Shown here in pieces: positions 1 to 64,000 of a stretch of DNA of 64,000 bases (within the stretch, counting starts at the first letter, position 1; each line of letters starts with the position of its first letter). The notes below the pieces were generated by a model. That model did no database searches and was not told the DNA's origin. It saw only the letters and a program-made list of their open reading frames with translations. This stretch comes from Mycobacterium sp. Marseille-P9652 (lineage in GTDB: Bacteria > Actinomycetota > Actinomycetes > Mycobacteriales > Mycobacteriaceae). The position numbers and the translations under genes are program-made. The stretch lies in contig NZ_CACRUY010000018.1 in the NCBI RefSeq assembly GCF_902652685.1, positions 23,754 to 87,753 of the forward strand, given 5' to 3'.

Positions 1-242
1 CCGCCGGAGGCGAGGGTGAGGAAGGCCGCGACCCCGACCGTGCCGCCGATCATGACGAGCGCCCCCGCGCCGAGCGTCATCTCGGCGATGTTGCGGATCG
101 TCTCCTTGCGATACCGGGTCAGCGCGTTGGGGACGTACCGGATCGTCTCGCCGAAGAACAGCGCCTGCTCACCGAAGTCGTCGACGGGGCCCTGCAGCCG
201 GGAGAAGACGTTGCGGAGCCGGTAGGTGAGGTCGTAGCTCAT
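1..242 (-). CDS. yrbE4B: YrbE4B, MlaE-type permease of the Mce4 sterol importer (3' part outside window)
   Basis: Only the N-terminal 80 residues are visible, starting MSYDLTYRLR at an ATG at 242 and running off the left edge with no stop. The cytoplasmic N-terminal stretch and the first hydrophobic helix (GAGALVMIGG region) match the YrbE/MlaE permease family, whose members pair in the inner membrane to move lipid delivered by Mce proteins. It starts 19 nt after the yrbE4A stop on the same strand, so the two are cotranscribed. Assignment to Mce4 rests on the neighbouring hsd4A and fdxD. Confidence 0.93.
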   Translation of the reverse strand, partial: MSYDLTYRLRNVFSRLQGPVDDFGEQALFFGETIRYVPNALTRYRKETIRNIAEMTLGAGALVMIGGTVGVAAFLTLASG

Positions 243-261
243 CGCGGGCCCCCTTCCGCCG

Positions 262-1026
262 TCACTTGGCCGTGACCCGCACGCCGATGGCCGTCATCAC
301 CACGTTGATGACGAAGAGGCAGATGAACGCGTAGACGACGGTCTCGTTGACGGCGTTCCCCACCCCCTTGGGCCCACCCTTGACGGTCAGGCCGCGATAA
401 CACCCGACCAGCCCGGCCATCACGCCGAACAGCAGCGCCTTGACCTCGGCGAGGACCAGCTCTTTCAACCCGGTCAGAACGGTGAGCCCGTTGATGAACG
501 CGCCGGGGTTGACCCCTTGGAGGAAGACGGAGAAGACGTAGCCGCCCGAGAGGCCGATCGCGCAGACGAGGCCGTTGAGCAACAGCGCGACGACGGTGGA
601 CGCCAGCACGCGGGGCACGACGTGCCGTTGGATCGGGTCGATGCCGAGCACCCGCATCGCGTCTATCTCTTCGCGGATCGTGCGGGCACCCAGGTCGGCG
701 CAGATGGCGGTGGCTCCGGCGCCGGCCACGACGAGCACCGTCACCACCGGGCCGAGCTGGGTGATCGTGCCGAACGCCGTTCCGGCGCCGGACAGGTCGG
801 CGGCGCCGATCTCGCGCAACAGGATGTTCAGGGTGAATGCCACGAGGACGGTGAACGGGATGGACACCAGCAACGTCGGCACCAGGGACACCCGGGCGAT
901 CATCCACGTCTGTTCCAGGAACTCGCCGAACTGGAACGGCCGGCGGAATGCCGCACGGCCGGTGTCAATCATCATTTCGAAGAACCCGCCAACAGCGCGG
1001 GCGGGGACGGCAAGCTGTTGAATCAA
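262..1026 (-). CDS. yrbE4A: YrbE4A, MlaE-type permease of the Mce4 sterol importer
   Basis: A 254-residue integral membrane protein with several hydrophobic segments and the MlaE-family core (SIPFTVLVAF, GAGATAICADLG and the EEIDAMRVLG loop near the middle). Members form the permease pair of Mce systems; in Mce4 the cargo is cholesterol. The length is normal for YrbE proteins. It lies between hsd4A and yrbE4B, the order of the M. tuberculosis mce4 operon. A 235-bp gap separates it from hsd4A, wide compared with the rest of this operon, so an internal promoter is possible. Confidence 0.95.
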   Translation of the reverse strand: MIQQLAVPARAVGGFFEMMIDTGRAAFRRPFQFGEFLEQTWMIARVSLVPTLLVSIPFTVLVAFTLNILLREIGAADLSGAGTAFGTITQLGPVVTVLVVAGAGATAICADLGARTIREEIDAMRVLGIDPIQRHVVPRVLASTVVALLLNGLVCAIGLSGGYVFSVFLQGVNPGAFINGLTVLTGLKELVLAEVKALLFGVMAGLVGCYRGLTVKGGPKGVGNAVNETVVYAFICLFVINVVMTAIGVRVTAK

Positions 1027-1261
1027 CCTCGCAGCCCCCTCTGCTGCTCACGGCGAAGCCTATGGGTCGCCTTTGCGTTGTCATCGGTCACACTCGGCTC
1101 GCTGTGAGCCGGATCATATTAACTCAGAAGAAGTTCATGGTGTCAACGAACTGCTTATCTCTGTCTTAAACGTTAATTTTGCTGGTCAGACCCATTCTTT
1201 CGTTATAAAACTGACACCCGTTCCACGTCACATATCCCCCCGGTTATGTTTCATAGAATTG
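1027..1261. other. AT-rich spacer between hsd4A and yrbE4A
   Basis: No convincing gene. From about 1110 to 1261 the sequence is visibly AT-rich (runs such as ttaaacgttaattttg), unlike the roughly two-thirds GC surroundings. A short hairpin, CGGCTC-gctgt-GAGCCG, lies at 1095-1111. It may carry a separate promoter for the transport genes; I see no KstR-type operator in it. Confidence 0.6.
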
Positions 1262-2176
1262 CTATTGTTCCATCAGTCCGACGGCGGAGAAGTTTTTCTC
1301 CGGGTCGCGGCCAGCAAAGTATTTCTGCAATGTCGAGCTCAGTTGCGCCGCCTCCCAGGCCGCCCCGTCCGCGCTGAATCTCTGCTCGGCGGTGGGCGCC
1401 GCGACCAGCGTCACCTGAGGACCGTAGACGATGAACACCTGGCCGTTGACCTCGGCGGCAGCCGGGGAGCACAAAAACTGCACCAGCGTGACCACGTGGT
1501 CGGGCGACAACGGGTCGATCTCCCCCGCCGCCGCTTCCGGCTGCGCCCCGAAGACGTCGGCCGTCATCGCGGTGCGGGCCCGGGGGCAGATGGCGTTGGC
1601 GCAGACGCCGTAGCGGCCCAGAGCCCGGGCGGCCGAGAGCGTGAGGGCGATGATGCCCGCCTTGGCCGCGCCGTAGTTGGCCTGACCCACCGGGCCCACC
1701 AGCCCCGCCTCCGAGGAGGTGTTGACGATGCGCCCGAAGATCGATCCACCAGCGTCCTTGGCCTTGCCGCGCCAGTAGGTGGCCGCGTTGCGAGTCAACA
1801 GGAAGTGGCCGCGCAGATGCACGGCGATCACCTGGTCCCATTCCTCGTCGGACATGTTGAACAGCATCCGGTCGCGGGTGATCCCGGCGTTGTTGACCAC
1901 GACGTCGAGCCCGCCCAGTCCGTCGGCGGTGGCGATGAGTTCGTCGGCCGTCGAGCGCTGACTGATGTCGCCGGCCACCGCGATCGCCTTGGAACCGGCC
2001 GCGTTGATCTCGTCGATGACGTCGGACGCGTTCAGCGCGGCCTCGATGTCGTTGACCACGACGGTCGCGCCGAGCCGGGCAAGGCCCAGGGCCTCGGCGC
2101 GCCCCAGTCCCGCGGCCGCGCCGGTCACCACCGCGACCTTTCCGGAAAGATCGGTCGCGTTCGTGCTGCTAGTCAA
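1262..2176 (-). CDS. hsd4A: Hsd4A, SDR-family hydroxysteroid/3-hydroxyacyl-CoA dehydrogenase
   Basis: A 304-residue short-chain dehydrogenase. The nucleotide-binding glycine motif is at residues 18-25 (TGAAAGLG), NNAG at 95-98, serines 154/155, and the Tyr-Lys pair at Y168 and K172 (YGAAK). Members act as 17-beta-hydroxysteroid dehydrogenase and as 3-hydroxyacyl-CoA dehydrogenase in sterol side-chain beta-oxidation. The C-terminal extension past the SDR core (about residue 240 on) is normal for this subgroup, which resembles the SDR domain of peroxisomal multifunctional enzyme 2. It follows fdxD by 33 nt and heads toward the mce4 genes. Confidence 0.93.
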   Translation of the reverse strand: MTSSTNATDLSGKVAVVTGAAAGLGRAEALGLARLGATVVVNDIEAALNASDVIDEINAAGSKAIAVAGDISQRSTADELIATADGLGGLDVVVNNAGITRDRMLFNMSDEEWDQVIAVHLRGHFLLTRNAATYWRGKAKDAGGSIFGRIVNTSSEAGLVGPVGQANYGAAKAGIIALTLSAARALGRYGVCANAICPRARTAMTADVFGAQPEAAAGEIDPLSPDHVVTLVQFLCSPAAAEVNGQVFIVYGPQVTLVAAPTAEQRFSADGAAWEAAQLSSTLQKYFAGRDPEKNFSAVGLMEQ

Positions 2177-2209
2177 TTTATGAATACCTCTAGTTGACGG
2201 TGACGGGTT

Positions 2210-2401
2210 CTAGTCCTGGCGCTGCAGCGCGGCCCGCGGGCATTCCGCGATCGCCTGCTCCGCCAGCTGCTCCTGGTCGGGGGGAACGGGGTCGAGCTTC
2301 ACGACGGCGTAGTCCTCGTCGTCCAGGTCGAAGATGTCCGGCGCGATGCCTAGGCACACGGCGTTACCTTCACACCGATCACGATCCACGATCACCCGCA
2401 C
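2210..2401 (-). CDS. fdxD: FdxD, small [3Fe-4S]-type ferredoxin
   Basis: A 63-residue acidic ferredoxin with CEGNAVC in the N-terminal part and a later CPRAAL cysteine, the three-cysteine pattern of 3Fe-4S ferredoxins that serve actinobacterial P450s. I chose the GTG at 2401 (VRVIVDRDRC) because it gives the 63-residue length I recall for the M. tuberculosis homologue; a longer reading from 2437 adds 12 unlikely residues. It could pass electrons to Cyp125 or Cyp142, or to a steroid oxygenase; the partner is not shown by the sequence. It is first in the operon, 108 bp from the KstR-type operator. Confidence 0.9.
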   Translation of the reverse strand: MRVIVDRDRCEGNAVCLGIAPDIFDLDDEDYAVVKLDPVPPDQEQLAEQAIAECPRAALQRQD

Positions 2402-2509
2402 AGCACCCTCCTCGTAGCTGGCCGTCAATTCGAGCACCTGTCCCGTCAGCGCGTAGGTACACCATAGGGCCCCGATGCCTCCAGGGGAACGGTCGCTGGA
2501 TTCCCAGAC

Positions 2510-2523
2510 TAGAACGTGTTACA
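2510..2523. promoter_or_regulatory. KstR-type operator (fdxD/fadE26 divergent promoter)
   Basis: TAGAACGTGTTACA fits TnnAACnnGTTnnA exactly. It lies between the divergent fdxD and fadE26 starts and probably controls both the mce4-side operon and fadE26-fadE27-fadD17. Confidence 0.9.
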
Positions 2524-2582
2524 ACCGGGGAAGCGAACGGGTCGCGCCGCTGCTCGCGGCAACGAATCGAAGGACGGCTGAC

Positions 2583-3764
2583 ATGCGCATCAGTTACACC
2601 CCCGAACAGGAGGAGCTGCGTCGCGAGCTGCGGTCGTACTTCAGCACCCTGATGACCCCGGAGCGCCGAGAGGCGCTGAGCTCGACCCAGGGCGAGATCG
2701 GCACCGGCAACGCGTATCGCGAGGTCGTTTCGCAGATGGGCAAGGACGGGTGGCTCACCCTCAACTGGCCCGAGGAGTACGGCGGGCAGGACCGCTCGCC
2801 GATGGACTCGCTGATCTTCACCGACGAGGCGGCCGTCGCGGGCGTGCCCGTGCCGTTCCTGACGATCAACAGCGTGGCGCCGACGATCATGGCGTACGGC
2901 AGCGACGAGCAGAAGAAGTTCTTCCTGCCGCGCATTGCTGCGGGGGATCTCCACTTCTCCATCGGCTACTCCGAGCCCGGCGCCGGGACCGACCTGGCCA
3001 ACTTGCGCACGAGCGCGGTGCGCGACGGCGACGACTACGTCGTCAACGGCCAGAAGATGTGGACCAGCCTGATCCAGTACGCCGACTACGTCTGGTTGGC
3101 GGTGCGCACCAACCCCGAGGCGAAGAAGCACCGCGGCATCTCGGTGCTGATCGTGCCGACCACCGCGGAGGGCTTCTCGTGGACGCCGGTGCACACCATG
3201 GCCGGTCCCGACACCAGCGCCACGTACTACACCGACGTGCGGGTGCCGGTGAGCAACAGGGTGGGCGAGGAGAACGGCGGCTGGAAGCTGGTGACCAACC
3301 AGCTCAACCACGAGCGCGTCGCGCTGGTGTCGTCGGCGCCGATCTTCGTGGCGCTGCGCGAGGTTCGCGAATGGGCGCAGAACACCAAGGACGCCGGTGG
3401 GTCCCGGCTGATCGACTCCGAATGGGTGCAGCTGAACCTGGCCCGGGTGCACGCGAAGGCCGAGGTGTTGAAGTTGATCAACTGGGAACTCGCGTCCTCT
3501 CAGGGTGATTCGCTCGGCCCGGCGGATGCGTCGGCGGCCAAGGTCTTCGGCACCGAGTTGGCCACCGAGGCCTACCGGCTGCTGATGGAGGTGCTGGGCA
3601 CCTCGGCGACGGTGCGCCAGGATTCGCCGGGCGCGTTGCTGCGCGGCCGGGTCGAGCGCATGCACCGGGCCTGCCTGATCCTGACCTTCGGCGGCGGCAC
3701 CAACGAAGTGCAGCGCGACATCATCGGGATGGTCGCGCTGGGACTCCCCCGAGCCAACCGCTGA
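2583..3764 (+). CDS. fadE26: FadE26 (ChsE4), acyl-CoA dehydrogenase subunit for the sterol side chain
   Basis: A 393-residue acyl-CoA dehydrogenase with the full family layout: helical N-domain, FAD/substrate segment (IGYSEPGAGTDLA near 125-137), beta-domain (NGQKMWTSL) and C-terminal FGGGTNEVQRD motif. It matches FadE26, which with FadE27 forms an alpha2beta2 enzyme that oxidises 3-oxo-cholest-4-en-26-oyl-CoA in the first beta-oxidation turn. The ATG at 2583 gives the family start (MRISYTPEQ) and lies 60 bp after the KstR-type operator. FadE27 follows after 30 nt. Confidence 0.95.
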   Translation: MRISYTPEQEELRRELRSYFSTLMTPERREALSSTQGEIGTGNAYREVVSQMGKDGWLTLNWPEEYGGQDRSPMDSLIFTDEAAVAGVPVPFLTINSVAPTIMAYGSDEQKKFFLPRIAAGDLHFSIGYSEPGAGTDLANLRTSAVRDGDDYVVNGQKMWTSLIQYADYVWLAVRTNPEAKKHRGISVLIVPTTAEGFSWTPVHTMAGPDTSATYYTDVRVPVSNRVGEENGGWKLVTNQLNHERVALVSSAPIFVALREVREWAQNTKDAGGSRLIDSEWVQLNLARVHAKAEVLKLINWELASSQGDSLGPADASAAKVFGTELATEAYRLLMEVLGTSATVRQDSPGALLRGRVERMHRACLILTFGGGTNEVQRDIIGMVALGLPRANR

Positions 3765-3794
3765 GCCCCTTCTCTCTTCAAGGACATCGAACCC

Positions 3795-4892
3795 ATGGAT
3801 TTCACCACCACCGAAGCGGCAAACGACCTCGGGAGCCTGGTCGACACCATCGTCGACGCGGTGTGCACGCCGGAGCACCAGCGCGAACTCGACAAACTCG
3901 ACCAACGGTTCGACCGTGAGTTGTGGCGCAAGCTGGTCGACGCCGACATCCTCACCAGCGCCTCGCCTTCGTCGCTGGGTGGCGACGGCTTCGGGGTCCT
4001 CGAGCAGGTGGCCGTGTTGGTGGCCCTCGGCCACCAACTGGCCGCGGTGCCCTACCTGGACTCTGTGGTCCTGGGCGCGGGCGCGTTGGCCCGGTTCGGT
4101 TCTGAGGAGTTGCAGCAGGGTTGGGGCGCGCCCGCGGTGGCCGGCGAGAAGATCCTCGCCGTCGCGCTGCTGGGCGAGATGGGTGAGGGACCGGTGCAGG
4201 CGGCCCGCGCCGGCGCCGGCTACCGCCTGACGGGCAGCCGCACCCAGATCGGCTACGGCCCCGTGGCGGACGCATTCCTTGTCCCGGCCGAGACGGATTC
4301 CGGGACAACGGTTTTCCTGGTCGCCGCCGATGACCCGGGGGTGTCGGTGACGGCGATGGAGACGACGGGCCTGGGCAGTGTGGGGCACCTCGTCCTCGAG
4401 GGCACGGAGGTCGACGGCGGCCGGGCGGTCGGCGGCGCCGAGGTCGTCCTATGGCTCGACACGCTTGCGGCGCTGGGCCGCAGCGCATTTCAGTTGGGCG
4501 TCCTGGAACGGGGCCTGCAACTGACGGCCGAGTACGCGCGCACCCGCGAGCAATTCGACCGCCCGATCGGCAGCTTCCAGGCCGTGGCGCAGCGGCTGGC
4601 CGACGGGTACATCGACGTCAAGGGGTTGCGGCTGACGCTCACCCAGGCGGCCTGGCGCGTCTCGGAAGACATCCCCGCCGAGATCGACGTCGCCAGTGCG
4701 GCGTTCTGGGCCGCCGACGCCGGCCACCGAGTGGCGCACACGATCGTGCACGTGCACGGCGGTGTCGGTGTCGACACCGACCACCCGGTGCACCGCTACT
4801 TCCTTGCCGCCAAGGATGCGGAGTTCGCTCTCGGCGGCGCCACCGGGCAGCTGCGCCGCATCGGCCGTGAACTGGCGGAAACGCCCGCCTGA
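3795..4892 (+). CDS. fadE27: FadE27 (ChsE5), partner acyl-CoA dehydrogenase subunit
   Basis: A 365-residue acyl-CoA dehydrogenase-like subunit, shorter and more divergent than FadE26, with the conserved C-terminal stretch (EQFDRPIGSFQAVAQ, then a HVHGGVGVDTDHP segment). In heteromeric mycobacterial acyl-CoA dehydrogenases such subunits complete the FAD site and active site of their partner. Its place directly after fadE26 fits the ChsE4-ChsE5 complex. The stop is six bases before a pair of short repeats (4898-4953). Confidence 0.93.
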   Translation: MDFTTTEAANDLGSLVDTIVDAVCTPEHQRELDKLDQRFDRELWRKLVDADILTSASPSSLGGDGFGVLEQVAVLVALGHQLAAVPYLDSVVLGAGALARFGSEELQQGWGAPAVAGEKILAVALLGEMGEGPVQAARAGAGYRLTGSRTQIGYGPVADAFLVPAETDSGTTVFLVAADDPGVSVTAMETTGLGSVGHLVLEGTEVDGGRAVGGAEVVLWLDTLAALGRSAFQLGVLERGLQLTAEYARTREQFDRPIGSFQAVAQRLADGYIDVKGLRLTLTQAAWRVSEDIPAEIDVASAAFWAADAGHRVAHTIVHVHGGVGVDTDHPVHRYFLAAKDAEFALGGATGQLRRIGRELAETPA

Positions 4893-4897
4893 TCGCT

Positions 4898-4953
4898 CGA
4901 ACGTGAAGCTAGCCGCACACTCGAGCCCGAACGTGAAGCCAGCCGCACATTCG
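4898..4953. repeat. Two tandem 26-bp imperfect palindromes
   Basis: Two near-identical 26-bp units (4898-4923 and 4928-4953) begin CGAACGTG and end CACACTCG or CACATTCG, so each is an imperfect inverted repeat. The half-site CGAnCGTG is shared with the 62-bp palindromic elements at 12841, 13762 and 42009. They fill the fadE27-fadD17 spacer. Confidence 0.7.
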
Positions 4954-4970
4954 CGACGACGGGGACGTGG

Positions 4971-6482
4971 ATGCTCGACCCGACCGACCTGACCGTCACC
5001 CAGCTCCTGGTGCCGCTGGCCGAAATCGACGATCGCGGTGTCTATTTCGAGGACTCGTTCACCAGCTGGCGTGATCACCTGCGGCATGGCGCAGCGATAG
5101 CGGCGGCGCTGCGCGCCCGCCTCGACCCGTCCCGGCCCCCACACGTCGGCGTGCTGCTGGAGAACACCCCGTTCTTCTCGGCGATGCTGGCGGCGGCCGG
5201 GATGTCCGGCATCGTGCCCGTCGGCCTCAACCCGGTGCGGCGCGGCGCCGCGCTGGAACGCGACATCGCCCGCGCCGATTGCCAATTGGTGCTGGCCGAC
5301 ACCAATTCGGCCGCCCCGCTCGGCGACATCGACCACGTGAACGTCGATTCGCCGGACTGGGCGGCCGAGGTGGACGCGCATCGGGACGCCCAACCGTCAT
5401 TCCAGTCCGCGTCGCCCGCCGACCTGTTCATGCTCATCTTCACGTCGGGCACCAGCGGCGACCCGAAGGCGGTGAAGTGCAGCCACGGCAAGGTGGCGGT
5501 CGCCGGCGTGACCATGACGCAGCGGTTCGGCCTCGGCCGCGACGATGTCTGCTACGTGTCGATGCCGCTGTTTCATTCCAACGCGGTGCTGGTCGGCTGG
5601 TCGGTGGCGGCGGCGTGCCGGGGCTCGATGGCGTTGCGGCGCAAGTTCTCCGCGTCGAACTTTCTGCCCGACATCCGCCGCTACGGCGCCACCTATGCGA
5701 ACTACGTGGGCAAGCCCTTGTCGTACGTGCTGGCCACCCCGGAGCGCCCGGACGACGCGGACAACCCGTTACGGGCGGTCTACGGCAACGAGGGCGTGCC
5801 GAGCGACATCGACCGCTTCGCGCGCCGGTTCGGCTGCGTCGTGCAGGACGGCTTCGGGTCCACCGAAGGGGGCGTCGCGATCGCCCGCACGCCCGATACC
5901 CCGCCGGGCGCGCTGGGCCCGCTGCCCGAAGGCATCGAGATCATCGACCCCGACACCGGCGACCCGTGTCCCGCGGGCGTGGTGGGCGAGCTGGTGAATG
6001 TCGCCGGCCCGGGGCGCTTCGAGGGCTATTACAACGACGAGGCTGCCGAGGCGGAGCGGATGGCCGGCGGCGTATACCACAGCGGTGACCTCGCCTACCG
6101 CGATGACGCCGGCTACGCGTATTTTGCCGGACGGCTTGGTGATTGGATGCGCGTCGACGGGGAGAACCTGGGCTCGGCGCCAATCGAGCGAGTCCTGCTG
6201 CGCCACCCCGACGTGGCCGAGGTCGCGGTGTATCCCGTGCCCGACGCAAGAGTCGGCGACCAGGTGATGGCCGCGCTGGTGCTGAGGCCGGGCGCGGAGT
6301 TCGACGCCGACGCGTTCCGCGCCTTCCTGGCCGGGCAGCCCGATCTCGGGCCCAAGCAGTGGCCGGCGCACGTGCGGGTCAGTGCCCAGATGCCGCGCAC
6401 GGCAACCTTCAAGGTGCTGAAGCGTCAGCTGTCGGCGGAGGGTGTGGATTGCGGCGACCCCGTCTGGCCGATTCGCCGATAG
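4971..6482 (+). CDS. fadD17: FadD17, acyl-CoA synthetase for the shortened (C24) sterol side chain
   Basis: A 503-residue AMP-forming ligase. The phosphate-binding loop reads IFTSGTSGDPKAVK, an FGSTEGG acyl-adenylate motif follows in the middle, and the C-terminal domain carries GRLGDWMRVDGEN and the terminal lysine region (TATFKVLKRQ). FadD17 of M. tuberculosis activates steroids with a five-carbon side chain. It is third in the fadE26 operon, 78 nt after fadE27, with the repeat pair in between. The ATG at 4971 follows a ggggac ribosome-binding sequence. Confidence 0.93.
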   Translation: MLDPTDLTVTQLLVPLAEIDDRGVYFEDSFTSWRDHLRHGAAIAAALRARLDPSRPPHVGVLLENTPFFSAMLAAAGMSGIVPVGLNPVRRGAALERDIARADCQLVLADTNSAAPLGDIDHVNVDSPDWAAEVDAHRDAQPSFQSASPADLFMLIFTSGTSGDPKAVKCSHGKVAVAGVTMTQRFGLGRDDVCYVSMPLFHSNAVLVGWSVAAACRGSMALRRKFSASNFLPDIRRYGATYANYVGKPLSYVLATPERPDDADNPLRAVYGNEGVPSDIDRFARRFGCVVQDGFGSTEGGVAIARTPDTPPGALGPLPEGIEIIDPDTGDPCPAGVVGELVNVAGPGRFEGYYNDEAAEAERMAGGVYHSGDLAYRDDAGYAYFAGRLGDWMRVDGENLGSAPIERVLLRHPDVAEVAVYPVPDARVGDQVMAALVLRPGAEFDADAFRAFLAGQPDLGPKQWPAHVRVSAQMPRTATFKVLKRQLSAEGVDCGDPVWPIRR

Positions 6483-6489
6483 CGCCGCG

Positions 6490-7173
6490 ATGGATGTCTC
6501 GCTGGAGGAGAGCTTCGGCCGGCTCCGCGCCGGGGTGCGGGCCACCATCGGCGTCGCGGTCGCCGGGCCGGGCGGCGTGCGGTCCTTCGGCGACTGGACC
6601 ACCGGGGTCGCCTGGTCGACCATCAAGGTTCCCCTGGCGATCGCGGCGGTGCGCGCCGAACCCGCGCTTGCCGGACCGTTGTTGACCAGCGTCATCACCG
6701 AATCCGACAACGCGGCCTCCGAAGCGTTGTGGCGACTGCTGGGCCCACCGGTCGACGCCGCTCGCCACGTGCGGGCCGTCATCGAGGATGCGGGCGACTC
6801 GGAGACCGCGGTCGAATCACGGCGGCTGCGTGACGGATTCACGCCGTTCGGCCAGACGCAGTGGCCGCTGGTCAGGCAGGCGGCTTTCGCCGCGCGGTTG
6901 CCGTCCGTGCGCGGTGCCGGCACGGTGGTCGAGCTGATGCATCGCGTGGTCGCCGCGCAACGCTGGGGCCTGGCCGCGAGGAACTTCGCGGCCAAGGGCG
7001 GTTGGGGTCCCGGGTTGCGCGGCGACTACCTGGTCCGCCAATTCGGGGTCGTGCCCACCGGTTCCGGGGACGTGGGGGTGGCGCTCGCCGCGCAGGCCGA
7101 GTCGTTCGAGGCCGGGGTCGAGATCGTCGGCGCCATCGCCGACTGGACGGCGGACCACCTAGCCGAACAGTGA
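6490..7173 (+). CDS. Serine-hydrolase (beta-lactamase/PBP-fold) protein of unknown role
   Basis: A 227-residue protein carrying in order the three signatures of the penicillin-binding/beta-lactamase fold: STIK (S43-K46), SDN (S72-N74) and KGG (K169-G171, in place of KTG). There is no clear signal peptide, so it may be cytoplasmic. It starts seven bases after the fadD17 stop and overlaps the 3' end of ilvX by 15 bp on the opposite strand. I recall PE_PGRS genes at this position in M. tuberculosis. A role as an esterase or amidase is inference only. Confidence 0.75.
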   Translation: MDVSLEESFGRLRAGVRATIGVAVAGPGGVRSFGDWTTGVAWSTIKVPLAIAAVRAEPALAGPLLTSVITESDNAASEALWRLLGPPVDAARHVRAVIEDAGDSETAVESRRLRDGFTPFGQTQWPLVRQAAFAARLPSVRGAGTVVELMHRVVAAQRWGLAARNFAAKGGWGPGLRGDYLVRQFGVVPTGSGDVGVALAAQAESFEAGVEIVGAIADWTADHLAEQ

Positions 7174-8709
7174 CGGCACCACCGCGTCGATCAGGTGCGG
7201 CCCGGCCTCGGTCAGCCCCCAGCGCAGCGCGTCGGCGAATTCCTCGGCGGTGGTGACGCGGCGCGCGGGCACGCCCATGCCCTCCGAGATCTTCACGAAG
7301 TCCATCGACGGTCGCGACAGGTCAAGCAGGTCAAGGGCTTTGGGTCCCGGAGCCGCCCCAACCCCGACGCGCTGCAGCTCGACGCGCAGAATGTCGTACG
7401 CGTTGTTGTCGTAGAGCACCGTCGTCACGTTGAGGTTCTCGCGGGCCTGCGTCCACAACCCGGAGATGGTGTACATCGCGGACCCGTCCGATTCCAGGCA
7501 GAGCACCGGGCGGTCGGGGGCGGCCACGGCGGCGCCCACCGCGGCGGGAATGCCGTAGCCGATCGCCCCGCCGGTCAGCGTCAGCCAGTCATGCGCCGGC
7601 GACCCCGCGGTTGCCCCGGGAAGCAGCAGGCCCGACGTGTTCGACTCGTCGACCACGATCGCCCCTTCGGGCAGCAACGCCCCGATCGCCGCGGCCACGG
7701 ACGCGGAAGTCAGTGCGCCCGTCGGGAGTTCGGGGCGCGACGCGGGCGCCAAGGGCGCTTCGGTCCCCGGCGCGACCTCGTCGGCCACCGTGAGGAGGGC
7801 GGCCTGCGCGCCGCTGTGCTCGGCCAGCACGTGCACCTCGCAGCCCGCCGGCACCAGGTCACTGGGCATGTCGGGGTAGGCGAAGAACGACACCGGCGAC
7901 TTCGCGCCGGCCAGGATCAGGTGCTTGGCGCCGTCGAGTTGGGCCGTGGCGGCCTCGGCGAAGTACGCGAGCCGTTCGATGGCCGGCACGCCGGCGCCGC
8001 GCTCCAGTCGCGTCGGGAACGTCTCGCACAGCAGCCGGGCGCCCGTCGCCTGCGCGATCCGCGCGGCCGCCGCCAGACCCGGGCCGCGGGTTGCGTCCCC
8101 GCCCACCAGGATCACGGTGGGTTCCCCGGAGCGCAGCACCTCCACCACGTCGAGGGCGAGCGTCGGGTCGGCCTCCGGCGGCCGCCAGGGTGGCGTGTCG
8201 GCGGGTTGCGCCCCGTCGGTCCACGAGACGTCGGCGGGCAGGATCAGCGTCGAGACCTTCAGGCCGGCCCGGCTGGCCGCGATCGCCGCGGCAGCGTCGG
8301 AGCCGACTTCGGCCGTCTCGGTCGTCCTGTGCAGCCATCCTGAGACGCTGCCGGCGAGCGCGTCGATGTCGGATTCCAGTGGGGCGTCGTATTTCTTGTG
8401 ATAGGTGGCGTGGTCGCCGACGACCACCACCATCGGCACCCGCGCGCGGCGTGCGTTGTGCAGGTTGGCCAGCCCGTTGCCCAGGCCCGGGCCCAGGTGC
8501 AGCAGGACCGCCGCCGGCCGGTCGGCGATGCGGGCGTAGCCGTCGGCCGCGCCGGTGGCGACGCCCTCGAATAGGGTGAGCACGCCGCGCATTCGGGGCA
8601 CGGAGTCCAGCGCCGCGACGAAGTGCATCTCCGATGTGCCCGGGTTGGCGAAACACACGTCGACGCCGCCGTCGACCAGGGTGTCCAGCAGGGCCTGAGC
8701 ACCGTTCAC
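7159..8709 (-). CDS. ilvX: IlvX, thiamine-diphosphate-dependent acetolactate-synthase-like enzyme
   Basis: A 516-residue protein with the domain order of ThDP enzymes: N-terminal Pyr domain (ANPGTSE; catalytic glutamate E48 in LFEGVATGAADG), central domain, and C-terminal PP domain with SDGSAMY and YDNNAY, the cofactor-binding DG...N pattern. The first glycine of the usual GDG is a serine. The substrate is unknown; a role in branched-chain amino-acid synthesis is doubtful given the steroid-gene context. Its GTG start (8709) overlaps the preceding amidohydrolase stop as GTGA, so the two are translationally coupled. Confidence 0.88.
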   Translation of the reverse strand: MNGAQALLDTLVDGGVDVCFANPGTSEMHFVAALDSVPRMRGVLTLFEGVATGAADGYARIADRPAAVLLHLGPGLGNGLANLHNARRARVPMVVVVGDHATYHKKYDAPLESDIDALAGSVSGWLHRTTETAEVGSDAAAAIAASRAGLKVSTLILPADVSWTDGAQPADTPPWRPPEADPTLALDVVEVLRSGEPTVILVGGDATRGPGLAAAARIAQATGARLLCETFPTRLERGAGVPAIERLAYFAEAATAQLDGAKHLILAGAKSPVSFFAYPDMPSDLVPAGCEVHVLAEHSGAQAALLTVADEVAPGTEAPLAPASRPELPTGALTSASVAAAIGALLPEGAIVVDESNTSGLLLPGATAGSPAHDWLTLTGGAIGYGIPAAVGAAVAAPDRPVLCLESDGSAMYTISGLWTQARENLNVTTVLYDNNAYDILRVELQRVGVGAAPGPKALDLLDLSRPSMDFVKISEGMGVPARRVTTAEEFADALRWGLTEAGPHLIDAVVPSLFG

Positions 8710-9530
8710 TTGGTTTCCTCCAGTCCGAAAACTCGCTCTGCGTTGCGGTACAGAAAGGCGTCGCGGGTCGCGTCGTCGAGCCCGAGCTCATCCAAGCCGG
8801 CGAGCGCGTGCGCGTGCGCGATCATCGGGTAGTTCGTGCCGAACAGCACCTTGCGTTGTCCCGTCGAGGTTTTCATGAACCGGACGAGCTCGTCCGGCAG
8901 CCTTCTGATCGTGTAGGCGGAGGTGTCGATGTAGACGTTCTCGTGCTTGCGCGCCACCGCGACCATCTCCTCGGTCCACGGGTAGCCGACGTGCCCGCAC
9001 ACGATCACCAACTCGGGGAAGTCGAGGGCCACCTGGTCGATGTAGGGGATCGGGCGGCCGGTCTCCGACGGCCGCAGCGGCCCGGTGTGACCGACCTGCG
9101 TGCAGAACGGCACCCGGGACTCCACGCATTGGGCGAACAGCGGGTAATAGCGACGGTCGGTGGGCGGCGCGCCCCACAGCCAGGGCACCACCCGCAGGCC
9201 CACGAAGCCCTCGGCGAGCCATCGCCGCAGTTCGCGGACGGCGTCCATCGGCCGGTCCAGATCGACGGCAGCCAGACCGGCAAATCGGTTCGGATGCAGG
9301 CGAACCCACTCGGCGACCTCGTCGTTGGACACCAGGTCCTGACCGTTCGGGCCGCGCCACGCGCTGAGCAGCCCGAAGCCGACGCCGCCGGCGTCCATGG
9401 CCGCGAGCGTGACCTCGATCGGGACGTCACCCTCGGGGATGGACCCGCCCGTCCACCGCCGCAGGGACGCCAGCATGTCGCTGCGCAGGAATCGCGCGGT
9501 CGGATGCTGCATCCACACGTCGATCGTCAT
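8706..9530 (-). CDS. Amidohydrolase-2 family (TIM-barrel) protein
   Basis: A 274-residue protein of the amidohydrolase-related family (PF04909 type). It opens with an N-terminal DVWMQHPT in place of the usual DxHxH, then has CTQVGHTG and CGHVGYPW histidine motifs, and ends with FGTNYPM and an acidic/Asn segment. Such enzymes hydrolyse or decarboxylate small carboxylated or aromatic substrates. It matches Rv3510c by position and length. It is coupled to ilvX by a 4-bp overlap and is 27 nt downstream of the fructosamine-kinase-like gene. Substrate unknown. Confidence 0.82.
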   Translation of the reverse strand: MTIDVWMQHPTARFLRSDMLASLRRWTGGSIPEGDVPIEVTLAAMDAGGVGFGLLSAWRGPNGQDLVSNDEVAEWVRLHPNRFAGLAAVDLDRPMDAVRELRRWLAEGFVGLRVVPWLWGAPPTDRRYYPLFAQCVESRVPFCTQVGHTGPLRPSETGRPIPYIDQVALDFPELVIVCGHVGYPWTEEMVAVARKHENVYIDTSAYTIRRLPDELVRFMKTSTGQRKVLFGTNYPMIAHAHALAGLDELGLDDATRDAFLYRNAERVFGLEETK

Positions 9531-9557
9531 CGCGATCGACTGTATGCCACCGTCGGA

Positions 9558-10325
9558 TCAAGCGGCCAGCGCGGCGCGGGCGGCTGTGTGCGTCTGCCGC
9601 GCGTAACCGCCGCCGAACAGCACGACGTGCGCGAGCAGCGGGAAGAGCTGGTGCAGCCCGATGCGGTCGCGCCAGCCGGGCCTCAGCGGCCGTACCCGCT
9701 CGTATCCGGCCACGACCGCCTCGTAGTGCGGGCAGCCGAACAGCGCGAGCATGGCGAGGTCGGTCTCGCGGTGGCCGGCGTGCGCGGCGGGATCGATCAG
9801 CACCACCCCGTCGGGGGTCCACATCACGTTCCCGCTCCACAGGTCGCCGTGCAGCCGCGCCGGCGGGTTGTTGTCGTCGAAATCACCTGAGCGGCAACGC
9901 TTCATGACCGACTCGATAGCGGCCCGGGTCGGGGCGTCGAGCCTGGGCGACGCCAGCTCGGCCATCGGGGCCAGCCGCTCCTCGGCGTAGAACTCGCCCC
10001 AGCTCGGGTGGGCGTTCAGCGACATCGGCAGGGGCTGCGACAGCGGCCCGAAGAACCCGGGGCCGCCCCATCCGTCGGGACCCGCGCCGAATGCCGGCGC
10101 GCCCGCGTCGTGGGTCACCGCGAGGTGCGCGCCGAACGCGCGCGCCGCCTCGGCCGTCGGGCTTACCGAGCGCAATCGCCCGAGGGTCAGGCTCGTCGCG
10201 TCGACGGCGACGACCTCGGCGCAGCGCACGCCGCCCTCGACACCGGCGAGCCAGCGCAATCCCGCTGCCTCCCAGGCGAAGTAGCCGTCCGGGGCGCCCG
10301 GGTTCTGCTTGACGAAATCGGTCAA
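9558..10325 (-). CDS. Fructosamine-kinase family (FN3K-like) protein
   Basis: A 255-residue protein with the aminoglycoside/choline-kinase-like fold of the FN3K family: HGDLWSGN at 159-166 with catalytic D161, and the metal-binding LIDP aspartate D178. FN3K-type enzymes phosphorylate sugar-amine adducts on proteins, leading to deglycation. I chose the TTG at 10325 because it starts the conserved N-terminus and overlaps the fadD19 stop, implying coupled translation. I do not recall this gene here in M. tuberculosis. Its link to sterol catabolism is unclear. Confidence 0.8.
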   Translation of the reverse strand: MTDFVKQNPGAPDGYFAWEAAGLRWLAGVEGGVRCAEVVAVDATSLTLGRLRSVSPTAEAARAFGAHLAVTHDAGAPAFGAGPDGWGGPGFFGPLSQPLPMSLNAHPSWGEFYAEERLAPMAELASPRLDAPTRAAIESVMKRCRSGDFDDNNPPARLHGDLWSGNVMWTPDGVVLIDPAAHAGHRETDLAMLALFGCPHYEAVVAGYERVRPLRPGWRDRIGLHQLFPLLAHVVLFGGGYARQTHTAARAALAA

Positions 10326-11956
10326 GCGCTCACATGGGCGGCATGCACGTCGTCCGCGGGCCTTGCCTCGGTCTGTTCCTTGGCCCAGCGGTAGTCGGGC
10401 TTGCCGGCCGGCGAGCGCTTCACCTCGTCGACGAGCCAAAGGCTGCGTGGCACTTTGTATCCCGCGATCTCCGAGCGCACGAAGCGGTCCAGTTCGGCGA
10501 GCAACGGCCGCGCGCCCGGCCGGGGCTGCACGACGGCGGCGACGTGCTGGCCGTAGCGGGGGTCGGGCACGCCGACCACCAGCGCGTCGAAGACGTCGGG
10601 ATGGCCCTTCAGCGCGGCCTCGACCTCTTCGGGGTAGATCTTCTCGCCGCCGCTGTTGATCGACACCGAGCCGCGGCCCAGCATGGTGACCGTCCCGTCC
10701 TCCTCCACCAGGGCGTAATCGCCCGGGATCGCGTACCGCACCCCGTTGAAGGTCTTGAACGTCTCGGCGGTCTTCTTCTCGTCCTTGTAGTAGCCGACGG
10801 GAATGTTGCCCTTCTTGGCGATGAGGCCGCGCACGCCCGAGCCGGGCTTGACCTCGTTGCCCTCCTCGTCGAGCACGACGGTGCGGTGGTCGATCGTCAC
10901 GCGCGGCCCGCCGCTGTGCGGCGCGTCCTTGGCGACGATGCTGGTGCCCCCGAAGCCCGTCTCCGAGGAACCGATCGAGTCGGTGATGACGCGGTTCGGC
11001 AGCAACTCGAGCAGCTTCTCCTTGATGCTCGGCGAGAACAGCGCCGCCGTGCTGGCCAACAGGAACAGCGACGAGAGGTCGTAGTCGTGGTCGCGGTCCA
11101 GTGCGTCGAGCAGCGGCCGCGCCATCGCGTCGCCGGTGAAGAACAGCAGGTTCACCTTGTGCTTGTGGATCGTGCGCCACACCTCTTCGGCGTTGAATTC
11201 CGGTGCGAGCACGGTGGTTTGGCCGGAGAAGATCGACATCCAGGTGGCCGACTGGGTGGCGCCATGGATCATGGGCGGAATCGGATAACGGATCATCGGC
11301 GGGTTGGCGGTCGCCCCCTTGGCCAGGTCGTACTCGTCCTTGACGAATTCGCCTGTGGCAAAGTCGGTTCCACCCAACAGCACCCGGTAGATGTCCTCGT
11401 GGCGCCACATGACGCCCTTCGGGAAGCCGGTGGTGCCGCCGGTGTAGAGCAGGTAGATGTCGTCGGCACTGCGCTCGCCGAAGTCGCGCTCTGGTGACCC
11501 CTGGGCGATCGCGTCGTAGAACGAGACGCCGCCGTAGCGCTGGAAGTCCTTGTCGCTGCCGTCCTCGATCACCAGGATCGTCTTGACGTTGGGGGTGTCC
11601 GGCAGGACGTTCGCCACCCGGTCGGCGTACTGGCGCTCGTGCACCAGCGCCACCATGTCGGAGTTGTCGAACAGGTAGCGAAGCTCGCCCTCGACGTAGC
11701 GGTAGTTGACGTTGACCAGGATGGCGCCCGCCTTGACGATCCCCAGCATCGCGATGACGATTTCGATGCGGTTGCGGCAGTAGATCCCGACCTTGTCGTC
11801 CTTCTTCACGCCCTGATCGATCAGGTAGTGCGCGAGGCGGTTGGCCTTCTCCTCCAATTCGGCGTAGGTCAACTTCTCGTCGCCGCAGATGAGGGCAACA
11901 CGGTCAGGCACAGCGTCGATGGCGTGCTCGGCAAGGTCGGCAATGTTCAGGGCCAC
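10322..11956 (-). CDS. fadD19: FadD19, acyl-CoA synthetase for the C26/C27 sterol side chain
   Basis: A 544-residue AMP-forming ligase with a [11 protein letters not shown] phosphate loop, a middle [11 protein letters not shown] motif, a DRHVLD-type hinge replaced by [17 protein letters not shown], and the [11 protein letters not shown]-terminal lysine. FadD19 activates the full-length (C8) steroid side chain with CoA, the entry step to side-chain beta-oxidation. The GTG at 11956 ([10 protein letters not shown]) is preferred; an upstream extension reads through the operator. The operator ends 11 bp upstream, suggesting a leaderless or nearly leaderless mRNA. Confidence 0.95.
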
Positions 11957-11967
11957 GAACCCCAAAT

Positions 11968-11981
11968 TAGAACGTGTTACA
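11968..11981. promoter_or_regulatory. KstR-type operator (fadD19/echA19 divergent promoter)
   Basis: TAGAACGTGTTACA, the same 14-mer as at 2510-2523. It is 11 bp from the fadD19 GTG and 33 bp from the echA19 GTG, so one site can control both directions. Confidence 0.9.
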
Positions 11982-12014
11982 TTTCTTGACAAGTTCCAGG
12001 AGAAAGGCGGCGCC

Positions 12015-12824
12015 GTGAGCGAGTCCGAGAACCAGCCCTCAGAGGCGGATGCGCTCGTGGAGCAGCGCGGCCACACTCTGATCGTCACGCTGAACCGGCC
12101 GCACGCCCGCAACGCCCTGAGCACCGAAATGATGGAAATCATGGTGCAGGCCTGGGATCGCGTCGACAACGACGACGACATCCGCTGCTGCATCCTCACC
12201 GGGGCCGGCGGCTACTTCTGCGCCGGCATGGACCTCAAGGCGGCAACGAAACGGCCACCTGGTGAATCTTTTAAGGACGGCAGCTACGACCCGTCGCGAA
12301 TCGACGCGCTGCTCAAGGGCCGCCGCCTGACCAAGCCGTTGATCGCGGCCGTCGAGGGCCCCGCGATCGCGGGCGGCACCGAGATTTTGCAGGGCACCGA
12401 CATCCGGGTCGCCGGCGAGAGCGCCAAGTTCGGCATCTCGGAGGCCAAGTGGAGCCTGTACCCGATGGGCGGGTCGGCCGTGCGGCTGGTTCGGCAGATC
12501 CCGTACACGGTCGCATGCGACCTGCTGCTGACCGGGCGGCACATCACGGCGGCCGAGGCCAAGGAGATCGGGCTGATCGGGTATCTCGTGCCCGACGGTC
12601 AGGCCCTGACCAAGGCGCTCGAGATCGCCGAGCTGATCGAGAACAACGGACCGTTGGCCGTCCAGGCCATCCTGCGGGCGATCCGCGAGACCGAGGGTCT
12701 CAACGAGAACGACGCGTTCAAGATAGACACCCAGATCGGCATCAAGGTGTTCCTCTCCGACGACGCCAAGGAAGGGCCGCGGGCGTTCGCGGAGAAGCGC
12801 AAGCCGGAGTTCAAGAACAGGTAG
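12015..12824 (+). CDS. echA19: EchA19, enoyl-CoA hydratase of sterol side-chain degradation
   Basis: A 269-residue crotonase-fold protein with the oxyanion-hole motifs ([10 protein letters not shown] and [10 protein letters not shown]) and the catalytic-glutamate region ([11 protein letters not shown]). EchA19 hydrates steroid enoyl-CoA esters. I placed the start at the GTG at 12015 because a strong ribosome-binding sequence (aggagaaaggcgg) precedes it; the in-frame upstream extension runs back through the divergent promoter. A 62-bp palindromic element begins 16 bp after the stop. Confidence 0.93.
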
Positions 12825-12840
12825 TCGGTTCACCTTCTTG

Positions 12841-12902
12841 CGCCGAACGTGCATTCCTTGTGCATTCTCGGCCGATTTCTCGCGCTGAGTGCACGCTCGG
12901 CG
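12841..12902. repeat. 62-bp palindromic element, copy A (left of DUF559 gene 1)
   Basis: Left arm CGCCGAACGTGCATTC and right arm GAGTGCACGCTCGGCG are inverted repeats matching at 14 of 16 positions, around a 30-bp interior ending TCTCGCGCT. It has the same length and arms as the elements at 13762 and 42009. It lies between echA19 and the DUF559 gene. Confidence 0.8.
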
Positions 12903-12936
12903 AAGGTGTCGGTACCCCACGCCACACTCGGCTGCC

Positions 12937-13797
12937 ATGGAACCGTTCATCGGGAGCGAGGCCGTCGCCTCCGGCATCGTCACGCCGTACGCCCTGCGCC
13001 GGCGTTTCGTCGCGATTCATCCCGACGTCTACATACCGGCCGGTGTGGATCTCACCGCTCGATCCCGCGCCAGCGCCGCCTGGTTGTGGTCGAGGCGGCG
13101 CGGCATCGTCGCAGGGCAGTCCGCGTCGGCGTTGCACGGCGCCAAGTGGGTCGACGATCGCACACCGGCGGTCCTGCTTTACGACTATCGCCGTCCGCCG
13201 GACAACATCATCACTTGGTCGGATCGCGTGACCGAGGACGAGGTGACCTCAATTGAAGGCATCCCCGTGACCACGCCGGCGCGAACCGCCTTCGACCTCG
13301 CTTGCCGAACGCCGACGTCGACCGCGGTTGCGGCCATCGACGCGCTGTTGCGCGCAACAAAATTTGACGTGGCCGAAGCTCTTTCGCTCACCCAGCGGCG
13401 CAAGGGACATCGCCACGTCAGGCGCGCGCGGCGCGCCCTGACCCTCGTCGACGCGGGCGCCCAATCGCCTCGAGAGACCTGGCTGCGGCTGCTGGTCATC
13501 GAGGCCGGTTATCCGCGACCACGGACACAGATCCCGGTCTACGGCGAATACGGGGAACTCGTTGCCGTCCTCGACATGGGCTGGGAGGACGTCAAAATTG
13601 CGCTCGAGTACGAGGGCGACCATCATCGGATTGATCGCCGGCAATTTCGGAGAGACATCGCCCGCTTCGAGGCGCTGCCAGACCTCGGCTGGATCACGAT
13701 TCGGGTGAGCGCCGGCGACACGCAGGGCGGCATCCTGGCGCGCCTGGCCACAACTTGGGCGCGCCGAACGTGCACTCAGCGTCGAAAAACCGCGTGA
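12937..13797 (+). CDS. DUF559/Vsr-like endonuclease with AbiEi-like N-terminal domain (paralogue 1)
   Basis: A 286-residue protein. Residues 5-70 resemble the winged-helix AbiEi-like antitoxin domain (GSEAVASG, WSRRRGIVAG). The C-terminal 190-270 matches DUF559, a very-short-patch-repair/PD-(D/E)XK nuclease relative: LDMGWEDVK with D213, EYEGDHH with E224, then D240 and GWITIRV. The ATG at 12937 aligns with the paralogue at 33331-34176. The last 12 codons, including the stop, lie inside the palindromic element 13762-13823. There is no methyltransferase or toxin partner beside it. Function unknown; a repeat-associated nuclease is my inference. Confidence 0.82.
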   Translation: MEPFIGSEAVASGIVTPYALRRRFVAIHPDVYIPAGVDLTARSRASAAWLWSRRRGIVAGQSASALHGAKWVDDRTPAVLLYDYRRPPDNIITWSDRVTEDEVTSIEGIPVTTPARTAFDLACRTPTSTAVAAIDALLRATKFDVAEALSLTQRRKGHRHVRRARRALTLVDAGAQSPRETWLRLLVIEAGYPRPRTQIPVYGEYGELVAVLDMGWEDVKIALEYEGDHHRIDRRQFRRDIARFEALPDLGWITIRVSAGDTQGGILARLATTWARRTCTQRRKTA

Positions 13798-13823
13798 ATC
13801 TCGCGCTCAGTACACGCTCGACG
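13762..13823. repeat. 62-bp palindromic element, copy B (3' end of DUF559 gene 1)
   Basis: Left arm CGCCGAACGTGCACTC and right arm CAGTACACGCTCGACG match as inverted repeats at 12 of 16 positions, with a 30-bp interior ending TCTCGCGCT. It lies in the same orientation as copy A, so the nuclease gene sits between direct copies. The gene's stop codon (13795-13797) falls inside it. Confidence 0.8.
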
Positions 13824-13835
13824 ACGCAGGGGCCT

Positions 13836-15029
13836 CTAGCCCACCGGGGCGGTGGGGGTGAACACCACCGGCATGGACTCCAGGCCGCTGACGAAGTTCG
13901 CCGGGCGCAGCGGCAGATCCGCGTCCGAGGCCAGGCGCATGTCCGGAAGCCGCTGCAGAAGTCGTGACTGCATGATCGACATCTCGAGCCGGGCGAGCTG
14001 ATTGCCGAGGCAGAAGTGCGTCCCGAAGCCGAACGCGAGGTGGCTGTTGGGGTAGCGCTCGATGTCGAAGCTCTCCGGGTCCTCGAAAACCTTCTCGTCG
14101 AAGTTGGCCGACTCGAACAGCAGAATCATTTTCTCGCCCTGGTGCAGCGGGGTGCCGTGGAAATCGGTGTCCGCGGTGATCGTGCGGGCCATGTTCTTCA
14201 CCGGGGACGTCCAGCGCAGCATCTCTTCGATGGCGTTGGGCAGCAGCTTCAGGTCTTTGACCAGGCGCCGGTGCTGGTCCGGGTGCAAGAGGAGTTGCCG
14301 TGTCCCGCCGGAGAGCGTGTGCCGGGTGGTCTCGTCGCCGCCGATCAGCAGCAGCAGCACCTCGGTGACGATCTGGTGATCCTCCAGGCGTGAGCCCTCG
14401 ACCTCGGCGTGCACGAGGACGCTCACCAGATCGTCGGTCGGTTGCTCCTTGCGGGCGGCGATCATGCCCATCATGTATTCGCTGTATGCGGCGAAGGCGT
14501 CCATGGTCACCTGGACATCGGCTTCGGCCGCCGTGCTGCTCAACGCGCCGACCAGGTCATCGGACCACTTGAGGAACATCGTGCGTTCCTCCGGAAGTAC
14601 GCCCAGCATATCGCCGATGACGGCCATCGGCAGCGGGGCGGCCAGGTCCCATACGAAATCGCACGCGCCGCGCTCGCACACCGCGTCGATCAGCGTGTCA
14701 CACAGCGAAAGAATCTTGGACTCCTGGTCTTTCACGCGTTTGCGGGTGAAGCCGGAATTGACGAGCTTGCGGCGCAAGAGATGCTGCGGGTCGTCCATCT
14801 CGATCATCATCTCGACACCCGGTTGGTCCGGCCGGATGCCGCCCGCGTTCGAGAACAATTCGGGATTGCGCTCGGCGTCGATCACCGATTGATAGGTCGA
14901 GGCGGCCGCCAACCCGTTGCGGTCGCGGAACACCGGCTCGTTCTCGCGCATCCAGCGGTAGACGGCGTGGGAGTCACCGGCGTAGAAGGTGCCGTCGGTG
15001 AGGTCGACGTCCGGCCTGGTCATGGTCAT
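13836..15029 (-). CDS. cyp142: Cyp142, cytochrome P450 steroid 26-hydroxylase/oxidase
   Basis: A 397-residue P450 with the I-helix oxygen-activation motif GGDETTR, the ExxR-type segment (EEMLRWTSP region) and heme ligand C340 in FGFGTHFCLG. Cyp142 oxidises the terminal side-chain carbon of cholest-4-en-3-one, backing up Cyp125 with opposite stereochemistry. The first of two adjacent ATGs (15029) gives the family length and overlaps the preceding gene's stop as ATGA. Transcription comes from the KstR-type operator at 15832. The 3' end is 12 bp from the palindromic element 13762-13823. Confidence 0.95.
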   Translation of the reverse strand: MTMTRPDVDLTDGTFYAGDSHAVYRWMRENEPVFRDRNGLAAASTYQSVIDAERNPELFSNAGGIRPDQPGVEMMIEMDDPQHLLRRKLVNSGFTRKRVKDQESKILSLCDTLIDAVCERGACDFVWDLAAPLPMAVIGDMLGVLPEERTMFLKWSDDLVGALSSTAAEADVQVTMDAFAAYSEYMMGMIAARKEQPTDDLVSVLVHAEVEGSRLEDHQIVTEVLLLLIGGDETTRHTLSGGTRQLLLHPDQHRRLVKDLKLLPNAIEEMLRWTSPVKNMARTITADTDFHGTPLHQGEKMILLFESANFDEKVFEDPESFDIERYPNSHLAFGFGTHFCLGNQLARLEMSIMQSRLLQRLPDMRLASDADLPLRPANFVSGLESMPVVFTPTAPVG

Positions 15030-15742
15030 GAGATCTCCTTGGCGTCGCCGAACGTCATCTGTACGTGGTCCGCGGAGCTGGACACCATCGCGCGCTTCGG
15101 AAGTCCCAAGGAGGCAAGCTCTTTGGCGTAGGGGTGGTCGCCCAGCCGGACGCGCACCCCCCCGAATCGGGTGCGCACACCGTCCAACGTGAACTCGAAC
15201 GGGGTCTCGCGCGTGACGCCGTCGCGGTGCGAGTAGCTGCGCTGCTCCTGGTGGCGGGGCGCCAGCCGGAACGGCAGCCCGCGGGCGAAGTCCATGCCGA
15301 TCACCAACTGCCCGTCCACGCGGCACTCGAACCCGAACTGCCGGTCCTCGCGAACGGTGAAGTCCGCCATGACTTTCGGGTAGCCCCAGATCTTGGTTCC
15401 CGCCTCCAGCGTGAACTCCTGGTCAACGGGCAAGTGGTGGATGAAGGCGCCCGCCGACTGCAGCGCGCGCGGTCCGCTCGCGCTCGATCCCGGGGGGTTG
15501 ACCATCACGCTGGTGCCCCATTCGTAGTACTGGCCGAGGTCCCCGTCGATGTAGTGCATCAGCATGAGCACCACGACCGCGCGGCCCGGCAGGTAGCGGC
15601 AGACCCGCAGACCGCTGTAGTCGATCAGCTGCTGGGCCGCGTCGGCGTCGACCGAGAACATCGCCATGTGCTGAGTCGCCTGACGGATCCTCACCGGCAT
15701 GGTGAGCACCGTGCCCGCGATGGTGTGCTGCGAGGCAGTCAT
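15026..15742 (-). CDS. Acetoacetate-decarboxylase-like protein cotranscribed with cyp142
   Basis: A 238-residue protein resembling the acetoacetate decarboxylase family: central VNPPGSSASG, a HHLPVDQEFT stretch and IWGYPKVMAD, where K123 corresponds to the Schiff-base lysine of true decarboxylases. The second lysine, which lowers the pKa in the classical enzyme, is a valine here, so the chemistry may differ (lyase or isomerase roles are known in the superfamily). It is first in a two-gene unit with cyp142 (ATGA overlap). A homologue exists near cyp142 in M. tuberculosis as I remember it. Precise function unknown. Confidence 0.78.
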   Translation of the reverse strand: MTASQHTIAGTVLTMPVRIRQATQHMAMFSVDADAAQQLIDYSGLRVCRYLPGRAVVVLMLMHYIDGDLGQYYEWGTSVMVNPPGSSASGPRALQSAGAFIHHLPVDQEFTLEAGTKIWGYPKVMADFTVREDRQFGFECRVDGQLVIGMDFARGLPFRLAPRHQEQRSYSHRDGVTRETPFEFTLDGVRTRFGGVRVRLGDHPYAKELASLGLPKRAMVSSSADHVQMTFGDAKEIS

Positions 15743-15831
15743 TCGGTCTCCTGTCCTCGTGGCGACCCGTCCCCCAACGTGCGCGGGGGTGCCCCCGGCG
15801 CCCGGCTTCGCCGCGTTTGCGATCGCCAGAC

Positions 15832-15845
15832 TAGAACGCGTTCTA
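15832..15845. promoter_or_regulatory. KstR-type operator upstream of the decarboxylase-like gene and cyp142
   Basis: TAGAACGCGTTCTA is a perfect palindrome. It lies 90 bp before the ATG at 15742, unlike the short spacing at most other sites here. The intervening leader holds a GGGGG-tg-CCCCC hairpin (15785-15796). The site is also just past the 3' end of the oxidoreductase gene at 15866. Confidence 0.9.
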
Positions 15846-15865
15846 TTCCTCCGGCAACACCCTGG

Positions 15866-16897
15866 TTAGGTCAGCGAGGCGAGTTCACGGATATGTCCCG
15901 CGTCGCGGCCGTTGACGACCATCATGGTGACGCCCGCGGCCTCCCACACCTTCACCTGCCGGCGCACGTAGTCGAGGTCGCCGGCGATCGCGGCGTCGTC
16001 GACCAACTCGTCGGGAATGACCTCCGCGGCCTTGTCCTTCTGGTTGCTGCGGAACAGCTTGGTCACGTCGTCGACCACCTCGGCGTAACCCATCCTGCGG
16101 TAGACGTCGGCGTGGAAGTTGGTGTCCTCGGCCCCCATCCCGCCCATGTACAGGGCCAGATACGGCTTCATGGCCGCGAACGCGGCGGCGCGGTCGTCGG
16201 TGACGACGATCGTCGCGGTCGCGCAGATCTCGAAGTCCTCGCGGCTCCGGCGCGCGCCGGGCCGGGCGAACCCCTCGTCGAGCCACGCGTTGTAGGTGTC
16301 GGCCATCCGCGGGGTGTAGAAGATGGGCAGCCAGCCGTCGCAGATCTCGGCGGCCAGCGCGACGTTCTTGGGGCCCTCGGCGCCGAGCATGATCGGGATG
16401 TCCGCGCGCAGGGGGTGGGTGATGGGCTTCAGGGGCTTGCCCAGCCCCGTCGTGTTCGGGCCGGACAGCGGCAGCGGGTAGTGCGGGCCGGCACTGGTCA
16501 CCGGCTTCTCCCGGGCCCACACCTGCCGCACGATGTCGATGTATTCGCGGGTGCGCGCGAGCGGCTTGGGAAACGACTGGCCGTACCAGCCCTCGACCAC
16601 CTGCGGCCCGGACACCCCCAGGCCCAGGATGTGCCGGCCGCCGGAGAGGTGGTCCAGGGTGAGCGCCGCCATCGCGCAGGCCGTCGGCGTGCGGGCGGAC
16701 AGTTGGACCACCGACGTGCCGAGCCGCACCCGCCGCGTCGACGAGCCCCACCACGCCAGCGGCGTGTAGGCGTCGGATCCCCATGCCTCGGCGGTGAACA
16801 CGGCGTCGAAGCCGGCCTCCTCGGCCGCGGCGACGAGTTCCGCGTGGTTTGCGGGCGGCTGCGCCCCCCAATAGCCGAGCTGTAAACCGAGCTTCAT
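15866..16897 (-). CDS. F420-dependent luciferase-like oxidoreductase
   Basis: A 343-residue LLM-class TIM-barrel protein with MKLGLQLGYWG, a GTSVVQLSARTP strand-loop and GLGVSGPQVVEGWYG, the pattern of mycobacterial F420-dependent reductases. It corresponds to Rv3520c by position and length. It probably transfers hydride from F420H2 to an unsaturated or keto substrate, plausibly a steroid intermediate (inference). Its start is 44 bp from the operator at 16942, in divergent orientation to the OB-fold gene. Confidence 0.87.
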   Translation of the reverse strand: MKLGLQLGYWGAQPPANHAELVAAAEEAGFDAVFTAEAWGSDAYTPLAWWGSSTRRVRLGTSVVQLSARTPTACAMAALTLDHLSGGRHILGLGVSGPQVVEGWYGQSFPKPLARTREYIDIVRQVWAREKPVTSAGPHYPLPLSGPNTTGLGKPLKPITHPLRADIPIMLGAEGPKNVALAAEICDGWLPIFYTPRMADTYNAWLDEGFARPGARRSREDFEICATATIVVTDDRAAAFAAMKPYLALYMGGMGAEDTNFHADVYRRMGYAEVVDDVTKLFRSNQKDKAAEVIPDELVDDAAIAGDLDYVRRQVKVWEAAGVTMMVVNGRDAGHIRELASLT

Positions 16898-16941
16898 GAC
16901 GTTCGCCCTCCCGGAGGCTGACCCGATGTTGAATCCGTACT

Positions 16942-16955
16942 TAGAACCTGTTCTA
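16942..16955. promoter_or_regulatory. KstR-type operator upstream of the OB-fold/ltp4/ltp3 operon
   Basis: TAGAACCTGTTCTA fits TnnAACnnGTTnnA, with the central pair CT unlike the GT of most other copies here. It ends nine bases before the GTG at 16965 and is 44 bp from the divergent oxidoreductase start. Confidence 0.9.
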
Positions 16956-16964
16956 CTCGATGGC

Positions 16965-17960
16965 GTGACAGCCAGCTCAAGCAGCCCGACCTTGACCGAT
17001 CACTCCGAGCCGCCGCTCTCCGCGCCGCTGACGTTGTCCTTTGACTACACCCGTTCGGTCGGCCCGACGCTCGGGAAGTTCTTCACCGCTCTGCGTGACC
17101 GCCACGTCCTCGGCGTGCGTGGCTCGGATGGCCGAGTTCATGTCCCGCCGGCCGAATACGACCCCGTCACCTACGAGCCCCTCGGCGAGATGGTGCCGGT
17201 CTCGGCCGTCGGCACCGTGGCATCGTGGAGCTGGCAGCCCGAGCCGCTCGAGGGTCAGCCGCTGGACCGCCCGTTCGCCTGGGCGCTGATCAAGCTCGAC
17301 GGCGCCGACACCCTGCTGATGCACGCCGTCGACGCCGGCAGCCCCGATGCCATCCACATCGGCAGCCGGGTGCACGTGCACTGGGCCGACGAGCCGGTCG
17401 GGGCGATCACCGACATCGCCTACTTCGCGCTCGGCGACCAGGCCGAGCCGGTCGCGGAATCCTCTGGGACCGAACGGGATCCGGTGACCATGATCGTCAC
17501 GCCGATCTCGATGACCATTCAGCACACCGCCTCCCACGAGGAGAGCGCCTACCTGCGGGCGATCGCCGAGGGCAAGCTGCTAGGGGCGCGCACCGGCGCG
17601 CAAGGGAAGGTGTACTTCCCGCCCCACGGCGCGGACCCGGCGACCGGCCAGCCGACCACCGAGTTCGTCGAACTGCCGGACAAGGGCACGGTGACGACGT
17701 TCGCCATCATCAACATCCCGTTCCAGGGCCAGCGCATCAAGCCGCCCTACGTGGCGGCCTACGTGCTGCTCGACGGAGCCGACATCCCGTTCCTGCACCT
17801 GGTCGCCGACGTCGACGCGCACGAGGTGCGGATGGGCATGCGCGTCGAGGCGGTGTGGAAGCCCCAGGACGAGTGGGGTTTTGGCATCGACAACATCGAG
17901 TACTTCCGGCCGACGGGCGAACCCGACGCCGACTACGACACCTACAAGCACCACCTGTAA
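16965..17960 (+). CDS. Tandem DUF35-type OB-fold protein, likely partner of Ltp3/Ltp4
   Basis: A 331-residue protein built of two similar halves: FDYTRSVGPTLGKFFTAL...AWALIKLDGADTLLMHAVD and ITIQHTAS-type...AAYVLLDGADIPFLHLVAD. Each half resembles a DUF35 OB-fold of acyl-CoA-binding proteins that accompany thiolase-like lyases. The four-cysteine zinc ribbon often found in DUF35 is absent. The leaderless GTG at 16965 starts nine bases after the operator; an in-frame reading from 16896 would translate through the operator. It corresponds to Rv3521. By analogy with ChsH2-Ltp2, it likely supports the retro-aldolases encoded next. Confidence 0.8.
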   Translation: MTASSSSPTLTDHSEPPLSAPLTLSFDYTRSVGPTLGKFFTALRDRHVLGVRGSDGRVHVPPAEYDPVTYEPLGEMVPVSAVGTVASWSWQPEPLEGQPLDRPFAWALIKLDGADTLLMHAVDAGSPDAIHIGSRVHVHWADEPVGAITDIAYFALGDQAEPVAESSGTERDPVTMIVTPISMTIQHTASHEESAYLRAIAEGKLLGARTGAQGKVYFPPHGADPATGQPTTEFVELPDKGTVTTFAIINIPFQGQRIKPPYVAAYVLLDGADIPFLHLVADVDAHEVRMGMRVEAVWKPQDEWGFGIDNIEYFRPTGEPDADYDTYKHHL

Positions 17961-17976
17961 AGGGCACATTCATCAC

Positions 17977-19041
17977 ATGAGCGCTCGCAACGTTGCGGTC
18001 GTGGGCTTCGCCCACGCCCCACACGTACGCCGCACCGACGGCACCACCAACGGCGTCGAGATGCTGATGCCGTGCTTCGCCGAACTCTACGAAGACCTCG
18101 GCATCACCAAGGCCGACATCGGTTTCTGGTGCTCCGGATCGTCGGACTACCTTGCCGGACGGGCCTTTTCGTTCATCTCGGCGATCGACTCGATCGGCGC
18201 GGTCCCCCCGATCAACGAGTCGCACGTCGAGATGGACGCGGCGTGGGCCCTGTACGAGGCCTACATCAAGATCCTGACCGGTGAGGTCGACACCGCGCTG
18301 GTGTACGGCTTCGGGAAGTCGTCGGCCGGCGTCCTGCGCCGCATCCTGTCGCGGCAGACCGACCCGTACACGGTCGCGCCGCTGTGGCCCGACTCGGTGT
18401 CGATGGCCGCGCTGCAGGCCCGCATCGGCCTGGAGAGCGACAAGTGGAGCTACGAGCAGATGGCGCGCGTGGCACTGGATTCCTTCGCCGCCGCCAGCCG
18501 CGTGGACTCGGTGGAGCCGGCGGTCAGCATCGACGACCTGCTCGAGCGTCCGTTCTTCGCCGACCCGCTGCGGCGCCACGACATCGCACCGATCACGGAC
18601 GGTGCCGCCGCGATCGTGCTGGCGGCCGACGGGCGGGCGCGCGAGTTGCGCGAAAACCCCGCCTGGATCACCGGAATCGAGCACCGCATCGAGTCACCGT
18701 CGCTGGGCGTGCGCGACCTCACCGAGTCGCCGTCCACCACGGCGGCGACCAAGGCCGCCACCGGCGGCCATATCCGCGACCTCGACGTCGCGGAGATCTG
18801 CGCGCCTTTCACGCACCAGCACCTGATCCTCGCGGAGGCGATCCGGATACCGGGAGCCACCAAGATCAACCCGTCCGGCGGAGCGCTGTCGGCCAACCCG
18901 ATGTTCGTCGCCGGTCTGGAACGCATCGGCTTTGCGGCGCAACATATCTGGAATGGGTCGGCCGGGCGGGTGCTCGCGCACGCCACCAGCGGTCCGGCGC
19001 TGCAACAGAATCTGATCGCGGTCATGGAAGGGAAGAACTGA
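17977..19041 (+). CDS. ltp4: Ltp4, thiolase-like steroid side-chain aldol-lyase
   Basis: A 354-residue thiolase-superfamily protein of the SCP2-thiolase-like (Ltp) group: ISAIDSIGAVPPINESH, ITDGAAAIVL and a C-terminal INPSGGALSANP segment. The usual thiolase nucleophilic cysteine motif is absent, consistent with retro-aldol rather than Claisen chemistry. Ltp3/Ltp4 homologues in Rhodococcus are needed to degrade C24-branched sterol side chains. The ATG at 17977 lies 16 nt after the OB-fold stop; the stop overlaps the ltp3 start by one base. Confidence 0.92.
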   Translation: MSARNVAVVGFAHAPHVRRTDGTTNGVEMLMPCFAELYEDLGITKADIGFWCSGSSDYLAGRAFSFISAIDSIGAVPPINESHVEMDAAWALYEAYIKILTGEVDTALVYGFGKSSAGVLRRILSRQTDPYTVAPLWPDSVSMAALQARIGLESDKWSYEQMARVALDSFAAASRVDSVEPAVSIDDLLERPFFADPLRRHDIAPITDGAAAIVLAADGRARELRENPAWITGIEHRIESPSLGVRDLTESPSTTAATKAATGGHIRDLDVAEICAPFTHQHLILAEAIRIPGATKINPSGGALSANPMFVAGLERIGFAAQHIWNGSAGRVLAHATSGPALQQNLIAVMEGKN

Positions 19042-20240
19042 TGGCCGGTGCAGGGGCGCATCTCGCCGCCGTACTCGGTACGGGGCAGACCAAATACGTG
19101 GCCAAGCGCCAGGACGTTTCGATGAACGGACTGGTCCGCGAGGCGATCGACCGCGCGCTGGCCGACTCCGGTTCCACCTTCGACGACATCGACGCCGTCG
19201 TGGTCGGCAAGGCCCCGGACTTCTTCGAGGGCGTCATGATGCCCGAGCTGTTCATGGCCGACGCCGTGGGCGCGACGGGCAAGCCGCTGATCCGCGTCCA
19301 CACGGCCGGCTCCGTCGGCGGATCCACCGGCGTGGTGGCGGCCAGCCTGGTGCAGTCGGGCAAGTACCGGCGCGTGCTGGCGATGGCCTGGGAGAAGCAG
19401 TCGGAGTCGAACGCCATGTGGGCGTTGTCGATTCCGATTCCCTTCATCAAGCCCGTCGGCGCGGGGGCGGGCGGCTATTTCGCCCCGCACGTCCGGTCGT
19501 ACATCCGCCGGTCGGGTGCACCGTTGAACATCGGCGCCATGGTCGCCGTCAAGGATCGGCTCAACGGCGCCCGCAACCCGTTGGCGCACCTGCATCAGCC
19601 CGACATCACCCTGGAGAAGGTGATGCAGTCGCCGATGCTGTGGGACCCGATCCGCTACGACGAGACGTGCCCGTCGTCCGACGGTGCCGCCGCCGTCGTC
19701 ATCGGCAACGAAGAGGCCGCGGAAGCCCGCCTGGCGCAGGGCAATCCGGTTGCCTGGATCCACGCCACCGCGTTGCGCACCGAGCCGCTGCAGTTCTCCG
19801 GCCGCGACCAGGTCAGCCCGCAGGCCGGCCGGGACGCGGCCGCGGCGTTGTGGAAGGCCGCCGGCATCAAGAGCCCCATCGACGAGATCGACGCCGCCGA
19901 AATCTACGTGCCGTTCTCGTGGTTCGAGCCGATGTGGCTGGAGAACCTGGGGTTCGCCGCCGAGGGCGAGGGCTGGAAGCTCACCGAAGCCGGCGAGACG
20001 AAGATCGGCGGTCGGTTGCCGGTCAACCCGTCCGGCGGGGTGCTGTCGTCGAACCCCATCGGCGCCTCCGGCCTGATCCGGTTCGCCGAGGCCGCCATCC
20101 AGGTGATGGGCAAGGGCGGCGACCACCAGGTGCCCGGCGCGCGAAAGGCGTTGGGACACGCCTACGGCGGCGGTTCGCAGTACTACTCCATGTGGGTGGT
20201 GGGGGCCGACAAACCCGAACCGGAGAAGGTGGGCGCATGA
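19041..20240 (+). CDS. ltp3: Ltp3, thiolase-like steroid side-chain aldol-lyase
   Basis: A 399-residue partner of Ltp4 with the same fold: VLGTGQTKYV at the start, HTAGSVGGSTG where thiolases carry their cysteine, CPSSDGAAAVV, VNPSGGVLSSNP and HAYGGGSQYYSM near the end. It probably works with Ltp4 and the OB-fold protein on branched side chains. The ATG at 19041 overlaps the ltp4 stop (TGATG), and the 3' end overlaps the next gene as ATGA, so the operon is tightly coupled. Confidence 0.92.
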   Translation: MAGAGAHLAAVLGTGQTKYVAKRQDVSMNGLVREAIDRALADSGSTFDDIDAVVVGKAPDFFEGVMMPELFMADAVGATGKPLIRVHTAGSVGGSTGVVAASLVQSGKYRRVLAMAWEKQSESNAMWALSIPIPFIKPVGAGAGGYFAPHVRSYIRRSGAPLNIGAMVAVKDRLNGARNPLAHLHQPDITLEKVMQSPMLWDPIRYDETCPSSDGAAAVVIGNEEAAEARLAQGNPVAWIHATALRTEPLQFSGRDQVSPQAGRDAAAALWKAAGIKSPIDEIDAAEIYVPFSWFEPMWLENLGFAAEGEGWKLTEAGETKIGGRLPVNPSGGVLSSNPIGASGLIRFAEAAIQVMGKGGDHQVPGARKALGHAYGGGSQYYSMWVVGADKPEPEKVGA

Positions 20241-20662
20241 CCGGGGCCGCCGCGACGACCAAGCATCCGGCCCACGAGGCCGGGGCCCGGTCACGCGCGG
20301 CGGTCGAGGCCCGCGACAAGGAAGCGTGGCTGGCGGTCTTCGCCGACGACGCGATCGTCGAGGACCCCATCGGCCCGTCGGCCTTCGATCCGGAGGGCAA
20401 GGGGCACCGGGGCCGCGACGCGATCTCCGCGTTCTGGGATCTGGCGATCGCGCCGACGGACAAGATCGAGTTCGTCTTCCGCGACACCTATCAATGCGGC
20501 AACGAGGAGGCCAACGTCGGCCACATCCTCATCACGACGGGCGGCTATCAGGTGACGGCGGAAGGCGTGTTCACCTACAAGGCCAACGACGACGGCCAAT
20601 TGGTCGCGCTGCGCGCCTACTGGGAAATGGACCAGGCGGCCGCCAGCGTCACAAAGGTCTGA
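20237..20662 (+). CDS. NTF2/ketosteroid-isomerase-like (SnoaL-type) protein
   Basis: A 141-residue single-domain protein with the cone-shaped NTF2-like fold signature: an N-terminal helix pair (ARSRAAVEARDKEAWLAVFADDA), VEDPIGPS and GRDAISAFWDLAI. Family members include ketosteroid isomerases and hydrolases, but the catalytic residues vary and cannot be assigned by eye. It is the last gene of the OB-fold/ltp4/ltp3 operon (4-bp overlap with ltp3), so a steroid or acyl-CoA substrate is likely (inference). Confidence 0.8.
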   Translation: MTGAAATTKHPAHEAGARSRAAVEARDKEAWLAVFADDAIVEDPIGPSAFDPEGKGHRGRDAISAFWDLAIAPTDKIEFVFRDTYQCGNEEANVGHILITTGGYQVTAEGVFTYKANDDGQLVALRAYWEMDQAAASVTKV

Positions 20663-20695
20663 CGGCCTCGGACCGGGACTTGCACCGCACGCCCG

Positions 20696-21220
20696 CTAGA
20701 TCGGCTCCAGCCCGGCGATGTGGCGTTGTGCCAAGTCCCGGTAGGCCTGCGGGTTGACCTTGACCCACATCTCGGCGCCGGTCCCTGCGACCGGACCCTT
20801 CACCTGCGCCGGGGACCCGACCGCCAGCATCCCGGGCGGAATCTGCGTGCCGCCCAGCACGAGGGAACCGGCCGCAACCATGCAGCGCGCGCCGATGACC
20901 GCGCCGTCGAGGACGGTCGCGTGGTTGGCGATCAGCGCCTCCTGTCCCACATGGGCACCGTGGATGCAACACAGGTGCGCGACCGTGGCCCCCGGGCCGA
21001 TGTCGACCGGGATGCCCGGCGGCGCGTGCAACACGGACCCGTCCTGCACATTGGCCCCCTCGCGCACCACGACCGGCCCGTAGTCGCCCCGCAGCACGGC
21101 GTTGAACCACACGGAGGCCCCGGCCTCGACGGTAACGTCGCCGATCAGCGTGGCGGTCGGGGCGATGAACGCGCTCGAATCGATCCGCGGTGCGCGGCCC
21201 TCGAAAGCAAACAGCGGCAT
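20696..21220 (-). CDS. Gamma-carbonic-anhydrase-like left-handed beta-helix protein
   Basis: A 174-residue hexapeptide-repeat protein with the trimeric gamma-carbonic-anhydrase pattern. The three zinc-ligand positions are H65 (VLHAPPG), H82 and H87 (AHLCCIHG). It corresponds to Rv3525c. Its role near steroid genes is unknown; carbonic-anhydrase activity would have to be shown. It is transcribed toward the ltp operon and away from kshA; the KstR-type operator at 21293 is 72 bp upstream of its start, so it may share control with kshA. Confidence 0.85.
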   Translation of the reverse strand: MPLFAFEGRAPRIDSSAFIAPTATLIGDVTVEAGASVWFNAVLRGDYGPVVVREGANVQDGSVLHAPPGIPVDIGPGATVAHLCCIHGAHVGQEALIANHATVLDGAVIGARCMVAAGSLVLGGTQIPPGMLAVGSPAQVKGPVAGTGAEMWVKVNPQAYRDLAQRHIAGLEPI

Positions 21221-21292
21221 CGCTTACATATACCCGTAGTGGGAATACCTCACAGTCCGACCCGCCATCATTGCGCATGCTGGCTGCAAAAC

Positions 21293-21306
21293 TGTAACGT
21301 GTTCTA
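21293..21306. promoter_or_regulatory. KstR-type operator upstream of kshA
   Basis: TGTAACGTGTTCTA fits TnnAACnnGTTnnA. It ends 28 bp before the kshA GTG and is 72 bp from the divergent carbonic-anhydrase-like gene. Confidence 0.9.
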
Positions 21307-21334
21307 GTTAGAGGCCAGAAAACGGAGGTGAGAG

Positions 21335-22489
21335 GTGACTACCGACACAGCAGCGGTCGGGATCCGGGAGATCGATTCCGGCACCTTGCCGACCAGATTT
21401 GCCCGGGGCTGGCATTGCCTGGGCGTCGCGAGGGACTTCCTCGACGGGAAGCCGCACGGCGTCGAGGCGTTCGGCACCAAACTGGTCGTGTTCGCCGACT
21501 CCCAGGGTGAGCTGAAGATCCTGGACGGCTACTGCCGGCACATGGGCGGCGACCTGAGCCAGGGCACCATCAAGGGCGACGAGGTGGCGTGCCCGTTCCA
21601 CGACTGGCGCTGGGGCGGTGACGGCCGCTGCAAACTGGTCCCTTACGCCAAGCGGACGCCCCGCATGGCGCGCACCCGGTCGTGGACGACGGACGTGCGC
21701 GGCGGGCTGCTGTTCGTCTGGCACGACCACGAGGGCAACCCGCCCGATCCCGCCGTCCGGATCCCCGACATCCCGGAAGCCGCGAGCGACGAGTGGACCG
21801 ACTGGCGATGGAACCGCATCCTGATCGAGGGGTCGAACTGCCGGGACATCATCGACAACGTCACCGACATGGCGCACTTCTTCTACATCCACTTCGGGTT
21901 GCCGACGTACTTCAAGAACGTCTTCGAGGGCCACATCGCCTCGCAGTACCTGCACAACGTCGGCCGCCCCGACGTCGACGACCTGGGGACCGCGTACGGC
22001 GAGGCCCACCTGGACTCCGAGGCGTCGTACTTCGGCCCGTCGTTCATGATCAACTGGCTGCACAACAGCTACGGCGGCTACAAGTCCGAGTCGATTCTGA
22101 TCAACTGCCACTACCCCGTGACGCAGAACTCGTTCGTCCTGCAGTGGGGCGTCCTCGTCGAAAAGCCCAAAGGCATGGACGAGAAGATGACCGACAAACT
22201 CGCCAAGGTGTTCACCGAGGGCGTCAGCAAGGGCTTCCTGCAGGACGTCGAGATCTGGAAGCACAAGACCAGGATCGAGAACCCGCTGCTGGTCGAGGAG
22301 GACGGCGCCGTCTATCAGATGCGCCGCTGGTACGACCAGTTCTACGTCGACGTGGCCGACATCAAGCCGGAAATGGTGGAGCGCTTCGAGATCGAGGTGG
22401 ACACCACCAAGGCCAACGAGTACTGGAATGCCGAGGTTGCGGAGAACTTGAAGGCGAGGGAACTCGAGTCGGCTTCCGAGCAGCACTGA
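21335..22489 (+). CDS. kshA: KshA, oxygenase component of 3-ketosteroid 9-alpha-hydroxylase
   Basis: A 384-residue Rieske oxygenase. The 2Fe-2S ligands are C67, H69, C86 and H89 (CRH...CPFH); the mononuclear iron triad is H181, H186 and D304, the residues reported for the M. tuberculosis enzyme. It hydroxylates C9 of 1,4-androstadienedione-type steroids; with KstD this opens ring B. Its reductase KshB is not in this window. The GTG at 21335 follows an ggaggtgag ribosome-binding sequence. Rv3527-like follows after 5 nt. Confidence 0.97.
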   Translation: MTTDTAAVGIREIDSGTLPTRFARGWHCLGVARDFLDGKPHGVEAFGTKLVVFADSQGELKILDGYCRHMGGDLSQGTIKGDEVACPFHDWRWGGDGRCKLVPYAKRTPRMARTRSWTTDVRGGLLFVWHDHEGNPPDPAVRIPDIPEAASDEWTDWRWNRILIEGSNCRDIIDNVTDMAHFFYIHFGLPTYFKNVFEGHIASQYLHNVGRPDVDDLGTAYGEAHLDSEASYFGPSFMINWLHNSYGGYKSESILINCHYPVTQNSFVLQWGVLVEKPKGMDEKMTDKLAKVFTEGVSKGFLQDVEIWKHKTRIENPLLVEEDGAVYQMRRWYDQFYVDVADIKPEMVERFEIEVDTTKANEYWNAEVAENLKARELESASEQH

Positions 22490-22494
22490 CGTTC

Positions 22495-22947
22495 ATGAGC
22501 GACGATCAGCCGGCGGTTCCCGACGTCGATCGCCTCGCACGCTCGATGCTGCTCCTGCACGGTGACCACGACGACCACAGGCACCCCGCCCAATCGGGTG
22601 AGGGGCCCCGATCCTGGTCTAAGTCAAGGAGTTTCGCCGACGACCCGCAACGGGCCGCCGCGGTCGCCGCGGCCACGCGCGCGGACCGGGAGCGCTACCT
22701 CACCTCCGGCCTGCTGCCGGTGGATTGCCGCTTCTGCCACGTCACGGTCACCGTGAAAAGGATGGGGCCGGGCCACACGGCGGTGCAGTGGAACACCGAC
22801 GCGACGCGGCGCTGCGCCTATTTCGCCGAGATCCGCGATGCCGGAGGGGATCCGGCACGGGCGCGCGCCTGCCCGAAGATGACCGACAGCATCGAGCACG
22901 CGGTCGCCGAAGGCGTGCTGGAGCATGACGGTCCGCCCGTCGATTGA
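22495..22947 (+). CDS. Conserved protein with Cys/His cluster, cotranscribed with kshA
   Basis: A 150-residue protein without a recognised domain, matching Rv3527 by position and length. The second half holds CRFCHVTV, an isolated RRCAYF cysteine and RARACPKM, so four cysteines and a histidine that could bind zinc or a cluster. The N-terminus is His/Asp-rich (LLLHGDHDDHRHP). It starts 5 nt after the kshA stop and may act with the oxygenase (inference). Function unknown. Confidence 0.78.
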   Translation: MSDDQPAVPDVDRLARSMLLLHGDHDDHRHPAQSGEGPRSWSKSRSFADDPQRAAAVAAATRADRERYLTSGLLPVDCRFCHVTVTVKRMGPGHTAVQWNTDATRRCAYFAEIRDAGGDPARARACPKMTDSIEHAVAEGVLEHDGPPVD

Positions 22948-22958
22948 AGAACTAGGGC

Positions 22959-24104
22959 TCACAGCCCGGCGAAGCGCTCCTTCACCGCCTCGACGGTGAG
23001 CCCGTAGTCCGCCAGCGAGTAGGTGTGCTTGGGCGCGCGCGCACCGGTCTTGCTCTGGGCGTCGCTGTCGGCCATGGCCTTCCGGGCCTCCTCGGTCAGC
23101 GTCATGCCGAAGTGCCGGTAGATGTCGGCCACGGTGCCCATCGGGTCCGCGACCAGGTCGCGGTAGTGGACGTCGTAGAACTGGGCCGGGTTGTACTTGG
23201 CGCGTGCGGTGTTGAAGCGCTCCAATCCGCGCGACCACGTTTCCATTGCGTCGGAACCGATCTGGGCGCCGACGAACGTCGTCGACCAGCCTTCCGCGGT
23301 GTGCTGGGCCAGGGAACACATCGAGGCCATGATCGTCTCGACCGGCCGGTGCGTCTGGATCACCAGCGCGTCCGGATAGGTCGCCATCAGCGCGTCGAGC
23401 GCGAACAGGTGGCTGGGGTTTTTCAGCACCCACCGCTTGTCGGCGTCGTTGAGCCCGATCAGCTGAAGGTTTTTGCGGTGCCGGCGGTACGACGGCGTCC
23501 AGTCCTGCTGCGACAACCATTTCGCGTACGTCGGCAGATGCGCCAGCGTCTCGTACGACACCGAGTGCAGCGATTGCCTCAGCAGCTGCCAGCACTCCTC
23601 CAGCTCGTAGGCGGCCATGAAATGCAGACCGGTGTAGTCCGGGTTCTCCCGGTGCGCCCGCTCGAACTGCTCGTTGAGCCGGCTGTAAAACGGGTTGGAC
23701 TCCCAGGTTTCGCGCGGCGGGCGCGGCTGCGGAAACTCGGCCAGCCACAGATGCAGGCCCTGGTGCGCCGGGTCGGCGCCCAGGAGCCGGTGCAGCGCGG
23801 TGGTGCCGGTGCGCACCAGCCCGGTGACGAAGATCGGCCGCTCGATCGCGACGTCGGCGTGCTGCGGGTACTGCTTCCAGGCGGACTCCGACAGTAGCCG
23901 GGCCACCAGCGCGCCGCGCAGGAAGAACCGGTTCATCTTGCTGCCCAACACCGTGAGGTTCGCCTCCCGCCGGTAGGAGTCGAGCAGCACCTCCAGCGCC
24001 TCGAGGTAGTTGTCGTCGTCGGTGCCGAAGTCGTCGAGCCCGACGAGCTTCGTGGCCGACGCTTTCAAATCGTCGACGGTGCCGACATCGGTTCTGTCGG
24101 TCAT
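22959..24104 (-). CDS. PAPS-dependent sulfotransferase-like protein
   Basis: A 381-residue protein of the Sulfotransf_3 group. The 5'-phosphosulfate loop is at 93-102 (VTGLVRTGTT); later LVIQTHRPVE resembles the 3'-phosphate-binding strand. Such enzymes move sulfate from PAPS to hydroxyl groups; the acceptor is unknown, a sterol or lipid is plausible. It corresponds to Rv3529c and is the last gene of a three-gene operon started by the DUF1214 gene, overlapping the SDR stop by one base (TGATG). Confidence 0.87.
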   Translation of the reverse strand: MTDRTDVGTVDDLKASATKLVGLDDFGTDDDNYLEALEVLLDSYRREANLTVLGSKMNRFFLRGALVARLLSESAWKQYPQHADVAIERPIFVTGLVRTGTTALHRLLGADPAHQGLHLWLAEFPQPRPPRETWESNPFYSRLNEQFERAHRENPDYTGLHFMAAYELEECWQLLRQSLHSVSYETLAHLPTYAKWLSQQDWTPSYRRHRKNLQLIGLNDADKRWVLKNPSHLFALDALMATYPDALVIQTHRPVETIMASMCSLAQHTAEGWSTTFVGAQIGSDAMETWSRGLERFNTARAKYNPAQFYDVHYRDLVADPMGTVADIYRHFGMTLTEEARKAMADSDAQSKTGARAPKHTYSLADYGLTVEAVKERFAGL

Positions 24105-24889
24105 CAGACGTGGTACTCCCCGCAGTTGACGTCCAGCGTCTGCCCGGTGATGCCGCTCGACAGGTCGCTGGCCAGGAAGATGATGGCCGACGCCACCTCG
24201 TCCTCGGTGGGCAGGCGCTTCAGATCGGAGTTGGCCGCGGTGGCCTGGTAGATCTGCTCCGTCGTGGTGCCGTACTTGCCGGCCTGGTGCTCGAAGTACG
24301 CCTGCAGCGTGTCACCCCAGATATAGCCCGGAGCAACGGAATTGACGCGGATACCTTTCTCCCCCAGCTCGGTGGCCAGGGACTGCGACATCGCGAGCAG
24401 GGCTGACTTGGCCATCTTGTAGGCGCCGTACTTGGCTTGCGAGTGCCGCAGCACCATGGAGTTGACGTTGACGATCGAGCCGTGCGACTTCTCCAGCGCC
24501 GGGGTGAAGGCCTGAATCAGCCGCAGGGCACCGAGCGCGCTGAGTTCGATGGCGTCGCGGATGTGCTGAAAGCTGGTGCCGGCCAACGGCTTCATCGAGG
24601 GCACCCGGAACGCGTTGTTGATCAGGACGTCGACCTTGCCGTAGGTGGCCATGGTGGTCTCGACAAGGTAGGCGACCTCGTCGTCGTCGGTGATGTCGGC
24701 GCGCACCGCCAGGGCCCGGTGCCCGCCGTCGTTGACCTGCTTGGCGAGCTCCTCCAGCCGTTCGACGGTGCGGGCCGCCAGCACCAGGTCGGCCCCGTCG
24801 CGCGCGCAGCGGTGAGCCAGGGTCGTGCCGAGTCCCGGCCCGACACCGCTGATGACGACCACCTTCTCCTTCAACATGTCTGAGCTCAC
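24104..24889 (-). CDS. SDR-family oxidoreductase (Rv3530c-like)
   Basis: A 261-residue short-chain dehydrogenase with the N-terminal glycine motif SGVGPGLG, DINNAF-type strand (LINNAFRVPS, a variant of NNAG), and the YGAYK catalytic Tyr-Lys motif. The substrate is unknown; the KstR-type promoter of its operon suggests a steroid or side-chain intermediate. The GTG at 24889 overlaps the DUF1214 stop as GTGA, which decides the start over the nearby ATG four codons later. Confidence 0.87.
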   Translation of the reverse strand: MSSDMLKEKVVVISGVGPGLGTTLAHRCARDGADLVLAARTVERLEELAKQVNDGGHRALAVRADITDDDEVAYLVETTMATYGKVDVLINNAFRVPSMKPLAGTSFQHIRDAIELSALGALRLIQAFTPALEKSHGSIVNVNSMVLRHSQAKYGAYKMAKSALLAMSQSLATELGEKGIRVNSVAPGYIWGDTLQAYFEHQAGKYGTTTEQIYQATAANSDLKRLPTEDEVASAIIFLASDLSSGITGQTLDVNCGEYHV

Positions 24890-26013
24890 CCCAGCATCCT
24901 TGCCGCTATCTGCTGCTGGCGCAGCGCAATCCGCGCCCGCCACTGGTCGTCGGAAATCTTGTTGTGGTCGAAGTACGGCAGCTTGGTCGGAATGTCGTCG
25001 AAGTCCACCAGTTCCACGGTGGGCCCGTCGGCCTCGGTGAGCTGGCGCGACACCCGCTGCCAGCGGAACTGGAGGAAGCCGCGGCGATGCCCCAGCGTCT
25101 CGACCCAGTTGGTGACGCCCGGGTTCCGGTCGGCGACGACGATGCGGACCTTGTCGTCCGGATCCCGTTGCGCCTGAGTGTTGTTCAGCGAGGTCTGGTG
25201 GTTGATGTAGTCCAGCGAGATGTACCACATGCTGCCCAGCTGAAAGCCCAGGTATGGCGCGTCGGAGACCGGGATGGTGATGACCAGAGCCTGATCCGGC
25301 CGCAGGTCGAAATGCCCGGCCGATGAGTACTGGGTGGCCAGGCCGCCCGGTGTCAGCCGCGGCGCCACCATCGTGTTGACCGGGATGTTGAGGTAGAACC
25401 ACTTCGGGAATTCCAACCACGTCTTGACCCGGTTGACGAGCTGCTTACCCGCTGTGGCGTAACGCTTTTCGATCACCTCGCGGGTCAGCGGCGGCGGCGC
25501 CGTACCGGCAGTGTCCAGCCGCGCGATCGTCAGCGTGCCGCGCCGCGCCGACCAGTCGCCGTACACCTCGCGGATCACCAACTGGCCGGGGCTCGTCGGA
25601 CGCACCCGCCACTCGAAGCTGCCGTCGGGAGCGATGTCGAGTTCCCGGTCGTCGAACGCGGCCTGGCTGGCGGGCACGTTGTCGTCGGTGTATTCGCCGC
25701 CGAGCAGTTGGAAGCTCAGGTCGGTCGTGGTGCCCCGTACGCCGGTGACCACGTACTCGTGGTTCGCGTGCACGCGGGTGCCGAAGTAGAGCGTGTCCGG
25801 ATTGTCCAGGCCCATCTTGGTGAACGGCCCGGTGCCCGACTGTAGGAACGGATGGTCGCGGTCGTAGTCGAAGGCCAGGTGCAGGCAGCCGGCGACGCAG
25901 CCCGCCAGGTATTGCAGCCCTTCGAGCAGGTCGGCTTCGGTCTCGATGTGCGGAGCCTCGGCCACCAATTTCTCGGCTTCGGCGATGGCAGAAGTGAGGG
26001 GATCAGAGAACAC
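24886..26013 (-). CDS. DUF1214-type conserved protein (Rv3531c-like)
   Basis: A 375-residue protein with beta-rich C-terminal DUF1214-like segments (LVIREVYGDW, APYLGFQLGSMWYISLDY, RGFLQFRWQR). No catalytic residues can be assigned. It corresponds to Rv3531c and is first in an operon with an SDR and a sulfotransferase, ten bases downstream of a KstR-type operator, so it belongs to the sterol regulon. Function unknown. Confidence 0.85.
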   Translation of the reverse strand: MFSDPLTSAIAEAEKLVAEAPHIETEADLLEGLQYLAGCVAGCLHLAFDYDRDHPFLQSGTGPFTKMGLDNPDTLYFGTRVHANHEYVVTGVRGTTTDLSFQLLGGEYTDDNVPASQAAFDDRELDIAPDGSFEWRVRPTSPGQLVIREVYGDWSARRGTLTIARLDTAGTAPPPLTREVIEKRYATAGKQLVNRVKTWLEFPKWFYLNIPVNTMVAPRLTPGGLATQYSSAGHFDLRPDQALVITIPVSDAPYLGFQLGSMWYISLDYINHQTSLNNTQAQRDPDDKVRIVVADRNPGVTNWVETLGHRRGFLQFRWQRVSRQLTEADGPTVELVDFDDIPTKLPYFDHNKISDDQWRARIALRQQQIAARMLG

Positions 26014-26023
26014 GCCTAGACGC

Positions 26024-26037
26024 TAGAACGTGTTCTC
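26024..26037. promoter_or_regulatory. KstR-type operator upstream of the DUF1214/SDR/sulfotransferase operon
   Basis: TAGAACGTGTTCTC fits the motif at 13 of 14 positions (last base C instead of A). It ends ten bases from the gene start at 26013, the same spacing as at fadA5 and close to that at fadD19. Confidence 0.87.
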
Positions 26038-26101
26038 ATTTTGAGTCAATGGCGAACATTCCCGCGTGTCGGCGGCGGCGTAGGAATACGACGCCCGCTC
26101 G

Positions 26102-26407
26102 CTACGGCACGCACTGCTGGGACAGGTCGATAAGGTGCTGGCGCACATCGGGGTGACGGTTCAGGTAGTCGAGGACGTTGGGTCCGCCGCCCTCCGCCTG
26201 AGACTGCGACTGGAGCCGCTGCTTCACGTCCGGATGCTTGGTCAGGTAGGAGTTGATGGACTGACCCACCGTCTGGTCCTGACTGCATTCCGGCTGGGCG
26301 TTGGCCACCGGCAACGCGAGGACGGCCGAGGCGGCGGCGCCGAGGAGACCGCCGGCGATCAAGCCGTACAGTCCGCGGCGGTACGAGGTTGCGGTGTTTG
26401 CGGTCAT
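26102..26407 (-). CDS. Secreted hemophore-related protein (Rv0203/Rv1174c-like)
   Basis: A 101-residue protein with a signal peptide (positively charged YRRG then a hydrophobic stretch, cleavage likely after ANA37) and a mature part with C41 and C99 that could form a disulfide. Two YLxxHPDV motifs (SYLTKHPDV at about 53-61, DYLNRHPDV at 80-88) identify the mycobacterial hemophore-related family, proposed to bind heme outside the membrane. The ATG at 26407 is preferred to the GTG two codons earlier. It is a single gene between the DUF1214 operon and the PPE gene. Confidence 0.75.
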   Translation of the reverse strand: MTANTATSYRRGLYGLIAGGLLGAAASAVLALPVANAQPECSQDQTVGQSINSYLTKHPDVKQRLQSQSQAEGGGPNVLDYLNRHPDVRQHLIDLSQQCVP

Positions 26408-26503
26408 GCCCACGAGATTACCCGCGCCGGCCGGCCCTCGGGTCGTGCGCGCACACCGCTAAGCGAACGCTTAACTTCACTGGCTTGGGATCCGGTCGCC
26501 GGG

Positions 26504-27703
26504 CTACCCGGCCGCGGCCTCCGGCCTGTCGGGGGGTGTCGCCTCCACGGCGACCCGCTCGCGCGGACCCCGGTCTCCGGCCTCGGAGGCCTTCGCTGCC
26601 GGCGCCGCCGACGTCGCGGCTGCGGGCGCCGCCGACACCGAGGTTGCGCCCAAGGGGGTCGCGGCGGCGGGCGCGACGGCCTCCTCGACCTCCGTTGCAG
26701 GAGCCTCCACCGCCGCCGGCGCCTCCGTTTCGGCCGCCGGGGCGGGAGGTGCGGCGGCTTGCGTCGGAGGCGCTCCGGTTCCCTGTGTGGCCGATCCCGC
26801 GGCCGACGCCGCCATCATGGCGCCCATTCCGGCCACCCCCATGAAACCGGGGCTCGCGCCGACGGTGCCGCCGGCAACGACGCCGCCGGTACCGACGGCG
26901 CCGCTCGAGACGGGTGAGGGCCCTGCCGCGGCCACCTGACCGTCATTGCCGGCCGCGACGGCACCGCTGTCCGGGCTTGCGACGCCGCCGCCTCCGCCGC
27001 CGCCGGTCGCCGCGACTCCGGCGCCGCCGGCGGCCACCGCTGCGCCGGTCATGGCGCCACTGGGGCCGCTACCGCCGCCGGTGGCGGAGGAACTGTCCTG
27101 TGCGCCTGCGCCCCCGGCCGCGCCGCTGCCCGAACCCGAGGTGCCGATGCCACCGGCGGGCATGCCCGGGATGCTCGGCAGTGGCGGCAGGCTGGCCTGC
27201 CCCGACAGCAGCTGTCCGGCCGCCGCCGCCGCCCCGCCGTGGTAACCCACCATTGCGGTGACGTCCTGCGCCCACATCTCCAGGTAGTTGAATTCGGTTT
27301 CCGCGATCGCCGGCCAGTTCTGCCCGAACAGGTTCGACATCACCAACTGGTACAGGCCGTTGCGATTCGCATCGACCACCAACGGGTGCACGGTCGCCGC
27401 GAGGGCCGACTCGAACGCAGTCGCCACCGCCTGGGCCTGGGCGGCCGCGCCCGCGGCCTGGGAAGCGGCCGCGCTCAACCAGCCCGCATACGGGGCAGCC
27501 GCCGCGGCCATGGCCGACGCGGCCGCGCCCTGCCAGGCCTGACCCGTCAGCCCCGACGTCACCGACATGAACGACTCGGCCGCGGTCGACAACTCGGAGG
27601 CCAGGCCGTTCCACGCCGCAGCGGCCTCCAACATGGGGCCCGAACCCGCGCCGGAGTACATCAACAGTGAATTGATCTCCGGCGGCAGCGAAAAGAAACT
27701 CAT
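26504..27703 (-). CDS. PPE-family protein with Ala/Gly/Pro-rich C-terminus
   Basis: A 399-residue PPE protein. The N-terminal about 165 residues are the conserved helical PPE domain (PPE at 7-9, GQAWQG around 54-59); the remainder is low-complexity, Ala/Gly/Ser-rich and later Pro/Glu-rich, without NxGxGN repeats. PPE proteins are substrates of type VII secretion, usually with a PE partner; no PE gene is adjacent. The position between Rv3531c-like and hsaF corresponds to PPE61/PPE62 of M. tuberculosis. A ribosome-binding sequence (aagggga) precedes the ATG. Confidence 0.88.
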
Positions 27704-27822
27704 CGAATCCCCTTAAGGCCCGTCCCCGCTTAACAACTTAGGCGAAGCCCGAGGCGAGACCCATCGTTTTCAGGAAACTCAAATAATCTACGCCGTGCGG
27801 GCCGGCGGCGGGTCCGCGGGGC

Positions 27823-28908
27823 TTAAGGCGCGGTGACGGCGCCGCTCTCGGCCCCCTTGGCGGCCGACGCCTCCTGCTCGCGCTTGATCTCCAGCGCGAT
27901 GTCGATGAGCTGGTCTTCCTGCCCGCCGATCAGCTTGCGCTGACCCGCCCGGTGCAGCAGCTGGTGGGCCGGCACCCCGTAGCGCTCCGACTGGCGGATG
28001 GCGTGCTTGAGGAAGCTCGAGTACACCCCGGAATAGCCCATGATCAGGGCGTTGCGGTCCAGCAGGCACTCGGCGGGCATGGCCGGGGCGACGACCTCCT
28101 CGGCCGCGTCGGCGATGTCGAAGAAGTCGATGCCGGTCTTCACGCCGATCTTGTCGAACACGCCGATGAGAGCCTCGACGGGCGCGTTGCCGGCGCCGGC
28201 GCCGAACCGGCGGCAGGAGCCGTCGATCTGCTTGGCACCCGCCCGCACCGCCTCCACGGAGTTCGCCACCCCCAGGCCGAGGTTCTCGTGCCCGTGGAAG
28301 CCGACCTGCGCGTCGTCGCCCAACTCGGCGACCAGCGCGGCCACCCGGTCGCGCACGCCCTCCAGCACCAGCGCCCCGGCCGAGTCGACGACGTAGACGC
28401 ACTGGCAACCGGCGTCGGCCATGATGCGGGCCTGCTGCGCCAACTTCTCCGGCGAGATCGTGTGGGACATCATCAGGAACCCGACGGTTTCGAGCCCCAG
28501 TTCGCGGGCCAGGCCGAAGTGCTGGATCGAGACGTCGGCCTCGGTGCAGTGCGTGGCGATCCGGCAGATCGACCCGCCATTGCCCTGCGCCTCCTTGATG
28601 TCCTCCTTGGTGCCCACCCCGGGCAGCATCAGGAAGGCGATCTTGGCCTCTTTGGCGGTTTCGGCGGCGAGCTTGATGAGCTCCTGCTCGGGCGTCTTGG
28701 AGAACCCGTAGTTGAAGCTCGAGCCGCCCAGGCCGTCGCCGTGGGTCACCTCGATCACCGGCACGCCGGCGGTGTCCAGGGCGGCGACGATCGCGCCGAC
28801 CTCCTCCTTGGTGAACTGGTGGCGCTTGTGGTGCGAGCCGTCCCGCAGCGACGTGTCCGTCAGGCGGACGTCCCAGATCGGGTTGAAGAAGATGTCGTGG
28901 GTACTCAT
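27823..28908 (-). CDS. hsaF: HsaF, 4-hydroxy-2-oxohexanoate aldolase
   Basis: A 361-residue pyruvate aldolase of the DmpG type with [13 protein letters not shown] near the N-terminus (R22, D23) and the metal-binding GFHGHENLG. It splits 4-hydroxy-2-oxohexanoate, from steroid rings A and B, into pyruvate and propanal; the aldehyde passes to HsaG through a channel in the complex. It overlaps the hsaG stop as ATGA. The C-terminal tail (about 20 Ala/Glu residues) is variable in the family. Confidence 0.96.
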
Positions 28909-29825
28909 GCCTGCGCTCCCGGCGCCGTAGCGGATAGTGACTCTTTGGCGATTTCCTCGCCGACCTTGGTTGCCGCCGCGGTCATGATGTCGAGGTTGCC
29001 CGCGTAGGGCGGCAGGTAATCGCCGGCCCCCTCGACCTCGACGAACGTGGTGACGACGGCCTGGCCCCCGGAGTTGAGTGAGGGCTCGTCGAACTGCGGC
29101 TCGTTGAGCAGCCGGTACCCCGGCACGTACGTCTGCACCTCGGCCACCACATCATGGATGGACTTCGCGATCGCGTCGCGGTCGGCGTCCTCGGGGATGG
29201 CGCAGAAGATGGTGTCGCGCATGATCATCGGCGGGTCGGCCGGGTTGAGGATGATGATCGCCTTGCCGCGCTTGGCGCCGCCGATCGTTTCCACGCCCCT
29301 GCTCGTGGTCTTGGTGAACTCGTCGATGTTGGCCCGGGTGCCCGGCCCGGCCGAGACCGATGCCACCGACGCGACGATCTCGGCGTAGGGCACGTCGACG
29401 ACGCGGCTGACGGCGTACACGATCGGGATGGTCGCCTGCCCGCCGCACGTGATCATGTTGACGTTCGGCGCGTCCAGGTGCTCGCGGAGGTTGGCCGGGG
29501 GGATCACCGCCGGCCCGACGGCCGCCGGTGTCAGGTCGATGGCCCGGATGCCGGCGGCCTCGTACTTGGGCGCCGCGTCGCGGTGCACGTAGGCGCTGGT
29601 GGCCTCGAACACCAGATCGGGTTTCTCCGACTGGGCCAGCAGCCAGTCGACCCCCTCGTGGGTGGTCTCCAGGCCCAGCTTGCGGGCCCGCGCCAGGCCC
29701 TCGCTCTCCGGATCGATGCCCACCATCCAGCGCGGTTCGAGCCAGTCCGATCTCAGCAGCTTGTACAGCAGGTCGGTGCTGATGTTTCCCGACCCGACAA
29801 TCGCCACACTCGCCTTCGACGGCAT
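28905..29825 (-). CDS. hsaG: HsaG, acylating propanal dehydrogenase
   Basis: A 306-residue CoA-acylating aldehyde dehydrogenase of the DmpF type: the N-terminal nucleotide-binding GSGNISTDL and the nucleophilic cysteine in [10 protein letters not shown]. With HsaF it converts propanal to propionyl-CoA using NAD and CoA. It lies 11 nt after hsaE and overlaps hsaF by 4 bp, in the order hsaE-hsaG-hsaF, as in M. tuberculosis. Confidence 0.96.
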
Positions 29826-29836
29826 GTCAACGCTCC

Positions 29837-30622
29837 TTATTCGAACGACAACCGAACGGCGCCGAGCCCGGCGAAGTCGGCAATGAATTCGTCACCGGCG
29901 CGGGCGTCGATCGCCCGGGTGCACGATCCGGGAAGTACGACGTCGCCCTTTTTCAGCCGCACCCCAAAACTCTCCACCTTGCGGGCGAGCCACGCCACCG
30001 CGGTGACGGGATTGCCCAGCACCGCGTCGCTGCGACCCTCGGCGACGACCTCGCCGTTGCGGGTCAGCACCGCGTCTATGGCCTTCACGTCGAGGTCGCC
30101 CGGCGACACCCGCGCCGCGCCCAGCACGAATCCCGCCGACGACGCGTTGTCGGCGATGGTGTCGCACAGCGCGATCTTCCAGTCCGTGATCCGGGTGTCG
30201 ATCAGCTCGATCGACGGCACCAGCGCCTCGGTGGCCGCCAGTACGTCGTCCTCGGTGCAGCCGGCCCCCGGCAGATCCTCGGCCAGGACGAAGCCGACCT
30301 CCACCTCGACGCGCGGATAGAGGTAGCGGCTCGCCTTGACCGGGGTGTCCTCGAACACCTGCATCTCGTCCAGCAGATGCCCGTAGTCCGGCTCGTCGAC
30401 CCCCATCATCTGTTGCATCGCCTTCGACGACAGCCCCACCTTGTGCCCGACCACCCGGGCCCCCTCGGCGACGCGCTGGCGGATGTTGATGAGCTGGATC
30501 TCGTAGGCGTCGACGACGTCGATGTCGGGGTGAGCGGCGGTCAGCGGAGCGATCGGCTCGCGGCTGCGTTCGGCCTGTGCCAGGTCGGCGGCCAGCTCGT
30601 CGCGGATGGCTTCACCGAGCAT
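29837..30622 (-). CDS. hsaE: HsaE, 2-hydroxyhexa-2,4-dienoate hydratase
   Basis: A 261-residue hydratase of the MhpD/4-oxalocrotonate decarboxylase family, with the [12 protein letters not shown] segment, [16 protein letters not shown] metal-binding acidic residues and the [11 protein letters not shown] motif. It adds water to the dienoate released by HsaD (not in this window). It is first in the hsaE-hsaG-hsaF operon, with its start 57 bp from the KstR-type operator shared with kstD. Confidence 0.95.
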
Positions 30623-30679
30623 TTACCGAAGTCCCCTCGTTCGTGTGACCGGGCCGGTAGCGCCCAACCCGGGCAATTC

Positions 30680-30693
30680 TATAACGTGTTCTA
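30680..30693. promoter_or_regulatory. KstR-type operator (hsaE/kstD divergent promoter)
   Basis: TATAACGTGTTCTA fits TnnAACnnGTTnnA. It ends one base before the kstD ATG, so repressor binding would cover the start of a leaderless kstD mRNA. Confidence 0.9.
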
Positions 30694-30694
30694 C

Positions 30695-32377
30695 ATGACA
30701 GCGCAGGAGTACGACGTCGTCGTGGTCGGCAGCGGCGGAGCGGGCATGGTAGCCGCTCTCGCCGCGGCCCACCGGGGTCTGTCGACAGTAGTCATCGAGA
30801 AGGCCCCTCACTTCGGCGGCTCCACGGCCCGCTCCGGCGGCGGCGTCTGGATACCGAACAACGAAGTGCTCAAGCGCGACGGCGTGCGCGACACCCCCGA
30901 GGCGGCCCGCACCTACCTGCACGGCATCATCGGCGACATCGTCGAGCCCGAGCGGATCGACACCTATCTCGACCGCGGGCCGGAGATGCTCTCGTTCGTG
31001 CTCAAGCACACGCCGCTCAAGATGTGCTGGGTGCCGCGCTACTCCGACTACTATCCGGAGGCGCCGGGCGGCCGCGCGGGGGGCCGCTCGATCGAGCCGA
31101 AGCCGTTCGACGCCCGCAAGCTCGGCCCCGACGAGGCCGGCCTCGAGCCCGCGTACGGCAAGGTCCCCCTCAACGTCGTTGTCATGCAACAGGACTATGT
31201 GCGGCTCAACCAACTCAAGCGCCACCCCCGCGGCGTCGCCCGCAGCCTCAAGGTCGGTGCCCGCACGATGTGGGCGAAGGCGACGGGCAAGAACCTCGTC
31301 GGCATGGGGCGGGCGCTGATCGGACCGCTGCGTATCGGATTGCAGCGCGCCGGCGTTCCGGTGGTGCTCAACACGGCGCTCACGGACCTGTACGTCGAGG
31401 ACGGCGTGGTGCGCGGCGTATACGTCCGCGACACAACGGGATCCGAATCCGCCGAACCGCGGTTGATCCGGGCCCGGCGGGGCGTCATCCTGGCCAGCGG
31501 CGGCTTCGAACACAACGAGCAGATGCGGGTGAAGTACCAGCGCGCGCCGATAACCACCGAATGGACCGTCGGCGCCAAGGCGAATACCGGCGACGGCATC
31601 GTCGCGGGCGAAAAGCTCGGCGCCGCTCTGGATTTGATGGAGGACGCCTGGTGGGGCCCGACGGTGCCGCTGGTGGGCGCGCCGTGGTTCGCGCTGTCGG
31701 AGCGCAACTCGCCGGGGTCGATCATCGTCAACATGTCCGGCAAGCGGTTCATGAACGAGTCGATGCCCTACGTCGAAGCCTGCCACCACATGTACGGCGG
31801 GGAATACGGCCAGGGACCCGGGCCGGGCGAGAACATCCCGGCGTGGCTGGTGTTCGACCAGCAGTACCGCGACCGCTACATCTTCGCCGGTCTGCAGCCG
31901 GGACAACGGATTCCGCGCAAGTGGCTGGAGTCGGGCGTCATCGTCCAGGCCGACACCCTCGAGGAACTGGCCGAGAAGGCCGGGCTTCCGGCCGACCAAT
32001 TCGTTTCGACCGTCGGGCGGTTCAACGGCTTCGCGCGGTCGGGCGTCGACGAGGACTACCACCGCGGGGAGAGCGCCTACGACCGCTACTACGGCGATCC
32101 GACGAACAAGCCCAACCCCAATCTGGGCGAGATCAGCCACCCCCCTTTCTACGCCGCCAAGATGGTGCCGGGCGACCTGGGGACCAAGGGCGGGATTCGC
32201 ACCGACGTGCACGGACGCGCGCTGCGCGACGACGGCAGCATCATCGAAGGCCTCTACGCCGCAGGCAATGTCAGCGCGCCGGTGATGGGCCACACCTACC
32301 CCGGGCCCGGCGGCACCATCGGGCCCGCCATGACTTTCGGGTATCTGGCAGCACTGCACATCGCGGGGGCGAACTGA
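30695..32377 (+). CDS. kstD: KstD, 3-ketosteroid delta1-dehydrogenase
   Basis: A 560-residue flavoprotein: the N-terminal Rossmann motif VVGSGGAGM with a downstream acidic residue (VIEKA), FGGSTARSGGG, and a C-terminal flavin-binding segment (GLYAAGNVSAPVMG, YPGPGGTIGPAM) typical of delta1-dehydrogenases. It introduces the C1-C2 double bond into 3-ketosteroids, a prerequisite with KshA for B-ring opening. The ATG at 30695 directly abuts the operator; no ribosome-binding sequence is available, so the message is probably leaderless. It overlaps hsd4B by one base. Confidence 0.96.
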   Translation: MTAQEYDVVVVGSGGAGMVAALAAAHRGLSTVVIEKAPHFGGSTARSGGGVWIPNNEVLKRDGVRDTPEAARTYLHGIIGDIVEPERIDTYLDRGPEMLSFVLKHTPLKMCWVPRYSDYYPEAPGGRAGGRSIEPKPFDARKLGPDEAGLEPAYGKVPLNVVVMQQDYVRLNQLKRHPRGVARSLKVGARTMWAKATGKNLVGMGRALIGPLRIGLQRAGVPVVLNTALTDLYVEDGVVRGVYVRDTTGSESAEPRLIRARRGVILASGGFEHNEQMRVKYQRAPITTEWTVGAKANTGDGIVAGEKLGAALDLMEDAWWGPTVPLVGAPWFALSERNSPGSIIVNMSGKRFMNESMPYVEACHHMYGGEYGQGPGPGENIPAWLVFDQQYRDRYIFAGLQPGQRIPRKWLESGVIVQADTLEELAEKAGLPADQFVSTVGRFNGFARSGVDEDYHRGESAYDRYYGDPTNKPNPNLGEISHPPFYAAKMVPGDLGTKGGIRTDVHGRALRDDGSIIEGLYAAGNVSAPVMGHTYPGPGGTIGPAMTFGYLAALHIAGAN

Positions 32378-33237
32378 TGCCGATCGACGTCGACGTCGCG
32401 TTGAACGCGAAGCTCGATCCCATCGAATTCTCCTGGGCGAGCAGCGATGTTCAGCTCTACCACCTGGGCCTGGGCGCCGGCGCCGACCCTATGGATCCGC
32501 GCGAACTGCGGTACCTGATCGACGACACCCCGCAGGTGCTGCCGACGTTCGGCACCGTGGCCGCCACGTTCCACCTCACCAAGCCGCCGACCGTGCGGTT
32601 CCCCGGCATCGACATCGAGCTGAGCAAGGTGCTGCACGCCAGTGAGCGCGTGGAGGTGCCGGGGCCGCTGCCCCCGACGGGCTCGGCGCGGGCCGTCACC
32701 CGATTCACCGATATCTGGGACAAGGGCAAGGCCGCGGTGATCTGGAGCGAGACGACGGTGACGACGCCCGACGGCGCACACCTGTGGACGCAGAAGCGGT
32801 CCATCTTCGCACGCGGTGAAGGCGGGTTCGGGGGCGAGCGCGGGCCGTCGGGCGGCGACGCGACACCCGACCGGGCGCCCGATCTCGAGGTCGACATGCC
32901 GATCCTGCCGCAGCAGGCGCTGCTCTACCGGCTGTGCGGCGACCGCAACCCGTTGCACTCCGACCCCCAATTCGCCTCCGCCGCGGGGTTTCCCCAGCCG
33001 ATCCTGCACGGGTTGTGCACCTTCGGGATGACCTGCAAGGCGATCACCGATGCGGCGCTGGACGGCGACGCCGGGGCCGTCGCCGCCTATGGCGCCCGCT
33101 TCGCGGGCGTCGCCTTCCCGGGCGAGACGCTCAAGGTCAACATCTGGAAGGACAAGGGCCGCTTCCTGGCCGGCGTTGTCGCGCCGTCGCGCGACAACGC
33201 CGTCGTGCTGAGCGGCGTGGAACTCGTCCCGGCCTAA
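32377..33237 (+). CDS. hsd4B: Hsd4B, MaoC-type 2-enoyl-CoA hydratase of sterol side chains
   Basis: A 286-residue double hot-dog hydratase related to hydratase 2 of peroxisomal multifunctional enzyme 2. The C-terminal half carries the catalytic motif LCGDRNPLHSDP followed by GFPQPILHGLCTFG. It hydrates steroid enoyl-CoA intermediates; together with Hsd4A it can supply hydratase and dehydrogenase steps. It is the second gene of the kstD operon (TGATG overlap). Tandem CCGCCGAGCG repeats begin seven bases after the stop. Confidence 0.93.
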   Translation: MPIDVDVALNAKLDPIEFSWASSDVQLYHLGLGAGADPMDPRELRYLIDDTPQVLPTFGTVAATFHLTKPPTVRFPGIDIELSKVLHASERVEVPGPLPPTGSARAVTRFTDIWDKGKAAVIWSETTVTTPDGAHLWTQKRSIFARGEGGFGGERGPSGGDATPDRAPDLEVDMPILPQQALLYRLCGDRNPLHSDPQFASAAGFPQPILHGLCTFGMTCKAITDAALDGDAGAVAAYGARFAGVAFPGETLKVNIWKDKGRFLAGVVAPSRDNAVVLSGVELVPA

Positions 33238-33244
33238 GGCTCTA

Positions 33245-33299
33245 CCGCCGAGCGTTTCCCGCCGAGCGTTCCCGCCGAGCGTTTCCCGCCGAGTGTCAC
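33245..33299. repeat. Four tandem copies of a 13-14-bp CCGCCGAGCG unit
   Basis: Units begin at 33245, 33259, 33272 and 33286, reading CCGCCGAGCGTTTC, the same minus one T, the same again, and CCGCCGAGTGTCAC. The unit is a half-site of the palindromic repeat family seen next to both DUF559 genes. It lies between hsd4B and the second DUF559 gene. Confidence 0.8.
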
Positions 33300-33316
33300 G
33301 CCAGAGTGGCGTTGGA

Positions 33317-33348
33317 CGCCGAGCGCTGCGCTAGCGTGACGCTCGAAG
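33317..33348. repeat. Palindrome containing the 3' end of DUF559 gene 2
   Basis: Half-sites CGCCGAGCGCTG and GTGACGCTCGAAG flank a central CGCTAGCG palindrome. The stop codon of the nuclease gene (33331-33333) is inside it, the same arrangement as at DUF559 gene 1. Confidence 0.75.
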
Positions 33349-34176
33349 GGCGCGGGCCGCCGCCACCGCCCGAATGACGTCCATCGGCCGGTCCCCCGCC
33401 ACCACTCGGACGTTTATCCAGCCAAGTCTTTCGATCTTCTCCTGGCGTCGGAGGTCCCACCTGTACTGTCGCTGATCGGTCCGATGCTGTTCGCCGTCGT
33501 ATTCGGCGGCGACTTTCACGTCTTCCCACCCCATATCGAGATACGCGAAGACTTCACCGATCGCGTCGCAGACCGGAATCTGCGTCTGCGGCCGCGGAAA
33601 ACCAGCTCGAATCAGCAGCAGTCGAAGCCAAGTCTCTCTGGGCGATTGCGAACCGCCGTCGACCAATTCGAACGCCTCTCGAGCTCTGCGGATACCGCGT
33701 CTACCGCGGCATCGCTCCGCCAACCGCTCGACCTCTGCGACTTTCAGGTCCGTGGCTCCCAACAACGCATCGATGGCCGCCACGGCCTCGTCGAGCGAGT
33801 ACCAGCATGCCAAATCCAGCGCCGTCCGCGCCGGCGTCGTCACCGGTACGCCGTCAACGACGGTAACCTCGTCGTCGTCGATACGGCCACCGCGAACCAC
33901 TATCCCGGGCAGAGGGTTTCGGTTGGTGTGCAAGATTTCGAGAGGCCTCGACGGTTCAATCCACCTAGCGCCGTACACAGCCGAAGCGGTAAGTCCCGCC
34001 ACGATGCCACGGCGTCGTGACCATATCCACCCCGCTCGTGCCCGAACGATCGGACTCTGCTCGAGGCCGGGATTGGCATAGACGTCGCGGAACAGCCTGG
34101 TGTAGTGAGTGCGCAGCGCGCTCTTGAGAACCTCACCATTCGCGACAGCCTCGCTACCCACAAATGGCTCTGACAT
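33331..34176 (-). CDS. DUF559/Vsr-like endonuclease with AbiEi-like N-terminal domain (paralogue 2)
   Basis: A 281-residue paralogue of the gene at 12937-13797; shared blocks include WSRRRGIVAG, PVTTPARTA, QSPRETWLRLL and LDMGWEDVK. Predicted active-site residues are D214, E225 and D241 in the C-terminal nuclease domain; the N-terminal domain is AbiEi-like. It is inserted between hsd4B and ltp2, where I recall PPE63 in M. tuberculosis. Its last codons lie in a palindrome, and a 30-bp tandem repeat with the same core follows its 5' side. No methylase or toxin gene is nearby. Function unknown. Confidence 0.82.
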   Translation of the reverse strand: MSEPFVGSEAVANGEVLKSALRTHYTRLFRDVYANPGLEQSPIVRARAGWIWSRRRGIVAGLTASAVYGARWIEPSRPLEILHTNRNPLPGIVVRGGRIDDDEVTVVDGVPVTTPARTALDLACWYSLDEAVAAIDALLGATDLKVAEVERLAERCRGRRGIRRAREAFELVDGGSQSPRETWLRLLLIRAGFPRPQTQIPVCDAIGEVFAYLDMGWEDVKVAAEYDGEQHRTDQRQYRWDLRRQEKIERLGWINVRVVAGDRPMDVIRAVAAARALRASR

Positions 34177-34234
34177 GGCGGCAGCGTTCCACCTGGCGCC
34201 ACGGCCGTCACTTCACCACTCGCCAACGGTCCAC

Positions 34235-34299
34235 AGCGTCACGCCAGTGTGACGCTCGGCGCCGGCGGCCACGCTGGCGTGACGCTCGGCGCCGAGAGA
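34235..34299. repeat. Palindrome and 30-bp tandem repeat on the 5' side of DUF559 gene 2
   Basis: AGCGTCAC at 34235-34242 is inverted as GTGACGCT at 34249-34256. A 30-bp unit is repeated in tandem (34240-34269 and 34270-34299); both copies contain GTGACGCTCGGCGCC. The core CGCCGAGCGTCAC is the one found at the 3' side of the same gene. Confidence 0.75.
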
Positions 34300-34303
34300 A
34301 CCC

Positions 34304-35473
34304 TCAGCCCAGGATCAGGCCCGAGGTCGGCACACCTGTCCCCGCGGTGACGAGCACGTGCTCGACGTCGGGCACGGGATTCACCGACGTGCCGCGCAGT
34401 TGGCGCACGCCCTCGGCGATGCCATTCATCCCGTGGATGTACGCCTCGCCGAGCTGGCCGCCGTGGGTGTTGATGGGCAGCCGCCCGCCCACCTCGATCG
34501 CACCGTCGGCGATGAAGTCCTTCGCCTCGCCCTTACCGCAGAACCCCAACTCCTCCAACTGAATCAGGGTGAACGGCGTGAAGTGGTCGTAGAGGATGGC
34601 GGTCTGGATGTCGGACGGCGACAAGCCCGACTGCTGCCAAAGCTGCCGACCGACCACGCCCATTTCGGGCAGGCCCAGTTCGGGCCGGTAGTAGCTGACC
34701 ATCGTGTACTGGTCGGGGCTCGATCCCTGCGACGCCGCCTCGATCACCGCGGGTCGCTGCTTGAGGTCCTTCGCACGCTCGACGGACGTCACGACGATCG
34801 CCACCGCCCCGTCCGTCTCCTGGCAGCAGTCCAGCAACCGCAGCGGCTCGGCGATCCAGCGCGAGTTCTGGTGATCCTCAATGGTTATCGGCTTCTCGTA
34901 GAAGTACGCCTTCGGGTTCTTGGCCGCGTGCTTGCGGTCGGCCACCGAGATCACGCCGAAGTCGCGGCTCGTCGCGCCGGACATGTGCATGTAGCGCTGG
35001 GCGATCATCGCGACCTGCGCCGCGGGCGTCGACAACCCGTGCGGATACGAGAAGGAGTTGTCGGCGGCCGTCGAATCGGCTTCCACCGCAGCGTCTCCCA
35101 CCAATCGGGTCTGCACCTGGCCGAACCGCATGCCGGAGCGTTCGTTGAACGCCCGATACGCCACGACGACGTCGGCCACCCCGGTCGCGACGGCCATCGC
35201 CGCCTGCTGGATCGTGGCGCATGCGGCCCCGCCGCCGTAGTGGATCTTGGAGAAGAACTTCAGGTCTCCCATGCCCACCGCCCGCGCCACGGCGGTCTCG
35301 GTGTTGCTGTCCATGGTGAAGGTGGTCAGCCCGTCGACATCCGACGGCGAAAGGCCGGCGTCGTCGAGCGCGTCGAGCACGGCCTCGGCCGCCAGCCGCA
35401 GCTCGCTGCGGCCGGAGTTCTTGGAGAAGTCGGTGGCGCCGATGCCGACGATCGCGGCCTTGCCCGACAACAT
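34304..35473 (-). CDS. ltp2: Ltp2, steroid side-chain retro-aldolase
   Basis: A 389-residue thiolase-like protein (GIGATDFSKNSG start, HYGGGAACATIQQAA in place of the thiolase cysteine loop, and INTHGGQLGEAYIHG near the end). Ltp2 cleaves 17-hydroxy-3-oxo-pregnene-20-carboxyl-CoA to androstenedione and propionyl-CoA, and depends on the C-terminal OB-fold domain of ChsH2. It is the last gene of the igr operon and directly follows chsH1 with no spacer. It is separated from the DUF559 gene by the repeats at 34235-34299. Confidence 0.95.
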   Translation of the reverse strand: MLSGKAAIVGIGATDFSKNSGRSELRLAAEAVLDALDDAGLSPSDVDGLTTFTMDSNTETAVARAVGMGDLKFFSKIHYGGGAACATIQQAAMAVATGVADVVVAYRAFNERSGMRFGQVQTRLVGDAAVEADSTAADNSFSYPHGLSTPAAQVAMIAQRYMHMSGATSRDFGVISVADRKHAAKNPKAYFYEKPITIEDHQNSRWIAEPLRLLDCCQETDGAVAIVVTSVERAKDLKQRPAVIEAASQGSSPDQYTMVSYYRPELGLPEMGVVGRQLWQQSGLSPSDIQTAILYDHFTPFTLIQLEELGFCGKGEAKDFIADGAIEVGGRLPINTHGGQLGEAYIHGMNGIAEGVRQLRGTSVNPVPDVEHVLVTAGTGVPTSGLILG

Positions 35474-35875
35474 CTACGCGCCCCCCATCGTCAGCGTCAC
35501 CGTCGCGATGACGTGATCGCCAAGGCTGTTGCGCCCGAACACCTTCACGGTGATCAGGCCGTCCTCGACGGCCGTCACCTCGCCGGAGAAGGTCACCGTG
35601 TCGTACGCGTACCACGGCACCCCGAGCCGCAGCCCGATCGACTTGATCAAAGCCGACGGCCCGGCCCAGTCGGTGACGTATCGCTGCACCAACCCGGTGT
35701 CGGTAAGGATGTTGACGAAGATGTCCTTCGACCCCTTGGCCTGCGCCTTATCCCGGTCGTGATGGACGTCCTGGAAGTCACGGGTGGCGATGGCCGTCGA
35801 GATGATGAACGTCGGGTCGCCATAGAGCTTGAGCTCGGGCAGCGTGGTGCCCACTTCAACGACGGGTGCGCTCAT
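35474..35875 (-). CDS. chsH1: ChsH1, MaoC-like hydratase subunit
   Basis: A 133-residue single hot-dog protein with the hydratase segment DFQDVHHDRDKA (aspartate and histidines of a MaoC-type site). ChsH1 pairs with the N-terminal MaoC domain of ChsH2 to form the enoyl-CoA hydratase acting before Ltp2. The ATG at 35875 overlaps the chsH2 stop (ATGA), and ltp2 starts immediately after its stop. Confidence 0.95.
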   Translation of the reverse strand: MSAPVVEVGTTLPELKLYGDPTFIISTAIATRDFQDVHHDRDKAQAKGSKDIFVNILTDTGLVQRYVTDWAGPSALIKSIGLRLGVPWYAYDTVTFSGEVTAVEDGLITVKVFGRNSLGDHVIATVTLTMGGA

Positions 35876-36798
35876 GCCTGCGGCTCCCACGCGTAAAGAG
35901 TCCAGTCCGGAAAGTCCAGATACGTTGCTTGCACGGGCATTCCGATCCGCACCTGTGCGGGGTCGACACCCCGCAACTCGCCCAGCATCCGGACACCCTC
36001 CTCGAGTTCCACCAGGGCGATGACGAACGGCAGCGTGCGCCCGGGCACCTTCGGCGCATGGTGCACGACGAAGCTGAACACCTCGCCGCGGCCGCTGGCC
36101 ACCACGTAGTCGATCGGGTCGGCCTTGTCCTGCCACACCGCCGGCACAGGTGGGTGCTGCAGGCTGCCGTCCGGTCGGCGCTGGATCCGCAGCTCGTGCG
36201 CCTTGACGCCTTCCCAGAAGAAGGCGGTGTCCCGCGACGACGACGGCCGCATCAGCGCGTCCGGGTCGAGGTCCTCGGGGATCGGCGACGCGGCCGCGCC
36301 GGGCTTGAACTTGAGGATGCGCCAATTCATCTCGGCCACGTCTTCGTCGCCGACGCGCCAGATGATGTGCTGGTTGACGAAATAGCCCTCGCCGAGCGCG
36401 GTCTGCTTGGGCCCGATCACGTCCCCCATCTCGGACGTGATGCTCACCTGCTCGCCGGGCCGCAGGTAGCGGTGGTAGGTCTGTTCGCAGTTGGTCGCGA
36501 CGACGCCGATGTACCCGGCGTCGTCGAACAGCTGCATGATGGGACCCAGCGGATCGTCCTTGGGCCGTTCCCCACCCAGCCCGAACATGGTCCAGACCTG
36601 AATCATGGCGGGAGGGGCCACGATCCCGGGATGGCCGGCGGCGCGGGCCGCGACGTCGTCGACGTAGATGGGGTTGCGGTCGCCGAGGGCCTCGACCCAG
36701 TTGTTGATGATCGGCTGGTTCACCGGATCCCGGGCGTCGCGCGGTTTGCTGCTGCCGGCCGCCTTGATCTGGGCAACCAACTCCTGGATGTCGCTCAC
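35872..36798 (-). CDS. chsH2: ChsH2, MaoC hydratase fused to a DUF35-type OB-fold domain
   Basis: A 308-residue two-domain protein: a MaoC-like hot-dog domain (about 1-180, INNWVEALGDRNPIYVDD) and a C-terminal OB-fold domain (about 200-308, FVVHHAPKVPGRTLPFVIALVEL) that is the docking and activating domain for Ltp2. No zinc-ribbon cysteines are present between them. The GTG at 36798 overlaps the fadE29 stop as GTGA and is the only start that gives the expected length. Confidence 0.95.
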   Translation of the reverse strand: MSDIQELVAQIKAAGSSKPRDARDPVNQPIINNWVEALGDRNPIYVDDVAARAAGHPGIVAPPAMIQVWTMFGLGGERPKDDPLGPIMQLFDDAGYIGVVATNCEQTYHRYLRPGEQVSITSEMGDVIGPKQTALGEGYFVNQHIIWRVGDEDVAEMNWRILKFKPGAAASPIPEDLDPDALMRPSSSRDTAFFWEGVKAHELRIQRRPDGSLQHPPVPAVWQDKADPIDYVVASGRGEVFSFVVHHAPKVPGRTLPFVIALVELEEGVRMLGELRGVDPAQVRIGMPVQATYLDFPDWTLYAWEPQA

Positions 36799-37958
36799 CG
36801 GGGCACCCTCGGCACCTTGAGGCCCGAGGCCGCGATCATCTCGCGCATGACTTCGTTGACGCCTCCACCGAAGGTGATCACCAGGTTGCGCTTGGTCTGC
36901 GAGTCGAGCCAGTCGATCAGCTCGGCCGTGTCCGGGTCGGCGGGGTTGCCGTACTTGAAGACGATCTCCTCGGCGAGCCGGCCGATGTACTGGATGCGCT
37001 CCGTGCCAAACACTTTCGTGGATGCGGCGTCGGCCACGTTGATGTCCTCGCCGGAGGCGGCGACCTGCCAGTTGAGCAACTCGTTGATCCGCCACATCGC
37101 GTAGATCTCGCCCAGTGCCCGCTTGACGTCCTGATGATCGATCGGCGACACCCCGTCACCGCCCGGCTTCGACGCCCACGCGTGCACGCGGTCGTAGATA
37201 CCGGCGACCCGTCCGGCCGGGCCCAGCATGACCCGCTCGTTGTTGAGCTGCGTGGTGATCAGCCGCCAACCGCCGTTCTCCTCGCCGACCAGCATGTCGG
37301 CGGGCACCCGCACGTCGTTGTAGTACGTGGCGTTGGTGTGATGGGCGCCGTCGGACAGAATGACCGGCGTCCAGGAGTAGCCCGGGTCCTTGGTGTCGAC
37401 GATCAGGATCGAAATGCCCTTGTGCTTCACGGCATCCGGGTCGGTGCGGCAGGCCAGCCAGACGTAGTCGGCATCGTGGCCGCCGGTGGTCCACATCTTC
37501 TGCCCGTTGACGATGTACTCGTCACCCTGGCGGACGGCGCTGGTCCGCAGCGACGCCAGGTCGGTTCCCGCCTCGGGTTCGCTGTAGCCGATCGCGAAGT
37601 GGACCTCGCCGGCGAGGATGGCCGGCAGGAACTTCTTCTTCTGCATCTCGGTGCCGAACACCTGCAGGGTCGGCCCCACCGTCTGGAGCGTGACCGCGGG
37701 CAGTGGCACGTCGGCCCGATGCGCCTCGTTGACGAAGATCTGCTGCTCGATCGGCCCGAATCCCTGGCCCCCGAACTCCTTCGGCCACCCGACGCCGAGC
37801 ATGTTGTCCTTACCCATGCGCCGGATCACCGCGCGGTACGCGGCGCCGTGGCGGTCCTTCTCCATCTCCTTCATCTCGTCGGACGAGATGAGGTTGGAGA
37901 AGTACTGCCGGATGTCGGCTTGCAGCTGTCGCTGTTCGGGGGTCAGGTCGATGAACAT
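36795..37958 (-). CDS. fadE29: FadE29 (ChsE2), acyl-CoA dehydrogenase subunit
   Basis: A 387-residue acyl-CoA dehydrogenase with IGYSEPEAGTDLA, VNGQKMWTTGG and C-terminal FGGGVNEVMRE. With FadE28 it forms the ChsE1-ChsE2 heterotetramer that oxidises 3-oxo-4-pregnene-20-carboxyl-CoA, the last three carbons of the side chain. The ATG at 37958 gives the exact M. tuberculosis length as I recall it and overlaps the 3' end of fadE28 by 16 bp. Confidence 0.95.
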   Translation of the reverse strand: MFIDLTPEQRQLQADIRQYFSNLISSDEMKEMEKDRHGAAYRAVIRRMGKDNMLGVGWPKEFGGQGFGPIEQQIFVNEAHRADVPLPAVTLQTVGPTLQVFGTEMQKKKFLPAILAGEVHFAIGYSEPEAGTDLASLRTSAVRQGDEYIVNGQKMWTTGGHDADYVWLACRTDPDAVKHKGISILIVDTKDPGYSWTPVILSDGAHHTNATYYNDVRVPADMLVGEENGGWRLITTQLNNERVMLGPAGRVAGIYDRVHAWASKPGGDGVSPIDHQDVKRALGEIYAMWRINELLNWQVAASGEDINVADAASTKVFGTERIQYIGRLAEEIVFKYGNPADPDTAELIDWLDSQTKRNLVITFGGGVNEVMREMIAASGLKVPRVPR

Positions 37959-38962
37959 TGCGCTCCCACCAATTCCAGGCGATGAGATGGCCCGCCCAGC
38001 AGGCGGGTCAGGTCCTTGATCGTCGAGTAGTACCGGTGCATCGGATAGGTGATGTCCATGCCCATGCCGCCATGGAGATGGTGGCACGTCTGCATCGCCG
38101 GCGGCGCCTGGGAAGTGATCCAGTACCCGATCACGTCGAGATCGGCGTCCGCGTCGCGCCCCTCCGACAGCCGCCAGACGACCGACTTCGCGGCCAGATC
38201 GATGGTGCGCGAGGCGATGTAGACCTCGGACAGCTGGGCTGCGACGGTCTGGAACGTCGACAGCGGCTTGCCGAACTGCTTGCGGTTGGCCACGTAGTCG
38301 GCGGTCAGCCGGAGCGCCCCGGCCACCAGGCCGTCCGCGTACGCGCCGATCATCGCCACGGCGAGCTGGTTGACGCGGTGCACGCTGGCGCCCGCCAGGA
38401 CGTCCGAGTCAGGCACCGCCACGCCGTCGAACGTGACGGTGTACTCGTCGGCACCGCTCGACGAAGGAGTCTGCACCAGCCGCACCCCTTCGGCCTTGGG
38501 CGATACGACGACGACACCACTGTCGGCGGTGACGACCAGCCAATCCGCCTGTGCCGCATACCCGACGGCGATCTTGGTGCCCGACAGCGTCCCGCCGGCG
38601 AGCGTGGTGGCCGGCCTGTCGGGCAGCGCCGCGCCCGGTTCGTTGAGGGCGGCGGTCAGCACCCCGCCCTTGGCGACGCCGGCCAGGAAGCGGTCCTGCT
38701 GTTCCTCGGATGCGAGGTCGAGCAGGGGCACCACACCTAAGCCGAGGGTCGCCAGCGCCGGCGTGATGGCGCCGCGGCGACCCGCTTCGGTGAGCACCGT
38801 TGCGATCTCGGGCAGGCCCACCCCGTCGCCGCCGAGGCGTTCCGGCACCGGCAGCGCCGTCACGCCGCCGCTCGCCAACGCCTCCCAGGACAGCTCCCGG
38901 TCGAGAACCGATGTCACCACGTCGGCGACGGCCTGCTGCGTTGCAGTGAGATCGAAGTCCAT
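37943..38962 (-). CDS. fadE28: FadE28 (ChsE1), partner acyl-CoA dehydrogenase subunit
   Basis: A 339-residue acyl-CoA dehydrogenase-like subunit, with NRKQFGKPLSTFQTVAAQL and HHLHGGMGMDITYPMHR near the C-terminus. It is the shorter partner of FadE29 in ChsE1-ChsE2. It starts two bases after the cyp125 stop and overlaps fadE29 by 16 bp, as expected for subunits made in equal amounts. Confidence 0.95.
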   Translation of the reverse strand: MDFDLTATQQAVADVVTSVLDRELSWEALASGGVTALPVPERLGGDGVGLPEIATVLTEAGRRGAITPALATLGLGVVPLLDLASEEQQDRFLAGVAKGGVLTAALNEPGAALPDRPATTLAGGTLSGTKIAVGYAAQADWLVVTADSGVVVVSPKAEGVRLVQTPSSSGADEYTVTFDGVAVPDSDVLAGASVHRVNQLAVAMIGAYADGLVAGALRLTADYVANRKQFGKPLSTFQTVAAQLSEVYIASRTIDLAAKSVVWRLSEGRDADADLDVIGYWITSQAPPAMQTCHHLHGGMGMDITYPMHRYYSTIKDLTRLLGGPSHRLELVGAQCSST

Positions 38963-38964
38963 GG

Positions 38965-40215
38965 TCAGTGCGCCACCGGGCACTGACCGGTGTAATCGAC
39001 CTGCCAGTGCTTGATGCCGTTGAGCCAGCCGGACCGCAGCCGCTCCGGCTTCGAGATCGGCTTCAGGTCCGGGATGTGGTCGGCCACCGCGTTGAAGATG
39101 AGGTCGATCGTCATCTTGGCCAAGTTGGAGCCGATGCAGTAGTGCGCGCCCGTACCACCGAATCCGACGTGCGGATTGGGGTTTCGCATGATGTTGAAGG
39201 TGAACGGGTCGTCGAACACCTCTTCGTCGAAGTTGGCCGACCGGTAGAACATCACCACCCGCTGGCCCTTCTTGATCTGGACGCCGGACAGCTCGTAGTC
39301 CTCGAGCGCCGTGCGCTGGAACGCGGTGACCGGGGTCGCCCAGCGGACGATCTCGTCGGCCGCGGTCTCGGGCCGCTCCTTCTTGAAAAGCTCCCACTGG
39401 TCGGGGTTTTCCGAGAAGGCGATCATGCCGTGGGTGATGGAGTTTCGGGTGGTCTCGTTGCCGGCGACGGCGAGCATCACCACGAACATCCCGAACTCGT
39501 CGTCCGAGAGCTTCTCGCCCTCGATGTCCGCCTCGATCAGCTTGGTGACGATGTCCTCGCCGGGGTTCTTGGCCCGGTCTTCGGCCATCTTCATCGCGTA
39601 CATGATGAGCTCCGCCGACGACATCGCCGGGTCGATGTGCGCGTACTCGGGGTCCTCGTTGCCGGTCATCTCGTTGGACCAGCGGAACAGCTTGTCGCGG
39701 TCCTCCTGCGGGACCCCCAAGAGGCCGGCGATGGCCTGCAACGGCAGCTCGCACGAGACCTGTTCGACGAAGTCACCGGAGCCGGCCGACGCCGCCGTCT
39801 TGGCAATGTTCTGCGCGCGGGCGTCCAACTCGTCGCGCAGCCGGCCGATGGCGCGCGGCGTGAAACCGCGGGAGATGATCTTGCGCAACCGGGTGTGGTG
39901 CGGGGCGTCCATGTTGAGCATGACGTGGCGCTGCATGTCGATCTGGTCGCGCGTCATCGTCTGCGGCCAGACCGGGATGGCGCAATCCTGCTGGCTCGAG
40001 AAGACGTCGCTGCGCCGCGAGATCTCCTTGACGTCCTTGTGCTTGGTGATGACCCAATAGCCCCTGTCCCCGAAGCCGCCCGTGCCGCCGGGGACGTCGA
40101 GCCAGTAGATCGGCTGGGATTTGCGCACTTCGGCCAGCTCCGCGACCGGCAGTCCCTTGACGTTGACATCGGGATCGAGGAAGTCGAACCCGGGCGGAAG
40201 ATGGGGGCTGGGCAC
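38965..40215 (-). CDS. cyp125: Cyp125, cytochrome P450 steroid C26/C27-hydroxylase
   Basis: A 416-residue P450 with I-helix AGNETTRNS and heme ligand C360 in FGGTGAHYCIG. Cyp125 starts side-chain oxidation by converting cholest-4-en-3-one to the 26-oic acid. The GTG at 40215 corresponds to an internal valine near the N-terminus of the 433-residue M. tuberculosis protein, so this version is about 17 residues shorter; no in-frame start lies further upstream in a good context. It is first in the igr operon. The nearest KstR-type operator is 144 bp upstream, next to fadA5. Confidence 0.95.
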   Translation of the reverse strand: MPSPHLPPGFDFLDPDVNVKGLPVAELAEVRKSQPIYWLDVPGGTGGFGDRGYWVITKHKDVKEISRRSDVFSSQQDCAIPVWPQTMTRDQIDMQRHVMLNMDAPHHTRLRKIISRGFTPRAIGRLRDELDARAQNIAKTAASAGSGDFVEQVSCELPLQAIAGLLGVPQEDRDKLFRWSNEMTGNEDPEYAHIDPAMSSAELIMYAMKMAEDRAKNPGEDIVTKLIEADIEGEKLSDDEFGMFVVMLAVAGNETTRNSITHGMIAFSENPDQWELFKKERPETAADEIVRWATPVTAFQRTALEDYELSGVQIKKGQRVVMFYRSANFDEEVFDDPFTFNIMRNPNPHVGFGGTGAHYCIGSNLAKMTIDLIFNAVADHIPDLKPISKPERLRSGWLNGIKHWQVDYTGQCPVAH

Positions 40216-40359
40216 GCTAATTTCTCCTTACTGCGGTACTCAAGTCCTCGGCGACTTGCGCTCTACAGACACTAGCTGTCCTAGTGATGCTCTTGTGCCA
40301 GTAAAACATGCCTTCACCGCAGACAAAAGGCGGTGAAGCATCGTCGCTTGTCATAGTAA

Positions 40360-40373
40360 TGAAACGTGTTCTA
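40360..40373. promoter_or_regulatory. KstR-type operator (cyp125/fadA5 divergent promoter)
   Basis: TGAAACGTGTTCTA fits TnnAACnnGTTnnA. It ends ten bases before the fadA5 ATG but is 144 bp from the cyp125 start. Confidence 0.9.
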
Positions 40374-40374
40374 G

Positions 40375-42001
<1,627 letters not shown>

Positions 42002-42008
42002 GGGGCCT

Positions 42009-42070
42009 CGCCGAGCGTGTAATCACTGCGTAAAATCGGCGAAAATCTCGCCGTGAGTGCACGTTCGGCG
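42009..42070. repeat. 62-bp palindromic element, solo copy
   Basis: Left arm CGCCGAGCGTGTAATC and right arm GAGTGCACGTTCGGCG match as inverted repeats at 13 of 16 positions; the 30-bp interior ends TCTCGCCGT. Length, arms and interior match the copies at 12841 and 13762, but no nuclease gene is attached. It lies between the convergent ddn and SDR genes. Confidence 0.8.
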
Positions 42071-42083
42071 CGCTCGGCGCGCG

Positions 42084-42989
42084 CTACGTCCCGTAGACCG
42101 GCACCGGCGTTCGCGCCTTGGCCAGCAGGTCGGCGACAACGGGCCCGAGCTCGGCAGGATCCCACTTCGCGCCCTTGTCGATCTGCGGGCCGTGCGCCCA
42201 CCCCTCGGCGACGGTGATCTTGCCCCCCTCGACCTCGAACACCTTCCCGGTGACGTCGCGGGACTCCGCGCTGCCCAGCCAAACCACAAGCGGCGCAATG
42301 TTCTCGGGTGCCATCGCGTCGAAATCCTGGTCCTGTGTGGCCATCATCTCGGCGAAGACGGTTTCGGTCATGCGGGTGCGGGCGGACGGCGCGATCGCGT
42401 TGACGGTGACACCGTAGCGGCCCATCTCGGCCGCGCCGACGAGGGTGAGGGCCGCGATGCCGGCCTTCGCCGCGCTGTAGTTCCCCTGCCCGACGCTGCC
42501 CTGCAGCCCCGCACCCGAGCTCGTGTTGATGATGCGCGCGTCAACGCCTTTGCCCGCTTTGGACAGGCCGCGCCAATAGGAGGCGGCGTGCCGCATCGTC
42601 GCGAAATGACCCTTGAGGTGGACGGCGATCACGGCGTCGAACTCGTCTTCGCTGGTGTTGGCGATCATCCGGTCCCGAACGATGCCGGCGTTGTTCACCA
42701 GGACGTCGAGGCCGCCGAAGGTGTCGACCGCCGCCTGGATGAGGGCGGCGGCCTGATCCCAGTCCGCGACGTTGGAGCCGTTGGCCACGGCTTCCCCTCC
42801 CGCCGAGGTGATCTCGTCGACCACGCTCTGGGCGGCGCTGCCGCCGCCGGCCGGCGATCCGTCGAGGCCCACACCGATGTCGTTGACCACCACCCGCGCA
42901 CCCTCGGCCGCGAAGGCCAGCGCGTGCTCGCGGCCGATACCGCCCCCGGCTCCGGTGACGATGACGACGCGGCCGTCAACCACTCCCAT
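42084..42989 (-). CDS. SDR-family oxidoreductase (Rv3548c-like), KstR2 regulon
   Basis: A 301-residue short-chain dehydrogenase with TGAGGGIG at the start, NNAG, and YSAAK in the active site, very similar in layout to Hsd4A. It corresponds to Rv3548c. It lies 15 nt downstream of another SDR gene, and that operon has a KstR2-type operator, so a ring C/D intermediate is the likely substrate; the exact reaction is not known to me. The 3' end is 13 bp from the palindrome at 42009-42070. Confidence 0.9.
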   Translation of the reverse strand: MGVVDGRVVIVTGAGGGIGREHALAFAAEGARVVVNDIGVGLDGSPAGGGSAAQSVVDEITSAGGEAVANGSNVADWDQAAALIQAAVDTFGGLDVLVNNAGIVRDRMIANTSEDEFDAVIAVHLKGHFATMRHAASYWRGLSKAGKGVDARIINTSSGAGLQGSVGQGNYSAAKAGIAALTLVGAAEMGRYGVTVNAIAPSARTRMTETVFAEMMATQDQDFDAMAPENIAPLVVWLGSAESRDVTGKVFEVEGGKITVAEGWAHGPQIDKGAKWDPAELGPVVADLLAKARTPVPVYGT

Positions 42990-43004
42990 AGTCGTTGTCT
43001 CCTT

Positions 43005-43802
43005 CTACTTGATCGCGCTCGCGTTGGTGGTCGCCAGATAGTGCGGCGGCTCCCCGCCGCCGTGCACCTCCAGTGCAGCTCCGCTGATGTAGGACGCCGC
43101 GTCGGAAGCCAAAAATGCTGCGGCCCAACCGACGTCGTCGGGCCGGGCCAGCCGGCCGAGCGGCACGTTCTTCGAGATCGCGGCGATCGACTCGGCGTCA
43201 CCGTAGAACAGCTCGGACTGCTCGGTCTCGACCATCCCGACCACGCACGCGTTCACCCGCACCTTCGGCCCCCACTCGACGGCGAGCGTCTGGGTGAGGC
43301 TCTCCAGGCCCGCCTTGGCGGCGCCGTACGCGGCCGTCCCCGGCGAGGGCCGTCGACCGCTCAGGCTGCAGATGTTGACGATCGACCCGCCGCCCGGCTG
43401 GTCTTGCATCTTCTCGTTCGCGTATTGCGAAACCCACAGCCCGCCAATGAGGTTCAGCTCGATGATCTTGCGGTTGAACCGGGCGCTCGACTCGGCGGTC
43501 AGCACGTAGGGCGAACCCCCGGCGTTGTTGACGACCACGTCCAGTCGGCCGTGCCGGTCGACGATCTCCTGGATCATGCTCTCGACGGCCTCGTCGTCGC
43601 GGATGTCGCAGGAGTGAAACTCGTAGGGAAGTCCGTCGACGGCCCGTCGCGCGCAGGTGATCACCGTCGCGCCCTGCCGGTGGAACACCGAGCTGATGCC
43701 CGCCCCCACGCCACGCACACCGCCGGTGACCAGAACCACCCGTCCGGCCAGCCCGAGGTTGATGCCTTCCGAAAGGGGCGAGCCTGCTTCGGCGGGAGTC
43801 AC
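43005..43802 (-). CDS. SDR-family oxidoreductase (Rv3549c-like), KstR2 regulon
   Basis: A 265-residue short-chain dehydrogenase (TGGVRGVG, NNAGGSP, YGAAK), corresponding to Rv3549c. The GTG at 43802 lies 15 bp from the KstR2-type operator. It is first in a two-gene operon with the Rv3548c-like SDR, divergent from echA20. A role in reducing or oxidising a hydroxy/keto group of a ring C/D acyl-CoA is likely by context. Confidence 0.9.
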   Translation of the reverse strand: MTPAEAGSPLSEGINLGLAGRVVLVTGGVRGVGAGISSVFHRQGATVITCARRAVDGLPYEFHSCDIRDDEAVESMIQEIVDRHGRLDVVVNNAGGSPYVLTAESSARFNRKIIELNLIGGLWVSQYANEKMQDQPGGGSIVNICSLSGRRPSPGTAAYGAAKAGLESLTQTLAVEWGPKVRVNACVVGMVETEQSELFYGDAESIAAISKNVPLGRLARPDDVGWAAAFLASDAASYISGAALEVHGGGEPPHYLATTNASAIK

Positions 43803-43817
43803 TGTGCTAGCGTACCA

Positions 43818-43831
43818 AGCAAGTGCTTGCT
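43818..43831. promoter_or_regulatory. KstR2-type operator (SDR operon/echA20 divergent promoter)
   Basis: AGCAAGTGCTTGCT fits AnCAAGnnCTTGnT; the outer bases extend it to the arms AAGCAAG/CTTGCTT. It is 15 bp from the GTG at 43802 and 34 bp from the echA20 GTG at 43866. Confidence 0.92.
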
Positions 43832-43865
43832 TAGGTAGTTACAGCCCCCACGAGGAAGTGGCACC

Positions 43866-44624
43866 GTGCCCATCACCACCACCACCACCGAACCGGGCAT
43901 CGTCGCGGTCACCGTCGACTACCCACCCGTCAACGCCATCCCGTCCCGCGGATGGTTCGAGCTGGCCGACGCGATCACCGCCGCCGGCGCCAATCCCGAT
44001 ACGCACGCGGTGATCCTGCGCGCCGAGGGGCGTGGCTTCAACGCCGGTGTGGACATCAAGGAGATGCAGCGCACCGAGGGATTCACCGCGCTGATCGACG
44101 CCAACCGCGGCTGCTTCGCCGCGTTCCGTGCGGTCTACGAGTGCGCGGTGCCGGTGATCGCGGCGGTGAACGGGTTCTGCGTTGGCGGGGGTATCGGCCT
44201 GGTCGGCAATGCGGACGTCATCGTGGCCTCGGACGACGCGACCTTCGGACTGCCGGAGGTGGAGCGCGGTGCTCTCGGCGCGGCAACCCACCTGTCCCGC
44301 CTGGTGCCGCAGCACATGATGCGGCGGCTGTTCTTCACCGCCGCCACCGTGGACGCAGCCACCCTGCACCACTTCGGTTCCGTGCACGAGGTCGTGCCGC
44401 GTGATCAGTTGGATGAGGCGGCGCTGCGGGTCGCCCGCGACATCGCCGCCAAGGACACCCGCGTCATCCGCGCCGCCAAGGAAGCGCTCAACCTCATCGA
44501 CGTGCAACGCGTCAACTCGAGTTACCGCATGGAACAAGGCTTCACGTTCGAACTCAACCTCGCCGGCGTGGCCGACGAGCACCGCGACGCGTTCGCCGGT
44601 ACGGCGAAGGGTAAGGGCGAGTGA
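43866..44624 (+). CDS. echA20: EchA20, crotonase-fold hydrolase opening steroid ring D
   Basis: A 252-residue crotonase-family protein with GFNAGVDIKEM and VNGFCVGGGIGL oxyanion-hole motifs and FGLPEVERGALG. EchA20 performs the hydrolytic ring opening that yields the COCHEA-CoA substrate of IpdAB. The GTG at 43866 follows gaggaagtg (ribosome-binding). It is the first gene of the echA20-ipdA-ipdB-ipdC operon and overlaps ipdA as GTGA. Confidence 0.94.
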   Translation: MPITTTTTEPGIVAVTVDYPPVNAIPSRGWFELADAITAAGANPDTHAVILRAEGRGFNAGVDIKEMQRTEGFTALIDANRGCFAAFRAVYECAVPVIAAVNGFCVGGGIGLVGNADVIVASDDATFGLPEVERGALGAATHLSRLVPQHMMRRLFFTAATVDAATLHHFGSVHEVVPRDQLDEAALRVARDIAAKDTRVIRAAKEALNLIDVQRVNSSYRMEQGFTFELNLAGVADEHRDAFAGTAKGKGE

Positions 44625-45505
44625 CCGACAAGCGGACGACGCTCGACGATGCCGTCGCCGAGGTGCGCAGCGGCATGACAATCGGCATCGGCGGCTGGGG
44701 CTCGCGACGCAAGCCCATGGCCTTCGTGCGCGCCCTGCTGCGCACGGACGTCACCGACCTGACGGTGATCACGTACGGCGGCCCCGACCTCGGGTTGCTG
44801 TGTTCCGCGGGCAAAGTCAAGCGCGCCTACTACGGATTCGTGTCCCTGGACTCCCCGCCCTTCTATGACCCATGGTTCGCGAAGGCGCGCACCGGCGGCA
44901 CGATCGAGGCGCGTGAGATGGACGAGGGCATGCTGCGGTGCGGGCTGCAGGCCGCCGCGCAACGCCTGCCGTTCCTGCCCATCCGCGCCGGCCTCGGTAG
45001 CTCCGTGCCCGACTTCTGGGAGGGCGAACTGCAGACGGTCACGAGCCCGTACCAGGCGCCGGGCGGCGGGCACGAGACCCTGCTCGCCATGCCGGCGCTG
45101 CGCCTCGATGCCGCCTTCGTTCACCTCAATCTCGGTGACACTCAGGGGAACGCGGCGTACACCGGCATCGACCCCTACTTCGACGACCTCTTCCTGATGG
45201 CCGCCGAGAAGCGCTACCTGTCGGTGGAGCGGGTCGTGTCGACCCAGGAACTGGTCAAGGCGGTCCCCCCGCAGGCCCTGCTGGTCAACCGGATGATGGT
45301 CGACGGGGTGGTCGAGGCGCCGGGCGGCGCCCACTTCACCACCGCCGCGCCCGATTACGGCCGCGACGAAAAGTTCCAGCGGCACTACGCCGAGGCCGCG
45401 TCCACCGACGAGGGCTGGCAGAAGTTCGTCGACACCTATCTTTCGGGGGGCGAAGACGACTATCAGGCGGCCGTACGCGCGTTCGCACAGGAGGCGGCCA
45501 AATGA
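44621..45505 (+). CDS. ipdA: IpdA, alpha subunit of the ring-C-opening COCHEA-CoA hydrolase
   Basis: A 294-residue protein of the class I CoA-transferase fold (IGIGGWGSRRKPMAF, LIVITYGGPDLG-type strands, FVHLNLGDTQGNAAY). IpdAB does not transfer CoA but hydrolyses a carbon-carbon bond of ring C of COCHEA-CoA. The GTG at 44621 overlaps echA20; the 3' end overlaps ipdB as ATGA, consistent with a heteromeric enzyme. Confidence 0.94.
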   Translation: MTDKRTTLDDAVAEVRSGMTIGIGGWGSRRKPMAFVRALLRTDVTDLTVITYGGPDLGLLCSAGKVKRAYYGFVSLDSPPFYDPWFAKARTGGTIEAREMDEGMLRCGLQAAAQRLPFLPIRAGLGSSVPDFWEGELQTVTSPYQAPGGGHETLLAMPALRLDAAFVHLNLGDTQGNAAYTGIDPYFDDLFLMAAEKRYLSVERVVSTQELVKAVPPQALLVNRMMVDGVVEAPGGAHFTTAAPDYGRDEKFQRHYAEAASTDEGWQKFVDTYLSGGEDDYQAAVRAFAQEAAK

Positions 45506-46242
45506 GCACCCGGGCCGAGGTCTGCGCGATCGCCTGCGCCGAGTTGTTCAGGGAGGCCGGCGAAATCATGGTCAGCCCGATGACCAACATGGCGTCGGTG
45601 GGCGCGCGACTGGCCCGCCTGACCTTCTCCCCCGACATCCTGCTGACCGACGGCGAGGCGCAATTGCTTGCGGAGACACCGGCACTGGGTGCGACGGGCG
45701 CGGTCGAGGGCTGGATGCCGTTTGGCCGGGTGTTCGAGACACTGGCCTGGGGACGGCGGCATGTGGTGATGGGCGCCAATCAGGTCGACCGCTTCGGCAA
45801 CCAGAACATCTCCGCGTTCGGCCCGTTGCAGCGGCCGACCCGGCAGATGTTCGGTCTGCGTGGCGCACCCGGGAACGCCATCAACCACGCGACCAGCTAC
45901 TGGGTCGGCAACCACTCGAAGCGCGTGTTCTGCGACGCCGTCGACGTCGTCTGCGGAATCGGCTGGGACAAGATCGATCCGAAGAACCCGGCCTTCCGGT
46001 TCGCCAACCCCTACCGGGTGGTGTCCAACCTGGGCGTCTTCGACTTCGGCGGCCCCGCCCACACCATGCGGGCGGTCTCGCTGCACCCCGGCGTGTCGCC
46101 GGGCGACGTCCGCGACAACACGTCGTTCGAGGTGCATGGCCTCGACGAGGCTGACGAAACCCGGCTGCCGACCGATGACGAGTTGCGCTTGATCCGCGAG
46201 GTCATTGACCCGAAGTCACTGCGCGACAGGGAAATCCGCTGA
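45502..46242 (+). CDS. ipdB: IpdB, beta subunit of the ring-C-opening COCHEA-CoA hydrolase
   Basis: A 246-residue CoA-transferase-beta-like protein (GEAQLLAETPALG, QVDRFGNQNISAFG, CGIGWDKID). It completes the IpdAB active site; cells lacking it accumulate ring C intermediates bound to CoA. Its start overlaps ipdA by 4 bp and its stop overlaps ipdC by one base (TGATG). Confidence 0.94.
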   Translation: MSTRAEVCAIACAELFREAGEIMVSPMTNMASVGARLARLTFSPDILLTDGEAQLLAETPALGATGAVEGWMPFGRVFETLAWGRRHVVMGANQVDRFGNQNISAFGPLQRPTRQMFGLRGAPGNAINHATSYWVGNHSKRVFCDAVDVVCGIGWDKIDPKNPAFRFANPYRVVSNLGVFDFGGPAHTMRAVSLHPGVSPGDVRDNTSFEVHGLDEADETRLPTDDELRLIREVIDPKSLRDREIR

Positions 46243-47309
46243 TGAAACTACGCACGCCGCTGACCGAGTTGGTCGGTGTCGAGCACCCGGTGGTGCAGAC
46301 CGGGATGGGCTGGGTGGCGGGAGCCCGGCTCGTGTCCGCCACGGCGAATGCCGGCGGCCTCGGCATCCTGGCCTCTGCCACGATGACGCTGGACGAACTG
46401 GCGACGGCGATCAAGAAGGTGAAGGCCGCCACCGACAAGCCGTTCGGCGTGAACATCCGCGCCGACGCCGCCGACGCCGGCGACCGCGTCGAGTTGATGA
46501 TCGCCGAGGGCGTCAAGGTGGCGTCGTTCGCGCTGGCTCCCAAGCAGGAACTGATCGCGCGGCTGAAAGACGCCGGGGCGGTGGTGATTCCGTCGATCGG
46601 AGCGGCAAAGCACGCGCGCAAGGTCGCGAGCTGGGGCGCCGACGCGATGATCGTCCAGGGCGGCGAGGGCGGCGGCCACACCGGGCCCGTGGCCACGACG
46701 CTTCTTCTGCCGTCCGTCCTGGACGCCGTCAAGGGCACCGGGATTCCGGTGATCGCCGCGGGCGGGTTCTTCGACGGGCGCGGGCTCGCGGCGGCCCTGT
46801 CCTACGGCGCCGCCGGCGTCGCGATGGGCACGCGATTCCTCCTGACGTCGGATTCGACCGTTCCGGACGCGGTCAAGCGGCGGTACCTCGAAGCGGCGCT
46901 GGACGGCACGGTGGTCACCACCCGCGTCGATGGCATGCCGCACCGCGTGCTGCGCACCGGACTGGTCGAGAAACTCGAAAGCGGCTCGCCAGTAAGGGGT
47001 TTGGCCGCCGCTGTCCGTAATGCGGCGAAGTTCAAGCAGATGTCCCAAATGACCTGGCGGTCGATGATCACCGACGGCCTGGCGATGCGCCACGGCAAGG
47101 ACCTCACCTGGTCGCAGGTGGTGATGGCGGCGAACACCCCGATGCTGCTGAAGGCCGGCCTGGTCGAGGGCAACACCGAGGCCGGGGTGCTGGCCTCGGG
47201 GCAGGTGGCCGGAATCCTCGACGACCTGCCTTCGTGCGCGGAACTGATTGAGTCGATCGTGCGCGACGCGATCGAGCATTTGCGCGCCGCGTCGGCGCTG
47301 GTGGAGTAG
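46242..47309 (+). CDS. ipdC: IpdC, FMN-dependent oxidoreductase of ring C/D degradation
   Basis: A 355-residue TIM-barrel protein of the nitronate monooxygenase-like family: QTGMGWVAGARL, GGEGGGHTG (phosphate-binding for FMN) and AAGGFFDGRGLAAAL. IpdC acts as a flavin oxidoreductase in the ring C/D pathway. It closes the echA20 operon. In M. tuberculosis, as I remember, fdxB and Rv3555c follow; here unrelated genes do. Confidence 0.93.
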   Translation: MKLRTPLTELVGVEHPVVQTGMGWVAGARLVSATANAGGLGILASATMTLDELATAIKKVKAATDKPFGVNIRADAADAGDRVELMIAEGVKVASFALAPKQELIARLKDAGAVVIPSIGAAKHARKVASWGADAMIVQGGEGGGHTGPVATTLLLPSVLDAVKGTGIPVIAAGGFFDGRGLAAALSYGAAGVAMGTRFLLTSDSTVPDAVKRRYLEAALDGTVVTTRVDGMPHRVLRTGLVEKLESGSPVRGLAAAVRNAAKFKQMSQMTWRSMITDGLAMRHGKDLTWSQVVMAANTPMLLKAGLVEGNTEAGVLASGQVAGILDDLPSCAELIESIVRDAIEHLRAASALVE

Positions 47310-47424
47310 GCGCGACCCAAACGCCCCCATGGGGATCGCATGTGACTGATCCGTTCCCCGATCGTTAGTCAACATCGCCTCATCCGTGGCTGTACTTTTG
47401 CGGCCGCTTCCTATCGTTGAGGAG

Positions 47425-47466
47425 ATGACAAACTTGGCGTCGATGGCACTGAGCGAGGTGACATGA
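47425..47466 (+). CDS. 13-codon upstream reading frame coupled to the membrane protein gene
   Basis: ATG at 47425, preceded by ttgaggag (a good ribosome-binding sequence), opens a frame MTNLASMALSEVT whose TGA overlaps the ATG of the next gene as ATGA. It may be a leader peptide or simply provide the ribosome for the following start. Too short to judge as a protein. Confidence 0.35.
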   Translation: MTNLASMALSEVT

Positions 47467-47699
47467 CTATCGCAACTCCCGCGCATCTCGAAGACGAACT
47501 GCCGTTACGACAGGAGGAGGCACGCCACGAGATTTCCGTGGCCGCAAGGGCCCTCGGGGCCCGGGCTCTACCGATCGAAGAACGCCCGCGCTGGCAGGTG
47601 GGCGAAGACGACATCGTGGTGGTCTCGAACTGGGTGATACTCGGAGCCCTGGTCGCCATCATCGTCGTGGCCGCTGCCGCCATCCTGACAATGGGCTAG
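47463..47699 (+). CDS. Small single-pass membrane protein, unknown function
   Basis: A 78-residue protein: a polar, acidic N-terminal half (HLEDELPLRQEEARHE), a short basic segment, and one C-terminal transmembrane helix (about 55-77, WVILGALVAIIVVAAAAILT). No family recognised. It lies between ipdC and the satD-like gene. With the helix at the end and no signal peptide it would be tail-anchored or inserted with the N-terminus inside. Confidence 0.6.
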   Translation: MTIATPAHLEDELPLRQEEARHEISVAARALGARALPIEERPRWQVGEDDIVVVSNWVILGALVAIIVVAAAAILTMG

Positions 47700-47707
47700 G
47701 CGAAAAA

Positions 47708-47749
47708 TTTAGCTGTAATCTAAACTAACCTGAAATTAAGCTATAGTCT
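47708..47749. promoter_or_regulatory. AT-rich repeat region upstream of satD (possible operator)
   Basis: TTTAGCTGTAATCT (47708-47721) and TTAAGCTATAGTCT (47736-47749) match at 11 of 14 positions, 28 bp apart. The first also forms TTTAG-n7-CTAAA. The stretch 47700-47753 is strikingly AT-rich for this genome. The second copy ends four bases before the satD ATG. Confidence 0.5.
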
Positions 47750-47753
47750 TCAT

Positions 47754-48401
47754 ATGCAGAAAGTGAAGTCCACAGCTTCACTGCGCGCGGCCCTGCTCGG
47801 CGACGTGGTGGGATCGCGGCGCGCCCGCGACCGGTCGGCGCTGCACCGATCGGTCAAGCAAGCCCTGCAGGAAGTCGCAGACGGCGCGATCGACCGCCCC
47901 GCCTTCACCGTCGGCGACGAGTTCCAGGGCAGTTACCCCACCGTGGGCGCCGCGATCGACGCCGCCCTCGCGGTGCGCCTGGCCCTGTCCCCCGAGATCG
48001 ACGTGCGTTTCGGCATCGGCTGGGGCGAGGCAACGGTTCTCGACGCTGACAGCGGGATACAGGACGGCCCCGCCTGGTGGGCGGCGCGAGACGCCATCAC
48101 CCATACCGCCGACGTGCAGCGGCAGCCTGGCTTCGCCCTGGTAAGAACCACCTTTCGGGCACCCGAAGGCGCCGGCCGTGACGTCGCCGCGGTCAACGCG
48201 GCCCTGATTTGTCGGGACCATCTGCTTGGATCGCTCGATGAAAGATCATTGCGGATTTTGAGGGGCTTGATGAACGGGCAAACCAAGAAGGACCTCGCCG
48301 CGGCGGAGGGAATCACCGCCTCGGCGGTGTCCCAACGGGCAAGCCGCGACGGTTTGGATCTGATTGTCCTTGCTTCGCAATACCTTCGGGGCGTCACATG
48401 A
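47754..48401 (+). CDS. SatD-family protein with nucleotide-cyclase-like motifs and C-terminal HTH
   Basis: A 215-residue protein resembling the SatD family (named from a Streptococcus acid-tolerance operon, biochemical function unknown). Residues 10-115 carry motifs in the order of class III nucleotide cyclases: LLGDVVGSR (D17), VGDEFQG (D55), VRFGIGWGE (84-92) and WWAARDA (108-114). Residues about 163-200 look like a helix-turn-helix (MNGQTKKDLAAAEGITASAVSQRA). It overlaps the membrane protein gene as ATGA. Cyclase activity is my inference from motif order; some cyclase residues for base recognition cannot be assigned. Confidence 0.75.
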   Translation: MQKVKSTASLRAALLGDVVGSRRARDRSALHRSVKQALQEVADGAIDRPAFTVGDEFQGSYPTVGAAIDAALAVRLALSPEIDVRFGIGWGEATVLDADSGIQDGPAWWAARDAITHTADVQRQPGFALVRTTFRAPEGAGRDVAAVNAALICRDHLLGSLDERSLRILRGLMNGQTKKDLAAAEGITASAVSQRASRDGLDLIVLASQYLRGVT

Positions 48402-49138
48402 GCGCCGTCGCCGTCCTGCTCATCGCCGCCGGTATCGCCGACGTCTGCCGGCGGCTTTTCAGATCCGTGTGGTTGCCATTGGCTGCCTGCCCCCTTGTGG
48501 TGGCGGGTTGTGCGGCTTTGTGCGGGCTGTGGCACGCGCGCGACATCGCCCCACTGGTGATCGCCGCCCTCGCGTCCGTCGCGTGGGAGGTGCTGTGCGT
48601 GCGCAGCGAGCGCACCGGCCGACACCAGCGGAGCCCCCTCGCCGTCATGATGGTCGCGCTCGTAGCGCTGATCATGCTGTCCGGGCTGGGTTCTCACGCG
48701 GGAGGGGCGGCCTGGCGCTGGGTGCACTGGGTGGCCCTGCCGTTGGGCGCCGTCACACCAACCCGACTGCTGATGGTCGTCGGCGTGGTGCTACTCCAAC
48801 TGGCGACCGGCAACCAGTTGATTCGCCTGGTCCTCGGCGCCGTCGGGGCGGTGCGGCCCGCGGGTCAGCCGCAGCCTTCGGACAAACTGAAGGGCGGTCG
48901 GCTGCTGGGCCCGATGGAGCGCCTGCTGATCCTGAGCCTCGGTTTGGGTGGTCAGGTGGGGGCGGCTGGGGCGGTGGTCGCGGCCAAGGGGCTCATCCGG
49001 TTTCCGGAACTCAGCGCTCAGAAAGGGCGCAACGGCGAGGTCGGCATCGACGCGGTGACCGAATACTTCTTGGTGGGCAGCTTCGCCAGTTGGTTGCTGG
49101 CCCTTGGTGGCATCGCGCTGATCTTGGCCACTCGCTGA
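48398..49138 (+). CDS. Polytopic membrane protein paired with SatD (DUF3307-like C-terminus)
   Basis: A 246-residue protein with six or seven hydrophobic segments (about 2-16, 24-45, 50-67, 80-98, 108-146, 173-200, 223-244). The C-terminal third (GGRLLGPMERLLILSL, AAKGLIRFPEL, TEYFLVGSFASW) resembles the conserved part of DUF3307-type proteins, which I recall being encoded next to satD genes in other phyla. It is translationally coupled to satD, so the two likely work together. Function unknown. Confidence 0.65.
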   Translation: MSAVAVLLIAAGIADVCRRLFRSVWLPLAACPLVVAGCAALCGLWHARDIAPLVIAALASVAWEVLCVRSERTGRHQRSPLAVMMVALVALIMLSGLGSHAGGAAWRWVHWVALPLGAVTPTRLLMVVGVVLLQLATGNQLIRLVLGAVGAVRPAGQPQPSDKLKGGRLLGPMERLLILSLGLGGQVGAAGAVVAAKGLIRFPELSAQKGRNGEVGIDAVTEYFLVGSFASWLLALGGIALILATR

Positions 49139-49142
49139 GACG

Positions 49143-49203
49143 CTCTCGCCCACTGTGCACTTCGCGACGCGACATGCCGTCGCGGAATGCACACTCGGCG
49201 GAG
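49143..49203. repeat. Imperfect 61-bp palindrome, variant of the 62-bp family
   Basis: Left arm core TGTGCACTTCGCGACG and right arm core CGTCGCGGAATGCACA are inverted around cgacatgc, and the right end is ACTCGGCG, as in the 62-bp elements. It lies between the convergent membrane-protein and fadA6 genes. Confidence 0.65.
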
Positions 49204-49219
49204 AGGCCGGGAGGAAGGT

Positions 49220-50380
49220 CTACAGCCGCTCGATGATCGTGACGTTGGCGGTGCCTCCGCCCTCGCACATCGTCTGCAGGCCGTAGCGCCCGCCGGTGCG
49301 TTCGAGCTCGTTGAGCATCGTGGCGAACAGTTTGGCGCCGGTGGCCCCGAGCGGGTGACCGAGCGCGATCGCCCCGCCGTTCGGGTTCACCTTCTCCGGG
49401 TCGGCCTTGATCTCCTTGAGCCAGGCCAGAACAACGGGAGCGAATGCCTCGTTGATCTCCACGGTGTCGATGTCGTCGATGGAAAGCCCGGCCTTGTCCA
49501 GCGCGTAGCGGGTGGCGGGGATCGGACCGGTCAGCATGAACACCGGGTCGGCGGCGCGCGCGCTGATGTGGTGGATGCGCGCGCGAGGCGTCAATCCGTG
49601 GTCCTTGACCGCCTGTTCGGACGCCAGCAGCACCGCGCTGGCGCCGTCGGAGATCTGGCTGGCCATCGCCGCGGTCAGCCGGCCGCCTTCGACCAGCGTC
49701 TTCAAGCCGGCCATCTTCTCCAGCGACGACTCGCGCGGGCCCTCGTCGACCCGGAACGGTCCGGATTCCGTTTCCACGGTGATGATTTCGTTGTCGAAGT
49801 GCCCGCCGCGGATCGCCGCGAACGCGCGCTCGTGGCTGGTCAGCGCGTAGCGCTCCATTTCTTCGCGCGACAGGTTCCACTTCTCGGCAATCAGCTCGGA
49901 GCCGCGGAACTGGGAGATTTCCTGATCGCCGTACCGGTGCATCCACTGCTTGGACTCGTTGGTCGGTGAGGTGAACCCGAACTGTTCACCGACGGTCATG
50001 GCCGACGAGATCGGGATCTGGCTCATGTTCTGCATACCGCCGGCGACGATGAGGTCGGCCGTGCCCGCCATAATCGCCTGGGCGCCAAAGGAGATGGCTT
50101 GCTGACTGGATCCGCACTGCCGGTCGACGGTGACGCCGGGAACCTCTTCGGGGTAACCGGCGGCCAGCCACGACAGGCGCGCGATGTTCCCCGCCTGTGC
50201 GCCGATCGCGTCGACGCATCCCGCGATCACATCGTCGACGGCGGCGGGGTCCACGTCGACCCGGTCCAGAAGTCCGCGCCACCCGAGCGCGCCCAGGTCG
50301 ACGGGATGCACCCCGGCCAGTGCGCCATTGCGCTTGCCGACCGCGGTGCGCACGGCGTCGATGACGTAGGCGTCGGCCAT
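49220..50380 (-). CDS. fadA6: FadA6, thiolase of ring C/D catabolism
   Basis: A 386-residue thiolase with nucleophile C89 (DRQCGSSQQ), GHPLGATGAK base-histidine motif and CEGGGTANV second-cysteine motif. FadA6 removes acetyl-CoA after IpdAB opens ring C. It starts three bases after the kstR2 stop, so it is cotranscribed with its regulator. Confidence 0.95.
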   Translation of the reverse strand: MADAYVIDAVRTAVGKRNGALAGVHPVDLGALGWRGLLDRVDVDPAAVDDVIAGCVDAIGAQAGNIARLSWLAAGYPEEVPGVTVDRQCGSSQQAISFGAQAIMAGTADLIVAGGMQNMSQIPISSAMTVGEQFGFTSPTNESKQWMHRYGDQEISQFRGSELIAEKWNLSREEMERYALTSHERAFAAIRGGHFDNEIITVETESGPFRVDEGPRESSLEKMAGLKTLVEGGRLTAAMASQISDGASAVLLASEQAVKDHGLTPRARIHHISARAADPVFMLTGPIPATRYALDKAGLSIDDIDTVEINEAFAPVVLAWLKEIKADPEKVNPNGGAIALGHPLGATGAKLFATMLNELERTGGRYGLQTMCEGGGTANVTIIERL

Positions 50381-50383
50381 GAT

Positions 50384-50986
50384 TCAGACTCCTTCTTTGG
50401 TGATCCCGCCCAGGACGATGGCGAGATATTGCTGACCCACTTGCTCGGCGGTGAGCGGTCCGCCGGGTTGGTACCAGCGCACCGACACCCAGGTGGTGTC
50501 TCGAATGAAACGGTAGACGAGGTCGACATTGAGGTCGGGCCGGAAGAAGCCTTCGTCGATGCCCTGATTGATCACCTCTACCCACATCTTGCGTTGTTGA
50601 CGGTTCATGTCCTCGATGTAGGAGAACCGCGGCTGGGTGGAGAGCCGCTGAGCCTCGTCTTGATAGATCACGACCTGCGAATGCCGGTGCTCGATTGCCT
50701 CGAACGACGCCATGAACAATCCCTTGAGGCGTTCCAGCGGATTGGCCTTCGTATCCATGATCTGGCCGTAGCGGGTGAACAGCCAGTCCAGGAAGCCGCG
50801 CAGCACCTCGTCCACCATCTCCTCCTTGGAGGCGAAATGGTGATAGAGGCTGCCGGAGAGGATGCCGGCGCTGTCGGCGATGTCCCGCACGGTGGTGGCG
50901 CGCAGTCCGCGTTCGGCGAACATCGCGGCGGCGAGTTCCAGTAGCTCGTCTCGCCGGCTGTTTGCCGGACCGGGCGCACGGTCCAC
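50384..50986 (-). CDS. kstR2: KstR2, TetR-family repressor of ring C/D genes
   Basis: A 200-residue TetR-family protein: an N-terminal helix-turn-helix (about 10-57, ATTVRDIADSAGILSGSLYHHF) and a helical ligand domain. KstR2 binds AnCAAGnnCTTGnT sites and is released by HIP-CoA, the product of FadD3. Its GTG at 50986 lies 15 bp from such a site, so it regulates itself. It precedes fadA6 in a two-gene operon. Confidence 0.96.
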   Translation of the reverse strand: MDRAPGPANSRRDELLELAAAMFAERGLRATTVRDIADSAGILSGSLYHHFASKEEMVDEVLRGFLDWLFTRYGQIMDTKANPLERLKGLFMASFEAIEHRHSQVVIYQDEAQRLSTQPRFSYIEDMNRQQRKMWVEVINQGIDEGFFRPDLNVDLVYRFIRDTTWVSVRWYQPGGPLTAEQVGQQYLAIVLGGITKEGV

Positions 50987-51001
50987 CCGATCAGGGTAGC
51001 A

Positions 51002-51015
51002 ACCAAGCGCTTGCT
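51002..51015. promoter_or_regulatory. KstR2-type operator upstream of kstR2
   Basis: ACCAAGCGCTTGCT fits AnCAAGnnCTTGnT. It is 15 bp from the kstR2 start, the same distance as at 43818 from its minus-strand gene. The divergent PPE gene starts 190 bp away, so shared control of PPE is uncertain. Confidence 0.92.
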
Positions 51016-51205
51016 CGGCTAGCGGCGGCTGCTTGTTGACTCTCCGCTGGTGGCCACATTCCTGATCATTCGATCACCCCTTCCCGCGGGGCGACAGCGC
51101 GTGAAATCGACTCGGTCCAATTTGTTGAAAAACGCCCGTTTTCACTTACCTCGGCTTACCGTCCCTCCTTGTCCGATCCAATCAGGCCGAAAAGGACGGT
51201 TTCTG

Positions 51206-52852
51206 ATGAGTTTCATGGCGCTACCCCCGGAGATCAATTCGCTGCTGATGTATTCCGGCGCGGGTTCGGCGCCGATGTTGGATGCGGCGGCGGCGTGGGA
51301 GGGCTTGGCCTCCGAACTGGGGTCGGCTGCTTCGTCGTTCAGCGCGGTCACCTCCGGGCTGGTCGGCCAGGCCTGGCAGGGCCCGGCCTCCCAAGCGATG
51401 GCCGCCGCGGCCACCCCCTACGCCGGCTGGCTCAACCAGGCCGCCGCCCAGGCGGCGGGCGCGGCCGGGCAAGCCCGCGCGGTGGCCAGTGCGTTCGAAG
51501 GCGCGCTGGCAGCCACCGTGCATCCCCTGTGGGTCGACCTCAACCGCAACTCGCTGGTGCAGGCGGTGATGTCGAACTGGTTCGGACTCAATGCCCCGGC
51601 CATCGCCGAGATCGAGGCCGACTACGAGGCCATGTGGGCCCAAGACGTCGCGGCGATGTCTGGCTACTACTCGGGCGCCTCGGCCGCGGCCGCCGGGTTG
51701 ACCCCCGCCGCCGGCCTGCAAGACATCCTTGCGGGCCTGCCCAACCTGGGGATCGGCAACAAGGCAGGTACGACCGGCAATATCGGCAATGGCAACAACG
51801 GCAGTAGCAACATCGGCAACGGCAACACAGGCAACGGCAACTTCGGCGGCGGGAATGCCGGCAACGGCAACATCGGAAGCGGAAACAGGGGCGCCCGCAA
51901 CTTCGGCTTCGGGAACGTCGGCAACGACAACATCGGTCTCGGCAACAGGGGCAATCCCTTGACGAGTACCAACCCGGGCGCAAACTTCGGGATAGGTAAC
52001 TTCGGGAACGGCAACTTCGGCATCGGAAACACGGGCGTCGAAAACGTGGGGGCCGGTAACACCGGCAACGGCAACGTCGGCTTTGGTCTCACCGGAGACA
52101 AGTTGGTCGGTATCGGCGGGGCGTATTTCGACTCGAACACCCGTCAGTTCGTTTTCAACGGTCTGAACTCGGGCACCGGCAATATCGGCTTCGGGAACTC
52201 CGGTACTGGCAACATCGGCTTCTTCAACTCGGGCGACGGCAATGTCGGGATCTTCAGTTCAGGCGCCAACCTTTTTACTGCTGACCTGGGTAAGCTCCAA
52301 AGCTTTGGCATCGGCAACACCGGCTTCGGCAACATCGGCTTCGGAAACTCCGGGCTCGGCAACTTCGGATTCGGCAACGGGGGCTCGCTGAACACGGGCT
52401 TCGGGGACGCGGGCTCGGGGAACACCGGCTACGGCAACGCGGGCTCCTTCAACACCGGCAACGAGAACTCGGGCAACGTGAACACGTTCGACGGGAACTC
52501 GGGCAGCGTGAACACGGGCTTCTGGAATTCAGGGAACGACAACAACGGCTTTGGGATCAACACCAACAGCGGCGCTACGAGTTCCGGCTTCAATAACACC
52601 GGCATCAATATCTCGGGCTTCAACAACACGGCCACCGGTCCCGGGGCGACCAGAATCTCCGGGTTCTTCAATAGCGCCAGCGGCGGTTCACTTCTGAACG
52701 GCAACATCTCGGGCTTGCTCAACACTGGCATCACGGGTCCATTTCAAGGAAACCCGAGCGGTGTCCTGAGCGGCGACGACTCGGGCCTGTTAAACGCAGG
52801 CACCGGGTTGGCCGGCTTCTTCAGCATCGTCCAGCTGTTGAGGAACCTATAG
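51206..52852 (+). CDS. PPE-MPTR protein (PPE64-like)
   Basis: A 548-residue PPE protein: the conserved PPE domain (PPE at 7-9, GQAWQG) for about 180 residues, then a long run of NxGxGN-type pentapeptide repeats, which would form a right-handed beta-helix. Such proteins are exported by ESX systems in slow-growing mycobacteria. It corresponds to PPE64 by position beside kstR2. The N-terminus closely matches the other PPE in this window ([16 protein letters not shown] in both). It ends two bases before the convergent ipdF stop. Confidence 0.93.
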
Positions 52853-52854
52853 CC

Positions 52855-53643
52855 TCACGGGTGCTGGTTGGAGACCGAAATCACCTCTCCGGTAAGGTAA
52901 CTCGAGTAGTCGCTGGCCAAAAACGCGATGGTGGACGCGATTTCCCAGGGCTCGGCGGCGCGGCCGAATGCCTCGCGGGCCGACAGCTCGTCGAGCAGCT
53001 CCGACGACGTGGTCTTGTCCAGGAACTTGTGCCGGGCGATGCTCGGCGACACGGCGTTGATTCGGACGCCGTACTCCGCGGCCTCTATTGCGCTGCAACG
53101 GGTCAACGCCATGACGCCGGCCTTGGCCGCGGCGTAGTGCGCCTGCGAGTGCTGTGCGCGCCAGCCCAGCACGCTCGCGTTGTTGACGATGACGCCACCG
53201 TGCGATGCTTCGCGAAAGTAGCGCAGGGCCGCGCGGGTGGCGCGGAACACCGACGTAAGGGTGACGTCGAGGACGCGGTCCCACTCGTCGTCGGTCATGT
53301 CGGCCACCGGGGTCTGGCCTCCCAGGCCGGCGTTGTTGACCAGGACGTCGATGCGGCCCAAACGCGCTGTGGCGGAATCGATGAGGGCGTCGACCTGGGC
53401 GGTGGACGTCACGTCGCACAGCGCCTTTTCGACTCGGCCCAGCCCCAGCGCCGACAGCTGATCGGCCGTCTCGCCCAGCCGCCGCTCGTGGTGGTCGGAG
53501 ATCAGCACGTCGGCGCCCTCGGCGAGGGCACGCCGGGCGGTGGCCGAACCGATGCCGGTGCCCGCGGCGGCGGTGACGATCACCACCTTGCCTTGCAGAA
53601 GGCCGTGTCCATCAACCTCTTTCGGCGCGACGGACAAACTCAT
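52855..53643 (-). CDS. ipdF: IpdF, SDR oxidoreductase of ring C/D catabolism
   Basis: A 262-residue short-chain dehydrogenase with TAAAGTGIG, NNAGLGG, and the YAAAK catalytic motif, corresponding to Rv3559c. IpdF acts on the 5-hydroxy/5-oxo position of HIP-CoA-derived intermediates. Its ATG overlaps the fadE30 stop, so both come from the KstR2-type operator at 54806. Confidence 0.92.
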   Translation of the reverse strand: MSLSVAPKEVDGHGLLQGKVVIVTAAAGTGIGSATARRALAEGADVLISDHHERRLGETADQLSALGLGRVEKALCDVTSTAQVDALIDSATARLGRIDVLVNNAGLGGQTPVADMTDDEWDRVLDVTLTSVFRATRAALRYFREASHGGVIVNNASVLGWRAQHSQAHYAAAKAGVMALTRCSAIEAAEYGVRINAVSPSIARHKFLDKTTSSELLDELSAREAFGRAAEPWEIASTIAFLASDYSSYLTGEVISVSNQHP

Positions 53644-54788
53644 GCTTTAACCTCTCGGGGCAGGCCGAGCACCCGCTCGGCGATGATGTTGCGCTGAATC
53701 TCGTTGGAGCCGCCGTAGATGGTGTCGGCGCGGGTGAACAGGAACAGCCGCTGCCAGTCGTCGAGTTCACCCTCGGACAGCGTCATCGAGGGCCTGCCGA
53801 TCACGTCCATCGCCAACTCACCGAGATCGCGATGCCAGTTGGCCCACAACAACTTCGACACGCTGTCCTGGCCGGGCTGCTCGACGTCCATGGTCGCCAA
53901 CGCATACGAACGCATCGCCCGCAGGCCAGTCCAGGCCCTGGTCAGCCGCTGCCGGATGATCGGGTCGTCGGCGGCCCCGGTGCGCCGCGCCAGCTCGGCC
54001 AGGTTGGAAAGCTCTCGCGCGTAGACGATCTGCTGTCCCAGCGTGGAGACGCCGCGCTCGAACGTCAGCGTTCCCATCGCGACGCGCCAACCGTCACCCG
54101 GCTGCCCGACGACCATGCCCGCCTCGGTGCGGGCGTCGTCGAAGAACACCTCGTTGAACTCCGACGTGCCGGTGATCTGGACGATGGGGCGAACCTGGAC
54201 ACCCGGCTGGTCGAGCGGCACCAGGAGATACGAGAGGCCGGCATGCCGCTTGGAGCCCTTCTCGGTGCGTGCCACCACAAAGCACCACTGCGACAAGTGG
54301 GCCAGCGACGTCCAAACCTTCTGGCCGTTGATCACCCATCCGTCTCCGACGAGCTCGGCGGTGGTCGACACGTTCGCCAGGTCGCTGCCGGCGCCGGGCT
54401 CCGAATACCCCTGGCACCACAACTCGGTGACGTCGAGGATGCGCGGCAGGAAGCGCTGTTGCTGCTCCGGGGTCCCGAACGCGATCAGGGTCGGTCCCAC
54501 CAGTTCCTCGCCGAAATGGTTGACCTTCACCGGCGCGTCGGCGCGCGCGTACTCCTCGTAGAACGCCACCCGGTGCGCCGTCGGCAATCCGCGGCCGCCG
54601 TGCTCGACCGGCCAGCCCAGGCAGGTCAGCCCCGCCGCGGCGAGGTGCTGGTTCCACGCCCGCCGCTCCTCGAAGGCCTCGTGCTCGCGCCCGGGGCCGC
54701 CGAGCCCCCTGAGCTTGGCGAAGTCCCCGACGAGATTGTCGGCGAGCCACTCTCGGACCTCGGCCCGGAACTCCTCGACGTCCTGCAT
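53640..54788 (-). CDS. fadE30: FadE30, acyl-CoA dehydrogenase for the HIP-CoA propionyl side chain
   Basis: A 382-residue acyl-CoA dehydrogenase (GYSEPGAGSDLANV, VINGQKVWTSLAH, and GGSNEIQRNIIAERVLG at the C-terminus). FadE30 oxidises the propionyl side chain left on the C/D ring remnant after FadD3 activation. It is first in a two-gene operon with ipdF. The ATG at 54788 lies 17 bp from the KstR2-type operator. Confidence 0.94.
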   Translation of the reverse strand: MQDVEEFRAEVREWLADNLVGDFAKLRGLGGPGREHEAFEERRAWNQHLAAAGLTCLGWPVEHGGRGLPTAHRVAFYEEYARADAPVKVNHFGEELVGPTLIAFGTPEQQQRFLPRILDVTELWCQGYSEPGAGSDLANVSTTAELVGDGWVINGQKVWTSLAHLSQWCFVVARTEKGSKRHAGLSYLLVPLDQPGVQVRPIVQITGTSEFNEVFFDDARTEAGMVVGQPGDGWRVAMGTLTFERGVSTLGQQIVYARELSNLAELARRTGAADDPIIRQRLTRAWTGLRAMRSYALATMDVEQPGQDSVSKLLWANWHRDLGELAMDVIGRPSMTLSEGELDDWQRLFLFTRADTIYGGSNEIQRNIIAERVLGLPREVKA

Positions 54789-54805
54789 GCCTTGTAGGCT
54801 AACCT

Positions 54806-54819
54806 ACCAAGCACTTGCT
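54806..54819. promoter_or_regulatory. KstR2-type operator (fadE30/fadD3 divergent promoter)
   Basis: ACCAAGCACTTGCT fits AnCAAGnnCTTGnT. It lies 17 bp from the fadE30 start and 47 bp from the fadD3 start. Confidence 0.92.
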
Positions 54820-54866
54820 TTGTTAGGCCGCCGGCGCTGGCGCACGCGCCGCTTGAAGGAGCATCG

Positions 54867-56387
54867 ATGACCGCCGATCCCCGCACCGTGCCCGCGGCGC
54901 TGGATCGGTTCGCGCGTCAACTGCCCGACCACCCCGCCCTGGTCACCGCGGAGCGGACGTTCACGGCCGCGTCCCTGCGCGACGAGGTTCACCGGGCGGC
55001 GGCGGCGCTGATCACGCTGGGCGTTCGGCCCCGGGACCGCGTCGCCATCTGGTCCCCGAACACCTGGCACTGGGTGGTGGCCTGCCTGGCGATCCACCAC
55101 GCCGGCGCGGCGATGGTGCCGCTGAACACCCGCTACACCGCCGAGGAGGCCTTCGACATCCTGGCCCGCACCGGCGCGCCGGTGTTGTTCGCCGCGGGCC
55201 GGTTCCTGGGCGCCGACCGGGCGGCCGACCTCGACCGCGGCGCGCTCCCGGCGCTGCGGCACATCGTGCGCATCCCGATCGAGGCGGACGACGGCACGTG
55301 GGACGACTTCATGTCACAAGCCGCGGGTCTCGACGAGGTCCGCATCCGCGCCGCCGCGGTCACCCCCGACGACGTGAGCGACATCCTGTTCACCTCCGGC
55401 ACCACCGGTCGCAGCAAAGGCGTGTTGTGCGCGCACCGCCAGTCGCTCTCGGCGTCGGCCTCGTGGGCCGCCAACGGCAAGATCACCAGCGACGACCGCT
55501 ATCTTTGCATTAACCCGTTCTTCCACAACTTCGGGTACAAGGCGGGCATCCTGGCCTGCCTGCAGACGGGGGCGACGCTGATCCCGCACCTGACCTTCGA
55601 CCCGGTAAGGGCGCTGGAAGCCATTGAGCAGCACCGCATCACGGTGCTGCCCGGACCGCCCACCATCTACCAGACGCTGCTCGACCACCCGGCCCGCGAG
55701 GATCACGACCTGAGCTCGCTGCGGTTCGCGGTGACCGGCGCCGCCACCGTCCCGGTCGTGCTGGTGGAACGCATGCAATCCGAACTCGACATCGACATCG
55801 TGCTGACCGCCTACGGGCTGACCGAGGCCAACGGCATGGGCACGATGTGCCGGCCGGAGGACGACGCGGTGACGGTCGCGACCACCTGCGGGCGCCCGTT
55901 CGCCGACTTCGAACTGCGGATCGCGGACACCGGCGAGGTCCTGCTGCGCGGCCCGAACGTCATGCTGGGCTACCTCGACGACCCGGAAGCGACGGCGGCC
56001 GCCATCGACCCCGAGGGCTGGCTGCACACCGGCGATATCGGCGCCGTCGACGACGCCGGCAACCTGCGCATCACCGACCGGCTCAAGGACATGTACATCT
56101 GCGGCGGATTCAACGTCTACCCCGCCGAGGTCGAACAGGTGCTGGCCAGGATGGAGGGAGTCGCCGACACCGCGGTGATCGGCGTGCCCGACGAGCGACT
56201 GGGTGAGGTGGGCCGCGCGTTCGTGGTGCGGCGCCCGGGCGCCGATCTCGACGAGCAATCGGTGATCGCTTACAGCCGTGAGCATTTGGCGAACTTCAAG
56301 GCGCCCCGGTCGGTGCGCTTCGTCGAGTCGCTGCCACGCAACCCCGGTGGCAAGGTGCTCAAGACAGAATTGCGGGAGCTTGCCTGA
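54867..56387 (+). CDS. fadD3: FadD3, HIP-CoA synthetase
   Basis: A 506-residue AMP-forming ligase with FTSGTTGRSKGV, a middle YGLTEANGMG, GWLHTGDIG and the C-terminal PRNPGGKVLKTEL lysine. FadD3 attaches CoA to HIP, the C/D ring remnant, and its product is the KstR2 inducer. The ATG at 54867 follows gaaggagc. It overlaps fadE31 by one base and opens the fadD3-fadE31-fadE32-fadE33-aspB operon. Confidence 0.95.
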   Translation: MTADPRTVPAALDRFARQLPDHPALVTAERTFTAASLRDEVHRAAAALITLGVRPRDRVAIWSPNTWHWVVACLAIHHAGAAMVPLNTRYTAEEAFDILARTGAPVLFAAGRFLGADRAADLDRGALPALRHIVRIPIEADDGTWDDFMSQAAGLDEVRIRAAAVTPDDVSDILFTSGTTGRSKGVLCAHRQSLSASASWAANGKITSDDRYLCINPFFHNFGYKAGILACLQTGATLIPHLTFDPVRALEAIEQHRITVLPGPPTIYQTLLDHPAREDHDLSSLRFAVTGAATVPVVLVERMQSELDIDIVLTAYGLTEANGMGTMCRPEDDAVTVATTCGRPFADFELRIADTGEVLLRGPNVMLGYLDDPEATAAAIDPEGWLHTGDIGAVDDAGNLRITDRLKDMYICGGFNVYPAEVEQVLARMEGVADTAVIGVPDERLGEVGRAFVVRRPGADLDEQSVIAYSREHLANFKAPRSVRFVESLPRNPGGKVLKTELRELA

Positions 56388-57520
56388 TGGACCTCGACTT
56401 CGACGACGACACCCTCGCCTTCCGGGCCGAAGTGCGGGACTTCCTCGCGGCCAACGGCGAGGCGATCCCCACCAAGTCCTATGACAACGCGGAAGGCTTT
56501 GCCCAGCACCGTCATTGGGACCGTGTGCTGTTCGACGCCGGCCTCTCGGTGATCACCTGGCCCAAGCAGTACGGCGGCCGCGACGCCCCCCTGCTGCACT
56601 GGATCGTGTTCGAGGAGGAGTACTTCCGCGCCGGGGCACCCGGCCGCGCGAGCGCCAACGGCACGTCGATGCTCGCGCCGACGCTGTTCGCGCACGGCAC
56701 CCAGGAACAATTGGATCGCATCCTGCCGAAAATGGCCAGCGGGGAGCAGATCTGGGCCCAGGCATGGTCCGAGCCCGAATCGGGGAGCGACCTGGCGTCG
56801 CTGAGGTCGACCGCCACCAAGACCGACGGCGGCTGGCTGCTGAACGGTCAAAAGATCTGGAGCTCGCGGGCACCGTTCGCCGACATGGGCTTTGGGCTGT
56901 TCCGCTCCGACCCCAGCGCCGAGCGCCATCACGGCCTGACCTATCTGATGTTCGACCTCAAGGCTCAGGGCGTCACGGTCCGCCCGATCGTCCAGCTCGG
57001 CGGCGACACCGGCTTCGGCGAGATCTTCCTCGACGACGTGTTCGTGCCGGACGCGGACGTGATCGGCAGCCCCAACGACGGCTGGCGGGCCGCCATGAGC
57101 ACGTCGAGCAACGAACGCGGCATGTCGTTGCGCAGCCCGGCGCGGTTCCTGGCGACCGCCGAGCGGTTGGTAGAGCTCTGGCGGGACCGCGGCTCCCCCG
57201 CCGCCTTCGCCGACCGCGTCGCCGACGGCTGGATCAAGGCACAGGCCTACCGCCTGCAGACCTTCGGTACCGTCACCCGGTTGGCGGCCGGAGGCGAACT
57301 GGGCGCGGAGTCGTCGGTGACGAAGGTGTTCTGGTCGGACCTCGACGTGGAACTGCACCAGACCGCCCTCGACCTGCTCGCCGCCGACGGCGAGGTCGCC
57401 GGCGGATGGGCCGAGGGCCTGCTGTTCGCCCTCGGCGGCCCGATCTACGCCGGCACCAACGAGATTCAGCGCAACATCATTTCGGAACGGCTGCTGGGCC
57501 TGCCCCGAGAGAAGAAGTGA
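56387..57520 (+). CDS. fadE31: FadE31, acyl-CoA dehydrogenase of ring C/D catabolism
   Basis: A 377-residue acyl-CoA dehydrogenase (AWSEPESGSDLASL, LNGQKIWSSRAP, GGPIYAGTNEIQRNII). In ring C/D catabolism the FadE31-33 set acts on the methyl-oxo-dioyl-CoA chain after ring opening; which FadE does what cannot be told from sequence. The ATG at 56387 overlaps the fadD3 stop (TGATG), and fadE32 follows after 3 nt. Confidence 0.93.
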   Translation: MDLDFDDDTLAFRAEVRDFLAANGEAIPTKSYDNAEGFAQHRHWDRVLFDAGLSVITWPKQYGGRDAPLLHWIVFEEEYFRAGAPGRASANGTSMLAPTLFAHGTQEQLDRILPKMASGEQIWAQAWSEPESGSDLASLRSTATKTDGGWLLNGQKIWSSRAPFADMGFGLFRSDPSAERHHGLTYLMFDLKAQGVTVRPIVQLGGDTGFGEIFLDDVFVPDADVIGSPNDGWRAAMSTSSNERGMSLRSPARFLATAERLVELWRDRGSPAAFADRVADGWIKAQAYRLQTFGTVTRLAAGGELGAESSVTKVFWSDLDVELHQTALDLLAADGEVAGGWAEGLLFALGGPIYAGTNEIQRNIISERLLGLPREKK

Positions 57521-57523
57521 CCA

Positions 57524-58459
57524 GTGGAATTCGAACTAGACGAGCAACAGCGCGACTTCGCGGCCAGCATTGACGCCGCGCTCGGCGCCGCCGACCTGCC
57601 CGGCACGGTGCGAGCCTGGTCGGCGGGCGACGTCGCGCCCGGCCTGAAGGTGTGGGAACAGCTGGCCAACCTCGGTGTCACCGCGCTGGCCGTGCCGGAG
57701 AAGTTCGAGGGCATCGAGGCACACCCGGTCGACCTCGTCGTCGCGTTGGAACGCCTGGGGCGCTGGTGCGTTCCCGGCCCGGTCGCCGAATCGATCGCCG
57801 TCGCGCCGATTCTGTTGGCGCACGACGAGCGCTGCGCGGGCCTGGCCTCGGGGGAGCTCCTCGCCACGGTCGCGCATCCTCCGCTTGTCCCGCGCGCCGT
57901 CGATGCCGACACCGCGGGACTCGTGTTGCTGGCCACCGATAACGGCGTCAGCGAAGCCGAGGCGGGCGAGCGGCACGACTCGGTCGACCCTAGCCGCCGC
58001 CTCTACGACGTGGCCGCGGCCGGCGAGCCCTGGCAGGCGGACGTCAACCGCGCCTTCCGATTTGGCGCGCTGGCCACCGCGGCACAGCTCGTCGGCGCCG
58101 CCGAGGCACTGCTGGGCGCCGCCGTGGACTACGCGAAGCAACGCTCCCAGTTCGGCCGGATCATCGGCTCGTACCAGGCCATCAAGCACAAGCTCGCCGA
58201 CGTGCACATCGCGGTCGAGATGGCGCGGCCGCTGCTCTACGGCGCCGCGCTGTCGGTGGAGCAGCGGGACGTGAGCGCGGCCAAGGCGGCCGCCTCCGAC
58301 GCCGCCCTCGCGGCGGCACGCGCGGCGCTGCAGACCCACGGCGCCATCGGGTTCACCCAGGAGCACGACCTGTCTCTGTGGCTGCTGCGGGTGCAGGCGT
58401 TGCGCTCGGCCTGGGGCACGCCCGAGGAACACCGGCGGCGAGTGCTGGAGGCGCTATGA
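57524..58459 (+). CDS. fadE32: FadE32, acyl-CoA dehydrogenase subunit
   Basis: A 311-residue, shortened acyl-CoA dehydrogenase-like subunit with KQRSQFGRIIGSYQAIKHKLAD-like C-terminal region and HGAIGFTQEHDLS. The reduced length and its pairing with FadE33 suggest a heteromeric enzyme, as in the FadE26/27 and FadE28/29 pairs. GTG at 57524 is three bases after the fadE31 stop; the stop overlaps fadE33 as ATGA. Confidence 0.92.
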   Translation: MEFELDEQQRDFAASIDAALGAADLPGTVRAWSAGDVAPGLKVWEQLANLGVTALAVPEKFEGIEAHPVDLVVALERLGRWCVPGPVAESIAVAPILLAHDERCAGLASGELLATVAHPPLVPRAVDADTAGLVLLATDNGVSEAEAGERHDSVDPSRRLYDVAAAGEPWQADVNRAFRFGALATAAQLVGAAEALLGAAVDYAKQRSQFGRIIGSYQAIKHKLADVHIAVEMARPLLYGAALSVEQRDVSAAKAAASDAALAAARAALQTHGAIGFTQEHDLSLWLLRVQALRSAWGTPEEHRRRVLEAL

Positions 58460-59412
58460 GCATCATGAACGAAGAACGGGAGATGCTGCGTGACACCGTG
58501 GCTGCCCTGGTCACCAAGCACGCGACCTCGGGCGCGGTGCGCGTTGCCATGGAATCCGACCGCGGCTACGACGAGTCGCTGTGGCGGCTGCTGTGCGAGC
58601 AGGTGGGCGCCGCCGCGCTGGTGATACCCGAGGAGCTGGGCGGAGCGGGCGGCGAACTAGCCGATGCCGCAACGGTTCTGCAGGAGCTCGGCCGCGCCCT
58701 GGTGCCCTCCCCGCTGTTGGGCACCACGCTGGCGGAAGTGGCGTTGCTCTCGGCTCCCGAGCCGGACGCCGAGACGCTGGCGGGCCTGGCCGAGGGCGGC
58801 CTGATCGGCGCGCTGGTGCTCGATCCCGACCACGTGGTCAACGGCGACATCGCCGACGTCGTCGTCGCCGCGGACGCCGGGCGGCTCAGCCGGTGGACCC
58901 GATTCAGCGCCGAGCCCGTCGCCACCATGGACCCCACCCGCCGGCTGGCCCGAGTGCGCCCCGAGGAGACGCAAGACCTGGGCACCGACCCGGGACTCGG
59001 CGACATCGCCGCCGTGCTGCTCGCGGCCGAGCAGATCGGCGCCGCCGAGCGTTGCCTGGAACTCACCGTCGAATACACCAAGAGCCGGGTGCAATTCGGG
59101 CGTCCGATCGGCAGCTTCCAGGCGCTCAAGCACCGGATGGCCGACCTGTACGTCGCCGTGGCCGCCGCCAAGGCCGTCGTGGCCGACGCGTGCGGCGACC
59201 CGACGGCCACCAACGCCGCGACGGCGCGCCTCGCGGCCACCGAGGCGCTGCAGGTCGTCGCCGCCGAAGGCATCCAGCTGCACGGCGGCATCGCCATCAC
59301 GTGGGAACACGACATGCACCTGTACTTCAAGCGCGCGCACGGCAGCGCGCACCTCCTGGCCGCGCCGAACGAACTGCTCCGCCAACTGGAAACCGAAGTG
59401 CTGCAAGCGTGA
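58456..59412 (+). CDS. fadE33: FadE33, acyl-CoA dehydrogenase subunit
   Basis: A 318-residue acyl-CoA dehydrogenase-like subunit (IPEELGGAGGELADAA, RVQFGRPIGSFQALKHR, HGGIAITWEHDMHLYFK). It probably pairs with FadE32. The ATG at 58456 overlaps the fadE32 stop, and the stop overlaps the aspB GTG. Confidence 0.92.
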   Translation: MSIMNEEREMLRDTVAALVTKHATSGAVRVAMESDRGYDESLWRLLCEQVGAAALVIPEELGGAGGELADAATVLQELGRALVPSPLLGTTLAEVALLSAPEPDAETLAGLAEGGLIGALVLDPDHVVNGDIADVVVAADAGRLSRWTRFSAEPVATMDPTRRLARVRPEETQDLGTDPGLGDIAAVLLAAEQIGAAERCLELTVEYTKSRVQFGRPIGSFQALKHRMADLYVAVAAAKAVVADACGDPTATNAATARLAATEALQVVAAEGIQLHGGIAITWEHDMHLYFKRAHGSAHLLAAPNELLRQLETEVLQA

Positions 59413-60575
59413 ACGATCACGTCGCCCTGCGCGCCGGCATCCCGCCCTTCTATGTGATGGATGTCTGGCTGGCGGCCGCGGAACGCCAGCGCAGCCACGG
59501 CGACCTGGTCAACCTGTCGGCCGGCCAGCCCAGCGTCGGCGCGCCCGAACCGGTGCGGGCGGCCGCGGCCGCCGCCCTGCACCTCAACGAGTTGGGTTAC
59601 ACCGTCGCACTGGGCATTCCGGAACTGCGCGCGGCCATCGCCGCCGATTACGCACGCAAGCACGGCATCGACGTCGAGCCCGACGCCGTCGTGGTCACCA
59701 CCGGCTCGTCGGGCGGTTTCCTGCTCGCATTTCTCGCCTGTTTCGACGTCGGCGATCGGGTGGCGCTGGCCAGCCCCGGCTATCCTTGCTACCGAAACAT
59801 TCTGTCCGCGTTGGGATGTGAGGTGGTCGAGCTTCCCTGCGGACCAGAGACCCGCTTCCAGCCCACCGCGGGCATGCTCGCCGAGCTCGACCCGCCGGTG
59901 CGGGGCGTGATCGTCGCCAGCCCGGCGAACCCCACCGGCACGGTCATCCCGCCGGCCGAGCTGGCCGCGATCGCCTCCTGGTGCGAGGAGTCCGGCGTGC
60001 GGCTGATCAGCGACGAGGTGTACCACGGCCTGGTCTACCCGGGCGCGCCGCAAACCAGCTGCGCGTGGCAGACATCGCGAGACGCGCTGGTGGTCAACAG
60101 CTTTTCCAAGTACTACGCGATGACGGGCTGGCGGTTGGGCTGGCTGCTGGTGCCGCCGGCGCTGCGCCGGGCCGTGGACTGCCTGACCGGAAACTTCACC
60201 ATCTGCCCGCCGGTGCTGTCTCAGATCGCCGCGGTCGCCGCGTTCACACCCGAGTCGACCGCCGAGGCCGATGGCAATCTGCGGCACTACGCGACCAACC
60301 GTGCGCTGCTGCTCGACGGGTTGCGCAGGATCGGGGTCGACCGGTTGGCGCCGACCGACGGCGCGTTCTACGTCTACGCCGACGTGTCGGCCTTCACGGC
60401 CGACTCGCTGGGGTTCTGCTCGAAGTTGTTGGCGGACACGGGTGTGGCCATCGCGCCGGGCATCGACTTCGACACCGCCCGGGGAAACACCTTCGTCCGG
60501 CTGTCATTCGCGGGCCCGACGAGCGACGTCGAGGAGGCGCTGCGGCGCATGGAACCCTGGCTCGCCGCCCGTTAG
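59409..60575 (+). CDS. aspB: AspB-like PLP-dependent aminotransferase
   Basis: A 388-residue fold-type I aminotransferase: SAGQPSVG near the N-terminus, SPANPTGT, SDEVYHGLVY and the PLP-binding lysine K234 in VNSFSKYYAMTGWRLGW, with FVRLSFAG near the end. It is named AspB for resemblance to aspartate aminotransferases; its amino donor and role at the end of a steroid operon are unknown. GTG at 59409 overlaps the fadE33 stop. Its 3' end overlaps the convergent nat gene by 4 bp. Confidence 0.9.
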   Translation: MNDHVALRAGIPPFYVMDVWLAAAERQRSHGDLVNLSAGQPSVGAPEPVRAAAAAALHLNELGYTVALGIPELRAAIAADYARKHGIDVEPDAVVVTTGSSGGFLLAFLACFDVGDRVALASPGYPCYRNILSALGCEVVELPCGPETRFQPTAGMLAELDPPVRGVIVASPANPTGTVIPPAELAAIASWCEESGVRLISDEVYHGLVYPGAPQTSCAWQTSRDALVVNSFSKYYAMTGWRLGWLLVPPALRRAVDCLTGNFTICPPVLSQIAAVAAFTPESTAEADGNLRHYATNRALLLDGLRRIGVDRLAPTDGAFYVYADVSAFTADSLGFCSKLLADTGVAIAPGIDFDTARGNTFVRLSFAGPTSDVEEALRRMEPWLAAR

Positions 60576-61402
60576 CCGCCGAGGACCTTCTCGATGCGGG
60601 CCTGCACCGCCGCCCGCCCACCGAGGTCGTCGACGTTGATCCCGAATCTCCCGGCGAGGGTGTCGACGACAGCGGCCGAACCGTCGAGGCGGACCTTCTC
60701 GCTCTCCTCGGCGCGGTGGACCACCAGGTCGCGCCCGGCCAGGTTGACCCGCGCGTTGTCGGTCACCAACGCAACCATCAGACCCGTCACGAAGTGCGAC
60801 GACGGATGAGTGGACACAAACCAGCTACCCATCCGCAGGTCGATTGGTGGCACGCTTCGGGTGGCGAACTCGTAGAGCGGCTGCCATTCGCCGCGGATCA
60901 TCGCCTGCAGGATAAGGCCGTCCCCGCGATCCATGAGCCGGTACGGCTCGTGCGTCGTCTGCTGCACGCTTCCGGTCTCGAGGCGGAGCGGGGAGGTGGG
61001 TGTCTGGCCGCCGAACCCGACGTCGACGAGGTAAGAGCCGTCGGATCCGGGGAACGTCACCGCCAGCACCGTGTGGGTCTGCGCCGGGATGGGCGCGTCG
61101 GGCGGACTCCCCCAGACCACCCGGCCGGCCAGCCGGCGCACCCTGAAGCCGAGGTCATCCAGGACGTAACCCATCAAACCGTTGTGCTCGTAGCAGTAGC
61201 CGCCGCGGCCGCGGCGCACCAGCTTGTCGGTGAGCGCATCCGGACCCAGGTCGTCGACCGGCACACCCATGACCGGATCGAGGTTCTCGAACGGGATCGA
61301 TCGCGTGTGCGCGGTGACCAGGTCCTGGAGCACGGCCAGGTTCGGCTCGGCCGCGCCGCGGTAGCCGATGCGTCCGAAATAGCCGTTTAGATCGAGCGTC
61401 AT
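60572..61402 (-). CDS. nat: Arylamine N-acetyltransferase (NAT)
   Basis: A 276-residue NAT with the full catalytic triad C70 (RGGYCYEHN), H110 (QTHTVLAV) and D127 (LVDVGFGG). NAT transfers acyl groups from CoA thioesters, including propionyl-CoA, to arylamines. In M. tuberculosis it is the last gene of the hsaACDB-nat operon as I remember; here nothing on this strand precedes it and a divergent DsbA-like gene takes that place, so it must use its own promoter in the 92-bp gap. Confidence 0.95.
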   Translation of the reverse strand: MTLDLNGYFGRIGYRGAAEPNLAVLQDLVTAHTRSIPFENLDPVMGVPVDDLGPDALTDKLVRRGRGGYCYEHNGLMGYVLDDLGFRVRRLAGRVVWGSPPDAPIPAQTHTVLAVTFPGSDGSYLVDVGFGGQTPTSPLRLETGSVQQTTHEPYRLMDRGDGLILQAMIRGEWQPLYEFATRSVPPIDLRMGSWFVSTHPSSHFVTGLMVALVTDNARVNLAGRDLVVHRAEESEKVRLDGSAAVVDTLAGRFGINVDDLGGRAAVQARIEKVLGG

Positions 61403-61446
61403 GAACCCATTCTGGTGGGAACAACTCGCCGGGCATTGGCGGGCTT

Positions 61447-61462
61447 ATACCCATGGGGGTAT
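61447..61462. promoter_or_regulatory. CsoR-like palindrome between nat and the DsbA-like gene
   Basis: ATACCC and GGGTAT are inverted around ATGG. This is the TACCC...GGGTA pattern of CsoR-family metal-sensor operators. It lies 32 bp before the DsbA-like ATG. No CsoR gene is in the window. Confidence 0.5.
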
Positions 61463-61494
61463 CCTGGCGGAGGCGTAACGAGAAAGGAAAGACC

Positions 61495-62106
61495 ATGGCA
61501 ACCGTCGACCTCTATCTCGACCCGGTGTGCCCGTTCTCCTGGGTCACCTCCCGCTGGCTCCTGGATGCCGCGGACGAGAGGCAGACCCCGGTCACCCTGC
61601 GCCAGATGAGCCTGGCCGTGCTCAACGAAGGCAAAGAGCTCGAAGGCAAGCAGAAACGCATGATGGAACGCTCACGGCGGCTGGGACGACTCTTCTCCGC
61701 GGTCGTCGACAAGCACGGCCAGGAGGCGTTCGCCCGGCTCTACGACGCGCTCGGTACCCAGATCCACGTGCGCGACGACGAGCTCACCACCGGCGAAGTG
61801 CGGGAACTCCTGTCGAAGTGCGGGCTGGAGGGATCACTCTGCGACGCGCTCGAGGACAGCCGTTTCGACGACGAGGTCAGGCGCACCCACGAGGCCGCGC
61901 AACAGGCGCTCGGAGGGCCGGCCGGCAGTCCGATCATCGTGATCGACGGACGGGCGTTCCACGGCCCGGTGCTCAACCGGATTCCGACCCATGCGGACGG
62001 CGTCCGGCTGCTCGATGCCATCCTCGTCGCCGCGCACACGCCCGAATTCCACACGCTGCAACGGCCCAACCAGGGGCCACCGGTGCTCGAAGAGGCGGCG
62101 CGCTGA
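61495..62106 (+). CDS. DsbA-like protein of the mycothiol-dependent nitroreductase type, CPFS active site
   Basis: A 203-residue thioredoxin-fold protein related to Rv2466c: LYLDPVCPFSWVTSRWLLD at the start, MSLAVLNEGKE, and GGPAGSPIIVIDGRAFHGPVL (the cis-proline region). The active site is CPFS (C12-S15), so the second cysteine of CxxC is missing; such proteins work with a thiol cofactor such as mycothiol rather than an internal disulfide. There is no signal peptide, so it is cytoplasmic. The ATG at 61495 follows gagaaaggaaag. It overlaps the Cys-rich gene as TGATG. Confidence 0.82.
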   Translation: MATVDLYLDPVCPFSWVTSRWLLDAADERQTPVTLRQMSLAVLNEGKELEGKQKRMMERSRRLGRLFSAVVDKHGQEAFARLYDALGTQIHVRDDELTTGEVRELLSKCGLEGSLCDALEDSRFDDEVRRTHEAAQQALGGPAGSPIIVIDGRAFHGPVLNRIPTHADGVRLLDAILVAAHTPEFHTLQRPNQGPPVLEEAAR

Positions 62107-62249
62107 TGTGCCACCCCGTCAGATGCCGCATTTGCGGAAAGACCACGTGGGCCGGTTGCGGCGCCCACATCGAAGAAGTCCGCAAACTTGTCCCCGAATC
62201 GCAGTGGTGCCCGGGCCATCCAGCGCAGTCCCGCCGACGCTGGTGGTAG
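62106..62249 (+). CDS. 47-residue Cys/His-rich protein, likely metal-binding
   Basis: A very short gene coupled to the DsbA-like gene (TGATG). The protein holds C2, H3, C7, C10, C18, H21, C35 and H38 (CRICGKTTWAGCGAH, QWCPGH), a pattern suited to binding zinc or copper, and a basic C-terminus. Similar small proteins occur in other actinobacteria as far as I recall; no function is known to me. With the CsoR-like palindrome upstream, a metal-handling role is plausible. Confidence 0.65.
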   Translation: MCHPVRCRICGKTTWAGCGAHIEEVRKLVPESQWCPGHPAQSRRRWW

Positions 62250-62276
62250 GAGCGGCCGGCGCTCTGTATTTCTCGC

Positions 62277-62561
62277 TCAGGGCCGCTGCCCCGGTGCCGG
62301 CAGTCCGGGCAACCACGCGGAGTGGCCCTGTTGCAGCCCGCGGTCGATCGCCTCGAGCGACGCCGCGCTGTTTGGCAAGGCGGTCTGCTGACAGTCGCAG
62401 CTGAGCGTCCCAAAGGGATGGGGCGCGTCGATCGACGGCTCGGACCCCTCCGCGGCGGCCGTTGACGCGGCCGCTACGGCATAGGCGAAAGTTCCTGCGG
62501 CGACGAGCATCCTGGCTCGCCACCGGCCCCGCGTCGGCCGTTTCGCAAGCGGGTAGGACAT
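62277..62561 (-). CDS. Small secreted protein, unknown function
   Basis: A 94-residue protein: basic N-terminus (KRPTRGRWRAR), hydrophobic stretch and an Ala-rich cleavage region (about 25-42, TAAAEG), then a mature part of about 50 residues with a CDC pair and a Pro-rich end. The ATG at 62561 is preferred over a start nine codons earlier because the signal peptide is then of normal length. No homologue recognised. Confidence 0.55.
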   Translation of the reverse strand: MSYPLAKRPTRGRWRARMLVAAGTFAYAVAAASTAAAEGSEPSIDAPHPFGTLSCDCQQTALPNSAASLEAIDRGLQQGHSAWLPGLPAPGQRP

Positions 62562-62602
62562 GACGATTCTCCTCTCTCGGCGGTGCAATATGCGAAGTAA
62601 AC

Positions 62603-62623
62603 TACATGTATTTTGTTACATGT
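62603..62623. promoter_or_regulatory. ACATGT inverted repeat upstream of the secreted-protein gene
   Basis: TACATGTA and TTACATGT are separated by a T-rich spacer in an AT-rich stretch 41 bp upstream of the ATG at 62561. It may be an operator or overlap the promoter; no regulator can be named. Confidence 0.35.
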
Positions 62624-62778
62624 GTCTCGCTTCGCCGGATATGAATTCGATATGTGCCCGTCTTCCCGGTGCCGCCGAATAGTCGTGGCTTGGTAACGAA
62701 GTCCCCGAAAAAGACACCCGGAGGGGCCCGGGCGTTAATCTTGAGCTCTCCGATCACAAGGGAGTCTGAGCGCCACGA

Positions 62779-64000
62779 ATGCCTGAAGAACCGGGGGACG
62801 CCGGAGAGCCGGCACCGAGCGGCATCGCCACCGAGCTGGCGGCCGCCGGTTTCGAGGAGGCGCGCCAGGTGGCCCGGGGCGGCGCCGGGGTGATCTATTG
62901 CTGCTACGAAACGGCGCTGGGGCGAAACGTCGCGGTCAAGGTGCTGCCGTCACACTTCGATGAGGACAGCCGCGAACGGTTCCTCCGCGAGGGTTACGCG
63001 ATGGGTGGCCTCTCGGGACACCCCAACATCGTCAACATCCTGCGTGTCGGAGTCACCCCCAGCGGCAAGCCGTACATCGTCATGCCCTATCACTCCGCGG
63101 ACTCCCTGGCGGTGCGGCTGCGGCGAGAGGGGCCGATCGCATGGCCAGAGGTGCTGCACATCGGCGTAAAGCTCTGCGGCGCTTTGGAAACCGCGCACCG
63201 CAGCGGGACTCTGCACCGCGACATCAAGCCCGCCAACATCCTCGTCAACGACTATGGCGAGCCGCAACTGAGCGACTTCGGGATCGCTCATATCGAAGGT
63301 GGGTACGAGACGGCGACGGGGTTCTTCTCCGGGACGATCGACTACACCGCGCCCGAGGTGATGACCGGCAACGCCGCGACCGTCGCCGCCGACATGTACT
63401 CCCTCGGCGCCACGCTGTACGCGCTCATCGCCGGCAATGCCGCGCACGAACGCAAGAAGGGCGAAGACCTGGTCGCCCAGTACCTGCGGATCAGTACGAC
63501 GAAGATCCCCGACCTGCGCCCCGAGGGCATCCCGGACGCGGTCTGCTCGGCGATCGAGAAGGCGATGGCGATCGACCCCGCCGAGCGGCCCGCCTCGGCC
63601 GAGGAGTTCGGCCGGGAGTTGCAGGCCGCGCAGCGCCGCAACGGCCTCAAGCCGGACGCGATGGCGATCAGTGGGCGCCCCCTGGCCACGCCGACGGACG
63701 TGTTCCCGGCGGCCGGCGGCCCGAGCGAGCTGCTGCATTCGGTCACGGCGGAGACGTCGAGCGCCCCCTTGGCCGCGAAAGAGCCCGCCCGGCACGACGG
63801 TCCCACCGCCGCCGTCGGTGCGCCGGTCGATCACCCCGACTCGCTGCAAACCGATGCCCTCCTGCCGCCGGGTCCCGCCGAGCGGCAGAAGCTGTCGGAG
63901 GTGGGCCATAACGCGGCGACGCAGCCAAACTTCCGGCCCGGGGCGGATGCCGCCGGGTCGCCGTCGGGTTCGAATGGCGGCCCGAGCGTCCCGACGGGGA
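62779..64000 (+). CDS. PknK-like Ser/Thr protein kinase (3' part outside window)
   Basis: An open frame of 407 residues with no stop before the right edge. Kinase motifs: a glycine loop ARGGAGVIY in which the first glycine is alanine, catalytic lysine K54 (VAVKVL), HRD at 146-148 (LHRDIKPANIL), DFG at 166-168 and a TAPEV segment. The opening and the sequence through QAAQRRNGLKPD closely follow the N-terminus of PknK, whose remaining part is a MalT-like ATPase/regulatory region; that part would be beyond the window. The stretch after about 310 is low-complexity. The ATG at 62779 is the first start in frame with a suitable position. Confidence 0.85.
   Translation, partial: MPEEPGDAGEPAPSGIATELAAAGFEEARQVARGGAGVIYCCYETALGRNVAVKVLPSHFDEDSRERFLREGYAMGGLSGHPNIVNILRVGVTPSGKPYIVMPYHSADSLAVRLRREGPIAWPEVLHIGVKLCGALETAHRSGTLHRDIKPANILVNDYGEPQLSDFGIAHIEGGYETATGFFSGTIDYTAPEVMTGNAATVAADMYSLGATLYALIAGNAAHERKKGEDLVAQYLRISTTKIPDLRPEGIPDAVCSAIEKAMAIDPAERPASAEEFGRELQAAQRRNGLKPDAMAISGRPLATPTDVFPAAGGPSELLHSVTAETSSAPLAAKEPARHDGPTAAVGAPVDHPDSLQTDALLPPGPAERQKLSEVGHNAATQPNFRPGADAAGSPSGSNGGPSVPTG

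Follow-up and report, generated by a model that had tools for sequence, protein, structure and literature searches.

The 983-bp unit described here, which consists of a nuclease gene enclosed by two palindromes in the genome of Mycobacterium sp. Marseille-P9652, is probably a member of a large family of palindrome-nuclease elements that resembles the REP/RAYT systems and spreads by means of its own nuclease. The family displays a fixed anatomy, palindromes that match in pairs, a coupling between the palindromes and the N-terminal part of the protein, a dispersal of solo palindromes, and gain or loss, or replacement, at gene junctions.

Organization of the unit and its protein

In the window, that is, the whole stretch of 64,000 nucleotides that was analysed, the unit extends from 12841 to 13823 and is made up of a palindrome of 62 bp, boxes that resemble a promoter, an intact nuclease ORF and a second palindrome that holds the stop codon. 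An earlier reading, made from the sequence only, had proposed this arrangement of two 62-bp palindromes around a nuclease gene, with the stop codon in the downstream copy, and it was confirmed at these positions. The features of the unit, with the evidence used for each, are the following:

12841..12902, no strand: 5' palindrome of the unit, 62 bp (sequence, repeat search, folding, own-genome sites)
12908..12928, plus strand: promoter-like stretch GTCGG ... CACACT, just 5' of the ATG (pattern counts in relatives)
12937..13797, plus strand: AbiEi-like and Vsr/DUF559-like nuclease ORF, 286 aa (domain scans, AlphaFold2, omega)
13762..13823, no strand: 3' palindrome of the unit, 62 bp, including the stop codon at 13795-13797 (sequence, repeat search)

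The two palindromes align as direct repeats in two blocks, one of 17 nt at 94% (12840-12856 and 13761-13777) and another of 26 nt at 88% (12878-12903 and 13799-13824); they also align in inverted orientation (20 nt, 95%), because both are palindromes. Their 16-bp arms are imperfect, with 14/16 positions paired in the 5' copy and 12/16 in the 3' copy, as counted by eye. Single-strand folding gave a z of -3.98 for the 5' palindrome and of -1.13 for the 3' palindrome, for which 23 of 200 shuffles folded equally well; the 3' copy is therefore unremarkable alone, and the strong evidence comes from its relatives. Eleven codons of the ORF, together with its TGA stop codon, lie within the 3' palindrome. 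The pattern GTCGG-N10-20-[CT]A..CT is present within -40..0 of the start in 95/176 relatives and, for both upstream control windows, in 0/171; the GTCGG ... CACACT stretch is predicted to function as a promoter. The whole window had no match in Rfam at the gathering threshold.

The window protein reaches the Pfam family AbiEi_1 barely at its cut-off (22.3 vs 22.2 bits), matches the Vsr-type REase family MTES_1575 with an E of 3.7e-4, which is under the family cut-off, and is identified as AbiEi in the PADLOC defence library (2.3e-12). The protein had previously been labelled as a DUF559/Vsr-like nuclease with an AbiEi-like N-terminal domain; the AbiEi-like label stands at the cut-off, whereas the DUF559 model of Pfam does not match the window protein itself and scores above its cut-off in three of six further relatives scanned (L319, L338 and L339, which are distant ones). 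For the window protein and these six relatives, Pfam gave AbiEi_1, MTES_1575 or DUF559 only, with no Y1/HUH domain, in agreement with the earlier statement that the nuclease family differs from that of the RAYTs. NCBIfam has no family for the window protein, and a sequence-profile search for relatives of solved structure returned none up to E 1. L043, the most distant paralogue in the same genome, has no AbiEi model match in Pfam or PADLOC, which counts against our preferred explanation.

The residues E180, D213, H230 and D240 are invariant across 50 sequences; the histidines differ in two distant paralogues, L042 and L043, the latter lacking the HH of the window protein. The invariant acidic and histidine residues are putatively catalytic. 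The AlphaFold2 model of the window protein is confident (mean pLDDT 92.1, pTM 0.87), and the relatives are under purifying selection, with a median omega of 0.15 over 542 non-independent pairs, which are those of 551 pairs with a dS below 2.

Paralogues and palindrome families in the same genome

At an E of 0.01 the gene family has seven representatives in the assembly (5.70 Mb in 128 contigs), and the arms of the flanking inverted repeats differ from paralogue to paralogue. Five of the seven have palindromes on both sides (the window gene, L038, L041, L043 and L039), with inverted-repeat scores of 11 and 10 for the window gene, 10.5 and 10 for L041, and 21 and 19 for L043; the 5' copy of L039 was detected solely through a repeat similarity of 75%. 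L040 has a 3' palindrome followed by further copies and none at the 5' place, and in L042 the sole palindrome is a weak one at the 3' place (score 9.5). In L040, copies of a GCGCAGACTCAGCGCGGCCA unit occupy positions 2351-2622 (gene strand), 3' of the 3' palindrome of the C36 paralogue.

Once overlapping alternatives and other rows with 3-4 mismatches had been removed, the palindrome of the window unit was found at 23 sites in its own genome, 20 of them exactly 62 bp long and 21 outside the unit; this number is a lower bound, as the scan covered the loci brought in by DNA and protein searches. A covariance model of the same palindrome had at least 69 hits in the genome, both strands counted. 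For the GAGCAGACGC family 13 distinct sites were counted, including the two that flank its nuclease gene, and the L039 family has four, two of them flanking. In each of these three families (23, 13 and 4 sites) a nuclease gene is flanked by its own type of palindrome, and solo copies lie elsewhere.

A further nuclease unit enclosed by palindromes, belonging to a different family, is also present in the window at 33290-34286, as is a solo copy of the first palindrome:

33290..33345, no strand: 3' palindrome of the second unit, of the other family (GTCACGC type; inverted-repeat search)
33331..34170, minus strand: second nuclease paralogue, 53% identity, whose protein match runs past a TAG (C18:57084-57923; protein search)
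34235..34286, no strand: 5' palindrome of the second unit, GTCACGC type as well (inverted-repeat search)
42009..42070, no strand: palindrome of the first unit's type, standing alone between two convergent genes (repeat search, neighbour genes)

A 54-bp inverted repeat with CGCCNA...TCGGCG ends at 49147-49200 of the window is possibly a solo of another family.

Palindromes at fixed places in related loci

Inverted repeats were scored at the 5' and 3' places of the gene in two sets of relatives. The first set had 96 loci (7 from the same genome, 29 given as loci and 60 from among the matches listed), and a repeat with a score of at least 11 and a span of 45-80 bp was present at the 5' place in 53, at the 3' place in 45, at either in 72 and at both in 26. 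From 560 confirmed relatives, the best 80 named loci made up the second set, which shares some genomes with the first, and with slightly different span limits (40-90 bp) the palindrome was at either place in 67 loci and at both in 35. Among 4000 random flank windows the threshold was reached in 0.9% (5') and 0.7% (3').

The association between palindrome and nuclease is no coincidence, because in the 80-locus set the palindromes are present at 57/80 of the 5' places and 45/80 of the 3' places, compared with 2/304 starts and 4/254 ends of the neighbouring genes in the relatives' loci, which were called by a custom codon-usage script; the excess at nuclease genes over other genes, on which the earlier proposal depended, is thus present. 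These control genes rule out chance or ordinary terminators. At a score of at least 9, the controls reach 14/304 and 13/254, vs 65/80 (5') and 52/80 (3') for the nuclease loci. Relatives with no palindrome of score 11 or higher at either place (24/96 and 13/80 in the two sets) count against the preferred explanation; L048 and L053, found palindrome-free in an early examination, were retained in the later counts.

The centre of the 5' palindrome has a median position of -66.5 from the start codon, and the stop codon lies within the 3' palindrome in 99 of the 111 relatives having one (TGA in 57, TAA in 30 and TAG in 12). Double-hairpin-like flanking elements, formed by two GTGCGGC-GCCGCAC palindromes in tandem and resembling REP doublets, were observed in L081, L095, L099 and L107.

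Different nucleases have different types of palindrome

The two palindromes of the same gene resemble each other much more than they resemble those of other genes, the mean score being 36.5 within and 13.8 between genes (0/20,000 permutations on 40 genes), and the gene's own partner palindrome ranked first for 24 of the 40. The similarity of the palindromes tracks the identity of the proteins (Mantel 0.56 with n=64 and 0.49 with n=59, 0/2000 permutations each), a correlation to which shared descent contributes. The sequence of the arms follows the first 80 residues of the protein more than its nuclease domain: across 112 loci, the variable part of the arm has a Spearman correlation of 0.57 with residues 1-80 and of 0.32 with residues 175-286, and the partial correlations are 0.51 and 0.14, respectively. 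The bootstrap difference between the N-terminal and the nuclease-domain correlations is 0.16-0.35, which excludes zero, and 0.11-0.36 in 52 non-redundant loci (<75% identity). Across 158 distinct 62-mers, preselected for being palindromic, many positions take three or four kinds of base pair, so the arms have changed and yet stayed complementary.

AbiEi antitoxins bind inverted repeats of their own promoter. By analogy, the AbiEi-like part could bind the 5' palindrome as an operator, with the 3' palindrome as a terminator and the solos as operators or terminators of other genes, all in the absence of movement. The position of the 5' palindrome next to promoter-like boxes and the tracking of the N-terminal part by the arms agree with such an autoregulation, which we nevertheless consider unlikely, also in view of the solo copies and junctions described next; it leaves unexplained the match between the 3' and 5' copies.

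Placement of solo copies and turnover at gene junctions

The ORFs beside the window unit are those that the earlier reading named echA19 and cyp142, and the junction is called by these names. At this first site we compared 20 relatives, 19 of which were selected for a short gap and one (G073) separately. Relatives whose echA19-cyp142 gap lacks the unit are present, so the empty site that the earlier reading called for exists. An inverted repeat with a score of at least 9 is found in 17 of the 20, with at least nine arm types as judged by eye. One of these 17 is G073 (L177, C19:102600-103500), where most of the nuclease gene is deleted and both palindromes are intact; another, L175, resembles an ordinary 38-bp hairpin. 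The form seen in G073 is what a non-autonomous derivative would be expected to look like. The remaining three relatives have no inverted repeat by score; by eye, L163 has half a palindrome and L176 a degenerate one. In G069 and G041 (L139 and L141), unit DNA aligns at the same junction and there is no strong match to the window-type protein; the gene, which aligns only in parts, may have decayed there.

The second site is the solo copy at 42009-42070 of the window, for which both flanks were fetched in 18 of 20 relatives. In five of the 18 the gap is 24 bp or less and the palindrome is absent; seven have an inverted repeat, two of them clearly of other families (G070 and G042); among the other six, G025 and G004 carry degraded-looking palindromes and four have 46-479 bp that are palindrome-free. 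At the third site, the solo at C44:9826, both flanks were present in 11 of the 12 relatives examined: G026 and G004 have palindromes of other families, G025 and G020 a window-type palindrome, G032 carries 1.2 kb, and G014, G027, G007, G019, G005 and G022 have none, save for a repeat of score 9.0 in G014 that is mostly gene-end sequence. The asymmetric core of this solo is shared with the 5' palindrome of the window unit, as are about 21 bp of flank at one end and 10 bp at the other, the GTCGG box frequent inside units among them; the sequence of the solo thus suggests that it derived from the 5' end of a unit.

In M. paraense (L213) the unit is inverted between the same two genes, echA19 and cyp142, with breakpoints in or at the palindromes. 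Its unit is 72% identical to that of the window and its flanks are 86% identical; therefore, an independent insertion in the opposite orientation is as possible as an inversion. Exact gain or loss of a unit between very close genomes was not found among the matches listed, and in a noisy comparison of the fetched relatives, in which 87 indels were counted, no clean insertion junction appeared among the indels listed. No direct repeats of 3-8 bp abut the 20 window-family solos inspected for target-site duplication, and abutting 2-bp repeats number 2 vs 1.06 expected. Insertion by a classical transposase is therefore unsupported, and a classical IS or MITE with target duplication was rejected on these 20 solos.

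Ten of the 21 solos lie between convergent genes, nine between tandem genes and two between divergent ones, whereas the 102 gaps of 40-500 bp in the flanks of 80 loci divide into 9, 57 and 36, respectively; this baseline is rough, because gaps touching the nuclease gene were omitted and the gaps come from other genomes. The preference for convergent gaps (10/21 vs 9/102 in the relatives' flanks) would be expected if nuclease genes merely settled in gaps that already had terminator hairpins, and stem-loops in general are described as favouring convergent gaps in the part of the literature consulted (PMC1590033). We regard such hitch-hiking as very improbable, given that neighbouring genes rarely carry such palindromes, that palindromes resemble each other far more within a gene than across genes and are coupled to the N-terminal part, and that their distances to start and stop are fixed. 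Most solos adjoin a 3' end, which would also suit a role as terminators in the autoregulation considered above; that explanation accounts neither for the scarcity of solos between divergent genes (2/21) nor for the turnover of families at one gap.

Distribution in the genus and the order

The gene family was found at E 1e-10 in all 78 genus genomes sampled, with 1-17 copies per genome. The number of palindrome-model hits in these genomes, phylogeny being ignored, correlates with how high their best window-type nuclease scores (Spearman 0.70, and 0.69 without the genome of the window). Where the nuclease E falls below 1e-100 (21 genomes), the median is 40 palindrome hits (15 to at least 69), and in the 57 others it is 12 (0-56); at least one hit, both strands counted, is present in 71/78. 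Some palindrome-rich genomes without a strong window-type nuclease match (such as G069 with 56 hits, G010 with 52 and G025 with 51) count against the preferred explanation.

In a profile search of the order, 130 of 150 genomes and 39 of 46 genera, own genus included, proved to have the family. Eight genomes of other genera and families gave 77 profile matches, 30 of which were obtained as loci and all examined: with wider windows, 19/30 have a 5' inverted repeat, 19/30 a 3' one and 15/30 both, compared with 9.5% and 8.5% among 3000 random windows. In the 15 loci with both palindromes, the same-gene score is 29.5 vs 8.8 (0/20,000 permutations). The pairing of palindrome and nuclease thus recurs elsewhere in the order. 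Searches of plasmid and phage collections at E 1e-5 returned six plasmid records and one phage record, each under 60% identity; a phage or plasmid was therefore rejected as a close vehicle in those collections.

Such wide presence (78/78 and 130/150), the purifying selection and the resemblance of the window protein to AbiEi in the PADLOC defence library could also indicate a guardian, that is, a nuclease that processes hairpins of the genome or defends it, with its cognate palindromes kept as useful marks of self. We find this even less likely than autoregulation, since the 1-17 paralogues per genome, the type-specific palindromes and the site-by-site turnover look selfish, and the conserved unit has space for a single gene.

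Comparison with known systems

REP or REPIN sequences and their RAYT (TnpA-REP) enzymes form 'REPtrons', in which, according to the sections consulted, short palindromic repeats are dispersed between genes, mainly 3' of coding regions, RAYT genes are flanked by repeats, and different repeat types accompany different enzymes within one genome (PMC3116915, PMC3733652). The comparison with REP and RAYT made in the sequence-only reading is apt as an analogy. As in a REPtron, the nuclease gene is flanked by its own dispersed palindrome; unlike a RAYT, the enzyme is AbiEi-like and Vsr/DUF559-like and not an HUH/Y1 transposase. The mycobacterial family also differs in having 1-17 members per genome and a stop codon that usually lies in the repeat. 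The window-family palindrome has CGCCGA-like ends without a GTAG tag, a tag that by eye is absent from an alignment of 22 copies and from the flanks of 20 solos. The solos also lack the target-site duplication of insertion sequences with a DDE transposase. The AbiEi-like domain of type IV AbiE toxin-antitoxin systems is present in the window protein and absent from L043. The second gene of such systems encodes the AbiEii nucleotidyltransferase toxin; the ORFs next to the window unit are the two that the earlier reading named echA19 and cyp142.

Vsr-like (EDxHD) homing endonucleases such as I-Bth0305I reside in introns or split genes. They would be a precedent for a Vsr-fold nuclease as the spreading enzyme, homing by break repair; unlike theirs, the gene studied here lies between two full palindromes and encodes an AbiEi-like N-terminal part. 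VsrA of Caulobacter, a Vsr-like protein that has a DUF559 domain and is linked to cytosine methylation, probably belongs to the same nuclease superfamily as the window protein, and the word palindrome is absent from the paper on it (PMC12907096). A palindromic motif pair, CGAAA(N)19TTTCG, has been reported as widespread in Mycobacterium and unexplained; it may overlap with the GCGAAAA...TTTTCGC core of some copies here, and the nuclease link, the families and the unit are all absent from the consulted parts of its description (PMC5217627). In the open-licence literature, preprints outside, no paper linking DUF559/AbiEi-like genes with palindromic repeats was found among the top matches of larger lists, and none combined 'DUF559' with 'mycobacteri'.

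Proposed mechanism and significance

In the element that we favour, laid out as palindrome, promoter, nuclease gene and palindrome, the AbiEi-like N-terminal part would bind the cognate arms and the C-terminal Vsr-like domain would cut them or the adjoining DNA. Repair of the cut with another copy as template would carry palindromes, and sometimes the whole unit, to new places, a spread comparable to that of REPs presumed for RAYTs or to that of its own gene by a homing endonuclease. If a solo palindrome were broken and then repaired from a palindrome-gene-palindrome locus, the whole unit would be installed there, and the solos would be either non-autonomous offspring or scars of recombination between two flanking copies. 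Although each of its steps is conjectural, this scheme fits the inverted units, the solos and the lack of duplications. An element that sits at the 3' ends of genes and brings its own stop codon would do little harm and may act as a terminator.

We judge evenly balanced the broader proposal that these units are a new, order-wide class of actinobacterial selfish elements whose Vsr-fold nuclease, guided by an AbiEi-like domain, homes to and multiplies its own palindrome, following a code of one protein to one palindrome, and has given many genes their end hairpins. Nuclease and palindrome would then have diversified together into many specificities.

If our explanation is correct, the type of partnership represented by REP and RAYT would have arisen at least twice, with unrelated enzymes, and the spread and persistence of such repeats could be tested in a second, independent system. 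It would also account for the intergenic palindromic repeats of mycobacteria and for their many AbiEi/DUF559-like paralogues, and it would provide a natural family of palindrome-reading proteins with a readable specificity code.
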